Of a DNA stretch of 64,000 nt, positions 1-64,000 are shown piece after piece. A model generated the notes under the pieces. The model made no database searches and was not told the DNA's origin. It was given only the letters and a program-made list of their open reading frames with translations. The DNA comes from Pseudomonas frederiksbergensis. Lineage in GTDB: Bacteria; Pseudomonadota; Gammaproteobacteria; Pseudomonadales; Pseudomonadaceae. The position numbers and the translations under genes are program-made. Numbering within the stretch: position 1 is the stretch's first letter; each line of letters starts with the position of its first letter. The stretch spans positions 3,960,501 through 4,024,500 of the forward strand of contig NZ_FNTF01000002.1 in the NCBI RefSeq assembly GCF_900105495.1, in the 5' to 3' direction.

Positions 1-388
1 ATAACTGCGCCACCAGGCTGAAGCCAGTGAGTGCCGCATCGAGCCAGGGTTGTGCAGCATCGGTCCAGTTCGCCATTGCAGCGCCGAGCAACAGACTGCC
101 GACCGCGCCAATGGCCAGACTGATAGCAACTGATTTACCGTCGAGCAGGCTGACCTGCCGACCATGTCGCGCGCCACCCGCATGTGTCCACTGCCACCAG
201 CCATAGAGCTGCAATGCGGCATAGATCACTTGCAGGAGCATGTCCGAGTAGAGCTTTACCTCAAAAAAGATCCAGCTATAAAGCAGCACCATGACCAGAC
301 CGATCGGCCAGCACCAAGGGTTCTGTTTGACCGTTAACCAGACGGCAATGACACCGAGGGCAGCGGCAAACAGTTCAAGCCCGGACAT
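1..388 (-). CDS. pnuC: Nicotinamide riboside transporter PnuC (partial, C-terminus outside window)
   Basis: Inner-membrane carrier that imports nicotinamide riboside for NAD salvage. The reverse strand reads open from an ATG at 388 to the window edge, about 129 residues. It begins MSGLELFAAALGVIAVWLTV and continues with the PnuC hallmarks: KQNPWCWPIGL, a hydrophobic stretch with YSWIFFEVKLYSD, then LQVIYAALQLYGWWQW. At least three membrane segments are visible. An AGGAACCTCC Shine-Dalgarno lies just before the ATG. The gene is cut by the window start, so its length and neighbours are unknown. Confidence 0.88.
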   Translation of the reverse strand, partial: MSGLELFAAALGVIAVWLTVKQNPWCWPIGLVMVLLYSWIFFEVKLYSDMLLQVIYAALQLYGWWQWTHAGGARHGRQVSLLDGKSVAISLAIGAVGSLLLGAAMANWTDAAQPWLDAALTGFSLVAQL

Positions 389-462
389 GGAGGTTCCTTG
401 GGGAAAGTCGAAGAGGGGGCGATTGTAACGGCAGGCGCGGCCAAGTAGAACCGGCATCCCCT

Positions 463-673
463 GTAGCAGCTGACGAGCAGCGCGAGGCTGCGTTCGGCTG
501 CGAAGCAGTCGTGAAATCAGACACCGCGGTGCATCAGAAAAAACTCGCAGGCAGGATTGACGACTGCTCTGCAGCCGAACGCAGCCTCGCGCTGCTCGAC
601 AGCTGCTACACCGCCGAACGCAGGCTCGCGCTGCTCGACAGCTGCTACACCGCCGAACGCAGGCTCGGCGTCG
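463..673. repeat. BIME-like inverted repeat with 39-bp tandem expansion
   Basis: Positions 463-510 and 562-609 are near-perfect 48-nt inverted arms (GTAGCAGCTG... and ...CAGCTGCTAC) around a 51-nt loop. The right arm is then extended by further 39-bp direct copies containing GCTGCTCGACAGCTGCTAC and CCGAACGCAG (starts near 591, 630 and, partly, 653). The array ends one base before the stop codon of the chemoreceptor at 674. The same core family recurs at 45391-45498. Such palindromes are typical of fluorescens-group genomes. Confidence 0.85.
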
Positions 674-2308
674 TTACACCCGGAACTGCTTGAGCAGCCC
701 GTTCAATTGCTCACTCAATTCCTTCAGGTGGACGCTGGCCACGCTCGACTGTTCGGCGGCCAGCGCAGTGCTGTGGGACAAACCGGCGGCCTGGGTGACG
801 TTCTGATTGATGTCCTCGACCACATGCGCCTGTTGCAAGGTCGCGCTGGCGATGGAGGCGTTCAACCCGTTGAGGTTGCGCAGCGCCTGGGCAATGGCAT
901 TCAGGCTGGCGCCGGCCAGGCCGGCCTGCTCGATGGTCAACTGCGATGCACGGCTGCTGTCGCCGATCACTTTGACCGCCGCTTCGGAGTGACTTTGCAG
1001 GCGTTCGATCATCGACTGGATCTCGGCCGTGGACTTCTGGGTCCGCTGAGCGAGCAGTCGCACTTCATCGGCCACCACCGCAAAACCGCGACCTTGCTCG
1101 CCGGCGCGAGCAGCTTCGATGGCTGCGTTGAGGGCCAGCAGGTTGGTTTGCTCGGCGATGGAACGGATCACTTCGAGAACGCTGCCGATCTGCGTGCTTT
1201 CGGCGGCCAGGGTACGAATCACGTCCACTGCCTGATCGATGGTCGACGACAGTTTGTCGATCTGTTGCAGGCTGCCATCGATGTTGACCTGGCCTTGCTG
1301 CGCCTGAGACTCGGCATCGCGCATTTCACTGGCGGCGTGCTCGGCGTTTTTCGCGACGTCGTGGACGCCATACGTCACTTCATTAATGGCTGTGGCCACC
1401 AGTTCCATTTGCTGGGATTGTTGCTGGCTGCGTTGCTGGGCCTGGGCGGCGTCGTTGCCCAGTTCGCTGGAAGACTGGCCGAGGGCACTGGCAGACACTT
1501 GCAGCTCTCTGATCACCAGCCGCAGCTTGGCGGTGAAGGCGTTGAAGTGGCGTGCCAGTTGCGTGACTTCATCCTGGCCATGGGTGTCGAGGCTGCGGGT
1601 CAGGTCGCTTTCGCCGCTGGCGATGTTGGCCATGGCGTTCACGGTTTCCTGCAAGGGACGCACGATGCTGCGGGCGATCAGGATGACCAGCAGCGCCATG
1701 ATCAGCGCAATCACCAGCCCCACGAATGTGGCCTTCCAGACCTGACCATAGAACTCGGCCTGCATGTCATCGATATACACGCCGGAACCGATTATCCAAC
1801 CCCAGGGCTCGAAGAGTTTGATGTAGGACGTTTTTTCTACCGGAGCGCTCGCGCCCGGTTTCGGCCAGCGATAGTCGACGGTACCGGCCCCCTTGGACTT
1901 GGCGACGGCGACCATTTCATTAAACAGGGCAAAACCGTCCGGGTCGCGGATCGCCGAGAGGTTCTGGCCGTCGAGTTTCGGGTTGGCCGGGTGCATGATC
2001 ATCACCGGCGTCAGGTCATTGATCCAGAAGTAGTCATTCTGGTCATAACGCAGACCGCGAACGGCGCTCAGTGCCTGCTTCTGCGCCGCATCGCGAGTGA
2101 GGGTGCCGGCAGTTTCGAGGCCATGGTAATAAGTCAGAATGCCGCTGGCGGTTTGCACCACATGCTGGGTTTTCTGGGCCTTGGCCTGGTACAGGTCATC
2201 GTGAATCTGCTTGAGCATCAAGACGCCCAACGTCATTAGCATCAGGACGGCCACGATCAAGATGAGCCACAAGCGTCGGCTGATCGACATACTGCGCAAG
2301 CTGTTCAT
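674..2308 (-). CDS. Methyl-accepting chemotaxis protein, sCache-type sensor
   Basis: Membrane chemoreceptor of about 544 residues. Order of parts: a first membrane helix near residues 10-30; a periplasmic single-Cache domain ([20 protein letters not shown], then [14 protein letters not shown]); a second helix near 190-215; a HAMP linker; and a methyl-accepting signalling hairpin with the conserved tip [20 protein letters not shown] followed by [12 protein letters not shown]. The C-terminus (LLKQFRV) lacks the CheR/CheB pentapeptide tether. The start at 2308 is chosen because GGAGTGACAG sits just upstream; the open frame extends 25 codons further without a good ribosome site. sCache_2 receptors of this type often sense small organic acids, but the ligand cannot be read here. 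Confidence 0.92.
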
Positions 2309-2416
2309 AACGCTGTCACTCCGGTTTCTTTTTCTTGTAAAAAATGATCGCCAGCATCCAACCACACTTTGCCAATCGGTCATATCCGACCCAAGTCCAA
2401 CAACGCGGCAGCGTTA

Positions 2417-2432
2417 ATCAGACTTGTCTGAT
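2417..2432. promoter_or_regulatory. Perfect palindrome, candidate operator
   Basis: ATCAGACTTGTCTGAT is a perfect 7-2-7 inverted repeat in the divergent region between the chemoreceptor (start 2308) and uppP (start 2603). Its size and symmetry fit a dimeric regulator, for example of the GntR type. No regulator gene is adjacent. Confidence 0.4.
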
Positions 2433-2602
2433 AGGATTTCGGCCCCGCGCGGAAAAACCTGAATCCAAGTCGATTTTTCACGGAATTTTTATGGTTTCGT
2501 CCGGATTCTATGCGTGCGGCGCAGCAGCGACGCTGACCGCAGTCAACGTTGTGAAAAAATATTAATGGGGCATGCCGTAGCGCATTGCTTCTTGGGGGAT
2601 TG

Positions 2603-3433
2603 ATGGATCTTTGGACTGCCTTTTCGGCGTTGATACTTGGGGTGGTAGAAGGGCTGACGGAGTTTTTACCGATTTCCAGTACCGGTCACCAAATCATCGT
2701 GGCGGACTTGCTCAATTTCGGTGGCGAACGGGCCATCGCTTTCAACATCATCATTCAGCTGGGGGCGATTCTGGCGGTGGTGTGGGAGTTCCGCCGCAAG
2801 ATCTTCGATGTGGTCATCGGTTTGCCGACCCAGCCGAGCGCTCGACGCTTTACCGCGAACCTGTTGATTGCGTTCATGCCGGCCGTGGTACTTGGGGTGA
2901 TTTTTTCCGATTTGATCCACGAGTACCTGTTCAACCCGATCACTGTCGCGACGGCGTTGGTTGTGGGCGGGATCGTCATGTTGTGGGCCGAAAAGCGTCA
3001 GCATGAAGTGCATGCCGAAACTGTTGACGACATCACTTGGAAAGATGCCCTGAAAGTCGGCTTCGCCCAGTGCCTGGCGATGATTCCCGGGACGTCACGC
3101 TCCGGCTCCACGATCATTGGTGGCTTGTTGTTCGGGCTGTCGCGCAAGACCGCTACCGAGTTCTCGTTCTTTCTGGCGATGCCGACCATGGTCGCTGCGG
3201 CGGTTTACTCGGGCTACAAGTATCGCGACCTGTTCGTTCCGTCTGATTTTCCGGTGTTCGCGATCGGTTTTGTCACGGCGTTCATCTTCGCGATGATTGC
3301 CGTCAGAGCCTTGCTCGTGTTCATCGGCAGCCATAGCTATGCGGCGTTCGCCTGGTATCGCATCGCGTTCGGCCTGGTCATCCTGGCCACCTGGCAGTTC
3401 GGCTGGGTCGACTGGACGGCGGTCAAGCCATGA
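2603..3433 (+). CDS. uppP: Undecaprenyl-diphosphatase UppP (BacA)
   Basis: Integral membrane phosphatase that recycles undecaprenyl diphosphate to the monophosphate carrier used for peptidoglycan and O-antigen synthesis; overproduction is associated with bacitracin resistance. The 276-residue length is normal. Family signatures are present: [17 protein letters not shown] near the N-terminus and PGTSRSGST followed by [17 protein letters not shown] in the middle, with about eight hydrophobic helices. ATG 2603 gives the usual MDLWTAF start; GGGGGA lies close upstream. An in-frame TTG at 2585 is less likely. The stop overlaps the next gene (ATGA). Confidence 0.95.
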
Positions 3434-3858
3434 ATGATGGCAGCACGCGCAACAACCCCGGACGCAAGCCCTCAGGAGTGATTCGCAATCTCCAGCTGAA
3501 ACTGTTGGTGTTTGCGGTCCTGTGCACGTTGCCGCTGTTTGGCTCGATCTCGTTGTGGCTGCGTGGGGTTTCGGTGATTCCCCTGGTGGCTTACGGGGTC
3601 GTCAGCCTGCTGGCGTTCTTGCTGTACTGGAGCGACAAGCGCAAGGCACGCTCTGACCATTGGCGCACGCCGGAAAACGTGTTGCATGCGGTGGAATTTG
3701 CCGGAGGCTGGCCGGGCGCCTTGCTGGCGCAGCAGCTGTTCCGTCACAAGACGCGCAAGCTCTCGTATCAGTTGGTGTTCTGGAGCATCGTGCTGATGCA
3801 TCAGGTGTTCTGGATCGATCAATTGTTTCTGGGTGCAAATCTGCTGGCGCTGTTTTAA
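3430..3858 (+). CDS. DUF1294 family membrane protein
   Basis: Small inner-membrane protein of 142 residues with unknown function. Two hydrophobic segments lie near residues 22-45 and 50-66, followed by the DUF1294 core: [52 protein letters not shown]. The N-terminal 20 residues are polar. It starts in a 4-bp overlap with uppP, so the two are probably translationally coupled. Its stop overlaps the stop of the convergent gene at 3855. Confidence 0.85.
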
Positions 3859-4214
3859 AGCAGCAGCCCGACCTGGGTGCGCTTGGGCAACTTGCTCACC
3901 ACCAATTGATGGGAACGCTGCAACAAACCTTGCAGCTCTTCACGGCCCAGCGGGTAGGGCGTTTCCATGATGATCCACTGAGCCCGCGCCAGATACGGCG
4001 CCGGGCGAATTCCCGGGCGGTCGCAATGACCGAGAAACAAGTCCTTGTCGACCTTGAAGGCCAGGGAATCGCCCCGCAGATTCTGCAAGGCAAACATCTT
4101 GTTCCCGGCAATCGAAAACACCCTTACGCCACCCCACTTGTAGTCTTCCCGCGCACCCGGCAGCGCGAGACAGAATTGCGCGACATCTTCTTCGCTCATA
4201 CGTCCAGCTTTCAT
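3855..4214 (-). CDS. MmcQ/YjbR family protein
   Basis: 119-residue cytosolic protein of the MmcQ/YjbR family, which has a CyaY-like fold sometimes described as a double-wing DNA-binding fold; the cellular role is not settled. Recognisable stretches: FCLALPGAREDYKWGG, KMFALQNLRGDSLAFKVD, and PGIRPAPYLARAQWIIME. Its ATG overlaps the TGA of the upstream LysR gene by four bases, indicating one transcript with that regulator. Its end overlaps the convergent DUF1294 gene by four bases. Confidence 0.85.
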   Translation of the reverse strand: MKAGRMSEEDVAQFCLALPGAREDYKWGGVRVFSIAGNKMFALQNLRGDSLAFKVDKDLFLGHCDRPGIRPAPYLARAQWIIMETPYPLGREELQGLLQRSHQLVVSKLPKRTQVGLLL

Positions 4215-5119
4215 ATCAGTCGGTCCCCGCAGGCATTGAATGATTCGATCAAATGGTCGAGCCAGGCGCGTACGGCCGGCATCACTCCGCGCCGATGAGG
4301 GTAGACCGCTTGCAGCCAGCCGCCAGGCAACGACCAGTCGGGCAGCAACTGTACCAGCGAGCCGTCTTGCAGTTCCTGCTCGCAGTACATCATCGGCAGC
4401 ATGGTAAAGCCCTGGCCGGCGAGGGTGCAGGCCTTGCGCACGATAAAGTCATCGATGCCCAATCGCGCTTCGAGGGTGAGGTCGCAGCTTTTGCCCTGTT
4501 GGTCGAGCAGGCGGATATGCACCAGGCGATCAGCTTCCAGGGCACCGAGCACGGGCAGGTTTCTCAAGTCTTCGGGGTGATTGATTTCACGTCCTTGCAA
4601 AAAACCGGGGCTGGCAACCATCGCCATCTGCGCCTGGCGCAAACGTCGGGTGACCAACAGCGGATCCTCATCGCCCAAATCACGCACCCGCAACGCCACA
4701 TCGACGCCCTCGGTCACCAGGTCGACGCGGCGGTTGAGCAACATGACTTCAAGCTGAACCTGAGGATACTTCTCAAGGAAATCGCTGATCACTGTCGGCA
4801 GAATTTCGTGGGCCAACCCGACGGGGCAGGACACCCGCAACCGCCCGCGAGGTTCGCTGGACATACTGGCCACGGCTTCGTCGGCCATTTCGGCTTCCAG
4901 CAGCATTGCCTGACAGTGCCGCAAGTAACGTTCACCGACGGCGGTCAGCTTCAGTTGTCGGGTGGTGCGTTGCAGCAGGCGCGCGCCGAGGCGCTCTTCC
5001 AGCTCGGCGATGCGCCGCGACAATCGCGACTTGGGAATGCCGAGCAAACGCCCGGCCGCGGCGAAACCTCCGGCTTCAACCACCTTGGCGAAGTAGTAAA
5101 GATCATTGAGGTCTTGCAT
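4211..5119 (-). CDS. LysR family transcriptional regulator
   Basis: 302-residue regulator. A winged helix-turn-helix occupies residues 1-60 (LNDLYYFAKVVEAGGFAAAG, GIPKSRLSRRIAELEERLGA), followed by a LysR substrate-binding domain (residues 88-295). It is divergent from azoR with a 130-bp shared promoter region, the usual layout for a LysR protein and its target, so it probably controls azoR in response to a quinone or other electrophile. That role is inferred from position. The downstream mmcQ-like gene is coupled to it. Confidence 0.9.
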   Translation of the reverse strand: MQDLNDLYYFAKVVEAGGFAAAGRLLGIPKSRLSRRIAELEERLGARLLQRTTRQLKLTAVGERYLRHCQAMLLEAEMADEAVASMSSEPRGRLRVSCPVGLAHEILPTVISDFLEKYPQVQLEVMLLNRRVDLVTEGVDVALRVRDLGDEDPLLVTRRLRQAQMAMVASPGFLQGREINHPEDLRNLPVLGALEADRLVHIRLLDQQGKSCDLTLEARLGIDDFIVRKACTLAGQGFTMLPMMYCEQELQDGSLVQLLPDWSLPGGWLQAVYPHRRGVMPAVRAWLDHLIESFNACGDRLI

Positions 5120-5249
5120 GGTGGGCGCTCGATTGTTCTATCAGTGGGACGAACTATCGCATCGTTGCAGTCTAATCAGCTATTGGTTTCGCCTGTAGGA
5201 TTCTCCCCATCAGATCGCCACGTAGCGATCCTCACCTGGAGATCCCCCC

Positions 5250-5861
5250 ATGAAACTGCTGCATATCGATTCGAGCATTCTTGGTGATAACTCGGCTTCC
5301 CGTCAGCTGAGTAGCGAAGTCGTTAAAGCCTGGCAAACCGCCGAGCCGACGGCCGTGGTGACCTACCGCGACCTGGCCGCCGATGCCATCAGCCATTTCT
5401 CCGCCACGACCCTGGTCGCCGCCGGCACCACCGCTGAACTGCGCAATGCCGCCCAGCAGCACGAAGCCGAGTTGAGTGCCACCACCCTGGCCGAGTTCCT
5501 CGCCGCCGATGCCGTGGTGATTGCAGCTCCGATGTACAACTTCACCATCCCGACCCAACTCAAGGCCTGGATCGACCGCATCGCCGTCGCCGGTCAGACT
5601 TTCCGTTACACCGAAGCCGGTCCTGAAGGCCTGTGCGGTGGCAAGAAAGTCGTCATCGTATCGACTTCCGGTGGCCTGCATGCCGGTCAAGCGACTGGCG
5701 TGGCTCACGAAGAGTACTTGAAGGTGCTGTTCGGCTTCATCGGCATCACCGACCTCGAGTTCGTCCGTGCCCATGGCCTTGCCTACGGTGACGAAGTCCG
5801 CACCAAAGCCATGAGCGACGCGCACACGCAAATCAGCGAGCAGTTGTTCGCCGCCGCGTAA
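5250..5861 (+). CDS. azoR: FMN-dependent NADH:quinone/azo reductase AzoR
   Basis: Flavodoxin-fold reductase that uses NADH and FMN for two-electron reduction of quinones and azo compounds, protecting against thiol and quinone stress. The 203-residue length is typical. Visible features: N-terminal [20 protein letters not shown] (phosphate-binding loop region), [18 protein letters not shown] (FMN contact and dimer region), and STSGGLH in the C-terminal half. A GGAGATCCCCCC stretch precedes the ATG. It is divergent from the LysR gene at 4211-5119 and is followed by a strong terminator hairpin. Confidence 0.93.
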
Positions 5862-5900
5862 GGCCTTTGTAAAGAAAATCAAACAGCTCGAGCAGCACTC

Positions 5901-5949
5901 AAAAAACTCTGTATTCTGATCACGCAAGTGCCAGATACGGAGTTTTTTG
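5901..5949 (+). terminator. Rho-independent terminator after azoR
   Basis: AAAAAACTCTGTAT (5901-5914) pairs with ATACGGAGTTTTTT (5935-5948) with one mismatch, leaving a 20-nt loop and a run of T. It lies 40 bp after azoR. The A-rich left arm means it could also work in the other direction. Confidence 0.8.
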
Positions 5950-6048
5950 TTTCTGGCTGTTTCTTGCTGTTGGAATTTCATTAAATAGTGGCCCGAGTCA
6001 TGCAGTCGAGGGTTAACGTCCCCGGTCAGTAGCCAGGTGGAACCTTCC

Positions 6049-7086
6049 ATGGTGCGTCTTTGTGCAACCTTGCTGATTTGCCTGCTCAGCAGCCTGAACT
6101 CGGTGCACGCCGCGCCTGCGCCGCATCCTCACTGGAGCGTCGGCTTCCATGAGATGAGTTTCCTTGACCCTCTGGATTTGCAGCCGATGCGCGCCATCGC
6201 CTTCTATCCTTCCAGCGACAAGGAACACTCCAGCCTCCTCGAGGGCTACACGGTCGAAGCGGGCGAAGACACGCGAGTCGCTATCGGTCGTTTCCCGATG
6301 CTGATGCTGTCCCACGGCAACACCGGAACCCCGCTGGCCTTGCACGACCTCGCCACGTCGCTGGCACGCAAAGGGTTTGTGGTGGTGGCGGTGATCCATC
6401 CCGGTGACAACTCCAAGGACCACAGCCGCCTCGGTACGTTGAGTAACCTTTACGGTCGGCCCATCCAGATTTCCGAAGCCATCACCGCGACGCTGGGCGA
6501 CCGAATGCTCGCGCCCTTCGTCAATGCCGATCAGATCGGTGTAATCGGTTATTCGGCGGGCGGGGAGACGGCGCTGATTCTGTCCGGCGCGACACCCGAC
6601 CTGGACCGTCTGCGCCGCTATTGTCAGGAGCGCCCGGACGACCGCGATGCCTGCAACACCCAAGGCGAATTGATTGCGGATCGTGATGACTTGCAACCGG
6701 TGGCAGACCCGCGGGTTCGCGCCTTGCTGCTCATGGCGCCGTTGAGCCTGAAGTTTGGCCGCCATACCCTGGCCGACGTACATGTGCCGGTGCTGCTCTA
6801 CAGCGGCGACGGCGACAAACTGGTGGCGTTCGACAAGAATGCCGCCGCCCTGGCGCGCAAACTGCCGATTGCACCGGACTTCAAGTTGCTGGCGGGGGCA
6901 GGGCACTTTGTGTTCCTGGCGCCGTGCAACGAAGAGCAGATCATCGCCATGCCGGCGCTGTGTACCGATGCCGATGGCGTCGATCGCAAAGACATCCATC
7001 GCAACATGATTTCCGAAGCCGGGCGTTTTTTCTCACACGCACTGGCCAAGCCGACCCGCGCCGGAATGCAGACTGCCGATCAATAA
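6049..7086 (+). CDS. Secreted alpha/beta hydrolase, dienelactone-hydrolase/platelet-activating-factor-hydrolase-like
   Basis: 345-residue predicted periplasmic serine hydrolase. A signal peptide is clear (MVRLCATLLICLLSSLNSVHA, cut near APA). The nucleophile elbow is GYSAGGE with Ser169, the oxyanion region LMLSHGNTGTPLALHD lies upstream, and a late GAGHF supplies the probable catalytic His. The acid is probably in LLYSGDGDKL. The start is 6049, preceded by AGGTGGAA; a GTG twelve bases earlier falls inside that ribosome site. The substrate cannot be inferred. It converges on the MFS gene at 7105. Confidence 0.82.
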   Translation: MVRLCATLLICLLSSLNSVHAAPAPHPHWSVGFHEMSFLDPLDLQPMRAIAFYPSSDKEHSSLLEGYTVEAGEDTRVAIGRFPMLMLSHGNTGTPLALHDLATSLARKGFVVVAVIHPGDNSKDHSRLGTLSNLYGRPIQISEAITATLGDRMLAPFVNADQIGVIGYSAGGETALILSGATPDLDRLRRYCQERPDDRDACNTQGELIADRDDLQPVADPRVRALLLMAPLSLKFGRHTLADVHVPVLLYSGDGDKLVAFDKNAAALARKLPIAPDFKLLAGAGHFVFLAPCNEEQIIAMPALCTDADGVDRKDIHRNMISEAGRFFSHALAKPTRAGMQTADQ

Positions 7087-7104
7087 GAAATCCTTGTAGG
7101 AGTG

Positions 7105-8292
7105 TCAGGCCATTGCGCGGCGTTTCAGTAACAACGTCAGTCCGAGACCAGTTACAGACAACAACGCCGCACTGAAGAAAATCCACGAATACCCCAGGTT
7201 CAACGCCACGGCGCCCATCAACGGCCCTGCAATCGCCAGCGCCAGGTCGAAAAACACCGCGTAAGCACTCAACCCCGCCCCGCGGCTGGAATTGGGCACT
7301 TGCTTGATCGCTTCGACCCCCAGCGCCGGATACACCAGCGACAGACCGAACCCGGTCAGGCCTGCGCCGATCAGCGCATAACCGGTCGAAGGCGCGAGCC
7401 ACAGCAACACCAGGCCCACCGTTTCAATGCTCATGCAGGCAATGGCCGAGGTGAATCCACCAAAACGGCTGATGCTGGAGATGAACAACAGTCGCGCCAA
7501 TATGAAACACACGCCGAACACCGTCAGGCAGTAAGCCGCGCCGGCCCAGCCACGGCTGACGTAATACAGGGTAATAAAAGTGGTTAACGTGCCGTAACCG
7601 ATGGAGGCGAGGCTCAGGCTCGCGCCGAACGGCGCAATGCGCCCGAACACCGCCCAGAACGGCAGGCGCTCGCCGCGAATCACCGGCACCGAGGGTTTGT
7701 TTCGGATCAGCACCAACGCCGCCAGCGCCAGCACCGACAGCGCGATCCCAAGACTGGCGAATCCCAGTTCACCGACCATCACCACGCCAAGCGGCGCACC
7801 GATGGCAATGGCGCCGTAGGAGGCAATGCCGTTCCAGGAGATCGATCGCGCGGTATGTTCCGTGCCCACCTGACCCATGCACCAACTGATGGTGCCGACC
7901 CCGATCAGGCCCTGGGCAATCCCCAGCAACAAGCGGCCGGCGATCAGGATCAACAGGCTCAGTAACGGAAGACTTTGCAGCAACGTTGAAATCAACGTCA
8001 GCACGCCGCTCAGCACAATCCCCGATAACCCGTAAACAATCGCCCGCTTGGTGCCGATGCTGTCCGACAGACGCCCGGCCATCGGGCGGCTGAGCAGGGT
8101 GGCCAGGTATTGAGAGCCGATGGTCAGCCCCGCGATGATCGCGCTGAAACCCAACTGCTCGTGGACATACCCCGGCAACACCGCAATTGGCAGACCGATG
8201 CAGAGGAAGGCAATAAAGGTATAAAAGACGATGGAGACGATCTGCAGGGTGATCGCCAGGGAGCTTTGCGGTGGCAGCTGCTGCACAGACAT
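7105..8292 (-). CDS. MFS transporter, YhhS-like
   Basis: 395-residue major facilitator with twelve hydrophobic helices, predicted inner-membrane exporter. The loop between helices 2 and 3 carries the MFS motif RPMAGRLSDSIGTKRAI. The overall pattern (QYLATLLSRPMAGRLSD, GRLLLGIAQGLIGVGTISW) resembles the YhhS/YfcJ group, for which small-molecule or herbicide export has been suggested. The substrate is unknown. No ribosome site stands out at the ATG. A REP-type palindrome pair follows upstream of its start. Confidence 0.85.
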   Translation of the reverse strand: MSVQQLPPQSSLAITLQIVSIVFYTFIAFLCIGLPIAVLPGYVHEQLGFSAIIAGLTIGSQYLATLLSRPMAGRLSDSIGTKRAIVYGLSGIVLSGVLTLISTLLQSLPLLSLLILIAGRLLLGIAQGLIGVGTISWCMGQVGTEHTARSISWNGIASYGAIAIGAPLGVVMVGELGFASLGIALSVLALAALVLIRNKPSVPVIRGERLPFWAVFGRIAPFGASLSLASIGYGTLTTFITLYYVSRGWAGAAYCLTVFGVCFILARLLFISSISRFGGFTSAIACMSIETVGLVLLWLAPSTGYALIGAGLTGFGLSLVYPALGVEAIKQVPNSSRGAGLSAYAVFFDLALAIAGPLMGAVALNLGYSWIFFSAALLSVTGLGLTLLLKRRAMA

Positions 8293-8383
8293 GAGGGCTC
8301 GTTCGCGGGCGGCGGTAGGAGAACCGCATCATGGCGTGGGCGCAAAATAAAAGAAAGCAGGCTAACTACTTTCTCCTGAGCCA

Positions 8384-8493
8384 ATCGTTCCCACGCTCTG
8401 CGTGGGAATGCAGCCCGGGACGCTCCGCGTCCCATCAGAAGCCGAACGCGGAGCGTCCGTTGAGGCATTTCCACGCAGAGCGTGGAACGATCA
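8384..8493. repeat. REP/BIME palindrome pair (TTCCCACGCTCTGCGTGGGAA family)
   Basis: Two palindromic units, CGTTCCCACGCTCTGCGTGG and its inverted partner CCACGCAGAGCGTGGAACG, flank GGGACGCTCCGCGTCCC and GAACGCGGAGCGTCC units. The same arrangement recurs at 23961-24070. It lies between the divergent-outward ends of the MFS gene start and the ybiT terminator. Confidence 0.85.
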
Positions 8494-8506
8494 GACCCTG
8501 AAATGC

Positions 8507-8536
8507 AAAAAGCCCCGTCACCAGGACAGGGCTTTT
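8507..8536 (-). terminator. Rho-independent terminator after ybiT
   Basis: On the minus strand AAAAGCCC (8529-8536 read in reverse) pairs with GGGCTTTT around a 14-nt loop, ending in a T run. It lies 17 bp beyond the ybiT stop codon. Confidence 0.8.
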
Positions 8537-8552
8537 CAGTTTCGGCAGCTTT

Positions 8553-10142
8553 TTAGAACACAACGCCCTGGCTACGCAGGTAGTCGTCATAGGTACCGCT
8601 GAAGTCGATCACGCCGCTAGGGCTGAGTTCGATAATGCGGGTAGCCAACGACGATACGAACTCACGGTCGTGGCTGACGAAGATCAGCGTGCCCGGGTAG
8701 TTCTCCAGCGCCAGGTTCAGCGCCTCGATGGATTCCATGTCCAAGTGGTTGGTCGGTTCGTCCATGATCAGCACGTTCGGCTTTTGCAGGATCAGCTTGC
8801 CGAACAGCATGCGACCTTGCTCACCACCGGAGATGACCTTGACCGACTTGAGGATCTCGTCGTTGGAGAACAGCATACGGCCGAGGGTACCGCGAACGAT
8901 TTGCTCGCCGCCCTGGGTCCACTGGCCCATCCAGTCGAACAGGTTGCAGTCGTCTTCGAAGTCGTGCGCGTGGTCCTGGGCGTAGTAGCCCAGTTCCGCG
9001 GCGTCGGTCCATTTCACGGTGCCGGCATCCGGGGTCAGTTCGTTGACCAGGGTGCGCAGCAAGGTGGTTTTGCCGATGCCGTTCGGGCCGATGATCGCCA
9101 CGCGCTCGCCGGCTTCAACCTGGAAGCTGAAGTCCTTGAACAGGGTCTTGCCGTCGAAGCCTTTGGCCATGCGCTCGACGATGACCGCCTGACGGTGCAG
9201 CTTCTTGGTTTGTTCGAAACGGATGAACGGGCTCACGCGGCTCGAAGGCTTGACCTCGGCCAGCTGGATCTTGTCGATCGCCTTGGCGCGGGACGTGGCC
9301 TGCTTGGCTTTCGAGGCGTTGGCCGAGAAGCGGCTGACGAACGATTGCAGTTCGGAGATCTGCGCTTTCTTCTTGGCGTTGTCCGACAGCAGTTGCTCGC
9401 GGGACTGGGTCGCCACGGTCATGTACTCGTCGTAGTTGCCCGGGAACAGGCGCAACTCGCCGTAATCCAGGTCAGCCATGTGGGTGCACACGCTGTTCAG
9501 GAAGTGACGGTCGTGAGAGATGATGATCATCAGGCTGGAGCGCTGGGTCAGGATGTTTTCCAGCCAGCGGATGGTGTTGATGTCCAGGTGGTTGGTCGGT
9601 TCGTCGAGCAACAACACTTCAGGATCGGAGAACAGCGCCTGGGCCAGCAATACGCGCAGTTTCCAGCCTGGGGACACTTCGCTCATCGGGCCGAAGTGTT
9701 GCTCGATGCCGATACCCAGGCCCAGCAACAGTTCGCCAGCACGGGATTCGGCAGTGTAGCCGTCCATTTCGGCGAATTCGGTTTCCAGCTCGGCAACGGC
9801 CATGCCGTCTTCTTCGGTCATTTCCGGCAGCGAGTAGATACGGTCGCGCTCGGCCTTGACCTTCCACAGCTCTTCGTGACCCATGATCACGGTATCGATC
9901 ACGGTGAATTCTTCGTAGGCGAACTGGTCCTGGCGCAATTTACCCAGACGCACGTTCGGCTCGAGCATGACCTGGCCGCCGGATGGCTCAAGATCGTTGC
10001 CGAGGATTTTCATGAAAGTCGACTTGCCGCAACCGTTAGCGCCGATCAGGCCGTAGCGGTTGCCCGCGGCGAATTTGACCGAAACGTTTTCGAATAGCGG
10101 CTTGGCGCCGAACTGCATCGTGATGTTAGCTGTAGAGATCAA
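8553..10142 (-). CDS. ybiT: ABC-F ATPase YbiT
   Basis: 529-residue soluble twin-ATPase of the ABC-F family, which bind the ribosomal E site and modulate translation. NBD1 has Walker [10 protein letters not shown] (residues 33-41), then [15 protein letters not shown] in place of the LSGGQ signature, and [12 protein letters not shown] charged interdomain linker (residues 235-310) includes [18 protein letters not shown]2 has [20 protein letters not shown] and [11 protein letters not shown]. The SPGW variant is a normal trait of the YbiT subgroup, so it is not a defect. The start is TTG at 10142, supported by AGGAAAAACC upstream and by the family N-terminus (VSSNVTMQFG-like). Confidence 0.93.
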
Positions 10143-10626
10143 AGGTTTTTCCTGCGAAGCATTCAGAGTAGCTAGGGGTGCGGCAGTACCGATTCAGTAC
10201 CCGTTTCCGGTATTCGAACCATAGGAAATGCATCCCGGTCAGAAGCGGAAGGTCCATCTGGCAATAAGTGGACAGCAGCATATGGAGCGCTTGGCCCGAG
10301 TCGAAGTGCGCTGAGACGGGGTTCATTCCCGTCATCAACCAAGGGGGGCGCGTAATGTTTGGCGGCGATTGTACTGGTCTGGCTCTTTAAACGATAGGGC
10401 GTTAAGGCCGCACGGCCACTTTGGCAGCATCAGTGGACAGTTTTTCACATCTGAAGGATAACTATTGGTTACAAACTGTGGCTAAAATGCCATCTGTCAC
10501 CTGCTGCCGACAGACGGCGCAGGCTCAAGAACGGGCCATTCAGGACCGCTGTTGTTAATTCAGACGCTGCACAAGACCCTCGGGCCGATCGATCGGCAAG
10601 GGACGCAGTTTGTTCACTTCTGACGT
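10143..10626. other. Intergenic region between ybiT and lpxO
   Basis: 484 bp without a convincing gene. It holds the divergent promoters of ybiT and lpxO. Near lpxO, GCCGATCGATCGGC at 10584-10597 is a perfect 14-bp palindrome about 30 bp before the start codon. A 70-codon reverse frame that overlaps the ybiT start has no protein-like character and is not called. Confidence 0.5.
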
Positions 10627-11538
10627 GTGACGATTTTTGTGAAATTGATCATTGCCGCTATATATGTTGTATCCATCGCGTACGTCCACTTGCGCGGACG
10701 TGTGCGCCACAAGCTGGGGCGCCAACTGAGCGACCACTCGACGTTTCTGGCGCCGATCAACTGCTTCCTTTATATGTTCTCGAAAATCCCCAACAAGCCT
10801 TTTCTCAACCCGGCCGACTTTCCCGATCTCACTCCGTTGCAGGACCATTGGGAAGAAATTCGCGCCGAGGGCCAGAACCTGCTCAGGGCCGGGGAGATCA
10901 AGCGCTCGAATCAATACGACGATGTCGGCTTCAACTCGTTCTTCAAGACGGGCTGGAAGCGTTTCTACCTGAAGTGGTACGGCGACAGCCATCCATCGGC
11001 GATGAAACTTTGCCCGCGCACAACCGAATTGGTGCAAAGCATCGGCTCGATCAAGGCTGCGATGTTCGCCGAGCTGCCGCCGGGCTCGAAGCTGGTGCGT
11101 CACCGCGATCCGTACGCCGGTTCCTACCGCTATCACCTGGGCCTGGAAACCCCGAACGATGCCGGTTGCTACATCAACGTCGATGGCGAGAACTACCACT
11201 GGCGCGACGGTGAGGCGGTCATGTTCGACGAGACCTTCATTCATTACGCCGAAAACACCACCGGGCAGAACCGCATCATTCTGTTCTGCGATGTTGAGCG
11301 GCCGTTGAAGTATCGCTGGGCGGCGGCGTTCAATGGCTGGTTCAGCCGTCATGTGATGTCGGCGGCGGGCGCGCCGAACGATGCGGGTGACAAGACCGGC
11401 GGTCTCAACCGCTTGTTCGCCAAGGTCTACAAGATTCGCCTGCGTGGCAAAGCGTTGAAGAAGCGTAACCGCAAGCTCTACTACCTCGAAAAGTGGGCGA
11501 TTTTTGGCGGATTGCTGGCGATTTTTGTACTGATCTGA
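10627..11538 (+). CDS. lpxO: Lipid A 2-hydroxylase LpxO (aspartyl/asparaginyl beta-hydroxylase family)
   Basis: Fe(II)/2-oxoglutarate dioxygenase that hydroxylates the secondary acyl chain of lipid A on the cytosolic face of the inner membrane. The 303-residue protein has an N-terminal membrane helix (KLIIAAIYVVSIAYVHLRGR) and a C-terminal helix (WAIFGGLLAIFVLI). The metal triad fits His159-x-Asp161 in VRHRDPYAGSYRYHLGL and His206 in FIHYAEN, with Arg217 in QNRIILFCDVERP for 2-oxoglutarate. Start choice is uncertain: GTG 10627 gives MTIFVKL, GTG 10639 gives MKLIIAA, and neither has a clear Shine-Dalgarno. Confidence 0.9.
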   Translation: MTIFVKLIIAAIYVVSIAYVHLRGRVRHKLGRQLSDHSTFLAPINCFLYMFSKIPNKPFLNPADFPDLTPLQDHWEEIRAEGQNLLRAGEIKRSNQYDDVGFNSFFKTGWKRFYLKWYGDSHPSAMKLCPRTTELVQSIGSIKAAMFAELPPGSKLVRHRDPYAGSYRYHLGLETPNDAGCYINVDGENYHWRDGEAVMFDETFIHYAENTTGQNRIILFCDVERPLKYRWAAAFNGWFSRHVMSAAGAPNDAGDKTGGLNRLFAKVYKIRLRGKALKKRNRKLYYLEKWAIFGGLLAIFVLI

Positions 11539-11561
11539 ATGATCTGTTGCGGCGTATAAAG

Positions 11562-11629
11562 CCATCGCGAGCAGGCTCGCTCCCACAGTTAATCGCGATC
11601 ACCTGTGGGAGCGAGCCTGCTCGCGATGG
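11562..11629. repeat. REP palindrome, perfect 27-bp inverted repeat
   Basis: Arms at 11562-11588 (CCATCGCGAGCAGGCTCGCT...) and 11603-11629 are exact reverse complements around a 14-nt loop. This is the common GCGAGCAGGCTCGCTCCCAC element of fluorescens-group pseudomonads. It lies between the convergent ends of lpxO and ku. Confidence 0.9.
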
Positions 11630-11657
11630 GGCAGTAATATTCACCGCAAACTTTCAA

Positions 11658-12518
11658 TCAGCCACGAGAAGTCTTCGTGGCTTTTTTGTTTACGGCGGGT
11701 TTCGCAGCGGGCTTCGTTTTACCCGTGCTCTTACCGCCGAGGCTGCGTTTAAGCAATTCGGTCAGATCGATAACATCCGCCGTCTTACGCTCCTCTTCAC
11801 CAGTTGCCGTTTCGACAGCTTCGATTTTTCCTTCGTTGGCCTTTTTCTCCACCAGCGCCATGATCTTGTCTTCAAAACTGTCGCGATAATCCTCGGGGCT
11901 CCAGTCTGCGCTCATGTCCTCAACCAGTCGTTTGGCCATCTCTAGCTCACCCTTGGCCAGTTGGGGCTTGGTGACTTCACTGCCCAACTCAAGCGTATCC
12001 AGGCTTCGCACTTCGGCAGGCCAGCGCAGCATCACCAATACCATCGCCGACTCCAGCGGCATCAAAGCCGCAAGGTGCTGGCGCGTGTGCAGCACAACAT
12101 GAGCCAGGGCGACTTTATTGGTTTGGCTTAACGTTTCGCGCAACAGCGCATAGACCTTGCCACCGCGTTTGTCCGGCGCGAGGTAGTAGGGCGTATCAAT
12201 GTTTTGCAGGGGGATCTGCTCGCTGTCGACAAAAGAAAAGATGTCGATGGTCTGGGTGGACAGCGGGTGCGCCGACTTGATTTCCTCTTCGCTGAGGACC
12301 ACATACCGGCCCTTTTCATACTGCACACCTTTAACGATATGTTCCTTGGTCACTTCCTTGCCGGTGACCTTGTTGATGCGCTTGTAACCCACCGGGTCCA
12401 TGCTGCGGCTGTCGAGCCAGTCGAAATCGATCCCTTGCGAGGACGTCGCCGAGACCAGTGCCACAGGGATATGCACCAGACCGAAACTGATCGCGCCTTT
12501 CCAGATTGCCCGTGCCAT
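11658..12518 (-). CDS. ku: Non-homologous end-joining protein Ku
   Basis: Bacterial Ku of 286 residues; the homodimer rings double-strand ends and recruits ligase LigD. The Ku core starts at residue 1 (MARAIWKGAISFGLVHIPVA) and contains GYKRINKVTGKEV, PYYLAPDKRGGKVYALLRE, and LAHVVLHTRQHLAAL. The C-terminal tail (residues 255-286) is lysine- and alanine-rich (KSTGKTKPAAKPAVNKKATK), as in other bacterial Ku proteins where it binds DNA. No ligD is in the window, so the partner must be elsewhere. Neighbours are unrelated. Confidence 0.95.
   Translation of the reverse strand: MARAIWKGAISFGLVHIPVALVSATSSQGIDFDWLDSRSMDPVGYKRINKVTGKEVTKEHIVKGVQYEKGRYVVLSEEEIKSAHPLSTQTIDIFSFVDSEQIPLQNIDTPYYLAPDKRGGKVYALLRETLSQTNKVALAHVVLHTRQHLAALMPLESAMVLVMLRWPAEVRSLDTLELGSEVTKPQLAKGELEMAKRLVEDMSADWSPEDYRDSFEDKIMALVEKKANEGKIEAVETATGEEERKTADVIDLTELLKRSLGGKSTGKTKPAAKPAVNKKATKTSRG
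11660..11687 (+). terminator. Terminator for lpxO inside the 3' end of ku
   Basis: AGCCACGA (11660-11667) pairs with TCGTGGCT (11675-11682) over a 7-nt loop, followed by a T6 run. Read on the plus strand it ends lpxO transcription. On the minus strand the same bases encode the last codons of Ku (KATKTSRG). Confidence 0.7.
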
Positions 12519-12721
12519 GGTCGTCTTCTCGCGAGTGATGTTCAGGTGACCTGTGTCCTGGCGTAAAAGTTTCAGTGGCTTGCGGCCTGGTCCAGTGGGG
12601 GATGAACGGCGTTCTCAACTTCGTGTTACATCTTGCCGAGGAGGTTTTAGTTAACAAAACCGAACCCCGGGCGTAGCGTGATATCGAAGTTCCAATCCCC
12701 CTGATGTCGAGAGGCTCCCCC

Positions 12722-13078
12722 ATGAACAGATTTGTGCTCGGCTGCACCGCGTTGGCACTGAGTGGCGTGCTGAGCAATCTGGTCCAGGCTGACACCACAT
12801 CGCCACCTTTTTCATTGCTGTTGGCCCAGAGCCCGACGGGCAACTCCAGCAATCCTTACAACAGCCCGATTCTCCGGGCCAATCCCAACAGCATGCAAGG
12901 CACGCAACCCGGCGCGCCGGTCATTCGTGGGCCAAACACAGTGCCCGTGCCTCGCCCTCCGACGCTGGACAATGGTGGCATCGGCAACCGCTATCCCCAG
13001 GATCGCTCGCCTCCCGCCACTCCACCGAAATTCATTCCCAATCCACCTCATCGAGACGCAAACACCAGCAACCGTTGA
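12722..13078 (+). CDS. Secreted proline/asparagine-rich hypothetical protein
   Basis: 118-residue protein with a probable signal peptide (MNRFVLGCTALALSGVLSNL, cut near VQA-DT). The mature part has no predicted fold, being rich in Pro, Asn, Arg and Gly (NPYNSPILRANPNSMQG, PVPRPPTLDNGG). ATG 12722 is preceded by GAGAGG; an ATG six codons earlier lacks a site. It lies 51 bp before the sugar dehydrogenase gene on the same strand, so they may share a transcript. The family is not recognised. Confidence 0.65.
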   Translation: MNRFVLGCTALALSGVLSNLVQADTTSPPFSLLLAQSPTGNSSNPYNSPILRANPNSMQGTQPGAPVIRGPNTVPVPRPPTLDNGGIGNRYPQDRSPPATPPKFIPNPPHRDANTSNR

Positions 13079-13129
13079 ACGGCACGATAGTGTTCTTGCC
13101 AGCCATTCGAACGACAAAAGGAATCGTGC

Positions 13130-14281
13130 ATGTTGCGTAAAACCCTTCTGGCCACACTGTGTGCCAGCGCACTGATCACTGTCACCGCGCCGGTTTTCGC
13201 GGCGCCGACCCAGAACTTCAAAAGCGAACAGGGCACCCTTGAGGTGACGACCATGACCAAGGGGCTTGAACATCCCTGGGCCTTGGCGTTTCTTCCCGAT
13301 CGCCAAGGAATGCTGGTGACCGAACGGCCCGGCAACCTGCGGGTGGTCAGCGCCGATGGCAAACTTTCCGCTCCGCTCAGTGGCGTGCCAAAGGTTTGGG
13401 CCAAGGGGCAGGGCGGTTTGCTAGATGTAGCGTTATCGCCCGACTTCAAGCAAGACCGCACGGTCTACTTGTCTTATGCCGAAGGTGGCGGTGAGGGCGA
13501 CAGGGCCGGGACGGCAGTCGGGCGTGGGCGTCTCTCTGACGACCTCACCGCCATCAAGGATTTCAACGTGATCTTCCGCCAGGAACCCAAGCTTTCGGTC
13601 GGCAACCACTTTGGTTCGCGCCTGGTGTTTGACCGCGACGGCTATCTGTTCATCACCCTTGGCGAGAACAATGACCGTCCGACTGCTCAGGACCTCGACA
13701 AGCTGCAAGGCAAGGTCGTGCGGATCTACCCGGACGGCAGGGTGCCGGATGACAACCCTTTTGTCGGTCAGGCTGGCGTACGCCCGGAGATCTGGTCCTA
13801 CGGCCAGCGCAATCCGCAAGGCGCGGCGCTCAACCCTTGGACCGGCACCCTCTGGGAAAACGAACACGGTCCCCAGGGAGGCGATGAAATCAACATCATC
13901 GAGCGTGGCAAGAATTACGGCTGGCCGATGGCAACCCATGGCATCAACTATTCCGGCCAACCGATTCCGGAAGCCACGGGCAAGACCGCCGAAGGCACCG
14001 TCGGCCCGCGCCACGTCTGGGAAAAGTCCCCCGGCCTCAGCGGTATGGCGTTCTATGACGCTGACCGTTTCAAAGCCTGGCAGCACAATGTGTTTATCGG
14101 CGCGCTGGTGAGCCAGGAGTTGATTCGCTTGCAGTTCGATGGCGACAAGGTCGTTCACGAAGAGCGATTGCTGAGCGAACTCAACAAGCGCATTCGCGAT
14201 GTGCGGCAAGGCCCGGACGGGTATTTGTATGTGCTGACCGATGAGGACGACGGCGGCCTGTACAGGATCGGCCTCAAGTAA
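13130..14281 (+). CDS. Periplasmic PQQ-dependent aldose sugar dehydrogenase (YliI-like)
   Basis: 383-residue soluble quinoprotein of the GdhB/YliI group that oxidises aldose sugars in the periplasm using PQQ. A signal peptide spans residues 1-24 (...TVTAPVFA-AP). The six-bladed propeller shows the family motifs: GLEHPWALAFLPD with TERPGNLRVV, GQGGLLDVALSPDF, SVGNHFGSRLVFDRDGYLF (catalytic His region), SYGQRNPQGAALNP, WENEHGPQGGDEIN, and NYGWP. Whether it uses PQQ in vivo cannot be told from sequence; PQQ genes are not in the window. Confidence 0.9.
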   Translation: MLRKTLLATLCASALITVTAPVFAAPTQNFKSEQGTLEVTTMTKGLEHPWALAFLPDRQGMLVTERPGNLRVVSADGKLSAPLSGVPKVWAKGQGGLLDVALSPDFKQDRTVYLSYAEGGGEGDRAGTAVGRGRLSDDLTAIKDFNVIFRQEPKLSVGNHFGSRLVFDRDGYLFITLGENNDRPTAQDLDKLQGKVVRIYPDGRVPDDNPFVGQAGVRPEIWSYGQRNPQGAALNPWTGTLWENEHGPQGGDEINIIERGKNYGWPMATHGINYSGQPIPEATGKTAEGTVGPRHVWEKSPGLSGMAFYDADRFKAWQHNVFIGALVSQELIRLQFDGDKVVHEERLLSELNKRIRDVRQGPDGYLYVLTDEDDGGLYRIGLK

Positions 14282-14298
14282 CGCATCCCTGTAGCCGC

Positions 14299-15396
14299 TC
14301 ATGATCGGGTGTACAGAACCACTGCCGCGCGCAACTTGCCTCGTCCGAAGCTGCTCATCTTGTCGAATTCGCCATGGCTGACCGGCAGATGCTGGCAGTC
14401 CATGGGTTGGCGATGCTGGCTGTGATCGACATCCGGGTCATGCAGGTAGACGAACTCTTCATCGCAATCGGTGACGATCACCCAATGCGGCGATTTGGAA
14501 CGGGTCAGTCGATAGCTGCTGATCAACACCAGCGGTTGTCCGCCACCGTCCAGTAACCGTGCAAGGTTCAGTGGTCCGCCGATCACTCGCTCCACATCAG
14601 TCTCCTGTAGCTGCGTGGTGAATTCCTCGTGTACCAACCGCATTACCTCTTTTTTATGCGCATCGCGTACGCCATCAAGAAACAGTGGCCCGGCCATGCT
14701 CAATTGCAAACGCACCCCAAAACCCCGTCGCCATGCCGCCAGCGCCAAGCCTTGAGGGCTGCAGCCACCATGGCCGGAAGTCATGAACACGGTGGTCGCT
14801 TCGCGCCAGATCTGCAGTTCTTCGCGCCGCTCCAGCACGCGATCCGCTTGCAGTGCGCCCATACCCATCAGCAGACAGGCCGGGCCGCAGGTGAAATCGG
14901 TGGTCTGCTGATACCAGGGCACCTTGATGTTGCGAGAGTCGCGGTGCTGGAGGATGCGCTTCTCCAGCCTCAGCGCGTCGGTATGGTCCTGGTAGTAATC
15001 GTGAATCAGTGCGAAGCGTCGGTAACCATTGCGCTCGTACAAAGCGATGGCTGCCGGGTTGTCGATGCGCACTTCCAGTCGCAGGTAGGCGCAGTCGTGC
15101 TCAAGGGCGCAGGCCTCGATGCGTTGGAGCAATTGTTTGCCCAGGCCGCTGCCGCGCGCGTCGGTGGCGATCGCAATCGAGTAAAGGCGCGCCAGCGAAG
15201 TGCCCCGGTGAAACAGCACCACGGCGTAACCGACCAAGTGCTCGCCACGCTGGGCCACCAGCAGTTGCCCGTGGGCCCGGGTGATCATCCATTGAAAACT
15301 GCGACGATTAAGCCGATCCGTGGTGAAACAGTGTTGTTCGAGTTCCAGCAGTGCTGGCAAGTCTTCAACCATCGCCAAGCGAAAAACCAGATTCAT
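14299..15396 (-). CDS. GNAT acetyltransferase fused to C39-like peptidase
   Basis: 365-residue two-domain enzyme. Residues 1-155 are a GNAT N-acetyltransferase with the acetyl-CoA loop RGSGLGKQLL and the beta-7 region NPAAIALYERNGYRRF. Residues 160-360 form a C39-type papain-like cysteine peptidase with Cys170 in FTCGPACLLM, His304 in SPHWVIV and Asp320 in YLHDPDVD, so the catalytic triad is complete. The start at 15396 (MNLVFRL) is preceded by GGTGG. It is divergent from the RLAN/ATP-grasp gene 92 bp away. That pairing is, to my recollection, recurrent in proteobacteria and was predicted to make or process an amide-linked modification. The substrate is unknown. Confidence 0.88.
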   Translation of the reverse strand: MNLVFRLAMVEDLPALLELEQHCFTTDRLNRRSFQWMITRAHGQLLVAQRGEHLVGYAVVLFHRGTSLARLYSIAIATDARGSGLGKQLLQRIEACALEHDCAYLRLEVRIDNPAAIALYERNGYRRFALIHDYYQDHTDALRLEKRILQHRDSRNIKVPWYQQTTDFTCGPACLLMGMGALQADRVLERREELQIWREATTVFMTSGHGGCSPQGLALAAWRRGFGVRLQLSMAGPLFLDGVRDAHKKEVMRLVHEEFTTQLQETDVERVIGGPLNLARLLDGGGQPLVLISSYRLTRSKSPHWVIVTDCDEEFVYLHDPDVDHSQHRQPMDCQHLPVSHGEFDKMSSFGRGKLRAAVVLYTRS

Positions 15397-15411
15397 ATGA
15401 CCACCGTAAAA

Positions 15412-15421
15412 GTTACGTAAC
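15412..15421. promoter_or_regulatory. Palindrome in shared promoter region
   Basis: GTTACGTAAC is a perfect 10-bp palindrome in the 92-bp divergent region, 16 bp upstream of the GNAT-C39 start. It could be an operator half for both genes. There is no regulator next to it. Confidence 0.3.
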
Positions 15422-15488
15422 GAAACGGGACTTTCTAAAAAGTTCGTGCTTAATAGGAAAGGTCTTGTTCTCCAACGGATCAATCACT

Positions 15489-17063
15489 ATGTCAGCGGTA
15501 CAGGGTCATTGGCGCGAAGTATCCGAGCAAACTTTGCCGGCGGCAACTTATTTAAATGACGGTGTTAGAACTACCAGCCAGTTGATTATCATCGTCGAAC
15601 GCAAGGAAGACTGGGCCTCCTACTTCCCCAGTGAAGACATCGTGACGGCACAGGAATATCTCGAAAAAACCCGTGATGACGAGCGGGGCAAGCGGGTCCA
15701 GGTGATCAACCTATGCCGCAGCTACAAATACCTGGGGCACGGCTACTACTGCTCGTTGCTGGCCGAAGCCCGCGGACACAAGGTAATTCCGTCGGTGCGG
15801 ACCATCAGCGAACTGACTCGAAAGTCCTTGTATGGCCTGGCCCTGGATGATCTGGATAAAACCCTGGAAAAAGCCCTCAGTCATCATCTTTACAGTGACA
15901 CCGAAGGTTTTACCCTGACGCTGTACTTTGGCAAGACTCATATCGAGCCGTTACAGGATCTGGCGCGACAGTTGTTTGAAGTCTTCCCGTGTCCGATATT
16001 GTTAGTTGAGTTTCGTCGAACTAACGGCTGGCATATTGACGGGATAAAGTCCGGTGCCTTGCATAAGTTACGCGAAGATCAGGAAGATCAGTTCGCCCAC
16101 TCACTCGACAGTTTCAGTCGCAAGATCTGGCGAATACCGCGCTCCCGCCGTGTGGCCCGTTATGACCTGGCCATCCTGCACGATCCCCAGGAAGCGTTGC
16201 CGCCGTCGAATGCCAAGGCGCTGGACAACTTCGTCAGGGTTGGCAAAACGTTGGGCATCGACGTCGAGCTGATCGAACGCAAGGACTACGCACGTATTGC
16301 CGAATACGACGGTCTGTTGATCCGCGAGACGACCAGCGTCGACAACCACACCTACCGGTTCGCCAAGAAAGCCGAGAGCGAAGGGCTGGTCGTGATGGAC
16401 GATCCGGCGTCGATTCTGCGTTGCACCAACAAGGTGTACCTGACCGATCTGCTCAAGAGTCATCAGTTAGGCATGCCCGCCACCGAGATTCTCTACAAAG
16501 AGCGACCGGAAGACTTTGAGCGGGTCGGCGAGCGCCTCGGTTTCCCGTTGGTGTTGAAGATCCCCGACGGCTGTTTCTCTCGGGGCGTGATCAAGGTCGA
16601 AAGCCAGCAGGCCTTGCTCGAAGCCACGGCCGAACTGTTCGAGCATTCGGTGCTGTTGCTGGCTCAGGAGTTCTTCTACACCGAATATGACTGGCGCATC
16701 GGCGTGCTCAACCGCAAACCCATTTTTGCCTGCCAGTACTTCATGTCCAAGGGCCATTGGCAGATCTACAACCATAAGGCCAAGGGTCAGGACATCAACG
16801 GTGAATGCCGTACCCTGGCGGTTCACGAAGCGCCGCGGGCGGTGGTGGAATTGGCGGTGAAGACCGCGAACCTGATTGGCGATGGCCTCTACGGTGTCGA
16901 CCTCAAGCAATCCGGCGACAAAGTGGTGGTGATCGAGGTCAACGATAACCCCAACATGGACGCCGGTATCGAAGACGCTTACTTGCAGGACGATCTGTAT
17001 TCACTGGTGCTGGAAGAGTTCGTCCGTCGCCTTGAACTCAAGCGCCGCGGCCAGGCCTGGTGA
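15489..17063 (+). CDS. RimK-like ATP-grasp ligase with N-terminal RLAN domain
   Basis: 525-residue predicted amide-bond ligase. Residues about 30-185 match the RLAN (RimK-like ATP-grasp N-terminal) domain, with INLCRSYKYLGHGYYCSLLAEARGH. Residues about 280-515 are a RimK-type ATP-grasp: LGFPLVLKIPDGCFSRGV (ATP-binding loop), LAQEFFYTEYDWRIGVLN, and GVDLKQSGDKVVVIEVNDNPNMDAG (Mg ligands Glu/Asn). Such enzymes join a carboxylate, activated as acylphosphate, to an amine, often adding glutamate. ATG 15489 has only a weak upstream site (CGGA). It is divergent from the GNAT-C39 gene and is followed after 7 bp by the CorA-like gene. Confidence 0.88.
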   Translation: MSAVQGHWREVSEQTLPAATYLNDGVRTTSQLIIIVERKEDWASYFPSEDIVTAQEYLEKTRDDERGKRVQVINLCRSYKYLGHGYYCSLLAEARGHKVIPSVRTISELTRKSLYGLALDDLDKTLEKALSHHLYSDTEGFTLTLYFGKTHIEPLQDLARQLFEVFPCPILLVEFRRTNGWHIDGIKSGALHKLREDQEDQFAHSLDSFSRKIWRIPRSRRVARYDLAILHDPQEALPPSNAKALDNFVRVGKTLGIDVELIERKDYARIAEYDGLLIRETTSVDNHTYRFAKKAESEGLVVMDDPASILRCTNKVYLTDLLKSHQLGMPATEILYKERPEDFERVGERLGFPLVLKIPDGCFSRGVIKVESQQALLEATAELFEHSVLLLAQEFFYTEYDWRIGVLNRKPIFACQYFMSKGHWQIYNHKAKGQDINGECRTLAVHEAPRAVVELAVKTANLIGDGLYGVDLKQSGDKVVVIEVNDNPNMDAGIEDAYLQDDLYSLVLEEFVRRLELKRRGQAW

Positions 17064-17070
17064 GCGGCCG

Positions 17071-17994
17071 ATGATCAAGAGCTTTCAACTGATCCACGGC
17101 GCCCTGCACAAAGTCGAACGGCTGGACGCCGAAGTGATGCTCTTCAGCAACCCCGACGCCGCCGAGCGGGACTTGCTGCACAGCCATTTCAAGCTCGATG
17201 AACACGCCCTGGCCTCGGCCCTGGACCCCGACGAGGTGTCACGCATCGAGTTTCACCCCGACAACCTGTTCCTGATCTGGAAACGCCCGGAAAACTATTC
17301 CGGTGCCGGCAGCCTGGCTTTTGAAGTGTCGTCCTGCGGTTTGCTGTTTTCCGAGCACCGTTTGCTGGTGATCGCCACCGACGACTCGCCGCTCAGCGGC
17401 CTCGGCCTGCGCCAACCTCTGAACACGCCGCTGGATGTGTTGCTCGACCTGTTGTTCAACAACATCCATCACTACTTGGGCCACCTGAAGGTGATCAAAC
17501 TGGTTGCCCGGGAGTTGCAGCAGAAATTCAACGCGTCGATGCAGAACCAGCACCTGATCCAGATGTTCAACCTCAGCGAAAGCCTGATCTATTACATCAA
17601 CGCGATTCACAGCAACGGCGCCGTCCTGACCCGGTTGCGCAATCACGCCGCCAAGGAACATTTCAGCGCCGAAGCCATTGGCCTGATCGACGACCTGATC
17701 ATCGAAAACAACCAGTGCTACAAGCAGGCGGAAATCTACTCCACAGTGTTCTCCGGGCTGATCGACGCCCGGGGCAACCTGATGAACAACAGCATGAACA
17801 ACCTGCTGCGCAAACTGACGTTGATCAATGTGGTGTTTCTGCCGCTGAACCTGATTGCAAGTATCGGCGGCATGTCCGAGTTCAGCATGATGACGGCGGG
17901 CGTGCCATGGTGGGTTTCGTATCCGCTGTTTCTGAGCGCGATGATAGTGGGGGCTGGAATGATGGTGCTGGGGCTCAGACGGTTGGCGAAGTGA
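17071..17994 (+). CDS. CorA/ZntB-family divalent cation transporter with GMS motif
   Basis: 307-residue membrane protein of the CorA superfamily: N-terminal cytosolic funnel (residues 1-240) and two C-terminal helices (about 248-268 and 282-302). The pore loop that normally reads G-M-N is here G267-M268-S269 (IASIGGMSEFSM), between helix 1 (LINVVFLPLNLIASI) and helix 2 (YPLFLSAMIVGAGMMVLGL). Loss of the Asn should change ion selectivity; some pseudomonad paralogues share this. It starts 7 bp after the ATP-grasp gene and probably shares its transcript. Its 3' end overlaps the convergent gene by 20 bp. Confidence 0.82.
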   Translation: MIKSFQLIHGALHKVERLDAEVMLFSNPDAAERDLLHSHFKLDEHALASALDPDEVSRIEFHPDNLFLIWKRPENYSGAGSLAFEVSSCGLLFSEHRLLVIATDDSPLSGLGLRQPLNTPLDVLLDLLFNNIHHYLGHLKVIKLVARELQQKFNASMQNQHLIQMFNLSESLIYYINAIHSNGAVLTRLRNHAAKEHFSAEAIGLIDDLIIENNQCYKQAEIYSTVFSGLIDARGNLMNNSMNNLLRKLTLINVVFLPLNLIASIGGMSEFSMMTAGVPWWVSYPLFLSAMIVGAGMMVLGLRRLAK

Positions 17995-18307
17995 CGGCCG
18001 TTCTCCGATCCTGCAGGCCACGGACCACGAGGTATACCAGCGGCCCGATGGAGACGAAAACAGCGGTGATCAAAAGGTAGGGAACCACCGACCACCCCGA
18101 CCATCCGCGCTTGCGCGCATCCGAGTACATCCAGATGCCCGCGAGCGTCGCCAGCAGGTACAAATCAATCACCACCTGCGCCGTGTCGGGGCGCGACATC
18201 AGGCCGATGCCGAAATCGATCAATGACTGTTCGGCTTGCAGCATCACCGAAACGGTGTAGCCGGCGAACGCGATCAAGGCAATGAGGGGCAGGGCGACAG
18301 ACTTCAT
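17975..18307 (-). CDS. Small membrane protein, DUF2834-like
   Basis: 110-residue protein with three hydrophobic segments (residues 3-22, 45-62 and 72-95). The stretch DLYLLATLAGIWMYSDARKR followed by PYLLITAVFVSIGPLVYLVVR resembles DUF2834 proteins of unknown function. AAGGAAGGAAAC before the ATG is a good ribosome site. The gene is divergent from the ilvA attenuator region and overlaps the end of the CorA-like gene by 20 bp. Confidence 0.7.
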   Translation of the reverse strand: MKSVALPLIALIAFAGYTVSVMLQAEQSLIDFGIGLMSRPDTAQVVIDLYLLATLAGIWMYSDARKRGWSGWSVVPYLLITAVFVSIGPLVYLVVRGLQDRRTAVTSPTV

Positions 18308-18369
18308 GTTTCCTTCCTTGGGATGATGAGTAGAGTCGCCAGCCTACAGAGGCCGAGTAAAATTGGCCA

Positions 18370-18398
18370 TTGACTTGCCATCAACGCCCGGCTAATTT
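18370..18398 (+). promoter_or_regulatory. Predicted sigma-70 promoter for the ilvA leader
   Basis: TTGACT (18370-18375) and TAATTT (18393-18398) are separated by exactly 17 bp. The expected transcription start, six to seven bases beyond the -10, falls at about 18404-18405, which is the A of the leader-peptide ATG. Confidence 0.65.
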
Positions 18399-18404
18399 CC
18401 GGGC

Positions 18405-18470
18405 ATGACTTCCACTGTATTGCGCTGCCAGCCAAGCATTATTACCGCCATTCCTTATTTGGCGGGCTAG
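18405..18470 (+). CDS. ilvA leader peptide (attenuation)
   Basis: A 21-codon frame, MTSTVLRCQPSIITAIPYLA plus Gly, followed by TAG. It contains adjacent Ile codons 12-13 (18438-18443), a third Ile at codon 16, three Thr, and Val-Leu, the amino acids of the branched-chain pathway that ilvA starts. The end of the frame overlaps hairpin segments 1 (18445-18450) and 2 (18460-18466). No Shine-Dalgarno is present (CCGGGC precedes the ATG), and the predicted transcript begins at the ATG, so translation is probably leaderless. Too short for routine gene calling; supported by its fit with the downstream attenuator. Confidence 0.78.
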   Translation: MTSTVLRCQPSIITAIPYLAG

Positions 18471-18512
18471 CTCACGACTGCAGCACCCAACCCGCCCTAG
18501 AGGCGGGTTTTT
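18445..18512 (+). promoter_or_regulatory. Transcription attenuator of ilvA
   Basis: Four pairing segments are visible: 1 = CCGCCA (18445-18450), 2 = TGGCGGG (18460-18466), 3 = CCCGCC (18491-18496), 4 = GGCGGG (18502-18507). Segments 1:2 and 3:4 form separate hairpins, and 3:4 (extended to AACCCGCC/GGCGGGTT) plus a T run is an intrinsic terminator. Segment 2 is also fully complementary to 3. A ribosome stalled at Ile codons 12-13 would cover segment 1, free segment 2 to pair with 3, and prevent termination when isoleucyl-tRNA is scarce. Confidence 0.82.
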
Positions 18513-18555
18513 ACTTTCTGCCTCCTGGGTTTTCGATCAACGTCAGGAGACGACC

Positions 18556-19569
18556 ATGAGCAGCAGCACAGCCCAGCAAACCTTGCTTGAGCATTACGTG
18601 AAAAAGATCCTCGCCGCGCCCGTGTATGAGCTCGCGGTGCGTACGCCGCTGCAACCGGCGCCAGCGTTGTCCGAGGCGCTCGGCAATCAGATCCTGCTCA
18701 AGCGCGAAGACCTGCAACCGACCTTTTCCTTCAAGATCCGCGGTGCCTACAACAAACTGGTGCAGTTGAGCGATGAGCAAAAGGCATGCGGCGTGATCAC
18801 CGCTTCGGCGGGCAATCATGCCCAGGGCGTAGCGCTGGCAGCACGTGAATTGGGGATCGCCGCGACCATTGTGATGCCGCGCACGACACCGGAATTGAAG
18901 GTGCTCGGTGTTCGCAGTCGGGGGGCTGACGCCGTGCTGCACGGCGAGAGTTTTCCGTTTGCCCTGGACTATGCGCTGAACCTGGCACGGCAAACCGGTC
19001 GCACCTTTGTCTCGCCTTTCGACGACCCGGATGTGATCGCCGGTCAGGGCACCGTCGCCATGGAAATCCTGCGTCAGCATCAAGGTCCGCTGGATGCAAT
19101 CTTTGTCCCGGTGGGCGGAGGTGGCTTGATCGCGGGCATTGCAGCGTATGTCAAATACTTGCGACCTGAAGTCCGCATCATCGGTGTCGAGTCGGAGCAT
19201 TCCGCGTGTTTATCCGCGGCATTACAGGCTGGCGAGCGAGTTGTCCTGCCGAGCGTAGGCACTTTCGCCGACGGTGTCGCCGTCGCCCAGATCGGTGCTT
19301 ATGGTTTCGAGGTCTGCCAGTTTTGCGTCGATGAAGTGTTGACGGTCAGCAACGACGAACTCTGCACCGCCATCAAGAATATCTACGACGATACCCGCTC
19401 GATCACCGAACCTTCCGGCGCCTTGGCCGTGGCCGGCATCAAGAAATACGTAGCGCAGACCGGCGCCCGTGGTCAGACGCTGGTCGCGATCGACTCGGGC
19501 GCCAATATCAATTTCGACAGTTTGCGTCATGTGGCCGAGCGCGCCGCATTGAGCGACGTCCCGGCGTGA
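18556..19569 (+). CDS. ilvA: Threonine ammonia-lyase, short form without ACT domains
   Basis: PLP enzyme that deaminates threonine to 2-oxobutanoate, the first step of isoleucine synthesis. The fold-type II catalytic domain is complete: Lys60 in SFKIRGAYNK binds PLP, SAGNHAQG binds substrate, VGGGGLIAG binds phosphate, and DSGANINFD closes the domain. At 337 residues it stops where the two C-terminal ACT-like regulatory domains of full-length IlvA (about 500 residues) would begin, so allosteric isoleucine inhibition should be weak or absent. The upstream attenuator suggests control by transcription instead. A CAGGAG ribosome site precedes ATG 18556. Confidence 0.93.
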   Translation: MSSSTAQQTLLEHYVKKILAAPVYELAVRTPLQPAPALSEALGNQILLKREDLQPTFSFKIRGAYNKLVQLSDEQKACGVITASAGNHAQGVALAARELGIAATIVMPRTTPELKVLGVRSRGADAVLHGESFPFALDYALNLARQTGRTFVSPFDDPDVIAGQGTVAMEILRQHQGPLDAIFVPVGGGGLIAGIAAYVKYLRPEVRIIGVESEHSACLSAALQAGERVVLPSVGTFADGVAVAQIGAYGFEVCQFCVDEVLTVSNDELCTAIKNIYDDTRSITEPSGALAVAGIKKYVAQTGARGQTLVAIDSGANINFDSLRHVAERAALSDVPA

Positions 19570-19575
19570 GCGGTG

Positions 19576-19881
19576 TCAGGCCAGCAGCGGGCGCAGGAAG
19601 GTCCGCTCATAGCTGACGATAAACTTCTTTTCGACCAGCGAAGCTACGAGCGCGGCGCTTTCGGCGTCGGTCATCGCGATATGCCGGTAGCTTTCGTAAT
19701 CTGCCAGCGAAGGAAAGCTGAACAGGCAGTAGGCGATATTGCTCGCGCCCTCGGAAGGCAGGAAGTACCCGTGGTGCGTACCACCCAAACGTTCGACGAT
19801 GCCGAGCCAGGCTTTGGCGTAGGCTTCGAACTCGCTGAGTTGATACGGATCGATCACATATTTGACGTGGCAGGTAATCAA
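19576..19881 (-). CDS. NIPSNAP family protein
   Basis: 101-residue ferredoxin-like alpha/beta barrel protein of the NIPSNAP group: MITCHVKYVIDPYQLSEFEA at the N-terminus, then GGTHHGYFLPSEGASNIAYC and SYERTFLRPL. The family forms dimers related to antibiotic-biosynthesis monooxygenases; a specific reaction is not known. It converges on ilvA with a 6-bp gap and lies 29 bp downstream of the ecotin gene on the same strand. Confidence 0.82.
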   Translation of the reverse strand: MITCHVKYVIDPYQLSEFEAYAKAWLGIVERLGGTHHGYFLPSEGASNIAYCLFSFPSLADYESYRHIAMTDAESAALVASLVEKKFIVSYERTFLRPLLA

Positions 19882-19910
19882 ATTGGCGCTCCTGTAACGG
19901 GATAGAACGG

Positions 19911-20393
19911 TTATTCCTGGACGGCTTTCTCGACCTTGCTCGACGCCGACCAGATCCGGTAGCGGACTTCGACGTCTTTAGGCACGTAGAGCACGATCGG
20001 CAGTTTGCTGTTGTAGCGCAGCAGGAAACCGTCACCGACCACCGGTACAAAGTCCTTTTTGCTCTTGCCGTCCGGGCAGGCCATCTGCGTACTCATCGGG
20101 CCGATGACTTTTTCCAGTCGGTAGAACGGGTAGCCCCAGCCTTCGAGGTTTTTCTCCTCGAGAATGCCACCCAGGCGTTGGCGATTGCAGTCGACGGCCA
20201 GGGTTTTGCCGGCGAGGATTTCGACCTGGTAGCCGTCTTCCTGAGTCTGTGGGGCAAGGTGAATGACCTGGCGGGTGAAACCGCTGTCAGCTTTGGGGAA
20301 TGGGGCGACCTCTTCGAGTTTCGCGGCGTGCGCAGCGAACGACAGGCCAGCAACTATTAGCCCAACGGTATTGATGTGGATCAACGAACCCAT
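19911..20393 (-). CDS. eco: Ecotin, periplasmic serine protease inhibitor
   Basis: 160-residue inhibitor of trypsin-fold proteases, dimeric in the periplasm. It has a signal peptide (residues 1-23, ...[10 protein letters not shown]), then the ecotin core: [47 protein letters not shown], the reactive loop [10 protein letters not shown] with Met at P1, and [15 protein letters not shown]. The Cys pair that braces the loop (VDC and MAC) is present. Start 20393 has a perfect AAGGAGG upstream. In other pathogens and commensals ecotin protects from neutrophil or gut proteases. Confidence 0.95.
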
Positions 20394-20698
20394 GATTGCC
20401 TCCTTGCTTGTGAGTGGTGTCAGCAGATACTGATTGCCAGGCCGCATTCTTACTGCCGTCAGCTGTGAATGCAAACTCAAGGAGGTGTGCCAATTCCAGC
20501 GGCACAATGGGCCGGCCTTGCAGGTCGCATGAGGCCGTTTGGCACTAGTTTCGCTAAATCGTTGATTTACCGATGAGCTGCAGTGCGAAATCCAAGGCGT
20601 ATTTTATGCTGTAGCTGGTCTTAAGCTGATCGGGGGATTTCCTTGCGTCAGTTTCGATAGTGTCGTTTGGCAGTCTCACTTTAAGGAGAGGGGTCACC

Positions 20699-20968
20699 AT
20701 GTTTCTTTCTGCCTTGGAACTTCGCAATATCATTGAAAGCAGTTTTTTGCCGAAACGTTGTCAATGCACGCTGTCGCCGGACCTGTCGATGACCGTGAAG
20801 GTGTATTCCGATCGGGAAACCGACCATCTCGATCTCATGGTGACCGGAATAAATGCCAAGAGGCTAAATGGTTGCCGCGAAATCAATGACCTGATCGCCG
20901 GGCTGCGCTCTGACATGCAGCACCAAACCATGGCCCAGGCCCTGCATCCAGACAGAAAAGCGCTTTAA
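20699..20968 (+). CDS. DUF1652 family protein
   Basis: 89-residue cytosolic protein found in pseudomonads; function unknown. It begins MFLSALELRNIIESSFLPKR, followed by CQCTLSPDLSMTVKVY and VTGINAKRLNGCREINDLIAGLR, which match the family as I recall it. ATG 20699 follows GGAGAGGGG. An upstream in-frame start at 20660 has no site. The 305-bp region between it and the divergent ecotin gene shows no other gene. Confidence 0.75.
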   Translation: MFLSALELRNIIESSFLPKRCQCTLSPDLSMTVKVYSDRETDHLDLMVTGINAKRLNGCREINDLIAGLRSDMQHQTMAQALHPDRKAL

Positions 20969-21048
20969 CCCGCGGCTTCGAATTCCACCGACGCACGCCA
21001 GGTCTGGAAAATCACCAGACCCAGCGCCAGTTCGATCAGACCGTTCAA

Positions 21049-21318
21049 TCAGTTCTGATAACTGCAGGCGTCAGAAAGTTTACGGTATGAGATTTGAGCA
21101 GGTTTGCCCGAGGTGCTATCGATGTACTTCATGTCGGCTGTGACCACTTGGCAGTCCTGTGTCGACGGTTCGGTCAAGGCAATGACCTTGCCCACGTGCA
21201 GCGGCATACCATAGTGGTATGGCACCGCCTGGGAGCTCGAAGTGTCATTGGCCTGGGCCAGACCGGCAAACGCGGTGCAGGCGAGAGCGCTGGTAACCAG
21301 CAAGGTGCGCATGTTCAT
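21049..21318 (-). CDS. DUF2790 family periplasmic protein
   Basis: 89-residue exported protein: signal peptide MNMRTLLVTSALACTAFAGL with cleavage near AQA-ND, then the DUF2790 core VPYHYGMPLHVGKVIAL, and CQVVTADMKYIDSTSGKPAQ ending in YRKLSDACSYQN. The two Cys may form a disulfide. The start at 21318 has GGAGA seven bases upstream. Several paralogues occur in each Pseudomonas genome, often induced by copper or stress; the role here is unknown. Confidence 0.82.
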   Translation of the reverse strand: MNMRTLLVTSALACTAFAGLAQANDTSSSQAVPYHYGMPLHVGKVIALTEPSTQDCQVVTADMKYIDSTSGKPAQISYRKLSDACSYQN

Positions 21319-21487
21319 GAACGATCTCCGATGCAGGCTTGAAGTAAGCTCGACGTTCAAGCGTCGAACCTGCCGCACTGGGCGTCAGAGAACTCTGAGG
21401 GCGTGCGGTCCAGTAAAGTTTTGGACCGCGAGGTTAAGCAATGGTTAACCCGACTGAATGCCGCCTGTCGTGAGGAGGCCATCAGCC

Positions 21488-22432
21488 TCAGCGAAGATCC
21501 AACTGATGGCGATACGGCAAATCCGGCCCGGTCTTACTGCAGGTCAGCGCTGCCGCCTGCACTGCAAATTTGAGCATGCCGTCGATCTGCTCACGGCTCA
21601 GTTGCTGCACGCCCTCAACCGAATCCAGCTGCTGCTCCGTCAGCCAGGTAATCAATGCCGCCTGAAACGTATCGCCCGCGCCCACGGTGTCGGCGATTTT
21701 CACTGAACTCGCCGGTACCGACCATGAACCATGGGCACGACTGAACACCGTCGCCCCCTCGCCACCACGGGTCAGAAATACCAACTGACAGCGATGCTGC
21801 AGCCAGCCTTGAATGACCCGTTGCGGATCCTGCTCGGGGTACAACAGGCTCAAATCCTCATCGCTGACTTTGATCAGGTCGGCCAACTCAACCAAGGTGG
21901 CAACCCGAGAGCGCCACAGATCGATACTTGGCTCAGGATTGAGCCGCACGTTGGGGTCCAGGCTGATCAAGCGTTTACCGCTTTCCCGTTGCACCAAGGC
22001 CAACAGCGTGTCGGCAATCGGTTGTACCACCAGCGAAAACGAACCGATGTGCAGGCCGCGCACTTCAGATCCCAGTTCTGGCAGATGCTCGGTTTTCAGC
22101 TGACGATCCGCGCAGCCTTCACCCCGGAAGCTGTAATGCGGCGAACCATTGGCCCCGACCGCCACCATCGCCAGAGTCGTAGGCGCTGCGAAATCCACCA
22201 GGTAATCCGGGCGCACACCTTCATCCTGCAGCACCTGCTGCAAGCGCCGACCGAGGTAGTCGGTGGACAGGCCGGCAAACAGCGCCGCATCCACCCCCAA
22301 ACGACGCAAACCCACCGCCACGTTGAACGGCGAGCCGCCGGCAATCGCCTTGAAATTCACTTTTGACGCCAGGCCGCTGGCGTCCTCTTCACTGAAGAAA
22401 TCGAACAGCGCTTCGCCACACACCAGGTACAT
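21488..22432 (-). CDS. mtlZ: Fructokinase MtlZ (PfkB family)
   Basis: 314-residue ribokinase-fold sugar kinase. It phosphorylates fructose made by the mannitol dehydrogenase upstream. PfkB signatures: N-terminal GGSPFNVAVGLRRLG and C-terminal DTVGAGDTFQAALITWL, with catalytic Asp in GAGD. It is the last gene of the mtl operon (gap of 13 bp after mtlY). The ribosome site is weak (AAAGAG). The identification rests on family motifs plus operon order matching the known P. fluorescens mtlEFGKDYZ cluster. Confidence 0.92.
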   Translation of the reverse strand: MYLVCGEALFDFFSEEDASGLASKVNFKAIAGGSPFNVAVGLRRLGVDAALFAGLSTDYLGRRLQQVLQDEGVRPDYLVDFAAPTTLAMVAVGANGSPHYSFRGEGCADRQLKTEHLPELGSEVRGLHIGSFSLVVQPIADTLLALVQRESGKRLISLDPNVRLNPEPSIDLWRSRVATLVELADLIKVSDEDLSLLYPEQDPQRVIQGWLQHRCQLVFLTRGGEGATVFSRAHGSWSVPASSVKIADTVGAGDTFQAALITWLTEQQLDSVEGVQQLSREQIDGMLKFAVQAAALTCSKTGPDLPYRHQLDLR

Positions 22433-22445
22433 AGTTATTTACTCT

Positions 22446-23942
22446 TTAAAGGGTTGCGACATGCTGTTGATAGCGTTCGTAGGCCTGCTGACAGGCCGCC
22501 ACATTGTCGGCGATCGGCAAGGTTTCGCTGGCTGGATCGAGCTTCACGCAGCGTTTGCATAGATCCTCCAGGCTGTCTTCATGCCCGTTTTCCCAAGACT
22601 TGCACCACGCTGCCTGAATCGCGGCGCCAAGGGCCGCGGCTTCGCTTTGTTCGGTGCAGATGACTGGGGTGTTCATGATGTCGGCGACGATCTGCCGCCA
22701 CACCGGGCTTTTCGAGCCGCCGCCGATCAGGCAAATGCTGCGGCTTTGTAAGCCATTCTGCCGCAGCAGGTCCAGCCCATAACGCAAACCGAAGGTCGTG
22801 CCTTCGACCACCGCGCGGCACAGGTTGGCCTGGGTCAGGTTGGTCATGGACAAGCCCAGCAGGCTGCCGGTGGCATGGGGCAGGGCGGGGACGCGCTCGC
22901 CGTTGAGGAATGGCAGCATGCACACGCCTTCGGCACCGATGGGGGCTTGCGCGACGAGGTCGTTGAACTGTTCGATATCCAGCTCGAACAGTTCGCGAAT
23001 CACCCCGGTCGCGTTGGTCAGGTTCATCGTGCAGATCAGCGGCAGCCAGCCACCGCTGGAGGAACAGAACGTTGCGACGCAAGCGTCCGGACTGACTTTC
23101 GGCTGGTCGGCATAGGCGTACACCGTCCCCGAAGAACCGAGACTCATGGTGATAGCGCCTGGCTTGATGTTGCCGGTGCCGATGGCGCCCATCATGTTGT
23201 CGCCACCGCCGCTGGAGACCAGCGCCTGCGGGTTGATACCCAGGTGTTCAGCGATGCTCGGCAGTATCGTGCCGACGGCTTGATGAGCGTCTATCAACTC
23301 CGGCAGCGCAGCTTGCAGTCGCCCGGTGGCATCGATATCCCGCAGCAGCTGCAAGTCCCATTGGCGGGTACGCACGTTGAAATACCCGGTGCCCGAGGCG
23401 TCGCCGTATTCACTGCAACTGCGCCCGGTGAGCCAATAGTTGAGGTAGTCATGGGGCAGCAGGATGCGGGCGATCCGGGAAAAAACCAGCGGATGTTGTT
23501 CTTTGGTCCAGAGCAGTTTGGAGACGGTGTAGCCCGGCGCGATCACTACGCCGAGGCGTTCCAGCGAGCCTTTTTCGCCATCCAGATGGACCAGCAGACG
23601 GTCGTTTTCCGGGGTGGATTCGGTGTCACACCAGAGTTTGGCCGGGCGCAGCACCTGGCCCTGATCGTCGAGCAGCACCAGCCCGTGTTGCTGGCCGGAA
23701 ACGCCGATGCCAAGGATGTCCTGGCCGTCGACCTTCGCCGCGAGCAATGCGCGGCGGGTGGCAAGCGCGAAGGCTTCCAGCCATTGGGCGGTGTCTTGCT
23801 CGCGGCGGCCGTTGGCGCCACTGATCAGAGTGTGGGCGGCAGCACCCTGGCCCAGCACCTGACCGCTGACGGCGTCGAGGATGATGGCTTTGGTGCCTTG
23901 GGTGCCGCAGTCGATGCCGAGGAATAAATGTTGGTTTGTCAT
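22446..23942 (-). CDS. mtlY: Xylulokinase (MtlY)
   Basis: 498-residue FGGY-family kinase that phosphorylates D-xylulose, the product of D-arabitol oxidation by the same dehydrogenase. Motifs: N-terminal ATP/substrate loop FLGIDCGTQGTKAIILD, GVSGQQHGLVLLD, ASGTGYFNVRTRQWD, and the adenosine motif LIGGGSKSPVWRQIVADI. ATG 23942 follows AGGGTG; 37 further codons of open frame upstream are only REP sequence. A REP element separates it from mtlD. Confidence 0.92.
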   Translation of the reverse strand: MTNQHLFLGIDCGTQGTKAIILDAVSGQVLGQGAAAHTLISGANGRREQDTAQWLEAFALATRRALLAAKVDGQDILGIGVSGQQHGLVLLDDQGQVLRPAKLWCDTESTPENDRLLVHLDGEKGSLERLGVVIAPGYTVSKLLWTKEQHPLVFSRIARILLPHDYLNYWLTGRSCSEYGDASGTGYFNVRTRQWDLQLLRDIDATGRLQAALPELIDAHQAVGTILPSIAEHLGINPQALVSSGGGDNMMGAIGTGNIKPGAITMSLGSSGTVYAYADQPKVSPDACVATFCSSSGGWLPLICTMNLTNATGVIRELFELDIEQFNDLVAQAPIGAEGVCMLPFLNGERVPALPHATGSLLGLSMTNLTQANLCRAVVEGTTFGLRYGLDLLRQNGLQSRSICLIGGGSKSPVWRQIVADIMNTPVICTEQSEAAALGAAIQAAWCKSWENGHEDSLEDLCKRCVKLDPASETLPIADNVAACQQAYERYQQHVATL

Positions 23943-23960
23943 GAATACACCCTGCCGAAG

Positions 23961-24070
23961 ATCGTTCCCACGCTCTGCGTGGGAATGCAGCCCGGGACGC
24001 TCCGCGTCCCTTTCGCGAATTGGAACGCGGAGCGTCCCTTGAGGCATTCCCACGCAGAGCGTGGGAATGA
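23961..24070. repeat. REP/BIME palindrome pair between mtlY and mtlD
   Basis: Same architecture as 8384-8493: CGTTCCCACGCTCTGCGTGG, GGGACGCTCCGCGTCCC, GAACGCGGAGCGTCC and CCCACGCAGAGCGTGGG. It lies inside the mtl operon and ends exactly at the base before the mtlD stop codon, so an mRNA hairpin would separate the mtlD and mtlY messages. Confidence 0.88.
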
Positions 24071-25546
24071 TCAGTTGGCGAGTACTCGTTCGAGGGTTGT
24101 TGTCACGCCGGCATCGCGCAAGCTGTTACAGCACCACTCAAACGCTGCCACAAACTCGGGCGAATGCGGGATCGCCGTTCCAAAAATCTCCTCAACCGCC
24201 AGCAACCGCTGCGTGATCAACGCATCATCCGCCACCAACGCCTGACAGAATTCCGCCCGTGGGTCAGGAACGCTGTAGGTCTGGCCATTCTCGTCCACGC
24301 CCTTCAAATACAATGCCCAAGCCGCTACTACCAACGCCGCCCGTTTGGTCTCCTGCCCATCCGCAATCAATCGATTGATCGTCGGCACCGTGAACTTGGG
24401 AAACTTCGACGAACCGTCCGAACACACGCGCTCCAGTTGATCGGCAATCGCCTGGTTGGAGAAGCGCGCCTCCAGGGTGTTCTTGTACTCGGTCAGGTCA
24501 ATCCCCGGCACGGGTGACAGTTGCGGGGTCACGTCCAGGTCCATGTAGGCACGCATGTAGCGCACGAACAGCGGGTCGTTCATGGTTTCGTGAACGAAAC
24601 GGTAACCCTTCAAGAACCCCAGGTAAGTGAGGGCGAGGTGACTGCCGTTGAGCAGTTTGATCTTCATCTCTTCATAAGGCGTGACGTCGTCAGTGAACTG
24701 CACGCCGACCTTTTCCCAGGCCGGCCGACCATTGACGAACTTGTCTTCCAGCACCCATTGCACAAACGGTTCGCAAACCACCGGCCAGGCATCGTCGATA
24801 GCGTGTTTATCGTGCAGTTGCAGCTTGTGTTCGGTGCTGGTCATCGGCGTGATGCGGTCGACCATCGCGTTCGGAAAACTGACATTTCTAGCGATCCAGT
24901 CCCGCAGATCGACATCGCGCAGGGCGGCGAACGCCAGTAACGCTTTGCGCGTGACTGAGCCGTTGTGCGGCAGGTTATCGCAGGACATCAAGGTGAACGC
25001 GGGCGTGCCGGCTGCACGGCGTTTAGCCAGCGCGGCACAGAGGAAACCGAACACGGTTTTCGGTGTGTTTGGGTGTGCCAGATCGTGCTGGATTTGCGGC
25101 AGCTGGGCCATGAACTCGCCGGTGCTGTCGTCGATGCAGTAGCCGCCTTCGGTAATGGTCAGCGAAACGATACGGATCTCGGGGCTGGCGAGTTTGTCGA
25201 TCAGTGCTTGTGCGCCGTCTTCAGCCAACAGCATGTCGCGAATCGCACCGATCACTCGAACTTCGGTGTCGTCGGTATCGCCCAGCTCGAACAGGGTGAA
25301 CAGGTAGTCCTGCTCTTTGAGATCGTCCCGGGCGCGGCGGTCTTCGGCGCGCAGGCCGACACCGCAAATCGCCCAGTCCAGACCTTCGCCGGCATTCATC
25401 AACGCATCGGTGTAATACGCCTGATGCGCCCGGTGGAAACCGCCGACGCCGATGTGCGCGATGCCTTGGCGAGTGTCGCTCAGGGTATAGGCCGGCAGGA
25501 TCACCTCAGGGGCGAGGCGGTTGAGGTTGTGTTTATTGAGTTTCAT
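24071..25546 (-). CDS. mtlD: Mannitol 2-dehydrogenase (polyol dehydrogenase)
   Basis: 491-residue NAD-dependent long-chain polyol dehydrogenase that oxidises mannitol and related polyols (arabitol, sorbitol) to ketoses. Signatures: the Rossmann start IAHIGVGGFHRAHQAYY, SLTITEGGYCIDDS, FPNAMVDRITPMT, and the catalytic region KIKLLNGSHLALTYLGFLKGY with the family Lys and His. The start is ambiguous by one codon (GTG 25549 followed by ATG 25546); ATG is chosen. Its gap to mtlK is 15 bp. Confidence 0.95.
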   Translation of the reverse strand: MKLNKHNLNRLAPEVILPAYTLSDTRQGIAHIGVGGFHRAHQAYYTDALMNAGEGLDWAICGVGLRAEDRRARDDLKEQDYLFTLFELGDTDDTEVRVIGAIRDMLLAEDGAQALIDKLASPEIRIVSLTITEGGYCIDDSTGEFMAQLPQIQHDLAHPNTPKTVFGFLCAALAKRRAAGTPAFTLMSCDNLPHNGSVTRKALLAFAALRDVDLRDWIARNVSFPNAMVDRITPMTSTEHKLQLHDKHAIDDAWPVVCEPFVQWVLEDKFVNGRPAWEKVGVQFTDDVTPYEEMKIKLLNGSHLALTYLGFLKGYRFVHETMNDPLFVRYMRAYMDLDVTPQLSPVPGIDLTEYKNTLEARFSNQAIADQLERVCSDGSSKFPKFTVPTINRLIADGQETKRAALVVAAWALYLKGVDENGQTYSVPDPRAEFCQALVADDALITQRLLAVEEIFGTAIPHSPEFVAAFEWCCNSLRDAGVTTTLERVLAN

Positions 25547-25561
25547 CACAAGGTCTCGAAA

Positions 25562-26665
25562 TCAGGCTGCAGCGCGCAACGGGCGGGTCAACGCCACGCC
25601 GTCGGCATCGAATAAATGGCAGTGTTCGGCGTCCAGATGCAGGCTCAGCGACTCGCCATAACGGCTGGCCAGGTCGCCGCGAACGCGCATGGTCAGGGCT
25701 TCGCCGGACGAGGTCACCACGTGGCAAAAGGTGTCGCTGCCCAGGCGTTCACTGACGTCGGCGGTGACCTGCAAGGTGCAGTCGCCGGTCTGCGCGAGAT
25801 TCAGATGCTCCGGGCGAATGCCCAGGGTCACCGCACCGCCGACGCTCAGGTTGGCACCGCTCAGTGGCAAGGTGATGCGGGTGCCGGCGTCCAGCAGCAC
25901 TTCGCAGCGCTGGCTTTCGACGCGGGTGACTTTACCCTTGAGGAAGCCCATTTTCGGCGTGCCGAGGAACCCGGCGACAAACAGGTTGGCCGGTTGGTGA
26001 TACAGGTCCAGCGGCGAGCCGACTTGTTCGACTTTGCCGCCATTGAGTACCACGACTTTGTCGGCCATGGTCATGGCTTCGACCTGGTCGTGGGTCACGT
26101 AGATCATCGTGGCTTTGAGTTCTTTGTGCAGGCGCAGCAGTTCCAGGCGCATCTGCACCCGCAGGGCGGCGTCGAGGTTGGACAGTGGCTCATCGAACAG
26201 GAAGATCTTCGGATTGCGCACGATGGCTCGGCCGATGGCCACGCGCTGACGCTGACCGCCGGACAACTGTTTCGGTTTACGTTCGAGCATTGGCCCCAGT
26301 TCGAGGATGCGCGCCGCTTCGCCGACTTTCTTCTCGACCTCGGCTTTCGGTACGCCCGCCAGGTCGAGGGCAAACGACATGTTTTTGCGCACGCTCATGT
26401 GTGGGTACAGGGCGTAGGTCTGGAACACCATCGCCAGGTCGCGCTTGGCCGGGCTGACTTCGGTGATGTCGCGGCCATCGAGTTCGATGGTGCCGCCGCT
26501 GACTTCTTCCAGGCCGGCGATCAGGCGCAGCAGGGTGGATTTGCCGCAGCCCGACGGGCCGACGAACACCACGAACTCGCGGTCGTTCACTTCCAGGTCG
26601 ATGCCTTTGATGATGGAAAAGCCTTCGAAGCCTTTTTGCAGATTCTTGATTTTCAGGTTGGCCAT
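25562..26665 (-). CDS. mtlK: Mannitol/polyol ABC transporter ATPase MtlK
   Basis: 367-residue MalK/UgpC-type ATPase. Walker [10 protein letters not shown] (residues 36-44), Q-loop [14 protein letters not shown], signature [15 protein letters not shown], Walker [15 protein letters not shown] and switch His in YVTHDQ are all intact. The C-terminal OB-fold (residues 240-360) includes [10 protein letters not shown]. It energises MtlF/MtlG. GGAGG nine bases upstream of the ATG is a good site. A REP element fills the 164-bp gap to mtlG. Confidence 0.95.
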
Positions 26666-26714
26666 GATGATGGGCCTCCACTTGTTGTTATTCAGTTGAG
26701 CCGTGTGGGCTTTT

Positions 26715-26806
26715 CTGTAGGAGTGAGTCTGTTCGCGATGAGGCCGTGTCAGTCGACATCACTGTTGAATGACATTCCGCCATCGCGAGCAGGCTCGCTC
26801 CTACAG
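26715..26806. repeat. REP pair between mtlK and mtlG
   Basis: CTGTAGGAGTGAGTCTGTTC pairs imperfectly with the inverted GAGCAGGCTCGCTCCTACAG at the other end. The loop contains GTGTCAGTCGACATCACTG and TTGAATGA, which is almost identical to the loop of the element at 30329-30419, so the two are copies of one composite element. Confidence 0.88.
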
Positions 26807-26829
26807 TGGTCGCATTGAGTCGGCGATCT

Positions 26830-27660
26830 TCATTTCACGGCGCCGAACGACAGGCCGCGGACCAATTGTTTCTGGCTGATCCAGCCGAAGATCAGGATCG
26901 GTGCGCAAGCCAGGGTCGACACCGCCGACAACTTGGCCCAGAACAGACCTTCGGGACTTGAGTAGGAGGCAATCAACGCAGTGAGCGGCGCGGCTTTCGA
27001 CGAGGTCAGGTTCAGCGACCAGAATGCCTCGTTCCAGCACAGGATCAGCGACAGCAAAACCGTCGATGCCAGGCCGCCCTTGGCGATCGGCAGCAGCACC
27101 CGGACCATCTCCTGCCACAACGTGGCACCGTCGAGGCGCGCGGCTTCGAGGATGTCCTTGGGGATGTCCTTGAAGTAGGTGTAAATCATCCAGACCACGA
27201 TCGGCAGGTTGATCAGCGTGTAGATCACGATCAGCGCGATGCGCGTGTCGAGCAGGCCGAAACTCTTGGCCAGCAGGTAGATCGGCATCAGCACGCCCAC
27301 CGGTGGCAGCATCTTGGTGGAGAGCATCCACAGCAGCGTACCCTTGGTGCGCTGGGTTTCGTAGAACGCCATCGAGTACGCCGCCGGCACCGCGATCAGC
27401 AGGCTCAGGGCCGTAGCGCTGAACGAAATCACCACCGAGTTCCAGGCGAAGCTGAAGTAATCGCTGCGCTCGTTGATGTGCAGGTAGTTCTCCAGCGTCG
27501 GCGTGAAGAGGAACTGCGGCGGCGTGGCGAACGCGTCGATTTCGGTTTTGAAACTGGTCATCACCATCCAGAAGATCGGGAAGAAGATCAGGATCGCGAT
27601 GGCCCAGGCCAGGGTGCCGAGCAGCAGGCTTTGCAGACGGCGGGATTGTTGAAGGGTCAT
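26830..27660 (-). CDS. mtlG: Mannitol/polyol ABC transporter permease MtlG
   Basis: 276-residue MalG-type inner-membrane permease with six hydrophobic helices. The coupling helix carries the EAA motif EAARLDGATLWQEMVRVLLP, which contacts MtlK. The N-terminal helix ILIFFPIFWMVMTSFKTE is followed by the large periplasmic loop typical of CUT1 permeases. GAGG lies upstream of the ATG. The gap to mtlF is 10 bp, so the two are cotranscribed. Confidence 0.95.
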   Translation of the reverse strand: MTLQQSRRLQSLLLGTLAWAIAILIFFPIFWMVMTSFKTEIDAFATPPQFLFTPTLENYLHINERSDYFSFAWNSVVISFSATALSLLIAVPAAYSMAFYETQRTKGTLLWMLSTKMLPPVGVLMPIYLLAKSFGLLDTRIALIVIYTLINLPIVVWMIYTYFKDIPKDILEAARLDGATLWQEMVRVLLPIAKGGLASTVLLSLILCWNEAFWSLNLTSSKAAPLTALIASYSSPEGLFWAKLSAVSTLACAPILIFGWISQKQLVRGLSFGAVK

Positions 27661-27670
27661 GGCGCAGGCC

Positions 27671-28597
27671 TCAGGCTTTGTCTGTCAGGTTTTTGCCGAT
27701 CATGCGCACCAGCACGATGGCTGCGATGTTGGCGATCACCACCGCGATCAAACCGCCGGCGGACGCCATGCCGACGTCGAACTGCACCAGCGCCTGGTTG
27801 TAGATCAGGTAGGCGAGGTTGGTCGAGGCGTAGCCGGGGCCGCCGTTGGTGGTGGTGAAGATTTCGGCGAACACCGAGAGCAGGAAGATGGTTTCGATCA
27901 TCACCACCACGGCAATCGGCCGTGCCAGGTGCGGCAGGGTCAGGTGCCAGAAAATCGCGATCGGCCCGGCACCGTCGAGGCGCGCGGCTTCCTTTTGTTC
28001 CTGGTCGAGGGACTGCATGGCAGTCATCAGGATCAGGATCGCGAACGGCAGCCATTGCCAGGACACGATGATGATGATCGACAGCAGCGGGTAGTGCGCC
28101 AGCCAGTCCACCGGTTGCGCGCCGAACAGCTTCCAGACATAGGCGAGAATCCCCGACACCGGATGGAAAATCAGGTTCTTCCAGATCAGCGCGCCGACGG
28201 TGGGCATGATGAAAAACGGCGAGATCAGCATCACCCGTACGATGCCGCGACCGAGGAATTCACTGGCCTCCAGCAGCGCACTGATCAACACGCCGAACAC
28301 CACGCTGATCAGCAGCACGCTGCCGACCAGCAACAAGGTGTTGGTGGCGCCGGGTATGAAGCCCGAGTCGCTGAGGAAGTAGCTGAAGTTCTCAAGCCCG
28401 ACGAACTCGTTTTCACCAGGGTAGAGCAGGTTGTAGCGGATCAGCGAAAAGTAAACGGTCATGCCCAGCGGCACGATCATCCACAGCAGCAACAACGCCA
28501 CCGAGGGACTGACCAGGAACCAGCCGGGATTGGCCAACCGGCTTTTACGCACCGGTTGGGAAATGTCCATGTGAGCTTTGGCAGTTGAAATATTCAT
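27671..28597 (-). CDS. mtlF: Mannitol/polyol ABC transporter permease MtlF
   Basis: 308-residue MalF-type permease with six helices after a polar N-terminus. The EAA motif reads KEAARLDGAGPIAIFWHLTL. FTTTNGGPGYASTNLAYLIY is a typical CUT1 MalF-like segment. The start is uncertain: 28597 (MNISTAKAH) is chosen, with 28570 (MDISQPV) also possible; neither has a clear Shine-Dalgarno. A REP element lies between it and mtlE, which could raise mtlE message over mtlF by blocking 3' decay. Confidence 0.93.
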   Translation of the reverse strand: MNISTAKAHMDISQPVRKSRLANPGWFLVSPSVALLLLWMIVPLGMTVYFSLIRYNLLYPGENEFVGLENFSYFLSDSGFIPGATNTLLLVGSVLLISVVFGVLISALLEASEFLGRGIVRVMLISPFFIMPTVGALIWKNLIFHPVSGILAYVWKLFGAQPVDWLAHYPLLSIIIIVSWQWLPFAILILMTAMQSLDQEQKEAARLDGAGPIAIFWHLTLPHLARPIAVVVMIETIFLLSVFAEIFTTTNGGPGYASTNLAYLIYNQALVQFDVGMASAGGLIAVVIANIAAIVLVRMIGKNLTDKA

Positions 28598-28640
28598 GGC
28601 GATAGAACCGATTAAGAACAGACAAATGAAGATCAACTAT

Positions 28641-28762
28641 GGGAGCGGGCTTGTGGGCGAGGGAGCTTGCTCCCGCTGGGGCGCGAAGCGGCCCCAAAAG
28701 CTTTGCGACTGCTGCGCAGTCGAGCGGGAGCAAGCTCCCACGCCACACAAGCAGTTCCCACA
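28641..28762. repeat. REP element between mtlE and mtlF
   Basis: GGGAGCTTGCTCCCGCT (28661-28677) and AGCGGGAGCAAGCTCCC (28723-28739) are exact reverse complements; inner units GGGGCGCGAAGCGGCCCC and GACTGCTGCGCAGTC are also palindromic, making a long branched hairpin in RNA. Confidence 0.88.
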
Positions 28763-28775
28763 TTGGTAGCGGGGG

Positions 28776-30086
28776 TTACTTGGGATAACCGGCGCGCTTC
28801 ATTTCACGTTCGGTGGTTGACTGGGCAGCGGTCAGCGCCTGGTCGACCGTGGTCTGGCCGATCAGCGCTGCCGAGAACAATTTGCCGACCTGGGTGCCCA
28901 CGGCCTGGAATTCAGGAATGGTCACCAACTGAATGCCGATATAGGGCACGGGCTTGAGGGTCGGCTTGCTCGGATCCGCGGCTTTCAGCGATTCAAGAGT
29001 CACCTTGGCGAACGGCGCAGCCTTCATGTAGGCATCGCTGTACGTCGATGCGCGGGTACCTGGCGGCACGTTGGCAATGCCGTCTTTCTCGGCAACCAAC
29101 GCTCCGTATTCCTTGGAAGTGGCCCAGGCGCTGAAGGTTTTCGCCGCGTCCTTGGCCTTGGAACTGGTCGGAATTGCCAGCGCCCAGGAATACAACCAGG
29201 CTGAACCCTTATCGGTAGTCTCGTGCGGTGCGTAGGTGAAACCGACGTGGTCACTCACCTTGCTTTGGGTCTTGTCAGTAACGAAGGAGCCGGCGACGCT
29301 GGCATCCACCCAGATCGCGCATTTGCCGCTGTTGAACAGCGCGAGGTTTTCATTGAAACCGTTGCTCGATGCGCCCGGCGGACCGGATTTCTTCATAGTG
29401 TCGACGTAGAAGTTCAGCGCGTTTTTCCACTCGGGGCTGGTGAATTCCGGCTTCCATTGCTCATCGAACCAGCGCGCACCATAGGCATTGGCGACGGTGG
29501 TGATCAGCGCCATGTTCTCGCCCCAACCGGCCTTGCCGCGCAGGCAGATGCCGTACTGTTCTTTATCCTTATTGGTGAGTTTGCCGGCGAATTCGCTGAT
29601 TTGGGTCCAGGTCGGGTGCTCGGGCATGGTCAGCCCGGCTTCCTTGAACAGGTCGGTGCGGTAATAGGTGATGGAGCTTTCGGCGTAGAAGGGCAAAGCG
29701 TACAGCGAGCCCTTGACCGACAAGCCTTCACGCACCGATGGGAACACGTCGTCGAGGGCATAACTGGCCGGCAAGTCCTTCATTGGCTCCAGCCAGCCTT
29801 TGCCGCCCCAGAGTGCGGCTTCGTACATGCCAATGGTCAGAACATCGAACTGTCCGCCCTGGGTTGCGATGTCGGTGGTCAGGCGTTGGCGCAGGACGTT
29901 TTCTTCCAGCACCACCCAATTGAGCTTGATGTCCGGATGCTCGGCCTCGAAGGTTTTCGAGAGTTTTTGCATGCGGATCATGTCGCTGTTGTTGACGGTG
30001 GCGATGGTCAGGGTCTGGGCGCCGAGGCTGACGCTGCTGAGGGTCATGCAGGTAAGGGCAAGCAGAGCTTTTACAGAAGGTTGCAT
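28776..30086 (-). CDS. mtlE: Mannitol/polyol ABC transporter substrate-binding protein MtlE
   Basis: 436-residue periplasmic sugar-binding protein (family 1 extracellular solute-binding). Signal peptide residues 1-23 (...TLSSVSLGAQT). MalE-like features: LSKTFEAEHPDIKLNWVVLE, FDVLTIGMYEAALWGGKGWL, and GKCAIWVDASVAGSF. An AAGGAG site eight bases upstream of the ATG and its place as the first gene of mtlEFGKDYZ mark it as the main regulated gene. The promoter region is 30087-30330. Confidence 0.95.
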   Translation of the reverse strand: MQPSVKALLALTCMTLSSVSLGAQTLTIATVNNSDMIRMQKLSKTFEAEHPDIKLNWVVLEENVLRQRLTTDIATQGGQFDVLTIGMYEAALWGGKGWLEPMKDLPASYALDDVFPSVREGLSVKGSLYALPFYAESSITYYRTDLFKEAGLTMPEHPTWTQISEFAGKLTNKDKEQYGICLRGKAGWGENMALITTVANAYGARWFDEQWKPEFTSPEWKNALNFYVDTMKKSGPPGASSNGFNENLALFNSGKCAIWVDASVAGSFVTDKTQSKVSDHVGFTYAPHETTDKGSAWLYSWALAIPTSSKAKDAAKTFSAWATSKEYGALVAEKDGIANVPPGTRASTYSDAYMKAAPFAKVTLESLKAADPSKPTLKPVPYIGIQLVTIPEFQAVGTQVGKLFSAALIGQTTVDQALTAAQSTTEREMKRAGYPK

Positions 30087-30328
30087 CGTGCACTCCTTTT
30101 CTGCACCCGGCGGGTTACAGAAGGACAGTTATTGTTTTTGTGTCTTCCTGCGGGGGGAAGAATGTGCACTGATTACAGCCTTCAATTGATGACGTGACAA
30201 ATCATCCATCGCACTTGAATCGATACTATTTTGCACTGGACTTTGAGGGGGGAGGTGCAGGGAACGGGTTTTCAGCAGTTAACGCCTATTGAATCCGTAC
30301 AGGTTTCAGTGTGAAAACAGGTCTTAAC
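30087..30328 (-). promoter_or_regulatory. mtlE promoter region with repeated GCACT half-sites
   Basis: This gap drives the mtl operon leftwards. GCACT (AGTGC on the mtl strand) occurs at 30166-30170, 30211-30215 and 30233-30237. The last two are 22 bp apart, two helical turns, in a context of AGTGCAAAA and AGTGCGATG. This spacing and direct orientation fit an AraC-type activator such as MtlR. The -10/-35 elements are not obvious, as expected for an activated promoter. Confidence 0.45.
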
Positions 30329-30419
30329 CTGTGGGAGCGAGCCTGCTCGCGATGACTTCGTGTCAGTCAACATCACTGTTGAATGATCCACCCTTTCGCG
30401 AGCAGGCTCGCTCCCTCAG
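30329..30419. repeat. REP pair between mtlR and mtlE
   Basis: CTGTGGGAGCGAGCCTGCTC and the inverted GCGAGCAGGCTCGCTCCCTC flank a loop with GTGTCAGTCAACATCACTG and TTGAATGA, matching the loop of 26715-26806. It ends 10 bp after the mtlR stop. Confidence 0.88.
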
Positions 30420-30429
30420 GGATTTGTAT

Positions 30430-31335
30430 TTACCCAAGGTTTTGTTCGGTCAACCGCTGCACCGCCAACCGCCGGTAATGCGAGGGCGTCATGCCCTTGA
30501 GTTGCTGAAAGCGCCGATTGAAGTTGGAAATATTGTTGAAGCCCGACTCGAAGCACACATCGGTCACCGGTTTGTTGCCATCGGCCAGCAACTCGCAGGA
30601 TTTGCTGATCCGCAGGCGATTGACGAATTCGATGAAGCAGCGGCCGGTGGCTTGTTTAAACACTCGACTGAAATAAGTCGGCTTCATGCCCAAGTGCTCG
30701 GCGACTTCTTCCAGCGGCAGTTCCCGAGCGTAATGCGCGAAGATGTAATCCACCGCCCGGTTGGTGCGATCGATATTGTGCTCGTCGGCCAATTGCGGTG
30801 TCGTGGCTCCGGACAGCAACTGAAAATCGTCAGAGGCGGCCAGCAACTCCAGCAGAATGAAAAAGTGCCCGAGACGCGTCACGCCTTGGGTATCGGCGAT
30901 ACGCTGCATCAAGGTCATGGCCTGGCGGATGGTGCGCTTGCAGCGAAACTCGATGCCGTACTGGGCGCGCTCCAACAGTGGCGCCAGTGCCTTGAGCTCG
31001 GCAAACACCAAGTGGCCGCTGTCGAACAACTCGTCCGTGAAATTGACCAGCATGTCGCGCTTGGGCACCACTTCGTCTTCGGCCACCTGGCTGATCCAGT
31101 TGTGGGGCAGGTTGGGGCCGGTGAGGAACAGCGATTCCGGATAGAAATTACCGATGTAGTCACCGATGAACACTTTGCCGGAACTGGCGACGATCAGGTG
31201 CAGTTCGTATTCCTTGTGAAAATGCCAACGCACCAGCGGGCAAGGGAATCCGTGCTGACGGTAGATGATGGACAACCCGTTGTGGTCGTCCATCAATTCG
31301 TAGGAGGGGTCTGTCACGCGGGCTGTTCGAGTCAT
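30430..31335 (-). CDS. mtlR: AraC-family activator of the mannitol operon, MtlR
   Basis: 301-residue regulator. An N-terminal cupin-like sensing domain (residues 15-110; WHFHKEYELHLIVASSGKVF) is followed by two helix-turn-helix units in residues 195-295: LPLEEVAEHLGMKPTYFSRVFKQATG and VCFESGFNNISNFNRRFQQLKGMTPSHYR. It lies directly upstream of mtlE on the same strand, as in the known P. fluorescens cluster where MtlR activates mtlE in response to mannitol, sorbitol or arabitol. The ribosome site is weak. Confidence 0.92.
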   Translation of the reverse strand: MTRTARVTDPSYELMDDHNGLSIIYRQHGFPCPLVRWHFHKEYELHLIVASSGKVFIGDYIGNFYPESLFLTGPNLPHNWISQVAEDEVVPKRDMLVNFTDELFDSGHLVFAELKALAPLLERAQYGIEFRCKRTIRQAMTLMQRIADTQGVTRLGHFFILLELLAASDDFQLLSGATTPQLADEHNIDRTNRAVDYIFAHYARELPLEEVAEHLGMKPTYFSRVFKQATGRCFIEFVNRLRISKSCELLADGNKPVTDVCFESGFNNISNFNRRFQQLKGMTPSHYRRLAVQRLTEQNLG

Positions 31336-31413
31336 GTCAGGATGCTTTTCTTGTTATCGCTGCTCGATCATGCCTCTTTTGGCGCCTTCTGTGCCAGCCT
31401 GCCACGACTTTGC

Positions 31414-32277
31414 CTAACGGGGGACCCGATCGCGCGCTTTCATCAGGTTTACCGTTCGGCAATAAGAGACGATGTTGGACTCTTCAATAAAATCGACGTT
31501 GATGATGTTGCATTTTGACGCCCAGTCGCTGTTATTCGGATCGAACCAGGAATTAAGCTCGTCATGAATATCCACGGGGCCACCGAGCGCGCTGTAACTG
31601 GTGGCGGAAAGTGACCACGGTGCCCCTGTGCCCGGCGGGTATTTCAGTACATTAATAATGTGCTGCTTCAAATCAGCGACATTGGTGATACCGCTGCCAG
31701 ACCATTTGTGCCTGATCTGTTCGTGAAATACAGTTCGATCAAGAGCACTGTGCCATGGGGTCGCGATCAGTATTCTTTGCAGTGGGCTGATTTGCTTGAG
31801 TCTCTCAAGGCTCAGGCTCTGGTTTTGGACAGGAATCATCCGATGGTCGATAAATCTCAACATCATGTCGTTGAAGTATTTGAAATCAAATGGATGCTCG
31901 CCATTCTTGAGTTGGTGAAAGTCCACAATGACAAACTCATCCGGGTTTTCCGTAAGAAATCTATTTAGGTCGGTTATCAGTTCGCCCAGCGTGCGGTTAG
32001 AGCGATGACTGTCATGTGTAAATATGAATTTTCCTAACCCTGGGGCAGTGGCGTCATAAATCAGACGGGCGTCAAGTGCTCGGGACCCATGACACAGTTG
32101 GCTATAGAACGACTTATGCTGACAAGCCACCCAGTGCGGGGGAGGGCCGAACAAAGGCCAGGGCGCTTTCCAGTCGCAGCCAGCGTTATGAGTGCCAGGC
32201 AGAGTCAGTTCGCTGAGCGATAAAGTGTTAATGGCTGGCGTGGCGGACATCCAGTTGTTATTGGCGTAGTTGCTCAT
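31414..32277 (-). CDS. PI-PLC X-domain phosphodiesterase-like protein
   Basis: 287-residue protein of the bacterial phosphatidylinositol-specific phospholipase C fold. Catalytic features: LPGTHNAG with His30, RALDARL with Asp69, and FTHDSHR with His88, the two His acting as acid and base; EFVIVDFHQLKNGEH follows. There is no signal peptide (MSNYANNNWMSATPA), unlike secreted Bacillus enzymes, so export would need another route. AAGGATG precedes the ATG. It is the last gene of an AT-richer block with a glycosyltransferase and a toxin-like gene. The substrate (phosphoinositide or GPI-like) is inferred only from the family. Confidence 0.82.
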   Translation of the reverse strand: MSNYANNNWMSATPAINTLSLSELTLPGTHNAGCDWKAPWPLFGPPPHWVACQHKSFYSQLCHGSRALDARLIYDATAPGLGKFIFTHDSHRSNRTLGELITDLNRFLTENPDEFVIVDFHQLKNGEHPFDFKYFNDMMLRFIDHRMIPVQNQSLSLERLKQISPLQRILIATPWHSALDRTVFHEQIRHKWSGSGITNVADLKQHIINVLKYPPGTGAPWSLSATSYSALGGPVDIHDELNSWFDPNNSDWASKCNIINVDFIEESNIVSYCRTVNLMKARDRVPR

Positions 32278-32416
32278 TTAATGCATCCTTGCATTAATTT
32301 ATAAGAAGAGTTGAGGGTGCCGAACTTAAACAAGTCTGGCTGAATATTTATAAGGTTGAGTGCTGGATTTGGTCAATAACAGTGATAATGCAAAATATTT
32401 GTTGTTGGTATAAGTT

Positions 32417-33712
32417 CTATAATGGGTTCCGATTCTTTGCTTCAATCCATTGCGCCATGTATTGCGTGCTTCTGTGGTGATGATGGCGCAACATACTTCC
32501 CGTAAAGTTGTCATTTCTAAGTTGTGCCAGATGTTGTTGGCAATACAACAACTTTTCAATCAGCGCCGGACCATGCTCCGATTGTCGATAACGCGCGACG
32601 AGCAACGATTGCCCAAGGGATTGAGCGTCCGTCCACAGAGCTTCATCCTTGTACAGCTGAACCGCGCACTCGGCGAACGCCTGTGCTGTTCGGGTCACAG
32701 CCCCCGGCCAGCGTTGTTCGCCATGCATTGCTTCTGCGCCGATTGGCGTGGTGATCGTGGGCGTGCCGCATAACATGGCGTCGACAATTTTGCCTTTGAT
32801 GCCGGCACCAAAGCGTAGGGGCGCAAGACAAATCCGTGCGCCAGACATGACTTTTAACGCATCTTGCGCCCAGTTCATCACATGAAAGCCCTGGCCGGGG
32901 TTGTGCAATGCAGTCGCTTTGGGCGGCGTGTAAGCACCGTAAATGTGCAATTGAGCCTTGGGCAGTTGTTCGCGAATCAGCGGCCAGATAGTGGTTTTCA
33001 TCCAGAGCACCGCATCCCAGTTCGGCGCATGACGGAAGTTGCCGATGCTGAGAAAGTGCGCGCGGTCGCCAAAAGAAACCGGCGGCACGCTCGGTAGATC
33101 GACCATCAGCGGACACCAGTGCAGCAAGTGGCGCGGCAGTTTGAATTGCTCGACCAGCAATTCGATCTCCACTTCGGAAACCATCAGGTTCAAGTCGCAA
33201 CGATAAATCGCTGCGATTTCCCGTTTGGCCAGATCGGTCTCGGCCATGAGCTCAAACTCTTCCCGTAACGCTGGCGCGAACAGTTCACTGAAGTCATTGG
33301 TGTCGTCATTCGCCTTCAAACGCTCCTTGAGGCGTTGATGGCGGGCATCTCGCAGGCTTTGCAGGTCAGAAGTCTCAAGCACACGCAAGGCATCGGGGCA
33401 GTGCTTCTCAACTCGCCAGCCGAACTGTTCTTCCATCATGAACCGATCGAACAAAACGATATCCGGAGCCAGTTCGCTGATGAACCTGTCGAAACTGCTG
33501 TTGTTCAATTCGATCGGGACTTCGCGAATGCCCAACACCGTCAGGTCTGCCCGATGCTCACCGGAGCTGGCCGGACTACTGAAAGTAATGTCCCAGCCTT
33601 GCTGCAAGAAGGTCTCGAGAATTTGCATCATGTGCCCACCCGCCGCTGAAGAGCAGGGCTCGGGCCAGACGTAACCGATGACCAGGACTTTGGTTGCGAG
33701 GGGCTGGGTCAT
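32417..33712 (-). CDS. Glycosyltransferase, GT-B fold
   Basis: 431-residue protein with the two Rossmann-like halves of GT-B enzymes. N-terminal half: VLVIGYVWPEPCSSAAGGHMMQ and SELAPDIVLFDRFMMEEQFG. C-terminal half: FLSIGNFRHAPNWDAVLW, and APLRFGAGIKGKIVDAMLCG with the nucleotide-sugar binding KGKIVDAM-type loop. The last 40 residues are His/Arg-rich (MLRHHHHRS). No membrane segment. It sits 108 bp downstream of the toxin-like gene on the same strand; whether it glycosylates that protein or a polysaccharide cannot be told. Confidence 0.82.
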   Translation of the reverse strand: MTQPLATKVLVIGYVWPEPCSSAAGGHMMQILETFLQQGWDITFSSPASSGEHRADLTVLGIREVPIELNNSSFDRFISELAPDIVLFDRFMMEEQFGWRVEKHCPDALRVLETSDLQSLRDARHQRLKERLKANDDTNDFSELFAPALREEFELMAETDLAKREIAAIYRCDLNLMVSEVEIELLVEQFKLPRHLLHWCPLMVDLPSVPPVSFGDRAHFLSIGNFRHAPNWDAVLWMKTTIWPLIREQLPKAQLHIYGAYTPPKATALHNPGQGFHVMNWAQDALKVMSGARICLAPLRFGAGIKGKIVDAMLCGTPTITTPIGAEAMHGEQRWPGAVTRTAQAFAECAVQLYKDEALWTDAQSLGQSLLVARYRQSEHGPALIEKLLYCQQHLAQLRNDNFTGSMLRHHHHRSTQYMAQWIEAKNRNPL

Positions 33713-33820
33713 GAACAGTGATCCTTTGCAGCAAGCGAGGGGGCAAAAAAGGGCGCAATTAAACCACAGTACAGTAGTGGTCGCATGCGCCCGGTATCGG
33801 TAACTCGGTCTGTCTGAAAC

Positions 33821-36800
33821 TCAGAGAATGTTGATTTTTATCAGTGTCTGCCCATTGATGTATCCATGGTTGGCATTTTTGAGTGCCGCTTTCATGGTCG
33901 CTATATTCTGCTGATACGCTTGCTTGTTGCTCTTTAATTGGCTTAGCAGCGATGTCGTCAATGCAAATGAGTCGGCATTTTTAAACGCCATCCCGCTGTT
34001 GTAGTTGGTATTTGGAAAACTCGGCAGGCCCATGGACATCTTGCCGTTGGCGAGATTCAGGAGTGGACTCACGTCCAATTGTTGAGAGCCACGCTGAAAT
34101 ATTCCGGTGTCTTCAGCGTAGGCGAAATCTTTGGTTTTCGGCGCGCCGTGGAACATTTCATGAACGAAAGTATCGGCAGTAATGCCTGGGTTGAAATGAT
34201 CCCTGCGATAAGCCTCGTTGAAGTTGTCACTGTAGACCCGGATAAATTCGTTGTTGGCATTTTGCGCCTTGTCGCCAGTTTTCCAGTCGTTGTACAGCCC
34301 CCAATGCAGCTCGGCTACTGAGTCGCTTTCTTGACTGCTGTCGAGGATAAAGTTGCCGGGTTTGATATTTGTAAGGTCCTCTTTTACTGCAATCAGGTAG
34401 TCACGGTAAGCACTTCGGGCTGCGGAAGAGTCATTCGCAAGCAGAAGGACGAGCGCCGCATTCGATTCCTGGATCAGCGTTGGGTCATTCAATACGTTGA
34501 TGGCATCGTCTACTTTTCTGCTGGCGAGTGGTAAGCCTTCTTTGATCACTGTACGAGCGTAGCTTTTAGGCATGATTTTATGCCAGCGTGGGATGGGCAA
34601 TTTAAGTTTGAGATCAAAACCCTTCAGTTTGGCTCCCCAGGGCTCACCAAATCGGTTCAGTGCGTACCATTCGTCATGGTGGCGTATACCCCATACCTGG
34701 AAGGCATCCTGGGAAGTTTGCGCAGGGCGCCAGGTTCCGAGACGAATGATGTCTGGATCGCCGGCTCTGGCCAATTGCTCGAATTGAGTCTGACCCGTCA
34801 ACTGTCGAAGATCGGATACGGCGTTTTCCAAGGCCGCAACACTCCCGTTAATACCTTTGCGCAACAGTTTCGCGCCACCTATAAGCAAATCCGGAACGCC
34901 ATCCAGCGGATTTAGCAAGCTGCTCACCAGGCCCAGGCCAGTTTTGGCCAGGGCGCTGGCTTTCGTTGCAAGGGTCATGCTTCGGGCGGCAATACTGGCT
35001 ATCTTGCCAATGGCCCCGACCACCAACAGAAGCGTCATCGCAGCTTCCAGGGTGCAGGCACCTACGCCTTGGAACTGTCGATCCAGATCGTCTGAACTGA
35101 TGTCTTCGATGCATGATTTGAACGGTACGACAATATTGAGAAACGTGTTCAATGCCTCTTCACGTTCTGCACGCAATGCCTCCAGCCGGGTTTGCCCCCA
35201 ACATTCTTTCACCAACTCATCGTAGGTTGCGATTGGCCGGTGCTTGAGCACGAAGTTTACGAGTGACTCGAATTCACTTGAATAGAAACTTTGGTAATAG
35301 CCTTTGCTTTCAATGTCCGAAGCCAGTGGGGGTGCGGATAGTTCACCGATCTTTTCAATGACGCCACGACTGGTATTGACGAGGCCAGGTGTGACCCCAT
35401 GGGTGTAGCACTCGATGTCCGTGGGCAGTTGATGCACCGGTGCCGGATGGGTGTGGTTCTTTTCACTGCCGCGGGGGCTTGTACGTAACAGGTTCTCCCT
35501 TTCGATCAGCTCGGCCAGTTCCGTGTTTTCACGGCAGACTCCGTGCAAGGTGAACAGCTCATAACAGCTCAATCGTCCTTCGAAGTAGGTACACATCACC
35601 ACGCCGTAACGACCGGTGGCCTGCTCTTTGTCTTTATGACTCTCCATGGGAACCCGATTCGGCACTTTAAGTATGACGTCAAGGGTTGACGCTAATGGAT
35701 TCATGGGGAAGCGGGTGATTGGGTGAATAGTCGCGACTGAAGGCCGTACAGAGAATATCGTCAATTGTCCGCGCAGCAGCCGCACTCGATCAACAAGCGG
35801 CAAGGATGAAAGGGCTAGTTTCAAATGCGTATACATAGCCTGCGCATGTGACAGGTAGTTCCGATTGAATTGGCGGTAAAACTCTCCCTGCGCAGAGATC
35901 AGATTGGGGAGCATCTTTGGAAACGCAGTATAAATACTTGCTCCATGCTTCAAGTCCCAATCGCCTGTCTGCAGGTCGTTGGACATGTGCAGGTCTACAG
36001 GGGACATGAGAAACGGGTCGGCATAGGCGTCTTCCAGTGATCGATTGCTCTTTTGGTGAAGGACGTCATCTTCAAGATAGGTGCATCCTTTGGCGACTTG
36101 CTTGAGGATATCCAGGGCGACGCTCTTGCGGGTCGGCAAGGGGCGAGACAGCGTTTCAGCCGTTTCAGCAAGGGTTTTCGCATGGCGGGCGTAAGCGGCC
36201 ACGGCCACTTCAAGCGAATCCTTGGTCGAGCGGTTCACTTCATCATGGGTGACGATACTGTTGAGCAACGCCCAGTTGATCACTGGATCTACAGCAGCCA
36301 AGGCATTGAGTGCCTGTTGCGACTCTGTGACTGACTCGGACTTCATCAGGTGTTGTATTTGCGCATGGGTCATTACGCGCGACGATCCCGGTGAGATAGC
36401 TTCCTGCACCGCGATGGTCCGGCAGTAATCAACCCATTGCGGGGTGCCTAATAGCAAAGTAGGTGGCAAGTCCTGGACCAGGAACTCCGGCGCGGTGCCG
36501 GCCAGCAATAAATGCGAGGCCAGTGCCACGTTCTGTTCAGTGACCCGGTGGTGATTGATCAAATGTCTTTCGAATTCCGTTTGAACACTGGTGAAAGACT
36601 TCTCTATATGTTGGGCTGCATAGAGATCGAACCCGGCCACTTGATTGCGCGGCTCTTGCTCCCCGACCTTCGGATGAAGATCCAACAGTAGCGCAGTGAA
36701 AAGTATTTGCTGGAGAGATTCGTCCGATAAGGGCTGATCATCTTGCGCACCATACCAATCCAGGTCTCGTACAAAGCTTTTTGCCCAGATTAGAGCAATG

Positions 36801-37594
36801 GAACTGGAAACAAGCATGTTCAGAAAATACTCCGCTTCCGATCGTTTGATGGGAGTGGATCGTCCACCCAGAATAGTGTCTGAAAGCAGTTCCAATAATG
36901 ACTCGCCCTTGGTGTACTCCTTGATCAGTGTTCGAAGCCGGTCCCGCTGTGCTGATGGCATAATGAGCGGATTATTTTCGCCGGCGATTACCATTTCCCA
37001 ATAGTTGCCGAATGGCGGACTTTCCGGATATGACTGCTCCAGGAAGGCAATCAGGTTCTGAGCATCGACTACCGTTCGAGGAAGGAGGTAACGATGGAAT
37101 CTCAACCATTGAATCATGCCGACCTGGTCGTCAAGGGTGACGACGCCACCCGTCAATTGCGCCATTTCAACCAATACAACAAGATCATCGTTCAGATCCG
37201 GAGCCAGTTTGAATGCACTCTCGAAACTCAGGGTTTTACCAGCGTAGTGTGCCTTGACCTGACCTGTGGCGGTTACTTCAAACAGTGAGTCTTCGGGCAG
37301 CTGGAGTTTCAATAAAAGATTTTTGAAAGAGGTTTTTTCGACCATGTTTCGCAAAATGTCTCTTGCGGGCTGGAGAGTTTCTTCTAGCGATGAGCCAGGT
37401 TCCAGGGAGATAAAATAACCTTCCAGGCTGACTTTCCTGGAGTGACTACTGTCTTGCACTCGACGCTTTAATTTGTCGAGAAATTCCCGGCGCTCGATAT
37501 TGTCTTTATGACTGTTGTGATCTTGCGGCGGGCTATAAGTCAAAGGTCTTGATAAGTGTCTTTGAAATGTATTGGTTGCATTAGTAAGGCTCAT
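33821..37594 (-). CDS. Large toxin-like protein with C-terminal aspzincin-type metallopeptidase motif
   Basis: 1257 residues, no signal peptide. Residues 1-840 are mostly helical and not assigned. Residues about 845-910 contain a long hydrophobic/alanine-rich segment (LEAAMTLLLVVGAIGKIASI, then LGLVSSLLNPLDGVPDLLIG), like the membrane-insertion parts of large Pseudomonas toxins. Residues 1143-1162 read TFVHEMFHGAPKTKDFAYAE: His1145-Glu1146-x-x-His1149 followed by T-K-Asp1156-x-x-Tyr1159. This is the HExxH plus (G)TxDxxY pattern of M35-type aspzincins, with Asp as third zinc ligand. The C-terminal domain is therefore a likely protease effector. GGAT precedes ATG 37594. Delivery route unknown; no secretion genes are adjacent. 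Confidence 0.75.
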   Translation of the reverse strand: MSLTNATNTFQRHLSRPLTYSPPQDHNSHKDNIERREFLDKLKRRVQDSSHSRKVSLEGYFISLEPGSSLEETLQPARDILRNMVEKTSFKNLLLKLQLPEDSLFEVTATGQVKAHYAGKTLSFESAFKLAPDLNDDLVVLVEMAQLTGGVVTLDDQVGMIQWLRFHRYLLPRTVVDAQNLIAFLEQSYPESPPFGNYWEMVIAGENNPLIMPSAQRDRLRTLIKEYTKGESLLELLSDTILGGRSTPIKRSEAEYFLNMLVSSSIALIWAKSFVRDLDWYGAQDDQPLSDESLQQILFTALLLDLHPKVGEQEPRNQVAGFDLYAAQHIEKSFTSVQTEFERHLINHHRVTEQNVALASHLLLAGTAPEFLVQDLPPTLLLGTPQWVDYCRTIAVQEAISPGSSRVMTHAQIQHLMKSESVTESQQALNALAAVDPVINWALLNSIVTHDEVNRSTKDSLEVAVAAYARHAKTLAETAETLSRPLPTRKSVALDILKQVAKGCTYLEDDVLHQKSNRSLEDAYADPFLMSPVDLHMSNDLQTGDWDLKHGASIYTAFPKMLPNLISAQGEFYRQFNRNYLSHAQAMYTHLKLALSSLPLVDRVRLLRGQLTIFSVRPSVATIHPITRFPMNPLASTLDVILKVPNRVPMESHKDKEQATGRYGVVMCTYFEGRLSCYELFTLHGVCRENTELAELIERENLLRTSPRGSEKNHTHPAPVHQLPTDIECYTHGVTPGLVNTSRGVIEKIGELSAPPLASDIESKGYYQSFYSSEFESLVNFVLKHRPIATYDELVKECWGQTRLEALRAEREEALNTFLNIVVPFKSCIEDISSDDLDRQFQGVGACTLEAAMTLLLVVGAIGKIASIAARSMTLATKASALAKTGLGLVSSLLNPLDGVPDLLIGGAKLLRKGINGSVAALENAVSDLRQLTGQTQFEQLARAGDPDIIRLGTWRPAQTSQDAFQVWGIRHHDEWYALNRFGEPWGAKLKGFDLKLKLPIPRWHKIMPKSYARTVIKEGLPLASRKVDDAINVLNDPTLIQESNAALVLLLANDSSAARSAYRDYLIAVKEDLTNIKPGNFILDSSQESDSVAELHWGLYNDWKTGDKAQNANNEFIRVYSDNFNEAYRRDHFNPGITADTFVHEMFHGAPKTKDFAYAEDTGIFQRGSQQLDVSPLLNLANGKMSMGLPSFPNTNYNSGMAFKNADSFALTTSLLSQLKSNKQAYQQNIATMKAALKNANHGYINGQTLIKINIL

Positions 37595-37970
37595 GGTAAA
37601 TCCAGTTGTTTCAGGGCTGTATGTTTGAGGTATCCTCTTTTAATATTTAATTGATGGCAAGTCGACGTATGTAAGTGTGTATTGCATTTGTTTGCGTAGT
37701 TGGTGGGTTGTCATGTTGTTCGGCGGCAAATGACTCTTTTCTATAACAGGCAAGAAGGTCAGGTGATTTGTTGTAGTTTTAAATAGAGCATTTGACTGCA
37801 TTCCGCTACTGATTAATGGGAAACGGTTTGCCAGTCACGTGTAGTCAAGGAAACACGACAACTGCAAAACGCATCATCGGCGGGTAATGACTGATTCGGA
37901 TACGTATCCAGGAAGAATCTTGACCATCGTCGTTTCGACAACGCCGTCTGCGTACTCAGCCTCGAAGAAC
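37595..37970. other. AT-rich upstream region of the toxin-like gene
   Basis: About 375 bp with no convincing gene. The first 210 bp next to the toxin start are clearly AT-richer than the surroundings (TTTTAATATTTAATTGATGG, TTTTAAATAGAGCATTTG), as expected for the promoter of a horizontally acquired gene and for H-NS-like (MvaT) binding. The part beyond 37800 returns to normal composition. Confidence 0.5.
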
Positions 37971-38168
37971 TCAGCGCTCGCGTTTCGACGCGCCGGTGGC
38001 AAGAAAACTCACCACCCGGCCTGGCTGCGTTTCTTTTTGGGTCAGGTCCATGGCCTTGACCAGCGCTTCCATCATCGGCACATGCAGCGACATAAAGGGC
38101 TGTTGTTCCGGGGCCTGCATGAATAGTTTCCAGCTGCGGGCAACGCTGTCATCTTCTGTGCGTGGCAA
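37971..38168 (-). CDS. Hypothetical 65-residue protein
   Basis: A reverse frame from TTG 38168 gives MPRTEDDSVARSWKLFMQAP, then EQQPFMSLHVPMMEALVKAM and a C-terminus GRVVSFLATGASKRER. The composition is protein-like (amphipathic helices, no repeats), and AAGG lies about 12 bases before the TTG. It is 58 bp downstream of the single receiver gene on the same strand. The family is not recognised; both the gene and its start are uncertain. Confidence 0.4.
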   Translation of the reverse strand: MPRTEDDSVARSWKLFMQAPEQQPFMSLHVPMMEALVKAMDLTQKETQPGRVVSFLATGASKRER

Positions 38169-38226
38169 AAATACAGCCTTGCGTCGGTTTATGCAGAAGT
38201 GGAGGGGCCACAGCCCCAAACAACTC

Positions 38227-38586
38227 TCAGGCCAGCATGCCTTTGACCTTGTCGCGCAACTGATCAATGGAAAACGGTTTGCCGATCACGTGCATGCCTT
38301 CGGGCACATCCATGCTTTCGGCATAACCGCTGGCAAACAGGATGGGCAGCTCGGGGCGCAGCATCCGGGCCTGGGTGGCCAGTTCACGGCCGTCCATCAC
38401 TGGCAATCCAACGTCGGTCATCATCAAATCGATGTGCTGGTCTTCATCGTTGAGAAACTCCAGCGCCTGTTCGCTGCCATCGGCTTCGAGCACCTTGAAC
38501 TCGAGTTCCTCCAGCACATCGACAATCAGCATGCGCACGATGGCGTCGTCTTCGACTACAAGGATGATGGACGCGGTGGCGGACAT
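38227..38586 (-). CDS. Single-domain response regulator
   Basis: 119-residue CheY-like receiver with no output domain. Phospho-acceptor Asp58 in LMMTDVGLPVMDGRE, acidic pair in VVEDDAI, Thr/Ser switch in LFASGYAE and Lys in GKPFS are all present. It is divergent from the large hybrid kinase (start 38848), which is the probable phosphodonor. The sequence around Asp58 resembles the terminal receiver of the kinase at 45509-47179. Confidence 0.9.
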   Translation of the reverse strand: MSATASIILVVEDDAIVRMLIVDVLEELEFKVLEADGSEQALEFLNDEDQHIDLMMTDVGLPVMDGRELATQARMLRPELPILFASGYAESMDVPEGMHVIGKPFSIDQLRDKVKGMLA

Positions 38587-38847
38587 AGTGGGTTCTCAGA
38601 GGTTGAATTCGCGGGTGGTCGGTCGATCGAAATCGCCGGGCTCTTGCTTCAGTAAGTGACGGAACCCGACAAGTTCCCACGCGGTAGAAAAAAGATTAGT
38701 CACACAAGCGTTGGCAAGGATAACCGCTCCTTGGCAGTGGAGCAGTTGAATGTGGGATTTTGCGCGAAAAGGTGTCAGAAAATTGGATCAAGCCGGCGCT
38801 TTTGGGGCAAACTCCTTGGTTTTCAACAGTTCGACAAGGTTTCCCCC

Positions 38848-41800
38848 ATGACATCCGCGTCTTCGGTTGATGAGCAACGATTCCGTAAACTCCTGAGCCG
38901 TAACGTCAGCCTGCCATTAGGGGTCGGCGCGCTCAGTGCAGTGTTCTTTGTTTCGCTGATCACTTACCTGCTGTCGGTGACCCAGTGGGTCGAGCACACC
39001 GACCGGGTGATCAATAACGCCAATGAATCGATCAAGCTGACCGTCGATCTGGAAACCGGAATGCGCGGCTTCCTGCTGACTGGCGACGAGCACTTCCTTG
39101 AACCCTACGAAACGGCCAAGCCGCGAATAGCAGTGGCCCTCAAAACCTTGCTCGATCTGACCGCAGACAATCCGGTGCAGACCGACCGTCTGCACCGGCT
39201 CCAGGCCTTGCAGAATGAGTGGGCCGCTTACGCGCAGACCCTAATTGAATTGCAACGATCCAGCGGTGATTACCGCAGCGCGGTCAAGACCGGGCGCGGT
39301 AAGCGGCTGACTGATGAGATCCGCAGGCAATTCGAAGACGTGATCGACATGGAGCAACAGTTGCGCACCACGCGCAACGAGGATGTGCGCAGTACCACGA
39401 TCTGGAGCATCAGCCTTTACCTGTTGTTCATTGCCGGGATCAGCGCCTTGCTGGCCTACATCGGTCGTCGGGATTTGCTCAACCTTTCGCAAAGTTACAG
39501 CGCCAACCTCGCCGGGCAACAGGCCAGTGCCCTGCGTCTGGAACAGCAGGCCTGGCTGCGCAATGGCCAGACTGAACTGGCCGAACAAGTGCTGGGGCAA
39601 CTGTCGCTGAATCTGCTGGGCCGCAACATTCTGCAGTTCTGCGCGCAATACCTGGGCACCGCCGTAGCCGCCATTTATGTCCGCGAAGAACATGGCGGGC
39701 TCAAGCGCATTGCTTCTTACGGTTTCTCCCGCGAGCAGGAAGCGCGCGAACAGCAGATTTACAGCGATGAAGGCATTGTCGGCCAGGTCGCGCACCAGGC
39801 TCGCTTGATCCGTCTCGATAACGTACCGGACGGTTACTTCAAGGTTAGCTCCGGCCTGGGCGAAGGTTTGCCGCACAGTGTGCTGGTGGTGCCGACCAGT
39901 GACGATGATCGGGTCAACGGTGTGATCGAACTGGGTTTCCTGCGCCCGCTGATGGATCGCGATGTCGAATTGCTTGAACTGATTGCCGGCAACATAGGCA
40001 CCTCCATCGAGGCCGCTCGCTATCGCCAGCGCCTGCAAGAAGTGCTGGCTGAAACCCAGCAGCTCAATGAGGAGCTGCAAGTCCAGCAGGAAGAACTCAA
40101 GACCGCCAACGAAGAGCTGGAAGAGCAGTCGCGGATTCTCAAAGAATCCCAGGCGCATCTGGAGACCCAGCAGGTCGAGCTTGAACAAACCAATGAGCAG
40201 CTCGCCGAACAGGCGTTGATCCTGGCGGACCAGCGCGACGCCATGGACAAGAAAAATACCGAGCTCAATCAGGCCCAGCACCTGCTCGAAGAGCGCGCCG
40301 AAGAGTTGCAGCGTTCGAGCAAGTACAAGTCTGAATTCCTCGCCAACATGTCCCACGAGTTGCGCACGCCGCTGAACAGCTCGTTGATCCTGGCCAAGTT
40401 GCTGGCGGAAAACCCCCAGGAAAACCTCAGCGCCGAACAGGTCAAGTTTGCCGAGTCGATCTATTCTGCCGGCAATGATTTGCTCAACTTGATCAACGAC
40501 ATTCTCGATATTTCCAAGGTCGAGGCCGGCAAGCTTGAAATGCGGCCGGAGAACACCAGCGTGGCGCGATTGGTGGATGGGTTACGCGAGATGTTCCAGC
40601 CCTTGGCCACCGATAAGAAGCTGCATTTCCAGGTGGAAGTGCAGGCCGGTGCGCCGATGATGATCTTCACCGACCGCCAGCGTCTGGAGCAGGTGATCAA
40701 GAACCTGGTGTCCAACGCGGTGAAATTCACTGAAAAAGGCGAGGTCAGCCTGACAGTTGCCAGTCAGCCCGCCGACGGTATTGCCTTTATCGTTCGCGAT
40801 TCGGGGATTGGCATTGCCGCGGATCAGCAGGACAGTATTTTCGAAGCCTTCCGCCAGGCCGATGGCACCACCAATCGCCGTTATGGCGGCACCGGCCTTG
40901 GCTTGTCGATTTCCCGTGACCTGGCCGCCTTGCTCGGCGGCTCCATCAGTGTCACCAGCGAGCCGGGGCAGGGCAGTGTGTTCACCCTGGTGTTGCCGCA
41001 GCAATACGTTGAACCGGGCGAAGAACCTGTCGAACCGATGAGAGCCACCCCGGTTGCCATGACCCCGAGAGTAATGCCCGCTGCACGGGTACCGCTGATC
41101 GCCGAAGTCGATATCCCGCGCTTCGACGACGATCGCACCAAGGCGCCATTCACCACGCGTTGCATTCTGGTGGTGGAAGACGAGGCGAACTTCGCCAATA
41201 TCCTGTACGACCTGGCCCATGAGCTGGGTTATCAGTGCCTGGTGGCGCACGGGGCGGACGAAGGCTACGACCTGGCCAGGGAATTCATCCCGGACGCCAT
41301 TCTGCTGGACATGCGTCTGCCGGATCATTCCGGGTTGACTGTGTTGCAGCGTCTGAAGGAACACGCTGAAACCCGGCATATCCCGGTGCACGTGATTTCC
41401 GTGGAAGACCGGGTCGAAGCCGCAATGCATATGGGCGCTATCGGTTACGCGGTCAAGCCGACTACCCGAGAAGAACTCAAGGACGTGTTTGCCCGTCTTG
41501 AGGCCAAGCTGACCCAGAAAGTCAAACGCGTCCTGCTGGTCGAAGACGATGACCTGCAGCGCGACAGCATTGCCCGGCTGATCGGCGACGAGGACATCGA
41601 GATCACTGCCGTTGGCCTGGCACAAGATGCGCTGGACCTGCTGCGTACGACGATTTTCGATTGCATGATCATCGACCTGAAACTGCCGGACATGCTCGGC
41701 AACGACTTGCTCAAGCGCATGTCCACGGAAGATATCTGCTCCTTCCCCCCAGTGATTGTCTACACCGGACGCAACCTGACCCGGGACGAAGAGGCCGAGC

Positions 41801-42339
41801 TGCGCAAGTATTCGCGCTCGATCATCATCAAGGGTGCGCGCTCGCCAGAGCGTTTGCTGGATGAGGTCACACTCTTTCTGCACAAAGTCGAATCCAGGTT
41901 GTCCCATGAACGCCAGAGGATGCTCAAGACCGCGCGCAGTCGCGACAAGGTTTTCGAGGGTCGCAAGGTGCTGCTGGTGGACGACGATGTGCGCAACATC
42001 TTCGCCCTCACCAGTGCCCTGGAGCAAAAGGGTGCAGTCGTGGTCATCGGTCGCAACGGTCGTGAAGCGATTGAAAGACTGAATGAAGTCGAGGACATCG
42101 ATCTGGTGTTGATGGACGTGATGATGCCGGAAATGGATGGTTTCGAAGCCACCATCGAGATCCGCAAGGACCCGCGCTGGCGCAAGCTGCCGATCATTGC
42201 GGTGACGGCCAAGGCCATGAAGGACGATCAGGAGCGGTGCTTGCAAGCGGGCTCCAACGATTACCTGGCCAAGCCCATCGACCTGGATCGCCTGTTCTCG
42301 CTGATTCGCGTGTGGTTGCCGAAGATGGAACGCATTTAG
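38848..42339 (+). CDS. CHASE3-GAF hybrid sensor histidine kinase with three receivers
   Basis: 1163-residue membrane kinase. Order: helix at residues 22-45; CHASE3 extracellular sensor (about 46-185, with [19 protein letters not shown]); helix near 190-210; GAF domain (about 245-390); a long coiled coil (390-490); HisKA with His503 in [15 protein letters not shown]; HATPase (N-box [10 protein letters not shown]1 DSGIGIA, G2 GGTGLGLSI); then receivers with Asp821 (LLDMRLPD), Asp943 (MIIDLKLPD) and Asp1090 ([11 protein letters not shown]). The start at 38848 has AAGG upstream; the open frame extends 64 codons further without support. It begins a tightly packed operon. Confidence 0.93.
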
Positions 42340-43154
42340 TGGAAAAGAACAGCGAAATCGAATTGCGCTTGTTGATCGAGGCGATCTACCTCAAATACAG
42401 CTATGACTTTCGCGATTATTCCGGCGCTTCGATCAAGCGCCGGGTCAATCACGCGTTGAGCCAGTTCGAGTGCACGACCATTTCAGCGTTGCAGGATAAG
42501 GTCCTGCACGACCCAACGGCATTCATGCAGTTGTTGCAACTGCTGACGATCCCGGTCAGCGAAATGTTCCGCGACCCTTCGCATTTCCTGGCGATCCGCA
42601 GGGAAGTGGTGCCGCTGCTCAAGACTTACCCCTCGATCAAGATCTGGATCGCCGGTTGCAGCACCGGTGAAGAGGTCTATTCGATGGCCATTCTGCTGCG
42701 CGAAGAAGGCTTGCTCGATCGCACCATCATTTACGCCACCGACATCAATCCGCGCTCGCTGGATAAAGCCAAGCAAGGGATATTCTCGATGGAGAATGTC
42801 CGCGCCTACACTCATAACTACCAGCAGGCAGGTGGCCAGCGTTCGTTCGCCGACTACTACACAGCGGCTTACGGTTACGCCATTTTCGACAAGACCCTGT
42901 GTGAGAACGTGACCTTCGCCGATCACAGCCTGGCGACTGACAGTGTCTTTTCAGAAACTCAATTGATTTCGTGCCGTAATGTTTTGATTTATTTCAATAA
43001 AAAGCTTCAGGATCGTGCTTTCGGTTTGTTCCATGATTCCCTTTGCCATCGAGGATTTCTGGTGCTGGGCAGCAAGGAAACCCCGGATTTCTCGTCTTAC
43101 GGCAATCAGTTCGAACCGTTGGTCAAACAAGAACGGGTCTACCGAAAATCATGA
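42339..43154 (+). CDS. CheR-type protein-glutamate methyltransferase
   Basis: 271-residue SAM-dependent methyltransferase of the CheR family. N-terminal helical CheR domain (residues 1-75), then SAM motif IWIAGCSTGEEVYSMAI, YATDINPRSLDKAKQGIF and the conserved FCRN-like ISCRNVLIYFNKKLQ. It starts at GTG 42339, whose G is the last base of the kinase stop (TAGTG overlap). There is no chemoreceptor or CheW in this operon, so its methylation target is not obvious; the CHASE3 kinase or another partner is possible. Confidence 0.92.
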   Translation: MEKNSEIELRLLIEAIYLKYSYDFRDYSGASIKRRVNHALSQFECTTISALQDKVLHDPTAFMQLLQLLTIPVSEMFRDPSHFLAIRREVVPLLKTYPSIKIWIAGCSTGEEVYSMAILLREEGLLDRTIIYATDINPRSLDKAKQGIFSMENVRAYTHNYQQAGGQRSFADYYTAAYGYAIFDKTLCENVTFADHSLATDSVFSETQLISCRNVLIYFNKKLQDRAFGLFHDSLCHRGFLVLGSKETPDFSSYGNQFEPLVKQERVYRKS

Positions 43155-43744
43155 ACAGTGCAGCGGATCTGCCTTCCATAGAGGCTATTGTGATCGGCGC
43201 CTCGGCCGGCGGAGTGGAGGCGTTGCTGAGTATCCTCGGCCCACTGCGAGAAGGCTTCCAACTGCCGATCATTGTGGTTTTGCACTTGCCGGACGGACGC
43301 TGCAGTCATCTGGTCGAGGTGTTCGCACGGCGCGTGGCCATGCCAGTACGGGAAGCCTGCGACAAGACGCTGGTCGAAGCGGGAACGCTGTATTTCGCGG
43401 CTCCGGGTTATCACTTGTCGGTGGAGCAGGACCGCAGTTTTTCCTTGAGCCTGGAAGCCCGCGTGCATTATTCGCGACCGGCCATCGATTACCTGTTCGA
43501 GTCGGCCGCCGATGCCTACGGTTCAGCTCTGGCTGCGGTGTTGTTGACCGGCGCCAACCGTGATGGCGCTCGCGGCCTGGCCCAGGTCAAGCGCCATGGC
43601 GGCATGACCATCGTTCAGGACCCGGACGAAGCCCAGGTCGCGACCATGCCCCGGGCGGCGCTTGATATACACCAACCGGACCATATCCTCCCTATTCGCG
43701 GCATCGGCCGTCTGCTTGTCGAGCTGGAACGAATCGCATGCTAA
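43151..43744 (+). CDS. CheB-like methylesterase, catalytic domain only
   Basis: 197-residue CheB C-terminal-type esterase without a receiver domain. Catalytic Ser in VIGASAGGVEAL, His in VVLHLPDGR and Asp in LLTGANRDGARGL fit the CheB triad. It starts in an ATGA overlap with cheR and overlaps the next gene by 7 bp. Normal CheB is activated by phosphorylation of its own receiver, so this one must be constitutive or controlled by a separate receiver such as that at 44997-45374. Confidence 0.92.
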   Translation: MNSAADLPSIEAIVIGASAGGVEALLSILGPLREGFQLPIIVVLHLPDGRCSHLVEVFARRVAMPVREACDKTLVEAGTLYFAAPGYHLSVEQDRSFSLSLEARVHYSRPAIDYLFESAADAYGSALAAVLLTGANRDGARGLAQVKRHGGMTIVQDPDEAQVATMPRAALDIHQPDHILPIRGIGRLLVELERIAC

Positions 43745-44919
43745 GTACTATCCAGGCCAAATTACTGATCGTTGACGATCTACCGGAGAACTTGTTGGCG
43801 CTCGAAGCGCTGATCAAGCGCGAAGACCGTATCGTCTACAAAGCCTTGTCCGCCGACGAGGCCTTGTCGCTGTTGCTGCAACACGAGTTCGCCATGGCCA
43901 TTCTCGACGTGCAGATGCCCGGCATGAACGGCTTCGAACTGGCCGAGCTGATGCGCGGCACGGAAAAGACCAAGAACATTCCGATCGTGTTCGTCAGTGC
44001 GGGCGGTCGCGAGCTGAACTACGCGTTCAAGGGCTATGAAAGCGGCGCCGTGGATTTCCTCTACAAGCCGCTGGATATCCATGCGGTCAAGAGCAAGGTC
44101 AACGTGTTCGTCGAACTGTTTCGCCAAAGCAAGGCGATGAAACAGCAGGTCGAAGAGCTGGAGCAAAGCCGCCGCGAGCAGGAAGCATTACTCCAGCAGT
44201 TACAGAGTACCCAACTGGAACTGGAGCAAGCGGTGCGCATGCGTGATGACTTCATGTCCATCGTCGCCCACGAAGTCCGCACGCCGCTCAATGGCCTGAT
44301 CCTCGAAACCCAATTGCGCAAGATGCACCTGGCCCGAGACAACGCGGCAGCGTTCACCCTGGACAAAATGCACGCAATGGTCGACCGCGACGAGCGGCAG
44401 ATCAAAAGCCTGATCCGCTTGATCGAGGACATGCTCGATGTGTCGCGCATTCGCACCGGCAAGTTGTCGATCCGACCAACGCGCTTCGATCTGTCGGCGC
44501 TGGTCCGCGACTTGTTGCAGAACTTTGCCCCGCAGATCGATGCTGCCGAGTCCTCGGTCACCCTGGAAGCCGAGCAACCCGTGGTGGGCAGTTGGGACGA
44601 ATTTCGCATTGAACAGGTGATTTCCAACCTGCTGACCAATGCGTTGCGCTACGGCGCCAAGAGCCCGATCACCGTTAGGGTGTACAGTGAGAGCGATCAG
44701 GCTTGGGTGGAAGTGCGCGATTCAGGGATCGGCATCGACGAAGAGAACCAGATGCGTATTTTCCAGCAGTTCGAACGCGTCACGGCCAAACACGCAGTCG
44801 CGGGGTTGGGCCTGGGGTTGTTTATTTCCGAGCAGATTGTGGCCGCCCATGGCGGTTCCATTACCGTCGAAAGCCAAATTGGCGAAGGCGCCTTGTTTCG
44901 CGTTTGTCTGCCGCTTTAG
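43738..44919 (+). CDS. Receiver-histidine kinase (REC-HisKA-HATPase)
   Basis: 393-residue soluble kinase. Receiver at residues 1-125 with Asp57 in ILDVQMPGMNGFE; coiled coil 125-165; HisKA with His178 in FMSIVAHEVRTPLNG; HATPase with NLLTNALRYG, DSGIGID and GLGLGLFISEQIV. No membrane helix. This is the layout of kinases that are themselves switched by phosphorylation. It overlaps the cheB-like gene by 7 bp. Confidence 0.92.
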   Translation: MLSTIQAKLLIVDDLPENLLALEALIKREDRIVYKALSADEALSLLLQHEFAMAILDVQMPGMNGFELAELMRGTEKTKNIPIVFVSAGGRELNYAFKGYESGAVDFLYKPLDIHAVKSKVNVFVELFRQSKAMKQQVEELEQSRREQEALLQQLQSTQLELEQAVRMRDDFMSIVAHEVRTPLNGLILETQLRKMHLARDNAAAFTLDKMHAMVDRDERQIKSLIRLIEDMLDVSRIRTGKLSIRPTRFDLSALVRDLLQNFAPQIDAAESSVTLEAEQPVVGSWDEFRIEQVISNLLTNALRYGAKSPITVRVYSESDQAWVEVRDSGIGIDEENQMRIFQQFERVTAKHAVAGLGLGLFISEQIVAAHGGSITVESQIGEGALFRVCLPL

Positions 44920-44996
44920 GAAACTGGCCAGATAAACGCAACCTCTGATCGGCCCCATGGTCCTATCAGCAGCTATTGACCGAACAAAGGCTTCCC

Positions 44997-45374
44997 ATGA
45001 GTGAAGATGCACAAGACGTCGTATTGATCGTCGAAGATGACCCCTCGATTCTGATGGTGCTTTCGGCCTATCTGTCGGGTGAGGGCTACCGGGTATTGCA
45101 GGCCGAAAACGGCGAGCAGGCCTTCGAAATCCTGTCGAGCAAACCGCACCTGGACATGATGATCACCGATTTCCGCCTGCCGGGCGGCATCTCTGGCGTG
45201 CAGATTGCTGAACCTGCCGTGAAGCTGCGACCGGAGCTCAAGGTGATCTTTATCAGCGGTTATCCGCAGGAGATCCGCGAGACGGACAGCCCGATCACCC
45301 GTAAGGCGCCGATCCTGGCCAAGCCGTTCGATCTGGATGTGCTGCAAGAGCTCATGCGGGAAATGCTTTCCTGA
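44997..45374 (+). CDS. Single-domain response regulator
   Basis: 125-residue receiver: acidic pair IVEDDPS, Asp58 in MMITDFRLPGG, switch FISGYPQ and Lys in LAKPFD. It is the last gene of the kinase-cheR-cheB-kinase operon (77-bp gap) and has no output domain, so it is probably a phosphotransfer or protein-binding element for the same system. Confidence 0.9.
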   Translation: MSEDAQDVVLIVEDDPSILMVLSAYLSGEGYRVLQAENGEQAFEILSSKPHLDMMITDFRLPGGISGVQIAEPAVKLRPELKVIFISGYPQEIRETDSPITRKAPILAKPFDLDVLQELMREMLS

Positions 45375-45390
45375 GCGCCGCACGCTCTAT

Positions 45391-45498
45391 GTAGCAGCTG
45401 CCGAAGGCTGCGTTCGGGCGCGTAGCGGCCGCTTATCGGGGCTATACAATCCCTTGGTGAGGGCTTCGTCCTCGAACGCAGCCTTCGGCAGCTGCTAC
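45391..45498. repeat. BIME-like element, perfect 26-bp inverted arms
   Basis: 45391-45416 (GTAGCAGCTGCCGAAGGCTG...) and 45473-45498 are exact reverse complements around a 56-nt loop. It lies between two convergent genes that stop at 45374 and 45509, where it may act as a two-way terminator or supercoiling-associated site. The family matches 463-673. Confidence 0.85.
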
Positions 45499-45508
45499 AA
45501 GGGGGGCG

Positions 45509-47179
45509 TCAGATCCTGATCATCTCCCGCACCTTCGCCGTCAACAGGTCGAAGGTGAACGGCTTGGTAATCATCTGCATGCCAGGATCCAGAAAACCAC
45601 CGCGCACCGCCGCGTGTTCGGCATATCCGGTAATGAACAACACCTTCAGGTCCGGCCGGTATTGCCGGCCGATTTCCGCCAGTTGCCGGCCATTCATGCC
45701 GGGCAATCCAACGTCGCTGATCAATAGATCGATACGCTGCCCGGAATCGAGAATCGGCACCGCGCTGTCGGCATCGCCAGCCTCGACGAAGGCATAACCC
45801 AGGTCACTCAACACCGTACTGACCAACACCCGCACCGCTGGATCGTCCTCGACGATCAGCACCGTTTCGCCATTGCGCGCGTATGGCGCGTGCTGGACGT
45901 TCACCGGGTTGTCCTGAGGCAGGTCACTGCCGCATCGCGGCAGAAACAGGCTCACCGTGGTGCCTTCGCCCACTTCACTTTGAATGGCGACGTGGCCGCG
46001 TGATTGTTTGCTGAAGCCATAGATCATCGACAATCCAAGGCCGGTGCCCTGACCGATGGGCTTGGTGGTAAAGAACGGGTCAAAGGCTCGGCTGATGGTG
46101 CTTGGTGGCATGCCACAGCCGGTGTCCGTGACGCTCAGCACCACATAATCACCGGGTTGAAGGTTGCTTTGCGTCTTGGTGAACTCAAGGTCCAAATGCT
46201 GATTGCTGGTTTTTACCACCAGTTTGCCGCCATCGGGCATCGCATCCCGAGCATTGATCACCAGATTGAGCAGGGCGCTTTCCAGTTGATTGGGATCGGC
46301 TTCGGCCACCCAGAGTTGCTCGTTGAGCTGCATGTCCAGTTGAATGGTTTCGTTGATGCTGCGCTGAAGCAATTCGCCCATGGACACCACCAGGGTGTTC
46401 ATCGCCACGGGTTTGGAGTCCAGCGACTGACGCCGGGAGAACGCCAGCAAACGGTGGGTCAGGCCTGCCGCGCGGTTGGCTGAGGTCACGCCCAGGTCGA
46501 TCAGGCTGTCCAGATCTTCAGTGCGCCCACGGGCCAGGCGTCGACGCAGCAGCTCCAGGCTGCCGATGATGCCGGTCAGCATGTTGTTGAAGTCGTGGGC
46601 TATGCCGCCGGTGAGCTGGCCGACCGCTTCCATCTTCTGCGATTGACGCAGGGCTTCTTCATTGTGTCGTAGCTGGGCGGTGCGTTCCTCGACCTGCTGT
46701 TCGAGGGTTTCGAGGGTGTTCTGCAACCGCAGTTCGCTTTGACTCAAATCGATCAGCCGATCCCTGGCTTCGTACTGTCGTCGACGGCCGCGCAACGCGG
46801 TGGTCACCAGGCTGATCAACGTGACCGGGTGAAAAGGACGCTCAAGAAAGGTCACGTTCCCCAGCTGCGGGCCGTAGCGCGACGCCGGGTTTTGTTCGGG
46901 GCCGCCATGGTAGGTCATCAAGACAATCGGAAGATCGGACCAGGCCGGTTGTTGCTCGATCAGCAAGAGCAGTGGCTCAAGGTCACCGCCCAGCAAGGCT
47001 TCGGAGGAGATCAGCAGCAAGCCTGCCCCTTGCTCCAGTTCACTGCATAACGCCACCAGGTCCCGAGTGATGACCCCGTCGTAACCCGCTTCGTTGAGCA
47101 TCATCAACGCAATCTGGCTGTCGCGACCCAGCGGCGCGAGAATGATCGCGCGCTCGGACATCGCTTCCTGGGCGATCAC
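45509..47179 (-). CDS. Hybrid histidine kinase with degenerate N-terminal receiver
   Basis: 556-residue soluble protein. Residues 1-125 resemble a receiver fold, but the usual Asp position lies in LLLISSEALLGG and the acidic pair is missing, so it is probably a pseudo-receiver. A coiled coil (125-185) precedes HisKA with His195 in GGIAHDFNNML, HATPase (NLVINARDAM, DTGCGMP, GTGLGLSMIYG), and a C-terminal receiver with Asp489 in LLISDVGLPGMNGRQL. Its GTG start overlaps the TGA of the KaiC-like gene (GTGA), so the two are coupled. Confidence 0.92.
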   Translation of the reverse strand: MIAQEAMSERAIILAPLGRDSQIALMMLNEAGYDGVITRDLVALCSELEQGAGLLLISSEALLGGDLEPLLLLIEQQPAWSDLPIVLMTYHGGPEQNPASRYGPQLGNVTFLERPFHPVTLISLVTTALRGRRRQYEARDRLIDLSQSELRLQNTLETLEQQVEERTAQLRHNEEALRQSQKMEAVGQLTGGIAHDFNNMLTGIIGSLELLRRRLARGRTEDLDSLIDLGVTSANRAAGLTHRLLAFSRRQSLDSKPVAMNTLVVSMGELLQRSINETIQLDMQLNEQLWVAEADPNQLESALLNLVINARDAMPDGGKLVVKTSNQHLDLEFTKTQSNLQPGDYVVLSVTDTGCGMPPSTISRAFDPFFTTKPIGQGTGLGLSMIYGFSKQSRGHVAIQSEVGEGTTVSLFLPRCGSDLPQDNPVNVQHAPYARNGETVLIVEDDPAVRVLVSTVLSDLGYAFVEAGDADSAVPILDSGQRIDLLISDVGLPGMNGRQLAEIGRQYRPDLKVLFITGYAEHAAVRGGFLDPGMQMITKPFTFDLLTAKVREMIRI

Positions 47180-48678
47180 GGGCTTTGTTCCTCAAGCAAG
47201 GGGTTGCTGGCACCCAGATAAGTCGGGACGCCGCGCAATACCCCTTGGAAGGCATCCAGTGGTTCACCAATGGTCATGCCCTGAGCGCTGATGCGGTATT
47301 CGCGAATGGTCGATTCATGGCTGCCCGTACGTTTCTTGATGATTGAAATCGCCCGGCGCACCTTGCCCAGTGCCTCGAAGTAGCGCAGCAGGATGACCGT
47401 GTCGGCCAGATAGGTGATGTCCACGGGGGCCTGCATGTCGCCGACCAGTCCATGCTGGGCGACGGTCATGAAGGTCGCGGCACCCTGGCGATTGAGGTAC
47501 AGCAGCAACTCGTGCATGTGCAGTACCAACGCGTTTTCCTCGGGCATCGCTGCCTGATAGCCGTTGATGCTGTCGATCACGACCGTCTTGATATCGCCGT
47601 CATCGACGCAGCGACGAACCCGGTAGGAAAACTCTCCGGGGGACAACTCGGCCGCGTCCACCTGCTCGATCAGCAGGTTGCCGGTGTCTTGCAGCGCCTT
47701 GAGGTCGATGCCGATGTTCTTCATGCGCTCGAACAGCAACCCGAGCTCTTCATCGAAAATGAACAGCGCAGCTTTTTCGCCACGGGCCACGGCGGCAGCG
47801 GCGAAGATCATCGAGATCAGCGATTTGCCGGTACCGGCAGGGCCGAGGATCAACGTGCTGGAACCGGTCTCGATCCCGCCACCGAGCAAGGCATCCATTT
47901 CCTTGATGCCGCTGGTTAACTGCTGGCGAATGTAGCGACCGCGATGCTCGGCGGCCACCAGGCGCGGAAACACATGAACGCCATCGCCCATGATGGTGAA
48001 GTCATGAAACCCGCCACGGTACTTCTGGCCACGGTACTTCACCACGCGGATTCGCCGACGCTCGGCGCCATAGTTGGGGGTCAGTTCCTCAAGGCGAATC
48101 ACCCCGTGGGCCACACTGTGCACGGTTTTGTCGAGGGATTCGGTGGTCAGGTCGTCCAGCAACACCACTGTGGCGTCATAGCGCACGAAGTAGTGTTTGA
48201 TCGCGAGGATCTGGCGACGGTAGCGCAAAGAACTCTGGGCCAGCAAACGGATCTCGGAAAGGCTGTCGAGCACTACACGAGTCGGCTTGACCCGTTCGAC
48301 CACTTCAAAAATCTGCTTGGTGGCTTCGCCCAGTTCAAGGTCCGAGGAATACAGCAGGCTTTGCTGATGTTCGGCATTGAGCAGGCTTTCCGGGGGTGTC
48401 AGCTCGAAGATGTGGATGTTCTCATCCAGCTCCCAACCATGGGACAAGGCCCCTTGGCGCAATTCGCGTTCGGTCTCGGACAGGGTGATGTACAACGAGC
48501 GTTCACCAGCACGAGCGCCGGCCAACAGGAAATGCAAAGCGACGGTGGTTTTGCCGGTTCCGGGTTCACCCTCCAGTAAAAACACATGGCCGCGGGACAA
48601 ACCACCGGCCAGGATGTCATCCAGACCTTCGATGCCGGTGGCGGCTTTTGCACTGATCAACTCGTTTGATGTAGACAA
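47176..48678 (-). CDS. KaiC-like double-RecA ATPase
   Basis: About 500 residues with two KaiC domains. CI: Walker A GEPGTGKTT (Lys43) and Walker B RVVLDSLSE. CII: Walker A GPAGTGKSL (Lys285), the acidic DEE in FIFDEELGLLFERM where KaiC has its catalytic Glu pair, and VVIDSINGY. The KaiC phosphosite region Ser431-Thr432 aligns here with Thr422-Tyr423 in DITYLADTVILLRY. No kaiA or kaiB is present. The start is set at TTG 48678 (AGAGGG six bases upstream); ATG 48693 is an alternative without a site. It is coupled to the hybrid kinase downstream, suggesting they work together. Confidence 0.9.
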   Translation of the reverse strand: MSTSNELISAKAATGIEGLDDILAGGLSRGHVFLLEGEPGTGKTTVALHFLLAGARAGERSLYITLSETERELRQGALSHGWELDENIHIFELTPPESLLNAEHQQSLLYSSDLELGEATKQIFEVVERVKPTRVVLDSLSEIRLLAQSSLRYRRQILAIKHYFVRYDATVVLLDDLTTESLDKTVHSVAHGVIRLEELTPNYGAERRRIRVVKYRGQKYRGGFHDFTIMGDGVHVFPRLVAAEHRGRYIRQQLTSGIKEMDALLGGGIETGSSTLILGPAGTGKSLISMIFAAAAVARGEKAALFIFDEELGLLFERMKNIGIDLKALQDTGNLLIEQVDAAELSPGEFSYRVRRCVDDGDIKTVVIDSINGYQAAMPEENALVLHMHELLLYLNRQGAATFMTVAQHGLVGDMQAPVDITYLADTVILLRYFEALGKVRRAISIIKKRTGSHESTIREYRISAQGMTIGEPLDAFQGVLRGVPTYLGASNPLLEEQSP

Positions 48679-48793
48679 AAAATGCCCTCTCATGACTAGG
48701 GGAAACGAGGCAGCAGGCGGTAGTGCCTGAATGGACTGCCTGATCTCTTGACCCTTGGTCGAGACGACGAGTTCAACGAAATTTTTGTTGTTG

Positions 48794-49849
48794 TTAAAGC
48801 CCTTGCTGCAGGGCAGGGTCGTCGGGATTGAGTTGTTCAAGTTGCGCCAACAGAATCTGCACGTTCTGTAGCTGGCCGCTTTCTTTCCAGTAGTTGATCA
48901 GCAATACCCGGGCTCTGCGGTCGGCCGGGTGGCGCTGGACGATCTCCTGCAACTGTTTCTGCGCCGCTTCCAGCTCCTGTTGATCGTGAAGCGTGGTGGC
49001 CAGGTCGTAGCGGTAATCCTTGTTATCCGGCTCCAGCTCCACGGCTTTGGAAAGGCCGAGCAGGGCGAACTCGCTTTGCCCGTGATGCAACAACCAGAGT
49101 CCCAGGGCATGTTGCAGGTAGGCCGAGTCTGGCTGAGCCTTCAACTGCTTGGCCAACAGCTGTCGGGCCGCATCGTTTTGGCCCAGGCGATCCAGCACGT
49201 CGATTTGCATCACCAGCGCGGGCAGGTTGCCGGGTGCAAGTCGCAAGGTGTTCTCCAGCGCCTGTTGCGCCTTTTTCAGTTCGGCATTGTGCAGATGCAA
49301 CCGAGCCAGTTGATATTGGCTGTCGGCGCTTTGCGGCTGGCTCTTAAGGTCCTGTTCCCAGGCATCGATGGCTTGTTCCAGCGGCCCGAAGTACAAACCG
49401 AGGTCGTCCGGCGATAGCCCGAGCAGGGCGTTCACTGCGGCATAGCGCACGCGCTGTTCGCCATCATCAAGTAACGGGCCCAACAGCAGGCTGCGCTGGC
49501 CGCTGGGCACCAGACCGCTGATGCTTTTGATCGCGGCGATGCGCACGTCCGGCGATTCATGCTGCAAGTCCGCATCCGCCAGTTTCAGGGCCACGGAGCT
49601 GGGGTAGTTGGGCAGTTCGGCATGCAACCAGACGCGACGCTTGGGCGATATATCGGGGCGGCCCAATTGCTGGTAGAGAACTCGCGCCGCGCCCGGTTGA
49701 CCTGCGCGCGCCTGGTTCAGCGCCTCGCTGTAGCCACGCTTGATCGCCTCCGGCACGGCGGGGGTTGTGCTGCGCAGGAAAAACCAGGCAAGGCCGATGG
49801 CAAACAGGACGCAGAGGCTGATGAGCAGGTAGCGGCGGGACTGGGGCAT
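48794..49849 (-). CDS. Membrane-anchored TPR protein
   Basis: 351-residue protein with one N-terminal membrane helix (YLLISLCVLFAIGLAWFFL). HEAT-like stretches near residues 95-150 (SPDVRIAAIKSISGLV, EQRVRYAAVNALLGL) are followed by tetratricopeptide repeats from 160 to 345 (QYQLARLHLHNAELKKAQQA, YLQHALGLWLLHHGQSEFAL, YRYDLATTLHDQQELEAAQK). Most of it should be periplasmic. It is 115 bp upstream of the kaiC-like gene on the same strand, so it may head that operon. TPR domains usually bind partner proteins. Confidence 0.85.
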   Translation of the reverse strand: MPQSRRYLLISLCVLFAIGLAWFFLRSTTPAVPEAIKRGYSEALNQARAGQPGAARVLYQQLGRPDISPKRRVWLHAELPNYPSSVALKLADADLQHESPDVRIAAIKSISGLVPSGQRSLLLGPLLDDGEQRVRYAAVNALLGLSPDDLGLYFGPLEQAIDAWEQDLKSQPQSADSQYQLARLHLHNAELKKAQQALENTLRLAPGNLPALVMQIDVLDRLGQNDAARQLLAKQLKAQPDSAYLQHALGLWLLHHGQSEFALLGLSKAVELEPDNKDYRYDLATTLHDQQELEAAQKQLQEIVQRHPADRRARVLLINYWKESGQLQNVQILLAQLEQLNPDDPALQQGL

Positions 49850-50014
49850 GCAGGAATCCGGGAGCTGGCAAGCTGTTGCAAAGTTGCCAGCTTCGGTCAG
49901 CCAAGGCTGTGAGTCAAACCCAGACGCCGTTCAATTCGCCAGTCAGGCAATTCGAGGCAGGCTGGCTTTGCAATGATTTTGCCTACAGGTTGCGTCCCAT
50001 CCCTTAATTCAGGC

Positions 50015-50049
50015 AAAAAAAAGCCCCGCGACCGAATGAGGCGCAGGGC
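50015..50049 (-). terminator. Rho-independent terminator after oprN
   Basis: On the minus strand GCCCTGCGC pairs with CGCGGGGC across an 10-nt loop, followed by a run of eight T. It is about 45 bp beyond the oprN stop. Confidence 0.82.
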
Positions 50050-50095
50050 AAAGGAATTGGTTGGTTGCGGCCAACCAAAGGAGCTCGTTAAAACT

Positions 50096-51517
50096 TTACT
50101 TGCTGGCGACAGACTCCGGTTGCCAGCCACCGCCCAGGGCTTTGTAGATCGCGACAATGCCGCGATACAGATCGACTTCGGCCTGGGCCTGAGTGTCTTC
50201 TGCCGCCAGACGCTCACGCTGGGCATCGAGCAGGACGAGGAAGTCCGCCGTACCTTCGCGGTAGCGAATTTCCGCCAGGTCGGCAGCGGCGCGGCTCGAC
50301 TCACTCTGACGAATCAGTGAGATCAAGCGTTGTTGCCGTTTGCCGTAGTCGCTGAAGGCGTTTTCCGATTCTTCCAACGCCAACAGGACTTGCTGTTCGT
50401 AGGTTGCCAGGGCGCCTTCAGCATCCGCATCGGCGCCACGCAAACGTGCTCGCACGCTGCCCAGATCGAACGCGGCCCAGGTAATGCTTGGACCCAGAGC
50501 CCAGGCGTTGGCCGCCGAGGACCCGATCTGCGAACCGCGCCCGGCGGTGAAGCCAAGGAAACCGCTAAGGCTGACCCGTGGGAACAAATCAGCCTTGGCC
50601 ACGCCGATACGGGCGGTGGCGGAGGCCAGTTTGCGCTCGGCGCTGAGAATGTCCGGGCGGCGCTGCAGCAGTTCACCCGGATCACCGATTGGCAGGGCCT
50701 TGGCGATTGCCGGCAAGTCTTTTGGACTCAGGTCGACGGTCAGCTTGTCCGGCCGTTCACCCAACAGGGTGGCGATGCGGTTTTTCTGCCGAACCTGTTC
50801 GGCCTGCAATTGCGGCAGGCTGGCTTCGACGGACGCCAGGCGTGCGTCGGCGCGGACCACATCGAGCTGATCGCCGACGCCGGCATCACGCAGGCTGACG
50901 GTGATCTTGCTCGATTCCTGCTGGTTGTTCAGGTTGGCCAGGGCGATCTTTTCCCGCAGTTGCGCACCGCGCAGTTGACCGTAGGCATCCACCAGTTCAG
51001 CAATCATCGAGACTTGCAGTTGGTACAGATCGGCTTCGAGCGCTTGCTGTTCGGCGTCGGCGGATTCCAGGTTGCGCTGGATACGCCCAAACAGGTCGAT
51101 CTCCCACGCCATGTCGAGGCCCAGGTCGTAGCGTTCGCTACTGACACGTTTGGTGGTCTGGCCCGGAATCTGACCCTTGGCCAGGTCACTGCTGGCCCGG
51201 CTGGTAATGGTGGGCATGGCGTCATTGCTGACGTCATCGCGAATCGCCCGGGCCGCTTTCCAGCGAGCGAAGGCCACGCGCAAATCACGGTTGCCTTGCA
51301 GCGATTGAGTCACCAACTGGTTGAGGGTCGGGTCTTCGAACTGCTGCCACCAGATGCCTTCGAAACGCGAGCGGTCGAAGTTTTTCTGACCGGCGCTGCC
51401 ATCGGTAGCGGTGGTGATGTTGGCCGGCTCAGTGGCTGGAGTCTTGTAGTCCGGGCCGACGGCACAGGCACTCAGGGCCAGTACCAGAAGGCTCGGCAGG
51501 AAGGCTTTCAGACTCAT
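50096..51517 (-). CDS. oprN: Outer-membrane efflux channel OprN (NodT/OprM family)
   Basis: 473-residue outer-membrane lipoprotein channel. The lipobox is at residues 15-18 (LALSAC-AVGPDYKTP). Two OEP repeats follow with the typical PTITSRASSD, WEIDLFGRIQRNLESADA, and GDPGELLQRRPDILSAERKL. It forms the exit duct of the tripartite MexEF-OprN pump. Its ATG overlaps the mexF stop by four bases. Confidence 0.93.
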   Translation of the reverse strand: MSLKAFLPSLLVLALSACAVGPDYKTPATEPANITTATDGSAGQKNFDRSRFEGIWWQQFEDPTLNQLVTQSLQGNRDLRVAFARWKAARAIRDDVSNDAMPTITSRASSDLAKGQIPGQTTKRVSSERYDLGLDMAWEIDLFGRIQRNLESADAEQQALEADLYQLQVSMIAELVDAYGQLRGAQLREKIALANLNNQQESSKITVSLRDAGVGDQLDVVRADARLASVEASLPQLQAEQVRQKNRIATLLGERPDKLTVDLSPKDLPAIAKALPIGDPGELLQRRPDILSAERKLASATARIGVAKADLFPRVSLSGFLGFTAGRGSQIGSSAANAWALGPSITWAAFDLGSVRARLRGADADAEGALATYEQQVLLALEESENAFSDYGKRQQRLISLIRQSESSRAAADLAEIRYREGTADFLVLLDAQRERLAAEDTQAQAEVDLYRGIVAIYKALGGGWQPESVASK

Positions 51518-54500
51518 TGTTGCGCCTCCAGTTTCAGGACCTTGGCCGCTTTGCGCTTTTCACCGCGCTCCACAAAGTTACGAATCAATACGTAGAACAC
51601 GGGTGTCAGCAACAGACCGAAGAAGGTCACCCCGAGCATCCCGGAGAACACCGCCACACCCATGGCATGACGCATTTCGGCACCGGCACCGCTGGAGAAC
51701 ACCAGAGGCACAACCCCCATGATGAACGCGAAGGAAGTCATCAGGATCGGCCGCAGACGCAGGCGGCAAGCTTCGAGCACCGCCGCGAGCGGGTTCATGC
51801 CTTCGTCCTCCTGTTTGTCCTTGGCAAACTCGACGATCAGAATCGCGTTCTTACAGGCAAGCCCCACCAGTACGATCAAACCGATCTGGGTGAAGATGTT
51901 GTTGTCGCCTCCCGAAGCAATCACACCAGTGATGGCCGACAGCAGGGTCATCGGTACGATCAGGATCACCGCCAATGGCAGGCTCCAGCTTTCGTATTGA
52001 GCCGCGAGTACCAGGAACGCCAGCAGCACGCAGAGCGGGAACACGAACAGTGCGGTGTTACCGGACAGAATCTGCTGGTAGGTCAGGTCGGTCCATTCGT
52101 AGGTCATGCCGTTCGGAAGTTCTTCCTTGAGCAGTTTCTCGATGGCTTTTTCGGCCTGGCCGGAGCTGTAGCCGGGAGCGGCAGCACCGTTGATTTCAGC
52201 GGTGATGAAGCCGTTGTAGTGCATCACGCGGTCCGGGCCCGAGGTGTCGCTGACCTTGATAAAGGTCGCCAGCGGGATCATCTCACCTCTGTTGTTACGC
52301 ACTTTCAACTGACCGATCTGGTCCGGTTCGAGACGGAACTGTTGTTCTGCCTGAACGTTGACCTGGTAGGTGCGACCGAAGCGGTTGAAGTCGTTGGCAT
52401 ACAGCGAACCCAGGTAGATCTGCAGGGTGTCAAAGATGTCGCTGACGGCCACGCCGTGGGTCTTGGCTTTTTCGCGGTCGATAGCGGCATCGACTTGCGG
52501 CACGTTCACGGTGTAGCTGGTGAACAGGGCGGCCAGTTCCGGCACGTTGTGGCTCTTGGTGATGATGTTCATGGTTTCTTTGTACAGCTCGTCATAACCC
52601 AGGTTGCCCCGGTCTTCGATCTGCAGGCGGAAACCACCAATGGTGCCCAGGCCTTGTACCGGCGGCGGCGGGAAGATGGCCATGTAGGCTTCCTGGATCC
52701 CGGCGAACTGGCCGTTCAATGCACCGGCAATCGCACCGGCGGACATGCTCGGGTCTTTACGCTCGTCGAACGGTTTCAGGGTGACGAACACGATGCCGGC
52801 GTTAGGGCTGTTGGTGAAACCGTTAATCGACAGGCCAGGGAAGGCCACCGCACTTTCCACGCCAGGCTGTTTCAGGGCCAGGTCGGACATGCGTTTGATC
52901 ACGTCTTCGGTACGGTCCAGGCTCGAGGCGTCCGGCAGTTGCGCGAAGGCCACCAGGTATTGCTTGTCCTGGCCGGGTACGAAACCGGTCGGGGTGTTGG
53001 AGAAACCGAAGAACGTCAGCACCATCAGCCCGGCGTACACCAGCAAGGCGATACCGCTGCTGCGGATAACCCGGCCCACGGTGCCGACATAACCATGGCT
53101 GGCCTTGTCGAAGAAGCGGTTGAACGGACGGAACAGCCAGCCACCGAAGATCTTGTCGAGAACCTTGGAGAAACGGTCCTTCGGTGCGTCATGACTTTTG
53201 AGCAACACCGCAGCCAGGGCGGGCGACAGGGTCAGCGAGTTGAACGCCGAGATCACAGTCGAGATCGCGATGGTCAGGGCGAACTGCTTGTAGAACTGCC
53301 CGGTCAACCCGGAGATGAACGCGGCCGGGATAAACACCGCACACAGCACCAACGCCGTTGCGATGATCGGGCCGGTCACTTCACGCATCGCACGTTTGGT
53401 GGCTTCTACAGGGGTTAATCCGAGCCCGATGTTTCGCTCGACGTTCTCCACCACCACAATCGCATCGTCGACCACGATACCGATAGCCAACACCAGGCCG
53501 AACAGTGACAGGGCGTTCAGCGAGAAGCCGAACAGGTGCATCACGGCAAACGTACCGATCAGCGAAACCGGCACCGCCACCAACGGAATGATCGAGGCGC
53601 GCCAGGTTTGCAGGAACAGGATCACCACCAGCACAACGAGGATCAGGGCTTCGAAGAGAGTGTGAACCACCGCCTCGATGGAGCCGCGCACGAAGATCGT
53701 CGGGTCATAGACGATGCTGAAGTCCATGCCTTCCGGGAAGTTTTTCTTCAGCTCGGCCATTTTCTCCCGGACATCGTTGGAGATCTGGATCGCGTTGGAG
53801 CCGGGGCGCTGGAAGATCGGGATTGCCACCGCCGGCTGGTTGTTCAGCAAGGAGCGCAGGGCGTATTGGCTGGAGCCGAGTTCGACACGAGCGATGTCTT
53901 TCAGGCGAGTGATTTCACCATTGTCGCCGGAGCGAATGATGATGTTCTCGAACTCTTCTTCGGAAACCAGACGACCTTGGGTGTTGACCGACAGCTGGAA
54001 CGCAGTGGCATTCGGCGCAGGCGGAGCGCCCAGGGCACCGGCCGCTACTTGACGGTTTTGTTCACGAATGGCGGTCACGACGTCGGTGGCGGTCAGGTTG
54101 CGCGAAGCGGTCTTGTTCGGATCGAGCCAGACCCGCAGCGAGTAATCGCCCATGCCGAACAGCTGCACATCACCGACACCGCCCAGACGCGCCAGCTCAT
54201 CCTTGATGTTGAGCAAGGCGTAGTTGGACAGGTAGAGCATGTCGTAGCGTTTGTCCGGCGAGGTCAAGTGCACAACCATGGTCAGGTCGGGCGACGCCTT
54301 GTCCACGGTGATACCGATACGCGTCACTTCTTCTGGAAGTTTGGGTTCGGTCCGGGTCACCCGGTTCTGCACCTGGACCTGTGCGTTGTCCAGGTCAGTG
54401 CCCAGCGCAAAGGTGATGGTCAGGGTGATCTTGCCGTCGGCGGTGGACTGCGAGGACATGTACAGCATGTTCTCGACGCCGGTGATGGCTTGCTCCAGTG

Positions 54501-54696
54501 GCGCGGCCACGGTTTCACCGATGACTTTAGGGTTGGCACCCGGGAAGTTCGCCCGAACCACAACGGTCGGCGGAACCACTTCCGGGTATTCGCTGATCGG
54601 CAACTGGAACAGCGAGATGGCACCGGCGATCAGGATCAGCAGCGAAAGTACCGCGGCAAAGATCGGCCGTGAAATGAAGAATTGGGAAAAATTCAT
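51514..54696 (-). CDS. mexF: RND efflux transporter MexF
   Basis: 1060-residue inner-membrane proton/drug antiporter of the HAE1 RND family. It has twelve helices and two large periplasmic loops. Features: N-terminal MNFSQFFISRPIFAAVLSLL, the helix-4 proton relay IGIVVDDAIVVVENVERN, and GLACKNAILIVEFAKD in helix 10 with its Lys. In P. aeruginosa the pump exports chloramphenicol, fluoroquinolones, trimethoprim and quinolone signal precursors. It lies 15 bp after mexE. Confidence 0.95.
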   Translation of the reverse strand: MNFSQFFISRPIFAAVLSLLILIAGAISLFQLPISEYPEVVPPTVVVRANFPGANPKVIGETVAAPLEQAITGVENMLYMSSQSTADGKITLTITFALGTDLDNAQVQVQNRVTRTEPKLPEEVTRIGITVDKASPDLTMVVHLTSPDKRYDMLYLSNYALLNIKDELARLGGVGDVQLFGMGDYSLRVWLDPNKTASRNLTATDVVTAIREQNRQVAAGALGAPPAPNATAFQLSVNTQGRLVSEEEFENIIIRSGDNGEITRLKDIARVELGSSQYALRSLLNNQPAVAIPIFQRPGSNAIQISNDVREKMAELKKNFPEGMDFSIVYDPTIFVRGSIEAVVHTLFEALILVVLVVILFLQTWRASIIPLVAVPVSLIGTFAVMHLFGFSLNALSLFGLVLAIGIVVDDAIVVVENVERNIGLGLTPVEATKRAMREVTGPIIATALVLCAVFIPAAFISGLTGQFYKQFALTIAISTVISAFNSLTLSPALAAVLLKSHDAPKDRFSKVLDKIFGGWLFRPFNRFFDKASHGYVGTVGRVIRSSGIALLVYAGLMVLTFFGFSNTPTGFVPGQDKQYLVAFAQLPDASSLDRTEDVIKRMSDLALKQPGVESAVAFPGLSINGFTNSPNAGIVFVTLKPFDERKDPSMSAGAIAGALNGQFAGIQEAYMAIFPPPPVQGLGTIGGFRLQIEDRGNLGYDELYKETMNIITKSHNVPELAALFTSYTVNVPQVDAAIDREKAKTHGVAVSDIFDTLQIYLGSLYANDFNRFGRTYQVNVQAEQQFRLEPDQIGQLKVRNNRGEMIPLATFIKVSDTSGPDRVMHYNGFITAEINGAAAPGYSSGQAEKAIEKLLKEELPNGMTYEWTDLTYQQILSGNTALFVFPLCVLLAFLVLAAQYESWSLPLAVILIVPMTLLSAITGVIASGGDNNIFTQIGLIVLVGLACKNAILIVEFAKDKQEDEGMNPLAAVLEACRLRLRPILMTSFAFIMGVVPLVFSSGAGAEMRHAMGVAVFSGMLGVTFFGLLLTPVFYVLIRNFVERGEKRKAAKVLKLEAQQ

Positions 54697-54711
54697 CGGA
54701 GTTGTCGTCCC

Positions 54712-55965
54712 TTAACCGCGTGGAGTCGCGGCAGCCAATTTCACAACCGAACCCGGCGCGACCTTGGCAGGTGCGACTTGGGGCAGGTTGCTGGCTTCCA
54801 GCGCTTGTCGTTGTTGTGCAAGTGCCGCGAGGGTTTGTTCACTGGCCATCGGGATCACTTCTGGCGTGACCGGCGAACCAGGGCGAACCCGTTGCAGACC
54901 CTTGACGATGATCGTGTCGTCCTTGTTCAGGCCGCTGCGCACGATGCGCAAACCTTCGATCTTCGGACCCAGCTCGACCGAGCGATACGCCGTCTTGTTG
55001 TCGGCATCCATCACCAGCACGAATTTTTTACCCAGATCGGTACCGACCGCTTCGTCGTTGATCAGCACGGCGGAATAGGTGCCGCTGCCGACCAGTTTCA
55101 GGCGGGCATACAAGCCGGGGGTGTATTGACCGTCAGTGTTGTCGAACACCGCGCGACCACGGATGGTGCCGGTTTTCGGGTTGACCTGGTTGTCGACGAA
55201 GTTCATCACGCCCTGGTGCGGGTTGCCGTCTTCGTTGGAGAGACCGAGGTACACCGGCGTGGTAGCACCGCGTTTGCCCTGGCGAGCGAGCTGGGTGTAT
55301 TTGAGGAACACACGCTCGTCAGCGTCGAAGTAGGCGTAGACCTTGTCGGTGGACACCACGCTGGTCAGCGCGGTGGTATCGGCGGTCACCAGGTTGCCGG
55401 CAGTGATTTCTGCGCGACTGACGCGGCCGCTGATCGGCGCGGTGACACGGGTGAAGCTCAGGTTCAGTTTGGCCAGGTCCAGTTGCGCCTGGAGGGCACC
55501 GACGGCGGCGCGGGCTTCTTGAGCAGCGCTGGTGCGCGAATCGGCCAGCTCGGCGGAGATCGCGTTGCTGGTGCGCAGACGTTCGCCACGCTGGGATTCG
55601 TTTTCGCTGCGGGTGGCGGTGGCGCGGGATTGGGCAACCAGGGCTTCGAGGCGGCGGACCTCGGCCTGGAATGGACGCGGGTCGATCTGGAACAGCAGGT
55701 CGCCTTTCTTGACCAAAGCACCTTCAGTGAAGGCCACTTCATCGATCTGGCCGGAGACCCGTGGACGAATCTCCACGGTTTCCGGGGCTTCGAGGCGCCC
55801 GGTGAATTCGTCCCACTCGTTCACCGGTTGTTCCAGCACCTTGGCCACGCTGACCTTGGCTGCGGGCATAGTGGCGGCCGTGTCCGGAGTCTTGCCGCAA
55901 GCGCTCATCACCAGCACGGCCAACAGGGCCAACGGGAAGCGTAAATGTTTGAGTGATTGTTCCAT
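54712..55965 (-). CDS. mexE: RND periplasmic adaptor MexE
   Basis: 417-residue membrane-fusion lipoprotein joining MexF to OprN. Lipobox ALLAVLVMSACGK gives a lipidated Cys near residue 24. Lipoyl, hairpin and barrel domains follow: VEIRPRVSGQIDEVAFTEGA, LNLSFTRVTAPISGRVSRAE, and GLRIVRSGLNKDDTIIVKGL near the end. The start at 55965 (MEQSLKHL) fits the family; the frame extends upstream without a site. It is the first gene of the operon, with the regulatory region at 55966-56284. Confidence 0.95.
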   Translation of the reverse strand: MEQSLKHLRFPLALLAVLVMSACGKTPDTAATMPAAKVSVAKVLEQPVNEWDEFTGRLEAPETVEIRPRVSGQIDEVAFTEGALVKKGDLLFQIDPRPFQAEVRRLEALVAQSRATATRSENESQRGERLRTSNAISAELADSRTSAAQEARAAVGALQAQLDLAKLNLSFTRVTAPISGRVSRAEITAGNLVTADTTALTSVVSTDKVYAYFDADERVFLKYTQLARQGKRGATTPVYLGLSNEDGNPHQGVMNFVDNQVNPKTGTIRGRAVFDNTDGQYTPGLYARLKLVGSGTYSAVLINDEAVGTDLGKKFVLVMDADNKTAYRSVELGPKIEGLRIVRSGLNKDDTIIVKGLQRVRPGSPVTPEVIPMASEQTLAALAQQRQALEASNLPQVAPAKVAPGSVVKLAAATPRG

Positions 55966-56177
55966 GGATGCATCCGCCAATGTATTGAGAATGGGCGGAT
56001 GATGCTCGGGGAGGCTGTATCGCACGAATCGAATGAGGCAAAGATAACTATCATTCGGAATGATATAAGCGCCAGGCAAGCTCTCTAGCGTGCACCTTTC
56101 GTTAGGCGGCTATCAATTGGGATGATGACAATTCTGTGTTGCGGGGAGTGCAAAAGTTGGACGTAGAACCGAGTCGC
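55966..56177 (-). promoter_or_regulatory. mexE upstream region with inverted repeat and nod-box-like site
   Basis: TATCATTCGGAATGATA (56049-56065) is a perfect inverted repeat with 8-bp arms and one central base, about 85 bp before the mexE ATG. Further upstream, read on the mexE strand, ATCATCCCAATTGATAGCC (56126-56108) resembles the MexT binding pattern ATCA-N5-GTCGAT-N4 with two mismatches in the second block. The two are candidate operators; neither is proven. Confidence 0.4.
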
Positions 56178-56265
56178 GGCCATCGCGGGCAAGCCCGCTC
56201 CCACATTGAATCTATGGTGTTCACAAATCCCTGTGGGAGCGGGCTTGCCCGCGAAGAGGCCATCA
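56178..56265. repeat. REP pair between mexT and mexE
   Basis: TCGCGGGCAAGCCCGCTCCC (56183-56202) and the inverted GGGAGCGGGCTTGCCCGCGA flank a 27-nt loop. This is the GCGGGCAAGCCCGC variant of the local REP family. It ends 20 bp after the mexT stop and sits upstream of the mexE control region. Confidence 0.88.
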
Positions 56266-56284
56266 GCCCTCATAACAATCAGGA

Positions 56285-57202
56285 TCAGGCCAGACTATCC
56301 GGATCACCAAAAAACATCTGAATTCGCGAGCGTAACCAACGCTCACCCGGATCATTATCCTGCGACCCACGCCAGGCCATGTGCAATTCAAAACTGCGCA
56401 CCGGCAACGGCGGGTCTTCAGCCCGCACACCGCCGGCCGCCGTTAATGCTTCAGCCGTATAATCCGGCACGGTCGCGACAATATCGGTGCCGCTGATGAG
56501 TGTGCTGAGACCGTTGAACTGCGGCACGGCAAGCACCACATGGCGTTTGCGCCCGAGCTTTTCCAGCTCTTCATCTATAAAGCCGCTCAGGTCACCGGCG
56601 AACGACACCAGCGCATGAGGCCGCGCGCAGAAATCATCCAGGCTCAACGGCCCTGGCACTGTGTCGGCCCGCAACAGCTTCGGCATGCTGCGGCGCAGTA
56701 CTTTGCGCTTGGCGTTGGCCGGCAGGTCGGCGGTGTAGCTGACGCCGATGGAAATCTCGCCCGAAGCCAGCAGGCTCGGCATCAGGATGTAGTTGGCCCG
56801 ACGCACCACCAGCACGATCCCCGGGGATTCGGCACGCAGGCGCTTGAGCAGCATCGGCAGCAGGGCGAATTCGACATCGTCCGACAGACCGATGCGAAAC
56901 ACCGCGGTGCTGGTCGCCGGATCGAATTCCGCCGCACGACTGACCGCGGTGGAAATCGAATCCAGTGCAGGCGAGAGCAGGGCGAAGATTTCCACCGCCC
57001 GGGCGGACGGTTCCATGCTGCGACCGGTGCGCACGAACAACGGATCATCGAACAGCCCGCGCAAGCGCGAGAGCGCCGCACTGATGGCCGGCTGACCGAG
57101 GAACAGTTTCTCCGCAGCGCGGGTCACACTGCGTTCGTGCATCAATGTTTCGAAAACGATCAACAGGTTCAGGTCGACACGACGCAGGTCATTACGATTC
57201 AT
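56285..57202 (-). CDS. mexT: LysR-type activator MexT
   Basis: 305-residue activator of mexEF-oprN and mexS. The N-terminus MNRNDLRRVDLNLLIVFETL and the winged helix (KLFLGQPAISAALSRLRGLF, DDPLFVRTGRSMEPSARAVE) match MexT closely, as do FRIGLSDDVEFALLPMLLKR, VVRRANYILMPSLLASGEIS and RAEDPPLPVRSFELHMAWRG. The reading frame is intact, without the inactivating 8-bp repeat change known in some P. aeruginosa strains. AGGA precedes ATG 57202. It is transcribed toward mexE and divergently from mexS. Confidence 0.94.
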   Translation of the reverse strand: MNRNDLRRVDLNLLIVFETLMHERSVTRAAEKLFLGQPAISAALSRLRGLFDDPLFVRTGRSMEPSARAVEIFALLSPALDSISTAVSRAAEFDPATSTAVFRIGLSDDVEFALLPMLLKRLRAESPGIVLVVRRANYILMPSLLASGEISIGVSYTADLPANAKRKVLRRSMPKLLRADTVPGPLSLDDFCARPHALVSFAGDLSGFIDEELEKLGRKRHVVLAVPQFNGLSTLISGTDIVATVPDYTAEALTAAGGVRAEDPPLPVRSFELHMAWRGSQDNDPGERWLRSRIQMFFGDPDSLA

Positions 57203-57470
57203 CTGGAGTCCTGGCAGAGTCATCAAGCTTGACGAGAGCGGCCATATGAGAACAATGGCCGGCATGAATATTAAGGGGAAAGGCTGCTACTCTGCACCGA
57301 GTAATTCAGTTTTCCTGAAATGGATGCTTCGGTTTTCACGGCATTTGATGATGTCACCGGCGCTGCGGAATCAATGACAGGCATGTCGACTATTAATAGC
57401 CACTGATAGTCTTGGGTAGAAAGCCCGGATAGAGTTCAGGGCATTAGAGGTTTCTTTGACGAGGTTTGCG
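57203..57470. promoter_or_regulatory. Divergent mexT/mexS promoter region
   Basis: 268 bp shared by mexT and mexS. GTCGAC with TATT and AATAG following (57394-57408, in GGCATGTCGACTATTAATAG) is a weak match to the second part of the MexT site, about 65-75 bp before the mexS start, where MexT would activate mexS. Confidence 0.4.
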
Positions 57471-58493
57471 ATGTCCCGCACGATCCGTTTTCACAAGTTT
57501 GGTCCAGCCGAGGTGCTCAAATGCGAAGAGCATGCGGCCGCTCTCCCTGCACCGGGCGAAGTGCAGGTGCGCGTCGAGGCGATTGGCATCAGCTGGTACG
57601 ACATTCTCTGGCGCCAGAACCTGGCCTCGTCTCACGCTCGTCTGCCTTCAGGCCTTGGCCATGAAATGTCCGGCGTCGTGACGGCGGTCGGCGAGGGCGT
57701 CGATGATCTGGCAATCGGCGACAAAGTCGCCAGCTTCCCGGCTGCAAGCCCCAACGATTATCCGGTCTATGGCGAACAGATCGTTCTGCCGCGTACGGCA
57801 CTGACTCGTTACCCGGACGTACTCAGCCCGATCGAAGCCAGTGTGCATTACACGCCGCTGCTGATCGCTTACTTTGCTTATGTCGATCTGGCACGGGTCA
57901 AGCCCGGGCAATTCGCCCTGGTGACCGACGCCAGTCATTGTGCCGGTCCGTCCTTCGTACAATTGGGCAAGGCTCTGGGCATCCGGGTCATTGCCGCAAC
58001 CAAGACCGCGGAAGAACGTGAGAATCTGCTGTCCCTGGGCGCCGAGAAAGTCATCGTCACCGAGGAACAGGATCTGCTGATGCAGATCAACAAGATCACC
58101 GACAACCGTGGCGTGGACGTGGTGTTCGACGGTCTCGGCGGGCCACAGATGTCGTTGCTTGGCGATGTGCTTGCACCTCGCGGCAGCCTGGTACTGTACG
58201 GCCTGCAAGGTGGCAACCAGACGCCGTTCCCGGCCTGTGCGGCGTTCCAGAAGAACATCCAGTTCTTTGTGCACTGCATCGGCAACTTCACCGGCAAGCC
58301 GGAACTGGGCATCATCCAGGACCAGGTCGCACTGCAACGCGCCTTGCGCGACATCAACCAGATGACCGCCGACCGCGTGCTGCTACCGCTCAAGACTCGG
58401 GTCTTCCCGTTTGCCGAGTTTGTAGAAGCACACCGCTACATGGACGAATGCCCATGCCGCGAACGGGTCGCCCTCCAGGTCGAACCTGCCTAA
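57471..58493 (+). CDS. mexS: Quinone oxidoreductase-like MexS
   Basis: 340-residue MDR-superfamily oxidoreductase (zinc alcohol-dehydrogenase fold, NADPH-binding GxxGPxxVQLGKALG region read as AGPSFVQLGKALGIRVIAAT). MexS signatures: MSRTIRFHKFGPAEVLKCEE, GISWYDILWRQNLA, LPSGLGHEMSG, and FPACAAFQKNIQFFVHC. In P. aeruginosa its loss raises MexT activity and pump expression, so it is thought to remove a toxic metabolite. Here the gene is intact. ATG 57471 is used; an upstream in-frame ATG at 57456 gives a 5-residue extension (MTRFA) that the family lacks. It is followed by a terminator. Confidence 0.94.
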   Translation: MSRTIRFHKFGPAEVLKCEEHAAALPAPGEVQVRVEAIGISWYDILWRQNLASSHARLPSGLGHEMSGVVTAVGEGVDDLAIGDKVASFPAASPNDYPVYGEQIVLPRTALTRYPDVLSPIEASVHYTPLLIAYFAYVDLARVKPGQFALVTDASHCAGPSFVQLGKALGIRVIAATKTAEERENLLSLGAEKVIVTEEQDLLMQINKITDNRGVDVVFDGLGGPQMSLLGDVLAPRGSLVLYGLQGGNQTPFPACAAFQKNIQFFVHCIGNFTGKPELGIIQDQVALQRALRDINQMTADRVLLPLKTRVFPFAEFVEAHRYMDECPCRERVALQVEPA

Positions 58494-58516
58494 GTCCTTC
58501 ATGTAAGCCCCTCTGC

Positions 58517-58545
58517 AAAGTCCGCGTCCGCCGCGGACTTTTCTG
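58517..58545 (+). terminator. Rho-independent terminator after mexS
   Basis: AAAGTCCGCG (58517-58526) pairs perfectly with CGCGGACTTT (58532-58541) over a 5-nt loop, followed by TCTGTTTC. It is 24 bp beyond mexS. Confidence 0.8.
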
Positions 58546-59068
58546 TTTCAACCCCGCTGAAATGAGATGTCGCCTCGCCCCCTCAATAGGTCAGTTCAGC
58601 AACTGAACTGGTTTTTGCTCTCAATCTGTATCTTCTAATCATCATATAAGCCTTGATAATTGAATGATTACTTTCATCTCAAGGAATGAGTCATGGCTGG
58701 GTATCAGCTTGATACTTTTCAATACACACTGTTAATACATATCCGACCAATAGTTCGTCGTTGCGCCGTTACCAAAAAAACATGGGTGACTTCTTTCTCT
58801 ATTTCTTGTGCTAATTGTCTGTGGGACGTTGTCGGATATTTCCTAGGATCTCGCGGTCGGCTGCAAGGGCCCGGCTCTACAGGGGTTCACGGTCACCTGC
58901 CTCTGGCGGGAGCAAGGGGGACTTCCAGTTATTTCAAATAATTACTAAAAGCTTAAGTGCTAGCATTTGGCAATAGCGTCCAGTACTTCAGTCGGGGCAA
59001 GCAACCCATTGCGCAATGCGTGTGGTGGTTGGCACGACATCGAACTTACAAGTATCAGGTAAATAAAG
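58546..59068. other. AT-richer intergenic region before the 495-residue gene
   Basis: 523 bp. CAGTTCAG (58592-58599) and CTGAACTG (58603-58610) form a perfect 8-bp hairpin with a 3-nt loop followed by GTTTTTG; it may be a second terminator or an operator. 58620-58690 is AT-rich (CTAATCATCATATAAGCC) and promoter-like. An 82-codon frame starts at ATG 58693 after AAGGA, but its second half reads through GC-rich inverted segments and has no protein-like pattern, so it is not called as a gene. Confidence 0.45.
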
Positions 59069-60556
59069 ATGACCAATATCCATGACCAAGCGATGAACTA
59101 TGTCTATCAGCAAGTGCTGCAGCGATTGTTGAGTTTCTTCTCGCGTGCCGAACGCACGGCATTGCAACTGATGATTCAGCGATTGGTGGTGGCCGCCGGA
59201 GGCATGGAGCATATTGTCGAATTCAAGGTCCTGGCCATTCAGTCGGGGTCCCGTGACAGTTGTTACACCCTGGCGCTGCTGCGCGCTGCGCAGCTGAGTA
59301 TCGCCGGCCGGGCGCCAGCGACGTTCCAGTTGCGTGTGGCCTCCTTGCGCTTGAACGACGCAAGCCCGACGGCCCTGGAAAACATCCATCGCAGCTGCAG
59401 CGCCTTGTTCCTCTACGACGATCCTCGGGTCGAAGTGTTGATGGTTGATAACCGGGAGGTCCTGCCGTTCAACCACTTGACGCCGATTTCCGAAGGTGGC
59501 CGAGAGTCCAATCGGCTCAATCTTTTGATGGTGGGCCATTGTCGCGCCTGGAACGGGCCGCTTGAACTGTGGGACGACGGGTATTTGGCCACCGGAGAGT
59601 TCTATGGGCAAATAGCTCGCTGGGACCGCGGTGTCGATGCGTTGATCAGCAGCGACTCACCCCGTCAGCAGAAACAGTTTCTCGACGGCTTGAAGCGTGC
59701 GGCCGCCAAGGCCGGGCTCAAGACCTCGGATCATCACGAAACCGGCTACGAGGCGCTTTTCGCATTGCTCGATGAACTGGGCAGCGACTGCTACCGCGCT
59801 TTTTATGCCGAGCATGGCCAGGTTGCATGGCGCCCGGCCGAACGATTCGAGGCCTGTCGTCGCGCCACGTACATCGACATTCACGACTTGCTGGTCAGCA
59901 ACCTGGAAGAGCGTTGGCCGCTGCTCACAGAGTTTCTCGGTTTTCAAGCCGACGAACTGGCGGCTCAGCTCAGCGACAACGAGTACGTCAGCCTTTCTAT
60001 CTGCGCCCACATGCGGGGTTTGCAGTCGTGCTTCGTCCACGACCGCGGCTACGAAACAGGTGTCACCGAATACCTGCAGCGTGCATTGATCATGATGCGG
60101 CGCAAGCAACTGGCGGAACGGTTGTGCGAACAAGCGGTAGAGGCGTTCGGCAATCCGGCGATGTTGGCCGAACTGCGCGTGCTGGCGGCGGCCGAGGCGC
60201 AAAAAAGCCTTGGCCTGAACGAGGCTCAACTGGTGTGCCTGCTTTTTTCACCTTTCGTCGACAATGGCGCGGCGCTTGAGCGTTTTCTGCGCCAGTGCCA
60301 CCCCGGCATGCTCGTGGCGATGCCTGATTTGCACCGGGCAATGCAGGGCCAGCCGGTGCCGGAGCAGGTTCTGCACTGGATGACCGATGTCAGCGGTTTG
60401 CCTGTCAACTTGATTGGCAAGATTTATCGCATGGCCCCGTTGTCTGCAGGTGAAAGCAGGGCAGGCGCGCTGGAAATCGACAGCGCGGGTGTGCAAGTGG
60501 CAACCGCTTGCGACGACGACACGGCGGTGGCGGATGAATGGTCAGCGGGGCGCTGA
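59069..60556 (+). CDS. Uncharacterised 495-residue protein
   Basis: Soluble protein with no signal peptide or membrane helix; I do not recognise the family. It starts MTNIHDQAMNYVYQQVLQRL, mostly helical at the N-terminus, with a beta-rich stretch near residues 95-180 (RVEVLMVDNREVLPFNHLTP, LNLLMVGHCRAWNGPLELWD) and long helices after 200 (YEALFALLDELGSDCYRAFY, ELRVLAAAEAQKSLGLNEAQ). The last 50 residues look disordered and acidic. Codon use is like its neighbours. It is 67 bp upstream of a MocR regulator on the same strand. Confidence 0.85.
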   Translation: MTNIHDQAMNYVYQQVLQRLLSFFSRAERTALQLMIQRLVVAAGGMEHIVEFKVLAIQSGSRDSCYTLALLRAAQLSIAGRAPATFQLRVASLRLNDASPTALENIHRSCSALFLYDDPRVEVLMVDNREVLPFNHLTPISEGGRESNRLNLLMVGHCRAWNGPLELWDDGYLATGEFYGQIARWDRGVDALISSDSPRQQKQFLDGLKRAAAKAGLKTSDHHETGYEALFALLDELGSDCYRAFYAEHGQVAWRPAERFEACRRATYIDIHDLLVSNLEERWPLLTEFLGFQADELAAQLSDNEYVSLSICAHMRGLQSCFVHDRGYETGVTEYLQRALIMMRRKQLAERLCEQAVEAFGNPAMLAELRVLAAAEAQKSLGLNEAQLVCLLFSPFVDNGAALERFLRQCHPGMLVAMPDLHRAMQGQPVPEQVLHWMTDVSGLPVNLIGKIYRMAPLSAGESRAGALEIDSAGVQVATACDDDTAVADEWSAGR

Positions 60557-60623
60557 AAGTGCGTGGCTTGACAGATTTTCTGACGATGCATGAGGACGTT
60601 CACACGGCATTCGGCTCTTGCCC

Positions 60624-62024
60624 ATGAAAGGGCCGCGAGAAACAGACTTCGCGTATCAGGCGGTGTACCGATATCTGACTAACCTGATCAACGAACCGGT
60701 CAGTGACACGCGGGTCCGCCTGCCTTCGTTGCGTCAGTTGGCGGAGCGTCTGAGCGTGTCGATCTCGACCATTCAGTACGCATATTCGCTGCTGGAGAAG
60801 GAAGGTCGCGTCTATTCGGTGGCCAAGTCCGGGTATTACGCATTGCCGGTATCCTCTATCAACACGCTCAGCAGTGGCAACGACCTGCTCGAAACCGTTT
60901 ATGTCAATGCCAGACGTCCCGGCATGCTGGTGTTGAGCGCCGATGAACCGGCGCTGCTGCAACCCCTCGACAGTCCGTTGCTGCTACTTGAAAGAGAACT
61001 GCTGCGCCAGTATCCGCGTCAGCCGCAACCGACATCCCAACCTTGCGGCGAGCTGGAGTTGCGCATCGCCCTGGCCGCGCGCTACACCACTTCGCCGCTG
61101 CGCTGCTGGCATGCCGACGATGTCTATATTGGTGCCGACCTGCGTGGCGTACTGGAAATACTAATCGCGGTGTTGAATCTCAAGGACGCCACGGTGTTGG
61201 TCGAGTCGCCGTGCGACTGGGCGATTCTGCGGTTGCTCCAGGCTGCGCAGGTGCGAGTGATCGAGCTGGCGGTGCAATCCTGCGGTGGCCTGGACGTCGA
61301 ATGGCTCAAAGAGCTGCTGGAGACCGAGCCGGTGCGGCTGGTGATGGTTTCATCCGGGCTGAACATGCCGCGAGGCAGCCTGGCACCCGACGACAACCGA
61401 CAAATCGTCGCGCAGTTGCTGGAGCGACATGGCAGTTGGGTGCTGGAAAACGACTGCTACGGCGAACTAGGATTCGAACCGGACGGCCCGCGCTTTCGCG
61501 ACCTGCTGGACCCCGATCGGCTGATCGTGTTTTCCACTTTCGAGAAAATCATCGGGCCGGAGGCGCCCTACGGCTACCTGCTGTCGCGGCACTTCAGTGC
61601 TGAATTGCAGCGGTACTTTCTGCTGCGTTCGTTCCGCTTGTCACCGATTCGCCAGAAAGCCATCGCGCGCTTGTACGGCAATGGACGTGTCGACCAGCAT
61701 CTTCAGGTGTTACGGCGGATGCTCAAGGACCGCAAAGTGCAGATGACACAACTGTTGCAGGAGCGTCTGGGGGATGCCTTGCACTTTGTCGACCCTCAGG
61801 GCGGGGCGACCGTGTGGGTTCGTTCGCTGCGCCAGGTCGATGTACGTCGGGTGTTCCAGCGTCTGCTCAAGCATCAGGTGGTGTTCGCACCGGGAGAGCT
61901 GTTCAGCCTCCAGGGCTTGCATGCGCAACACTTGCGCCTGAGTCATACCTTCGGCGGTGATCACGACCTTGCCGCGGCGATGGGCTTGTTAGGAGACGCC
62001 TTGCGTCTGGAGTCGATCGATTGA
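60624..62024 (+). CDS. MocR/GntR-type transcriptional regulator
   Basis: 466-residue regulator: a GntR winged helix at residues 10-75 (RLPSLRQLAERLSVSISTIQ, YAYSLLEKEGRVYSVAKSGY) joined to a fold-type I aminotransferase-like domain (100-460). The PLP lysine is probably Lys308 in FSTFEKIIGPEAPYGYLLS, and LENDCYGELGF matches the Asp/Tyr region, so PLP or a related ligand may be the effector. ATG 60624 is used; a TTG at 60618 is in frame, and no ribosome site is clear. The target is not evident, since no divergent gene is present; it follows the 495-residue gene. Confidence 0.9.
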   Translation: MKGPRETDFAYQAVYRYLTNLINEPVSDTRVRLPSLRQLAERLSVSISTIQYAYSLLEKEGRVYSVAKSGYYALPVSSINTLSSGNDLLETVYVNARRPGMLVLSADEPALLQPLDSPLLLLERELLRQYPRQPQPTSQPCGELELRIALAARYTTSPLRCWHADDVYIGADLRGVLEILIAVLNLKDATVLVESPCDWAILRLLQAAQVRVIELAVQSCGGLDVEWLKELLETEPVRLVMVSSGLNMPRGSLAPDDNRQIVAQLLERHGSWVLENDCYGELGFEPDGPRFRDLLDPDRLIVFSTFEKIIGPEAPYGYLLSRHFSAELQRYFLLRSFRLSPIRQKAIARLYGNGRVDQHLQVLRRMLKDRKVQMTQLLQERLGDALHFVDPQGGATVWVRSLRQVDVRRVFQRLLKHQVVFAPGELFSLQGLHAQHLRLSHTFGGDHDLAAAMGLLGDALRLESID

Positions 62025-62135
62025 ACGGGGTCCCAGCCCCTGCGTGATACTGATGGATCGATCCCATCGCGCTGCGGTCAAACTGCCAGTAAACTGCGTT
62101 CCTATTCCTGAACCACTCTACTTCAGAGGTTTTGC

Positions 62136-63782
62136 ATGACACTCAGTCCTTTTGCGGGCAAACCGGCACCGGTAGAACTGTTGGTCGACATCCCGCGACT
62201 GGTAACGGCCTATTACACCGGTCAGCCCGATGCCGCCATTTCGACCCAGCGCGTAGCGTTTGGCACGTCCGGGCACCGAGGCAGCTCGTTCGACTTGAGT
62301 TTCAATGAATGGCACGTTCTGGCAATCAGCCAGGCAATCTGCCTGTACCGCGAAGCCCAAGGCATTGACGGCCCGCTGTTCGTCGGCATCGACACCCACG
62401 CGTTGTCCACCCCGGCCGGCACCAGCGCCCTTGAAGTACTGGCCGCCAACGGCGTGACGGTAATGATTGCCGAAGGTGACGAATACACCCCGACACCGGC
62501 CATTTCCCACGCGATTCTCTGCTACAACCGCGGACGCACGTCGGGGCTGGCGGACGGCATCGTTATCACTCCGTCGCACAACCCGCCGCAAAGCGGTGGT
62601 TATAAATACAACCCTACCAACGGTGGCCCGGCCGATACCCACATCACCAAGTGGATCGAAGCCAAGGCCAACGAACTGCTGAGCAACAAGCTCGCCGGCG
62701 TCAAACGCATCAGCTACGAGCAGGCGCTGAAGGCCAGCACGACCCATCGTCACGATTACCTCAACACTTACGTCGCCGACCTGATCAACGTGATCGACTT
62801 CGACGCCATCCGTGATGCCAAGCTGCGTCTGGGTGTCGATCCGCTGGGTGGAGCAGGGGTGCGCTACTGGTCGGCGATTGCCGAGCATTACCGTCTGGAT
62901 ATGGAAGTGGTCAACCAACAGGTCGATCCGACCTTCCGCTTCATGACGGTTGACTGGGATGGTCAGATCCGCATGGACCCATCGTCCACTCACGCCATGC
63001 AGGGCCTTATCGGTCTCAAAGAGCGCTTCGACGTAGCTTTCGCGTGCGACCCGGACCATGATCGCCATGGCATCGTGACCCCGTCCGGCGGTTTGCTCGC
63101 GCCGAACAACTACCTCGCCGTATCGATCGACTACCTGTTCCAGAACCGTCCGCAGTGGCGCGCCGATGCGGCCGTGGGTAAAACCGTGGTCAGCAGCGGC
63201 TTGATCGATCGCGTGGCAAAACGTCTGGGGCGTCGTCTGTACGAAGTGCCAGTCGGCTTCAAATGGTTTGCTGACGGCCTGTTCGACGGTTCCCTGGGCT
63301 TTGGCGGTGAAGAAAGCGCCGGCGCTTCGTTCCTGCGCAAGGATGGCAGCGTCTGGTGCACCGACAAGGATGGCTTGATCCCGGCGCTGCTGGCCGCAGA
63401 AATGACCGCCCGTACCGGCCGCGACCCAAGTCAGGCCTATCGCGCCTTGACCGAAGAACTGGGCGAACCGTTCTCGGTGCGCGTCGATGCCAAGGCCAAT
63501 CCTGAGCAGAAGGCACTGCTGAGCAAATTGTCGCCAGACCAGGTCACCTCGACCCAACTGGCGGGCGAAGCAATCCAGAGCATCCTCAGCCACGCGCCGG
63601 GTAACGACCAGGCGATCGGTGGTCTCAAAGTCATGACCGAGAACGGCTGGTTCGCGGCGCGTCCGTCGGGCACCGAAGACATCTACAAGATCTACGCTGA
63701 AAGCTTCGTCAGTGACGAACACCTCAAGCAATTGGTGGCAGAAGCGCAAACACTGGTGGACGGCGCGATCTCTGCGAAGTAA
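62136..63782 (+). CDS. pgm: Phosphoglucomutase (alpha-D-glucose phosphate-specific)
   Basis: 548-residue enzyme interconverting glucose 1-phosphate and glucose 6-phosphate, linking glycolytic intermediates with UDP-glucose, glycogen and trehalose synthesis. The phosphoserine loop is [12 protein letters not shown] with Ser147; Mg ligands lie in CDPDHDRHG; the sugar loop is [12 protein letters not shown]; the phosphate-binding loop is [14 protein letters not shown]. Length and motifs match the Pgm family rather than AlgC. AGAGG precedes the ATG. A strong terminator follows. Confidence 0.95.
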
Positions 63783-63792
63783 TCCAGAATGT

Positions 63793-63827
63793 AAAAAAGG
63801 GCGGCCATCACGGTCGCCCTTTTTTTT
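63793..63827 (+). terminator. Bidirectional terminator between pgm and the pirin gene
   Basis: AAAAAAGGGCG (63793-63803) pairs with CGCCCTTTTTT (63815-63825) and is followed by more T. The A run on the left makes it work for the convergent gene on the minus strand as well. Confidence 0.88.
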
Positions 63828-63844
63828 GTCCCGCGTTTACCTGA

Positions 63845-64000
63845 TCAAGCCAGGTCCACCAGGACGATTTCACTGTCTTCGATGGCGGTCACCCGCAACA
63901 CGTGCTCATCGGCGGCCGCAACACCGTCTCGAGCTTGTGCGCGCAAGCCATTGACTTCAATGACGCCGGTGGCCGGTACCAGATAGGCGCGACGGCCATT
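63845..64000 (-). CDS. Pirin-family protein, C-terminal fragment
   Basis: The minus strand encodes 51 residues, NGRRAYLVPATGVIEVNGLR then AQARDGVAAADEHVLRVTAI and EDSEIVLVDLA, to a TGA at 63845; the rest is beyond the window. The pattern (RRAYLVPA-G-IEVNG, ARDG, SEIVLVDL) matches the C-terminal cupin of YhhW-type pirins, some of which have quercetin dioxygenase activity. It converges on pgm across a two-way terminator. Confidence 0.75.
   Translation of the reverse strand, partial: NGRRAYLVPATGVIEVNGLRAQARDGVAAADEHVLRVTAIEDSEIVLVDLA

Follow-up and report, generated by a model that had tools for sequence, protein, structure and literature searches.

A small RNA that Rfam lists as P9 is best read, on its sequence, as the terminated leader (its 3' part) of an isoleucine attenuator. 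Very probably, this leader acts as a ribosome-mediated transcription attenuator that would make expression of a threonine dehydratase lacking its regulatory domain dependent on charged tRNA-Ile. The locus lies in a stretch of 64,000 nucleotides from Pseudomonas frederiksbergensis, which was analysed as a whole and is referred to below as the window. Comparison of sequences argues for the leader frame, its isoleucine codons, three alternative pairings, a fixed distance between promoter and leader ATG, the place before ilvA and the missing regulatory domain. We infer that ribosome stalling would work the switch, and the exact start site and the role of a further hairpin over the ilvA Shine-Dalgarno sequence (5:6) are likewise proposals. 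The explanation of P9, the probable leaderless build, the tie to regulatory-domain loss and the range of targets are new, while the mechanism itself is classical. The features of the locus are the following:

18370–18375, plus strand: predicted -35 box TTGACT, kept in relatives
18393–18398, plus strand: predicted -10 box TAATTT; spacer of 17 nt, ending 6 nt before the leader ATG
18405–18470, plus strand: leader ORF MTSTVLRCQPSIITAIPYLAG, 21 codons from ATG 18405 to stop TAG 18468–18470, probably leaderless (sequence and relatives)
18435–18511, plus strand: match to Rfam RF00624 (P9), 86.3 bits
18438–18443, plus strand: control codons ATT ATT (Ile in tandem); a third Ile at 18450–18452
18445–18450, plus strand: segment 1, CCGCCA (sequence, alignment)
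18460–18466, plus strand: segment 2, TGGCGGG, partner of segment 1 or 3 (sequence, alignment)
18489–18512, plus strand: intrinsic terminator, consisting of segment 3, loop CTAGA, segment 4 (18502–18509) and T run
18491–18496, plus strand: segment 3, CCCGCC, within terminator arm 18489–18496 (sequence)
18520–18524, plus strand: GCCTC, overlapping segment 5, complementary to GAGGC of the terminator (18500–18504)
18522–18527, plus strand: segment 5, CTCCTG, a complement of the Shine-Dalgarno sequence of ilvA; alignment counts give no support
18544–18549, plus strand: segment 6, CAGGAG, with the ilvA Shine-Dalgarno sequence inside
18556–19569, plus strand: ilvA-type threonine dehydratase, ATG 18556; its 337 aa comprise the catalytic domain and lack a regulatory domain at the C terminus

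The original prediction, made from the letters alone, had named a 21-codon frame with tandem Ile codons, a hairpin, a terminator and the alternative pairing between segments 2 and 3, and each of these is present base for base. The terminator reads AACCCGCC-CTAGA-GGCGGGTT followed by a T run, an assignment with which a terminator scan agrees, and the complementarity of segments 2 and 3 is exact (GGCGGG/CCCGCC). The position of the control codons also fits: by the general size of a ribosome footprint, a ribosome stalled at 18438–18443 would cover segment 1 and not segment 2. The leader contains three Ile, one Val and two Leu codons, and the runs of Val or Leu that characterize the enteric ilv attenuators are absent from it. 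The RNA from 18405 to 18515 folds with z = -2.44. A pattern of the core occurs once in the window and in 0/100 dinucleotide shuffles, which speaks for rarity only, the pattern having been written from the window sequence itself. Given that the nearest gene-like ORFs of a mechanical ORF list (17975–18307 and 19576–19881) both lie on the minus strand, ilvA probably stands alone, a reading that includes our choice among overlapping ORFs. The lone, short ilvA of the original prediction is one of several layouts; in relatives the element also precedes a long ilvA, a SnoaL-like gene and ilvA, a SnoaL-like gene alone, kinases or a second isoleucyl-tRNA synthetase (IleRS).

An Rfam scan of the whole window returned RF00624, "P9", a Pseudomonas sRNA, well above its gathering threshold of 43 bits (E = 3.6e-17), with model positions 1–74 aligned to the leader; no other Rfam family reached its gathering threshold in the window, and there was no match to a T-box or riboswitch aptamer. 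The leader RNA is thus not an undescribed one but already catalogued. The P9 transcript is reported to have been seen on Northern blots in P. aeruginosa and to lie before a threonine dehydratase gene. The element and the Rfam entry are the same RNA, filed there as an sRNA gene named for Pseudomonas; in contrast, we read it as part of an attenuator, and find it also outside this genus, since the P9 gathering score is likewise exceeded in records of Achromobacter (L127), Microbulbifer (L121) and Sulfuriferula (L157). The literature searched (mainly open-access, by titles and beginnings of abstracts) yielded no account of P9 or of a Pseudomonas ilvA leader as an attenuator, and the words "ilvA" and "threonine" are both absent from the main texts of PMC2965389 and PMC3460626.

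Within the family, P9 is matched at E ≤1e-3 in 89 of 198 genomes, in 83 of them above the Rfam cut-off. From the 93 listed matches 90 were fetched (the three left out score <29 bits), and 85 of these carry an in-frame Ile leader, 84 recognized by a script pattern and one (L053) with an ATA Ile codon; the five matches without the leader motif all score <30 bits. Of the 85 elements, 53 are followed immediately by ilvA, 14 by a SnoaL-like gene with ilvA behind it and 18 by a solitary SnoaL-like gene. At one locus (L025) the SnoaL-like gene before ilvA is a remnant, and at another (L100) the solitary SnoaL-like gene is cut short.

To compare the leaders, 164 script-matched elements were dereplicated to 63 P9 rows; 80 of the 164 had been chosen by a DNA pattern, whose scan listed 80 of 120 stretches (by title 76 Pseudomonas together with Halopseudomonas, Microbulbifer, Achromobacter and a Sulfuriferula MAG). 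Alignment A1, made of 62 of these rows (L030 excluded), served to build covariance model R1, and alignment A2, half of it P9 rows (30 of 63) and half far loci (30 of 56), all hand-picked for variety and a readable leader, served to build model R2. Codons and promoters were counted in 61 of the 63 P9 rows, as L112 and L164 lie too close to the locus end. Over the 61 leaders, Ile codons number 216 in the leader frame versus 31 and 40 in the other two frames. Ile occupies position 5 in 59/61 rows, and the residues at positions 3 and 4 differ between families (T, A, I, R, S, L), whereas the conservation of the tandem Ile at positions 1 and 2 is partly built in by the covariance models, the pattern scan and the anchor pattern, which select the core motif. 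Only two Ile codons are found in 5/61 leaders and Met occupies the second position in 6/61. Among 26 far leaders (of 28 hand-picked from 56 R1 loci, L242 and L246 being without a usable ATG), 14 have Ile and 10 have Pro at position 5. The idea that every leader carries tandem Ile codons fails for a genus in which most leaders have R-I-F-T-A, with one Ile in place of the two seen elsewhere.

The three pairings are kept throughout alignment A2, whose 60 rows come from many families. Paired cells amount to 96.4% for 1:2, 99.2% for 2:3 (n=360) and 97.1% for 3:4, percentages that lean upward given that the alignment and the models favour this very structure and that rows of the same lineage are not independent; when the segments are slid against each other, pairing of 2:3 falls to 35–65%. 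At one stem position segments 1-2-3-4 read G-C-G-C in 28 rows, A-T-G-C in 20 and A-T-A-T in six. The rows with A-T-G-C preserve 2:3 through a U-G pair, and A in segment 3 is found only where segments 2 and 4 both have T. Six rows differ (two A-T-G-G, two C-T-G-C, one G-T-G-C and one A-A-G-C); A-T-G-G in L083 and L098 reflects an alignment slip of one column. A change of GCC to ACC in segment 1, which turns an Ala into a Thr codon, is accompanied by C to T in segment 2 in 7/62 rows. The prediction that other pseudomonads would conserve the Ile codons and the pairings 1:2, 2:3 and 3:4 was borne out by the excess of Ile codons in the leader frame and by these coordinated changes, and the comparison gives good support to the reading as an Ile attenuator.

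The distance between promoter and leader is likewise kept in most P9 rows. Counted from the leader ATG, TTGAC begins at -35 to -38 in 50/61 rows (11/61 are without it there) and TAnnnT at -12 to -14 in 54/61; the far rows have TTGAC at -34 to -37 in 21/26 and TAnnnT at -12 to -14 in 5/26. The figure for the R2 loci (53/79) is not independent, since TTGAC guided the choice of their ATG. Judged from these boxes, the leader ORF is probably leaderless: the P9 rows predict transcription to begin at the A of the ATG or right next to it, and no space would be left for a Shine-Dalgarno sequence of the leader.

In the mechanism we propose, RNA polymerase would start at or beside the leader ATG. When Ile-tRNA is plentiful, the ribosome would reach the TAG and cover segment 2, the 3:4 terminator would form and an RNA of ~100 nt (P9) would be released. 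When Ile-tRNA is scarce, the ribosome would halt at ATT ATT over segment 1, allowing segment 2 to pair with segment 3 and polymerase to continue into ilvA. Equilibrium folding with segment 1 covered did not reproduce this switch: the terminator and 5:6 persisted, with on average 1.5 pairs in 2:3 and 6.2 in 3:4 over 85 rows (0.1 and 7.6, respectively, in the window). Given that such folding retains the terminator, the switch would have to be kinetic; kinetic devices commonly fail to show in equilibrium folding.

Between terminator and gene, an arm containing CTCC faces the Shine-Dalgarno sequence (in the window 18522–18527 with 18544–18549). The resulting 5:6 hairpin may cover the ribosome site of ilvA and, in the proposed mechanism, may limit translation of leaky read-through. 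Duplex energies favour own over swapped partners (-14.15 versus -12.26 kcal/mol; 0/5000 permutations, 86 rows), and on the alignment 75.3% of 5:6 cells are paired, which is not above shuffles (199/500). The regulation could extend further, in that 2:3 would free segment 4, segment 4 would take segment 5 and the Shine-Dalgarno sequence would open, so that transcription and translation switch jointly. We consider such a relay possible but doubtful. Own partners are again favoured for 4:5 (-11.42 versus -10.88 kcal/mol; 0/5000 permutations, 86 rows), yet this advantage is missing in the rows labelled named, g5 and g12; similarly, 4:5 pairs in 91.3% of cells, a value reached by 10/500 shuffles, but its covariation score equals that of shuffles (254/500), and the lack of an excess for 5:6 on the alignment also weighs against the relay. 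With segment 3 removed, the opening of the Shine-Dalgarno sequence in the window rises from 0.26 to 0.69; among 85 rows the site opens by >0.1 in 20 and closes in two, although the mean change is small (0.19 to 0.26). Long 4:5 matches exist in L152, L127 and L277; taken together, the 4:5 pairing is suggestive, strong in few sequences and weak overall.

ORF 18556–19569 matches TIGR01124 over positions 2–320 of 499, PALP is its only Pfam domain and its best solved relatives are threonine dehydratases; it corresponds to the catalytic domain of a threonine ammonia-lyase of the biosynthetic type, an enzyme of the isoleucine pathway. A normal-length IlvA is also encoded elsewhere in this genome (L001; about 513 aa, open frame 507). 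Counting copies with a complete catalytic part, IlvA is shorter than 400 aa in 28/64 linked versus 0/21 unlinked copies, the latter (including L001) having been hand-picked from a listing of open-frame lengths; the linked figure becomes 27/63 without L245, a short dehydratase on an extremely long branch that may be of another type. Among the matches listed, 11 open frames fall below 450 codons, all of them linked and from the genus of the window. Two of the 28 short linked copies, L245 being one, come from outside the family, and on the tree the regulatory-domain trait needs at least three changes. The 18 linked ilvA genes of another family end at 355–371 aa (five), are still open at 501 aa, where the fetched sequence stops (11), or are cut by contig ends (two). 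By these sequence comparisons, linked IlvA has lost its regulatory domain more than once. The short enzyme would be deaf to isoleucine, and an RNA that senses isoleucine could render the protein sensor dispensable; the repeated loss suggests a shift of feedback control from enzyme to RNA.

The element is found well beyond the family. Model R1 matched at E ≤1e-3 in 34/341 genomes of the order, 14/369 of the class and 34/398 of the phylum, draws that overlap and in which many weak matches are chance or other attenuators. By eye, R1 matches of ~27–32 bits are a mixture of chance, other attenuators and apparently real elements, and chance matches and other attenuators were left out of our claims. 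The R1 matches include thrA-type leaders (L283, 36 bits; L290, 31 bits) and two followed by leuA/cimA-like genes (L248, L250); apparently real weak elements precede kinase genes in L249, L251, L253 and L286. Neither the P9 nor the R1 model detected a second copy in the genome of the window. Model R2 matched at E ≤1e-5 in 19/48, 25/130, 22/118 and 20/29 genomes of four families, chosen for their earlier R1 matches, so that the rates do not describe proteobacteria in general; matches in other families reach E = 7.6e-24.

Downstream of 90 R2 loci we found 29 FlaR-like P-loop kinases, 25 AAA_33 kinases, 18 ilvA genes, seven isoleucyl-tRNA synthetases, four SnoaL/NTF2-like genes, one GNAT gene and one anthranilate synthase gene (L381), with two loci unassigned and three without a protein call; each cluster of targets was checked for its family through a single representative (two in the SnoaL-like case), and the likeness to FlaR or "DNA topology modulation" kinases, at 81.9 bits, is under the model cut-off of 215. 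The leaders before the isoleucyl-tRNA synthetase genes (7 of 90 loci) read RIIIIIP. In 7/7 genomes the linked synthetase has ~1060 codons and exists beside a housekeeping copy of 941–948; two genomes of the same genus with the element before a kinase gene have one full-length synthetase copy each. The first 501 residues of the linked enzyme match cytoplasmic IleRS chains best (637 bits), followed by 6ldk (565), 1ile (441) and 1ffy (244), by which it is probably the second, eukaryote-like type of IleRS. This type can tolerate mupirocin. The element before a second IleRS therefore ties the signal to Ile-tRNA independently of ilvA.

We tentatively suggest, as an idea somewhat short of being the likelier one, that P9 represents in Pseudomonas one branch of an ancient family of leaderless attenuators for tRNA-Ile charging, spread over gamma-, beta- and probably alpha-proteobacteria (class labels that are certain for title-named records of the pattern scan and deduced for the R1 and R2 genomes), and that its targets jointly form a response to isoleucine starvation or IleRS inhibition. 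If so, a feedback-deaf threonine dehydratase would provide more isoleucine and a second IleRS more, or inhibitor-tolerant, charging; the functions of the FlaR-like and AAA_33 kinases, SnoaL-like and GNAT proteins would be sought in isoleucine supply or in defence against IleRS inhibitors, and a relay through segments 4:5:6 may also bring translation under this signal.

Several of these targets also bear on an alternative, in which the leader senses a ribosome-targeting drug or its own nascent peptide, as leaders of the ErmCL type do, and not uncharged tRNA-Ile. Kinases and GNAT proteins are potentially drug-modifying, a leader form with a single Ile (R-I-F-T-A) exists, and antibiotic-sensing uORFs such as toiL have been described (PMC12121999). 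However, Ile is what the leaders keep, at position 5 in the P9 rows and, partly through the anchor, at positions 1 and 2, with variable residues between them, and the level of Ile-tRNA explains both ilvA and an extra IleRS as targets; we thus regard drug or peptide sensing as improbable. Slightly less probable still is that P9 functions mainly as an independent, trans-acting base-pairing sRNA whose terminator does no more than end its own gene. Its filing as an sRNA gene in Rfam and its reported Northern detection would agree with this. There is also a precedent in rnTrpL of Sinorhizobium meliloti, described in PMC7298713 as an attenuator RNA with functions in trans. Yet conservation of P9 tracks the reading frame, the Ile codons and the alternative pairing, although an sRNA would not need 2:3, and the place before ilvA, SnoaL-like genes, kinases or the IleRS gene is kept. 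P9 may nonetheless act in trans as well as being an attenuator. Finally, an ordinary terminator beside an unrelated short ORF is a most improbable explanation: short ORFs and GC-rich hairpins are common, and the terminator scan gave five candidates in 2.3 kb versus 2.2 expected, but this reading is contradicted by the coordinated pair changes and the strong matches in P9 and in other families, and upstream on the plus strand the nearest ORFs of ≥80 aa stop at 17994 and 18080, ~290–375 nt before the -35 box.

With the reading as an isoleucine attenuator, a catalogued orphan sRNA gains a concrete and testable function. Likewise, little-known protein families encoded behind the element in many proteobacteria gain a signal under which they can be studied, namely a shortage of charged tRNA-Ile.

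The enteric attenuators of ilvGMEDA, ilvBN and thrABC combine a leader peptide rich in codons for pathway products with the 1:2/2:3/3:4 logic and a pathway gene downstream. The element of the window resembles them in its control codons, in its hairpin logic and in the pathway gene that follows, but differs in that its codons are essentially Ile only, apparently a single gene lies downstream, space for a leader Shine-Dalgarno sequence would be missing and an extra hairpin may sit on the Shine-Dalgarno sequence of the gene. A counterpart in build is the trpL attenuator of S. meliloti, for which PMC7298713 describes an RNA whose 5' end is the trpL ATG and a terminated transcript that is the small RNA rnTrpL. 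Both features would recur here, the start at the leader ATG being a prediction, whereas the S. meliloti leader responds to Trp and has a described role in trans, and the leader in the window is one for Ile. The ilvBNC attenuator of Corynebacterium glutamicum, as described in PMC11857589, likewise consists of a branched-chain amino acid leader region with competing hairpins, although it belongs to another operon and another phylum.

Besides ilvA, the attenuator, with its Ile-containing leader frame and its 1:2, 2:3 and 3:4 pairings (3:4 being the terminator), is found upstream of the following genes (L numbers denote fetched loci, g numbers genera).

Second, eukaryote-like isoleucyl-tRNA synthetase, behind the same attenuator: L313, L314, L315, L317, L318, L321 and L331, all in genus g44
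FlaR-like small P-loop kinases (MKKVAVFGKPGSGKSTLS..), downstream of the element: L235-L244, L312, L359-L363 and others
SnoaL/DUF4440-like gene, downstream of the element: L083, L128, L152, L157, L257 and L288

The g44 loci with the synthetase downstream carry the leader ..RIIIIIPRSGG.., and a housekeeping copy of isoleucyl-tRNA synthetase is also present in all seven of these genomes (7/7).

At many of the FlaR-like kinase loci, the TAG stop codon of the leader is located inside the loop of the 1:2 hairpin. In genus g551, the usual leader sequence is R-I-F-T-A, which contains a single Ile (L276, L280, L281 and the majority of L383-L400); the leaders of L382, L384 and L386, also from g551, have I-I-T-A-I, with the same AAA_33 kinase family downstream. 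Given these differing leader sequences in front of one kinase family, it is possible that the sensed residue has changed within this genus. Attenuator-like leaders with fewer Ile codons precede GNAT acetyltransferase-like genes at L271, L291 and L356, Pfam support for this assignment being limited to L356 among the three; these leaders may represent related systems of other specificity.

For one SnoaL/DUF4440-like protein among the loci listed, the solved protein yybH (2gxf) is a match at 3e-40. At L100 (genome G044), leader and hairpins are intact and followed by a SnoaL-like gene, whose family match ends after ~100 codons and directly 3' of which a transposase-like ORF starts.

At L016 (genome G137), the stretch from the terminator to the start of ilvA contains a palindromic repeat of ~100 nt, which may interrupt the putative 5:6 hairpin over the ilvA Shine-Dalgarno sequence. 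Judged by gap length alone, more than 100 nt also separate terminator and gene at L132, L155, L162, L163, L174 and L180.

A fluoride riboswitch match lies at L277 (922-985, same strand), ~500 nt upstream of the attenuator. In Pseudomonas aeruginosa PA14, one report names ilvA2 among the putative targets of the SrbA sRNA (PMC5542712), and a second layer of RNA control on ilvA2 has therefore already been proposed.
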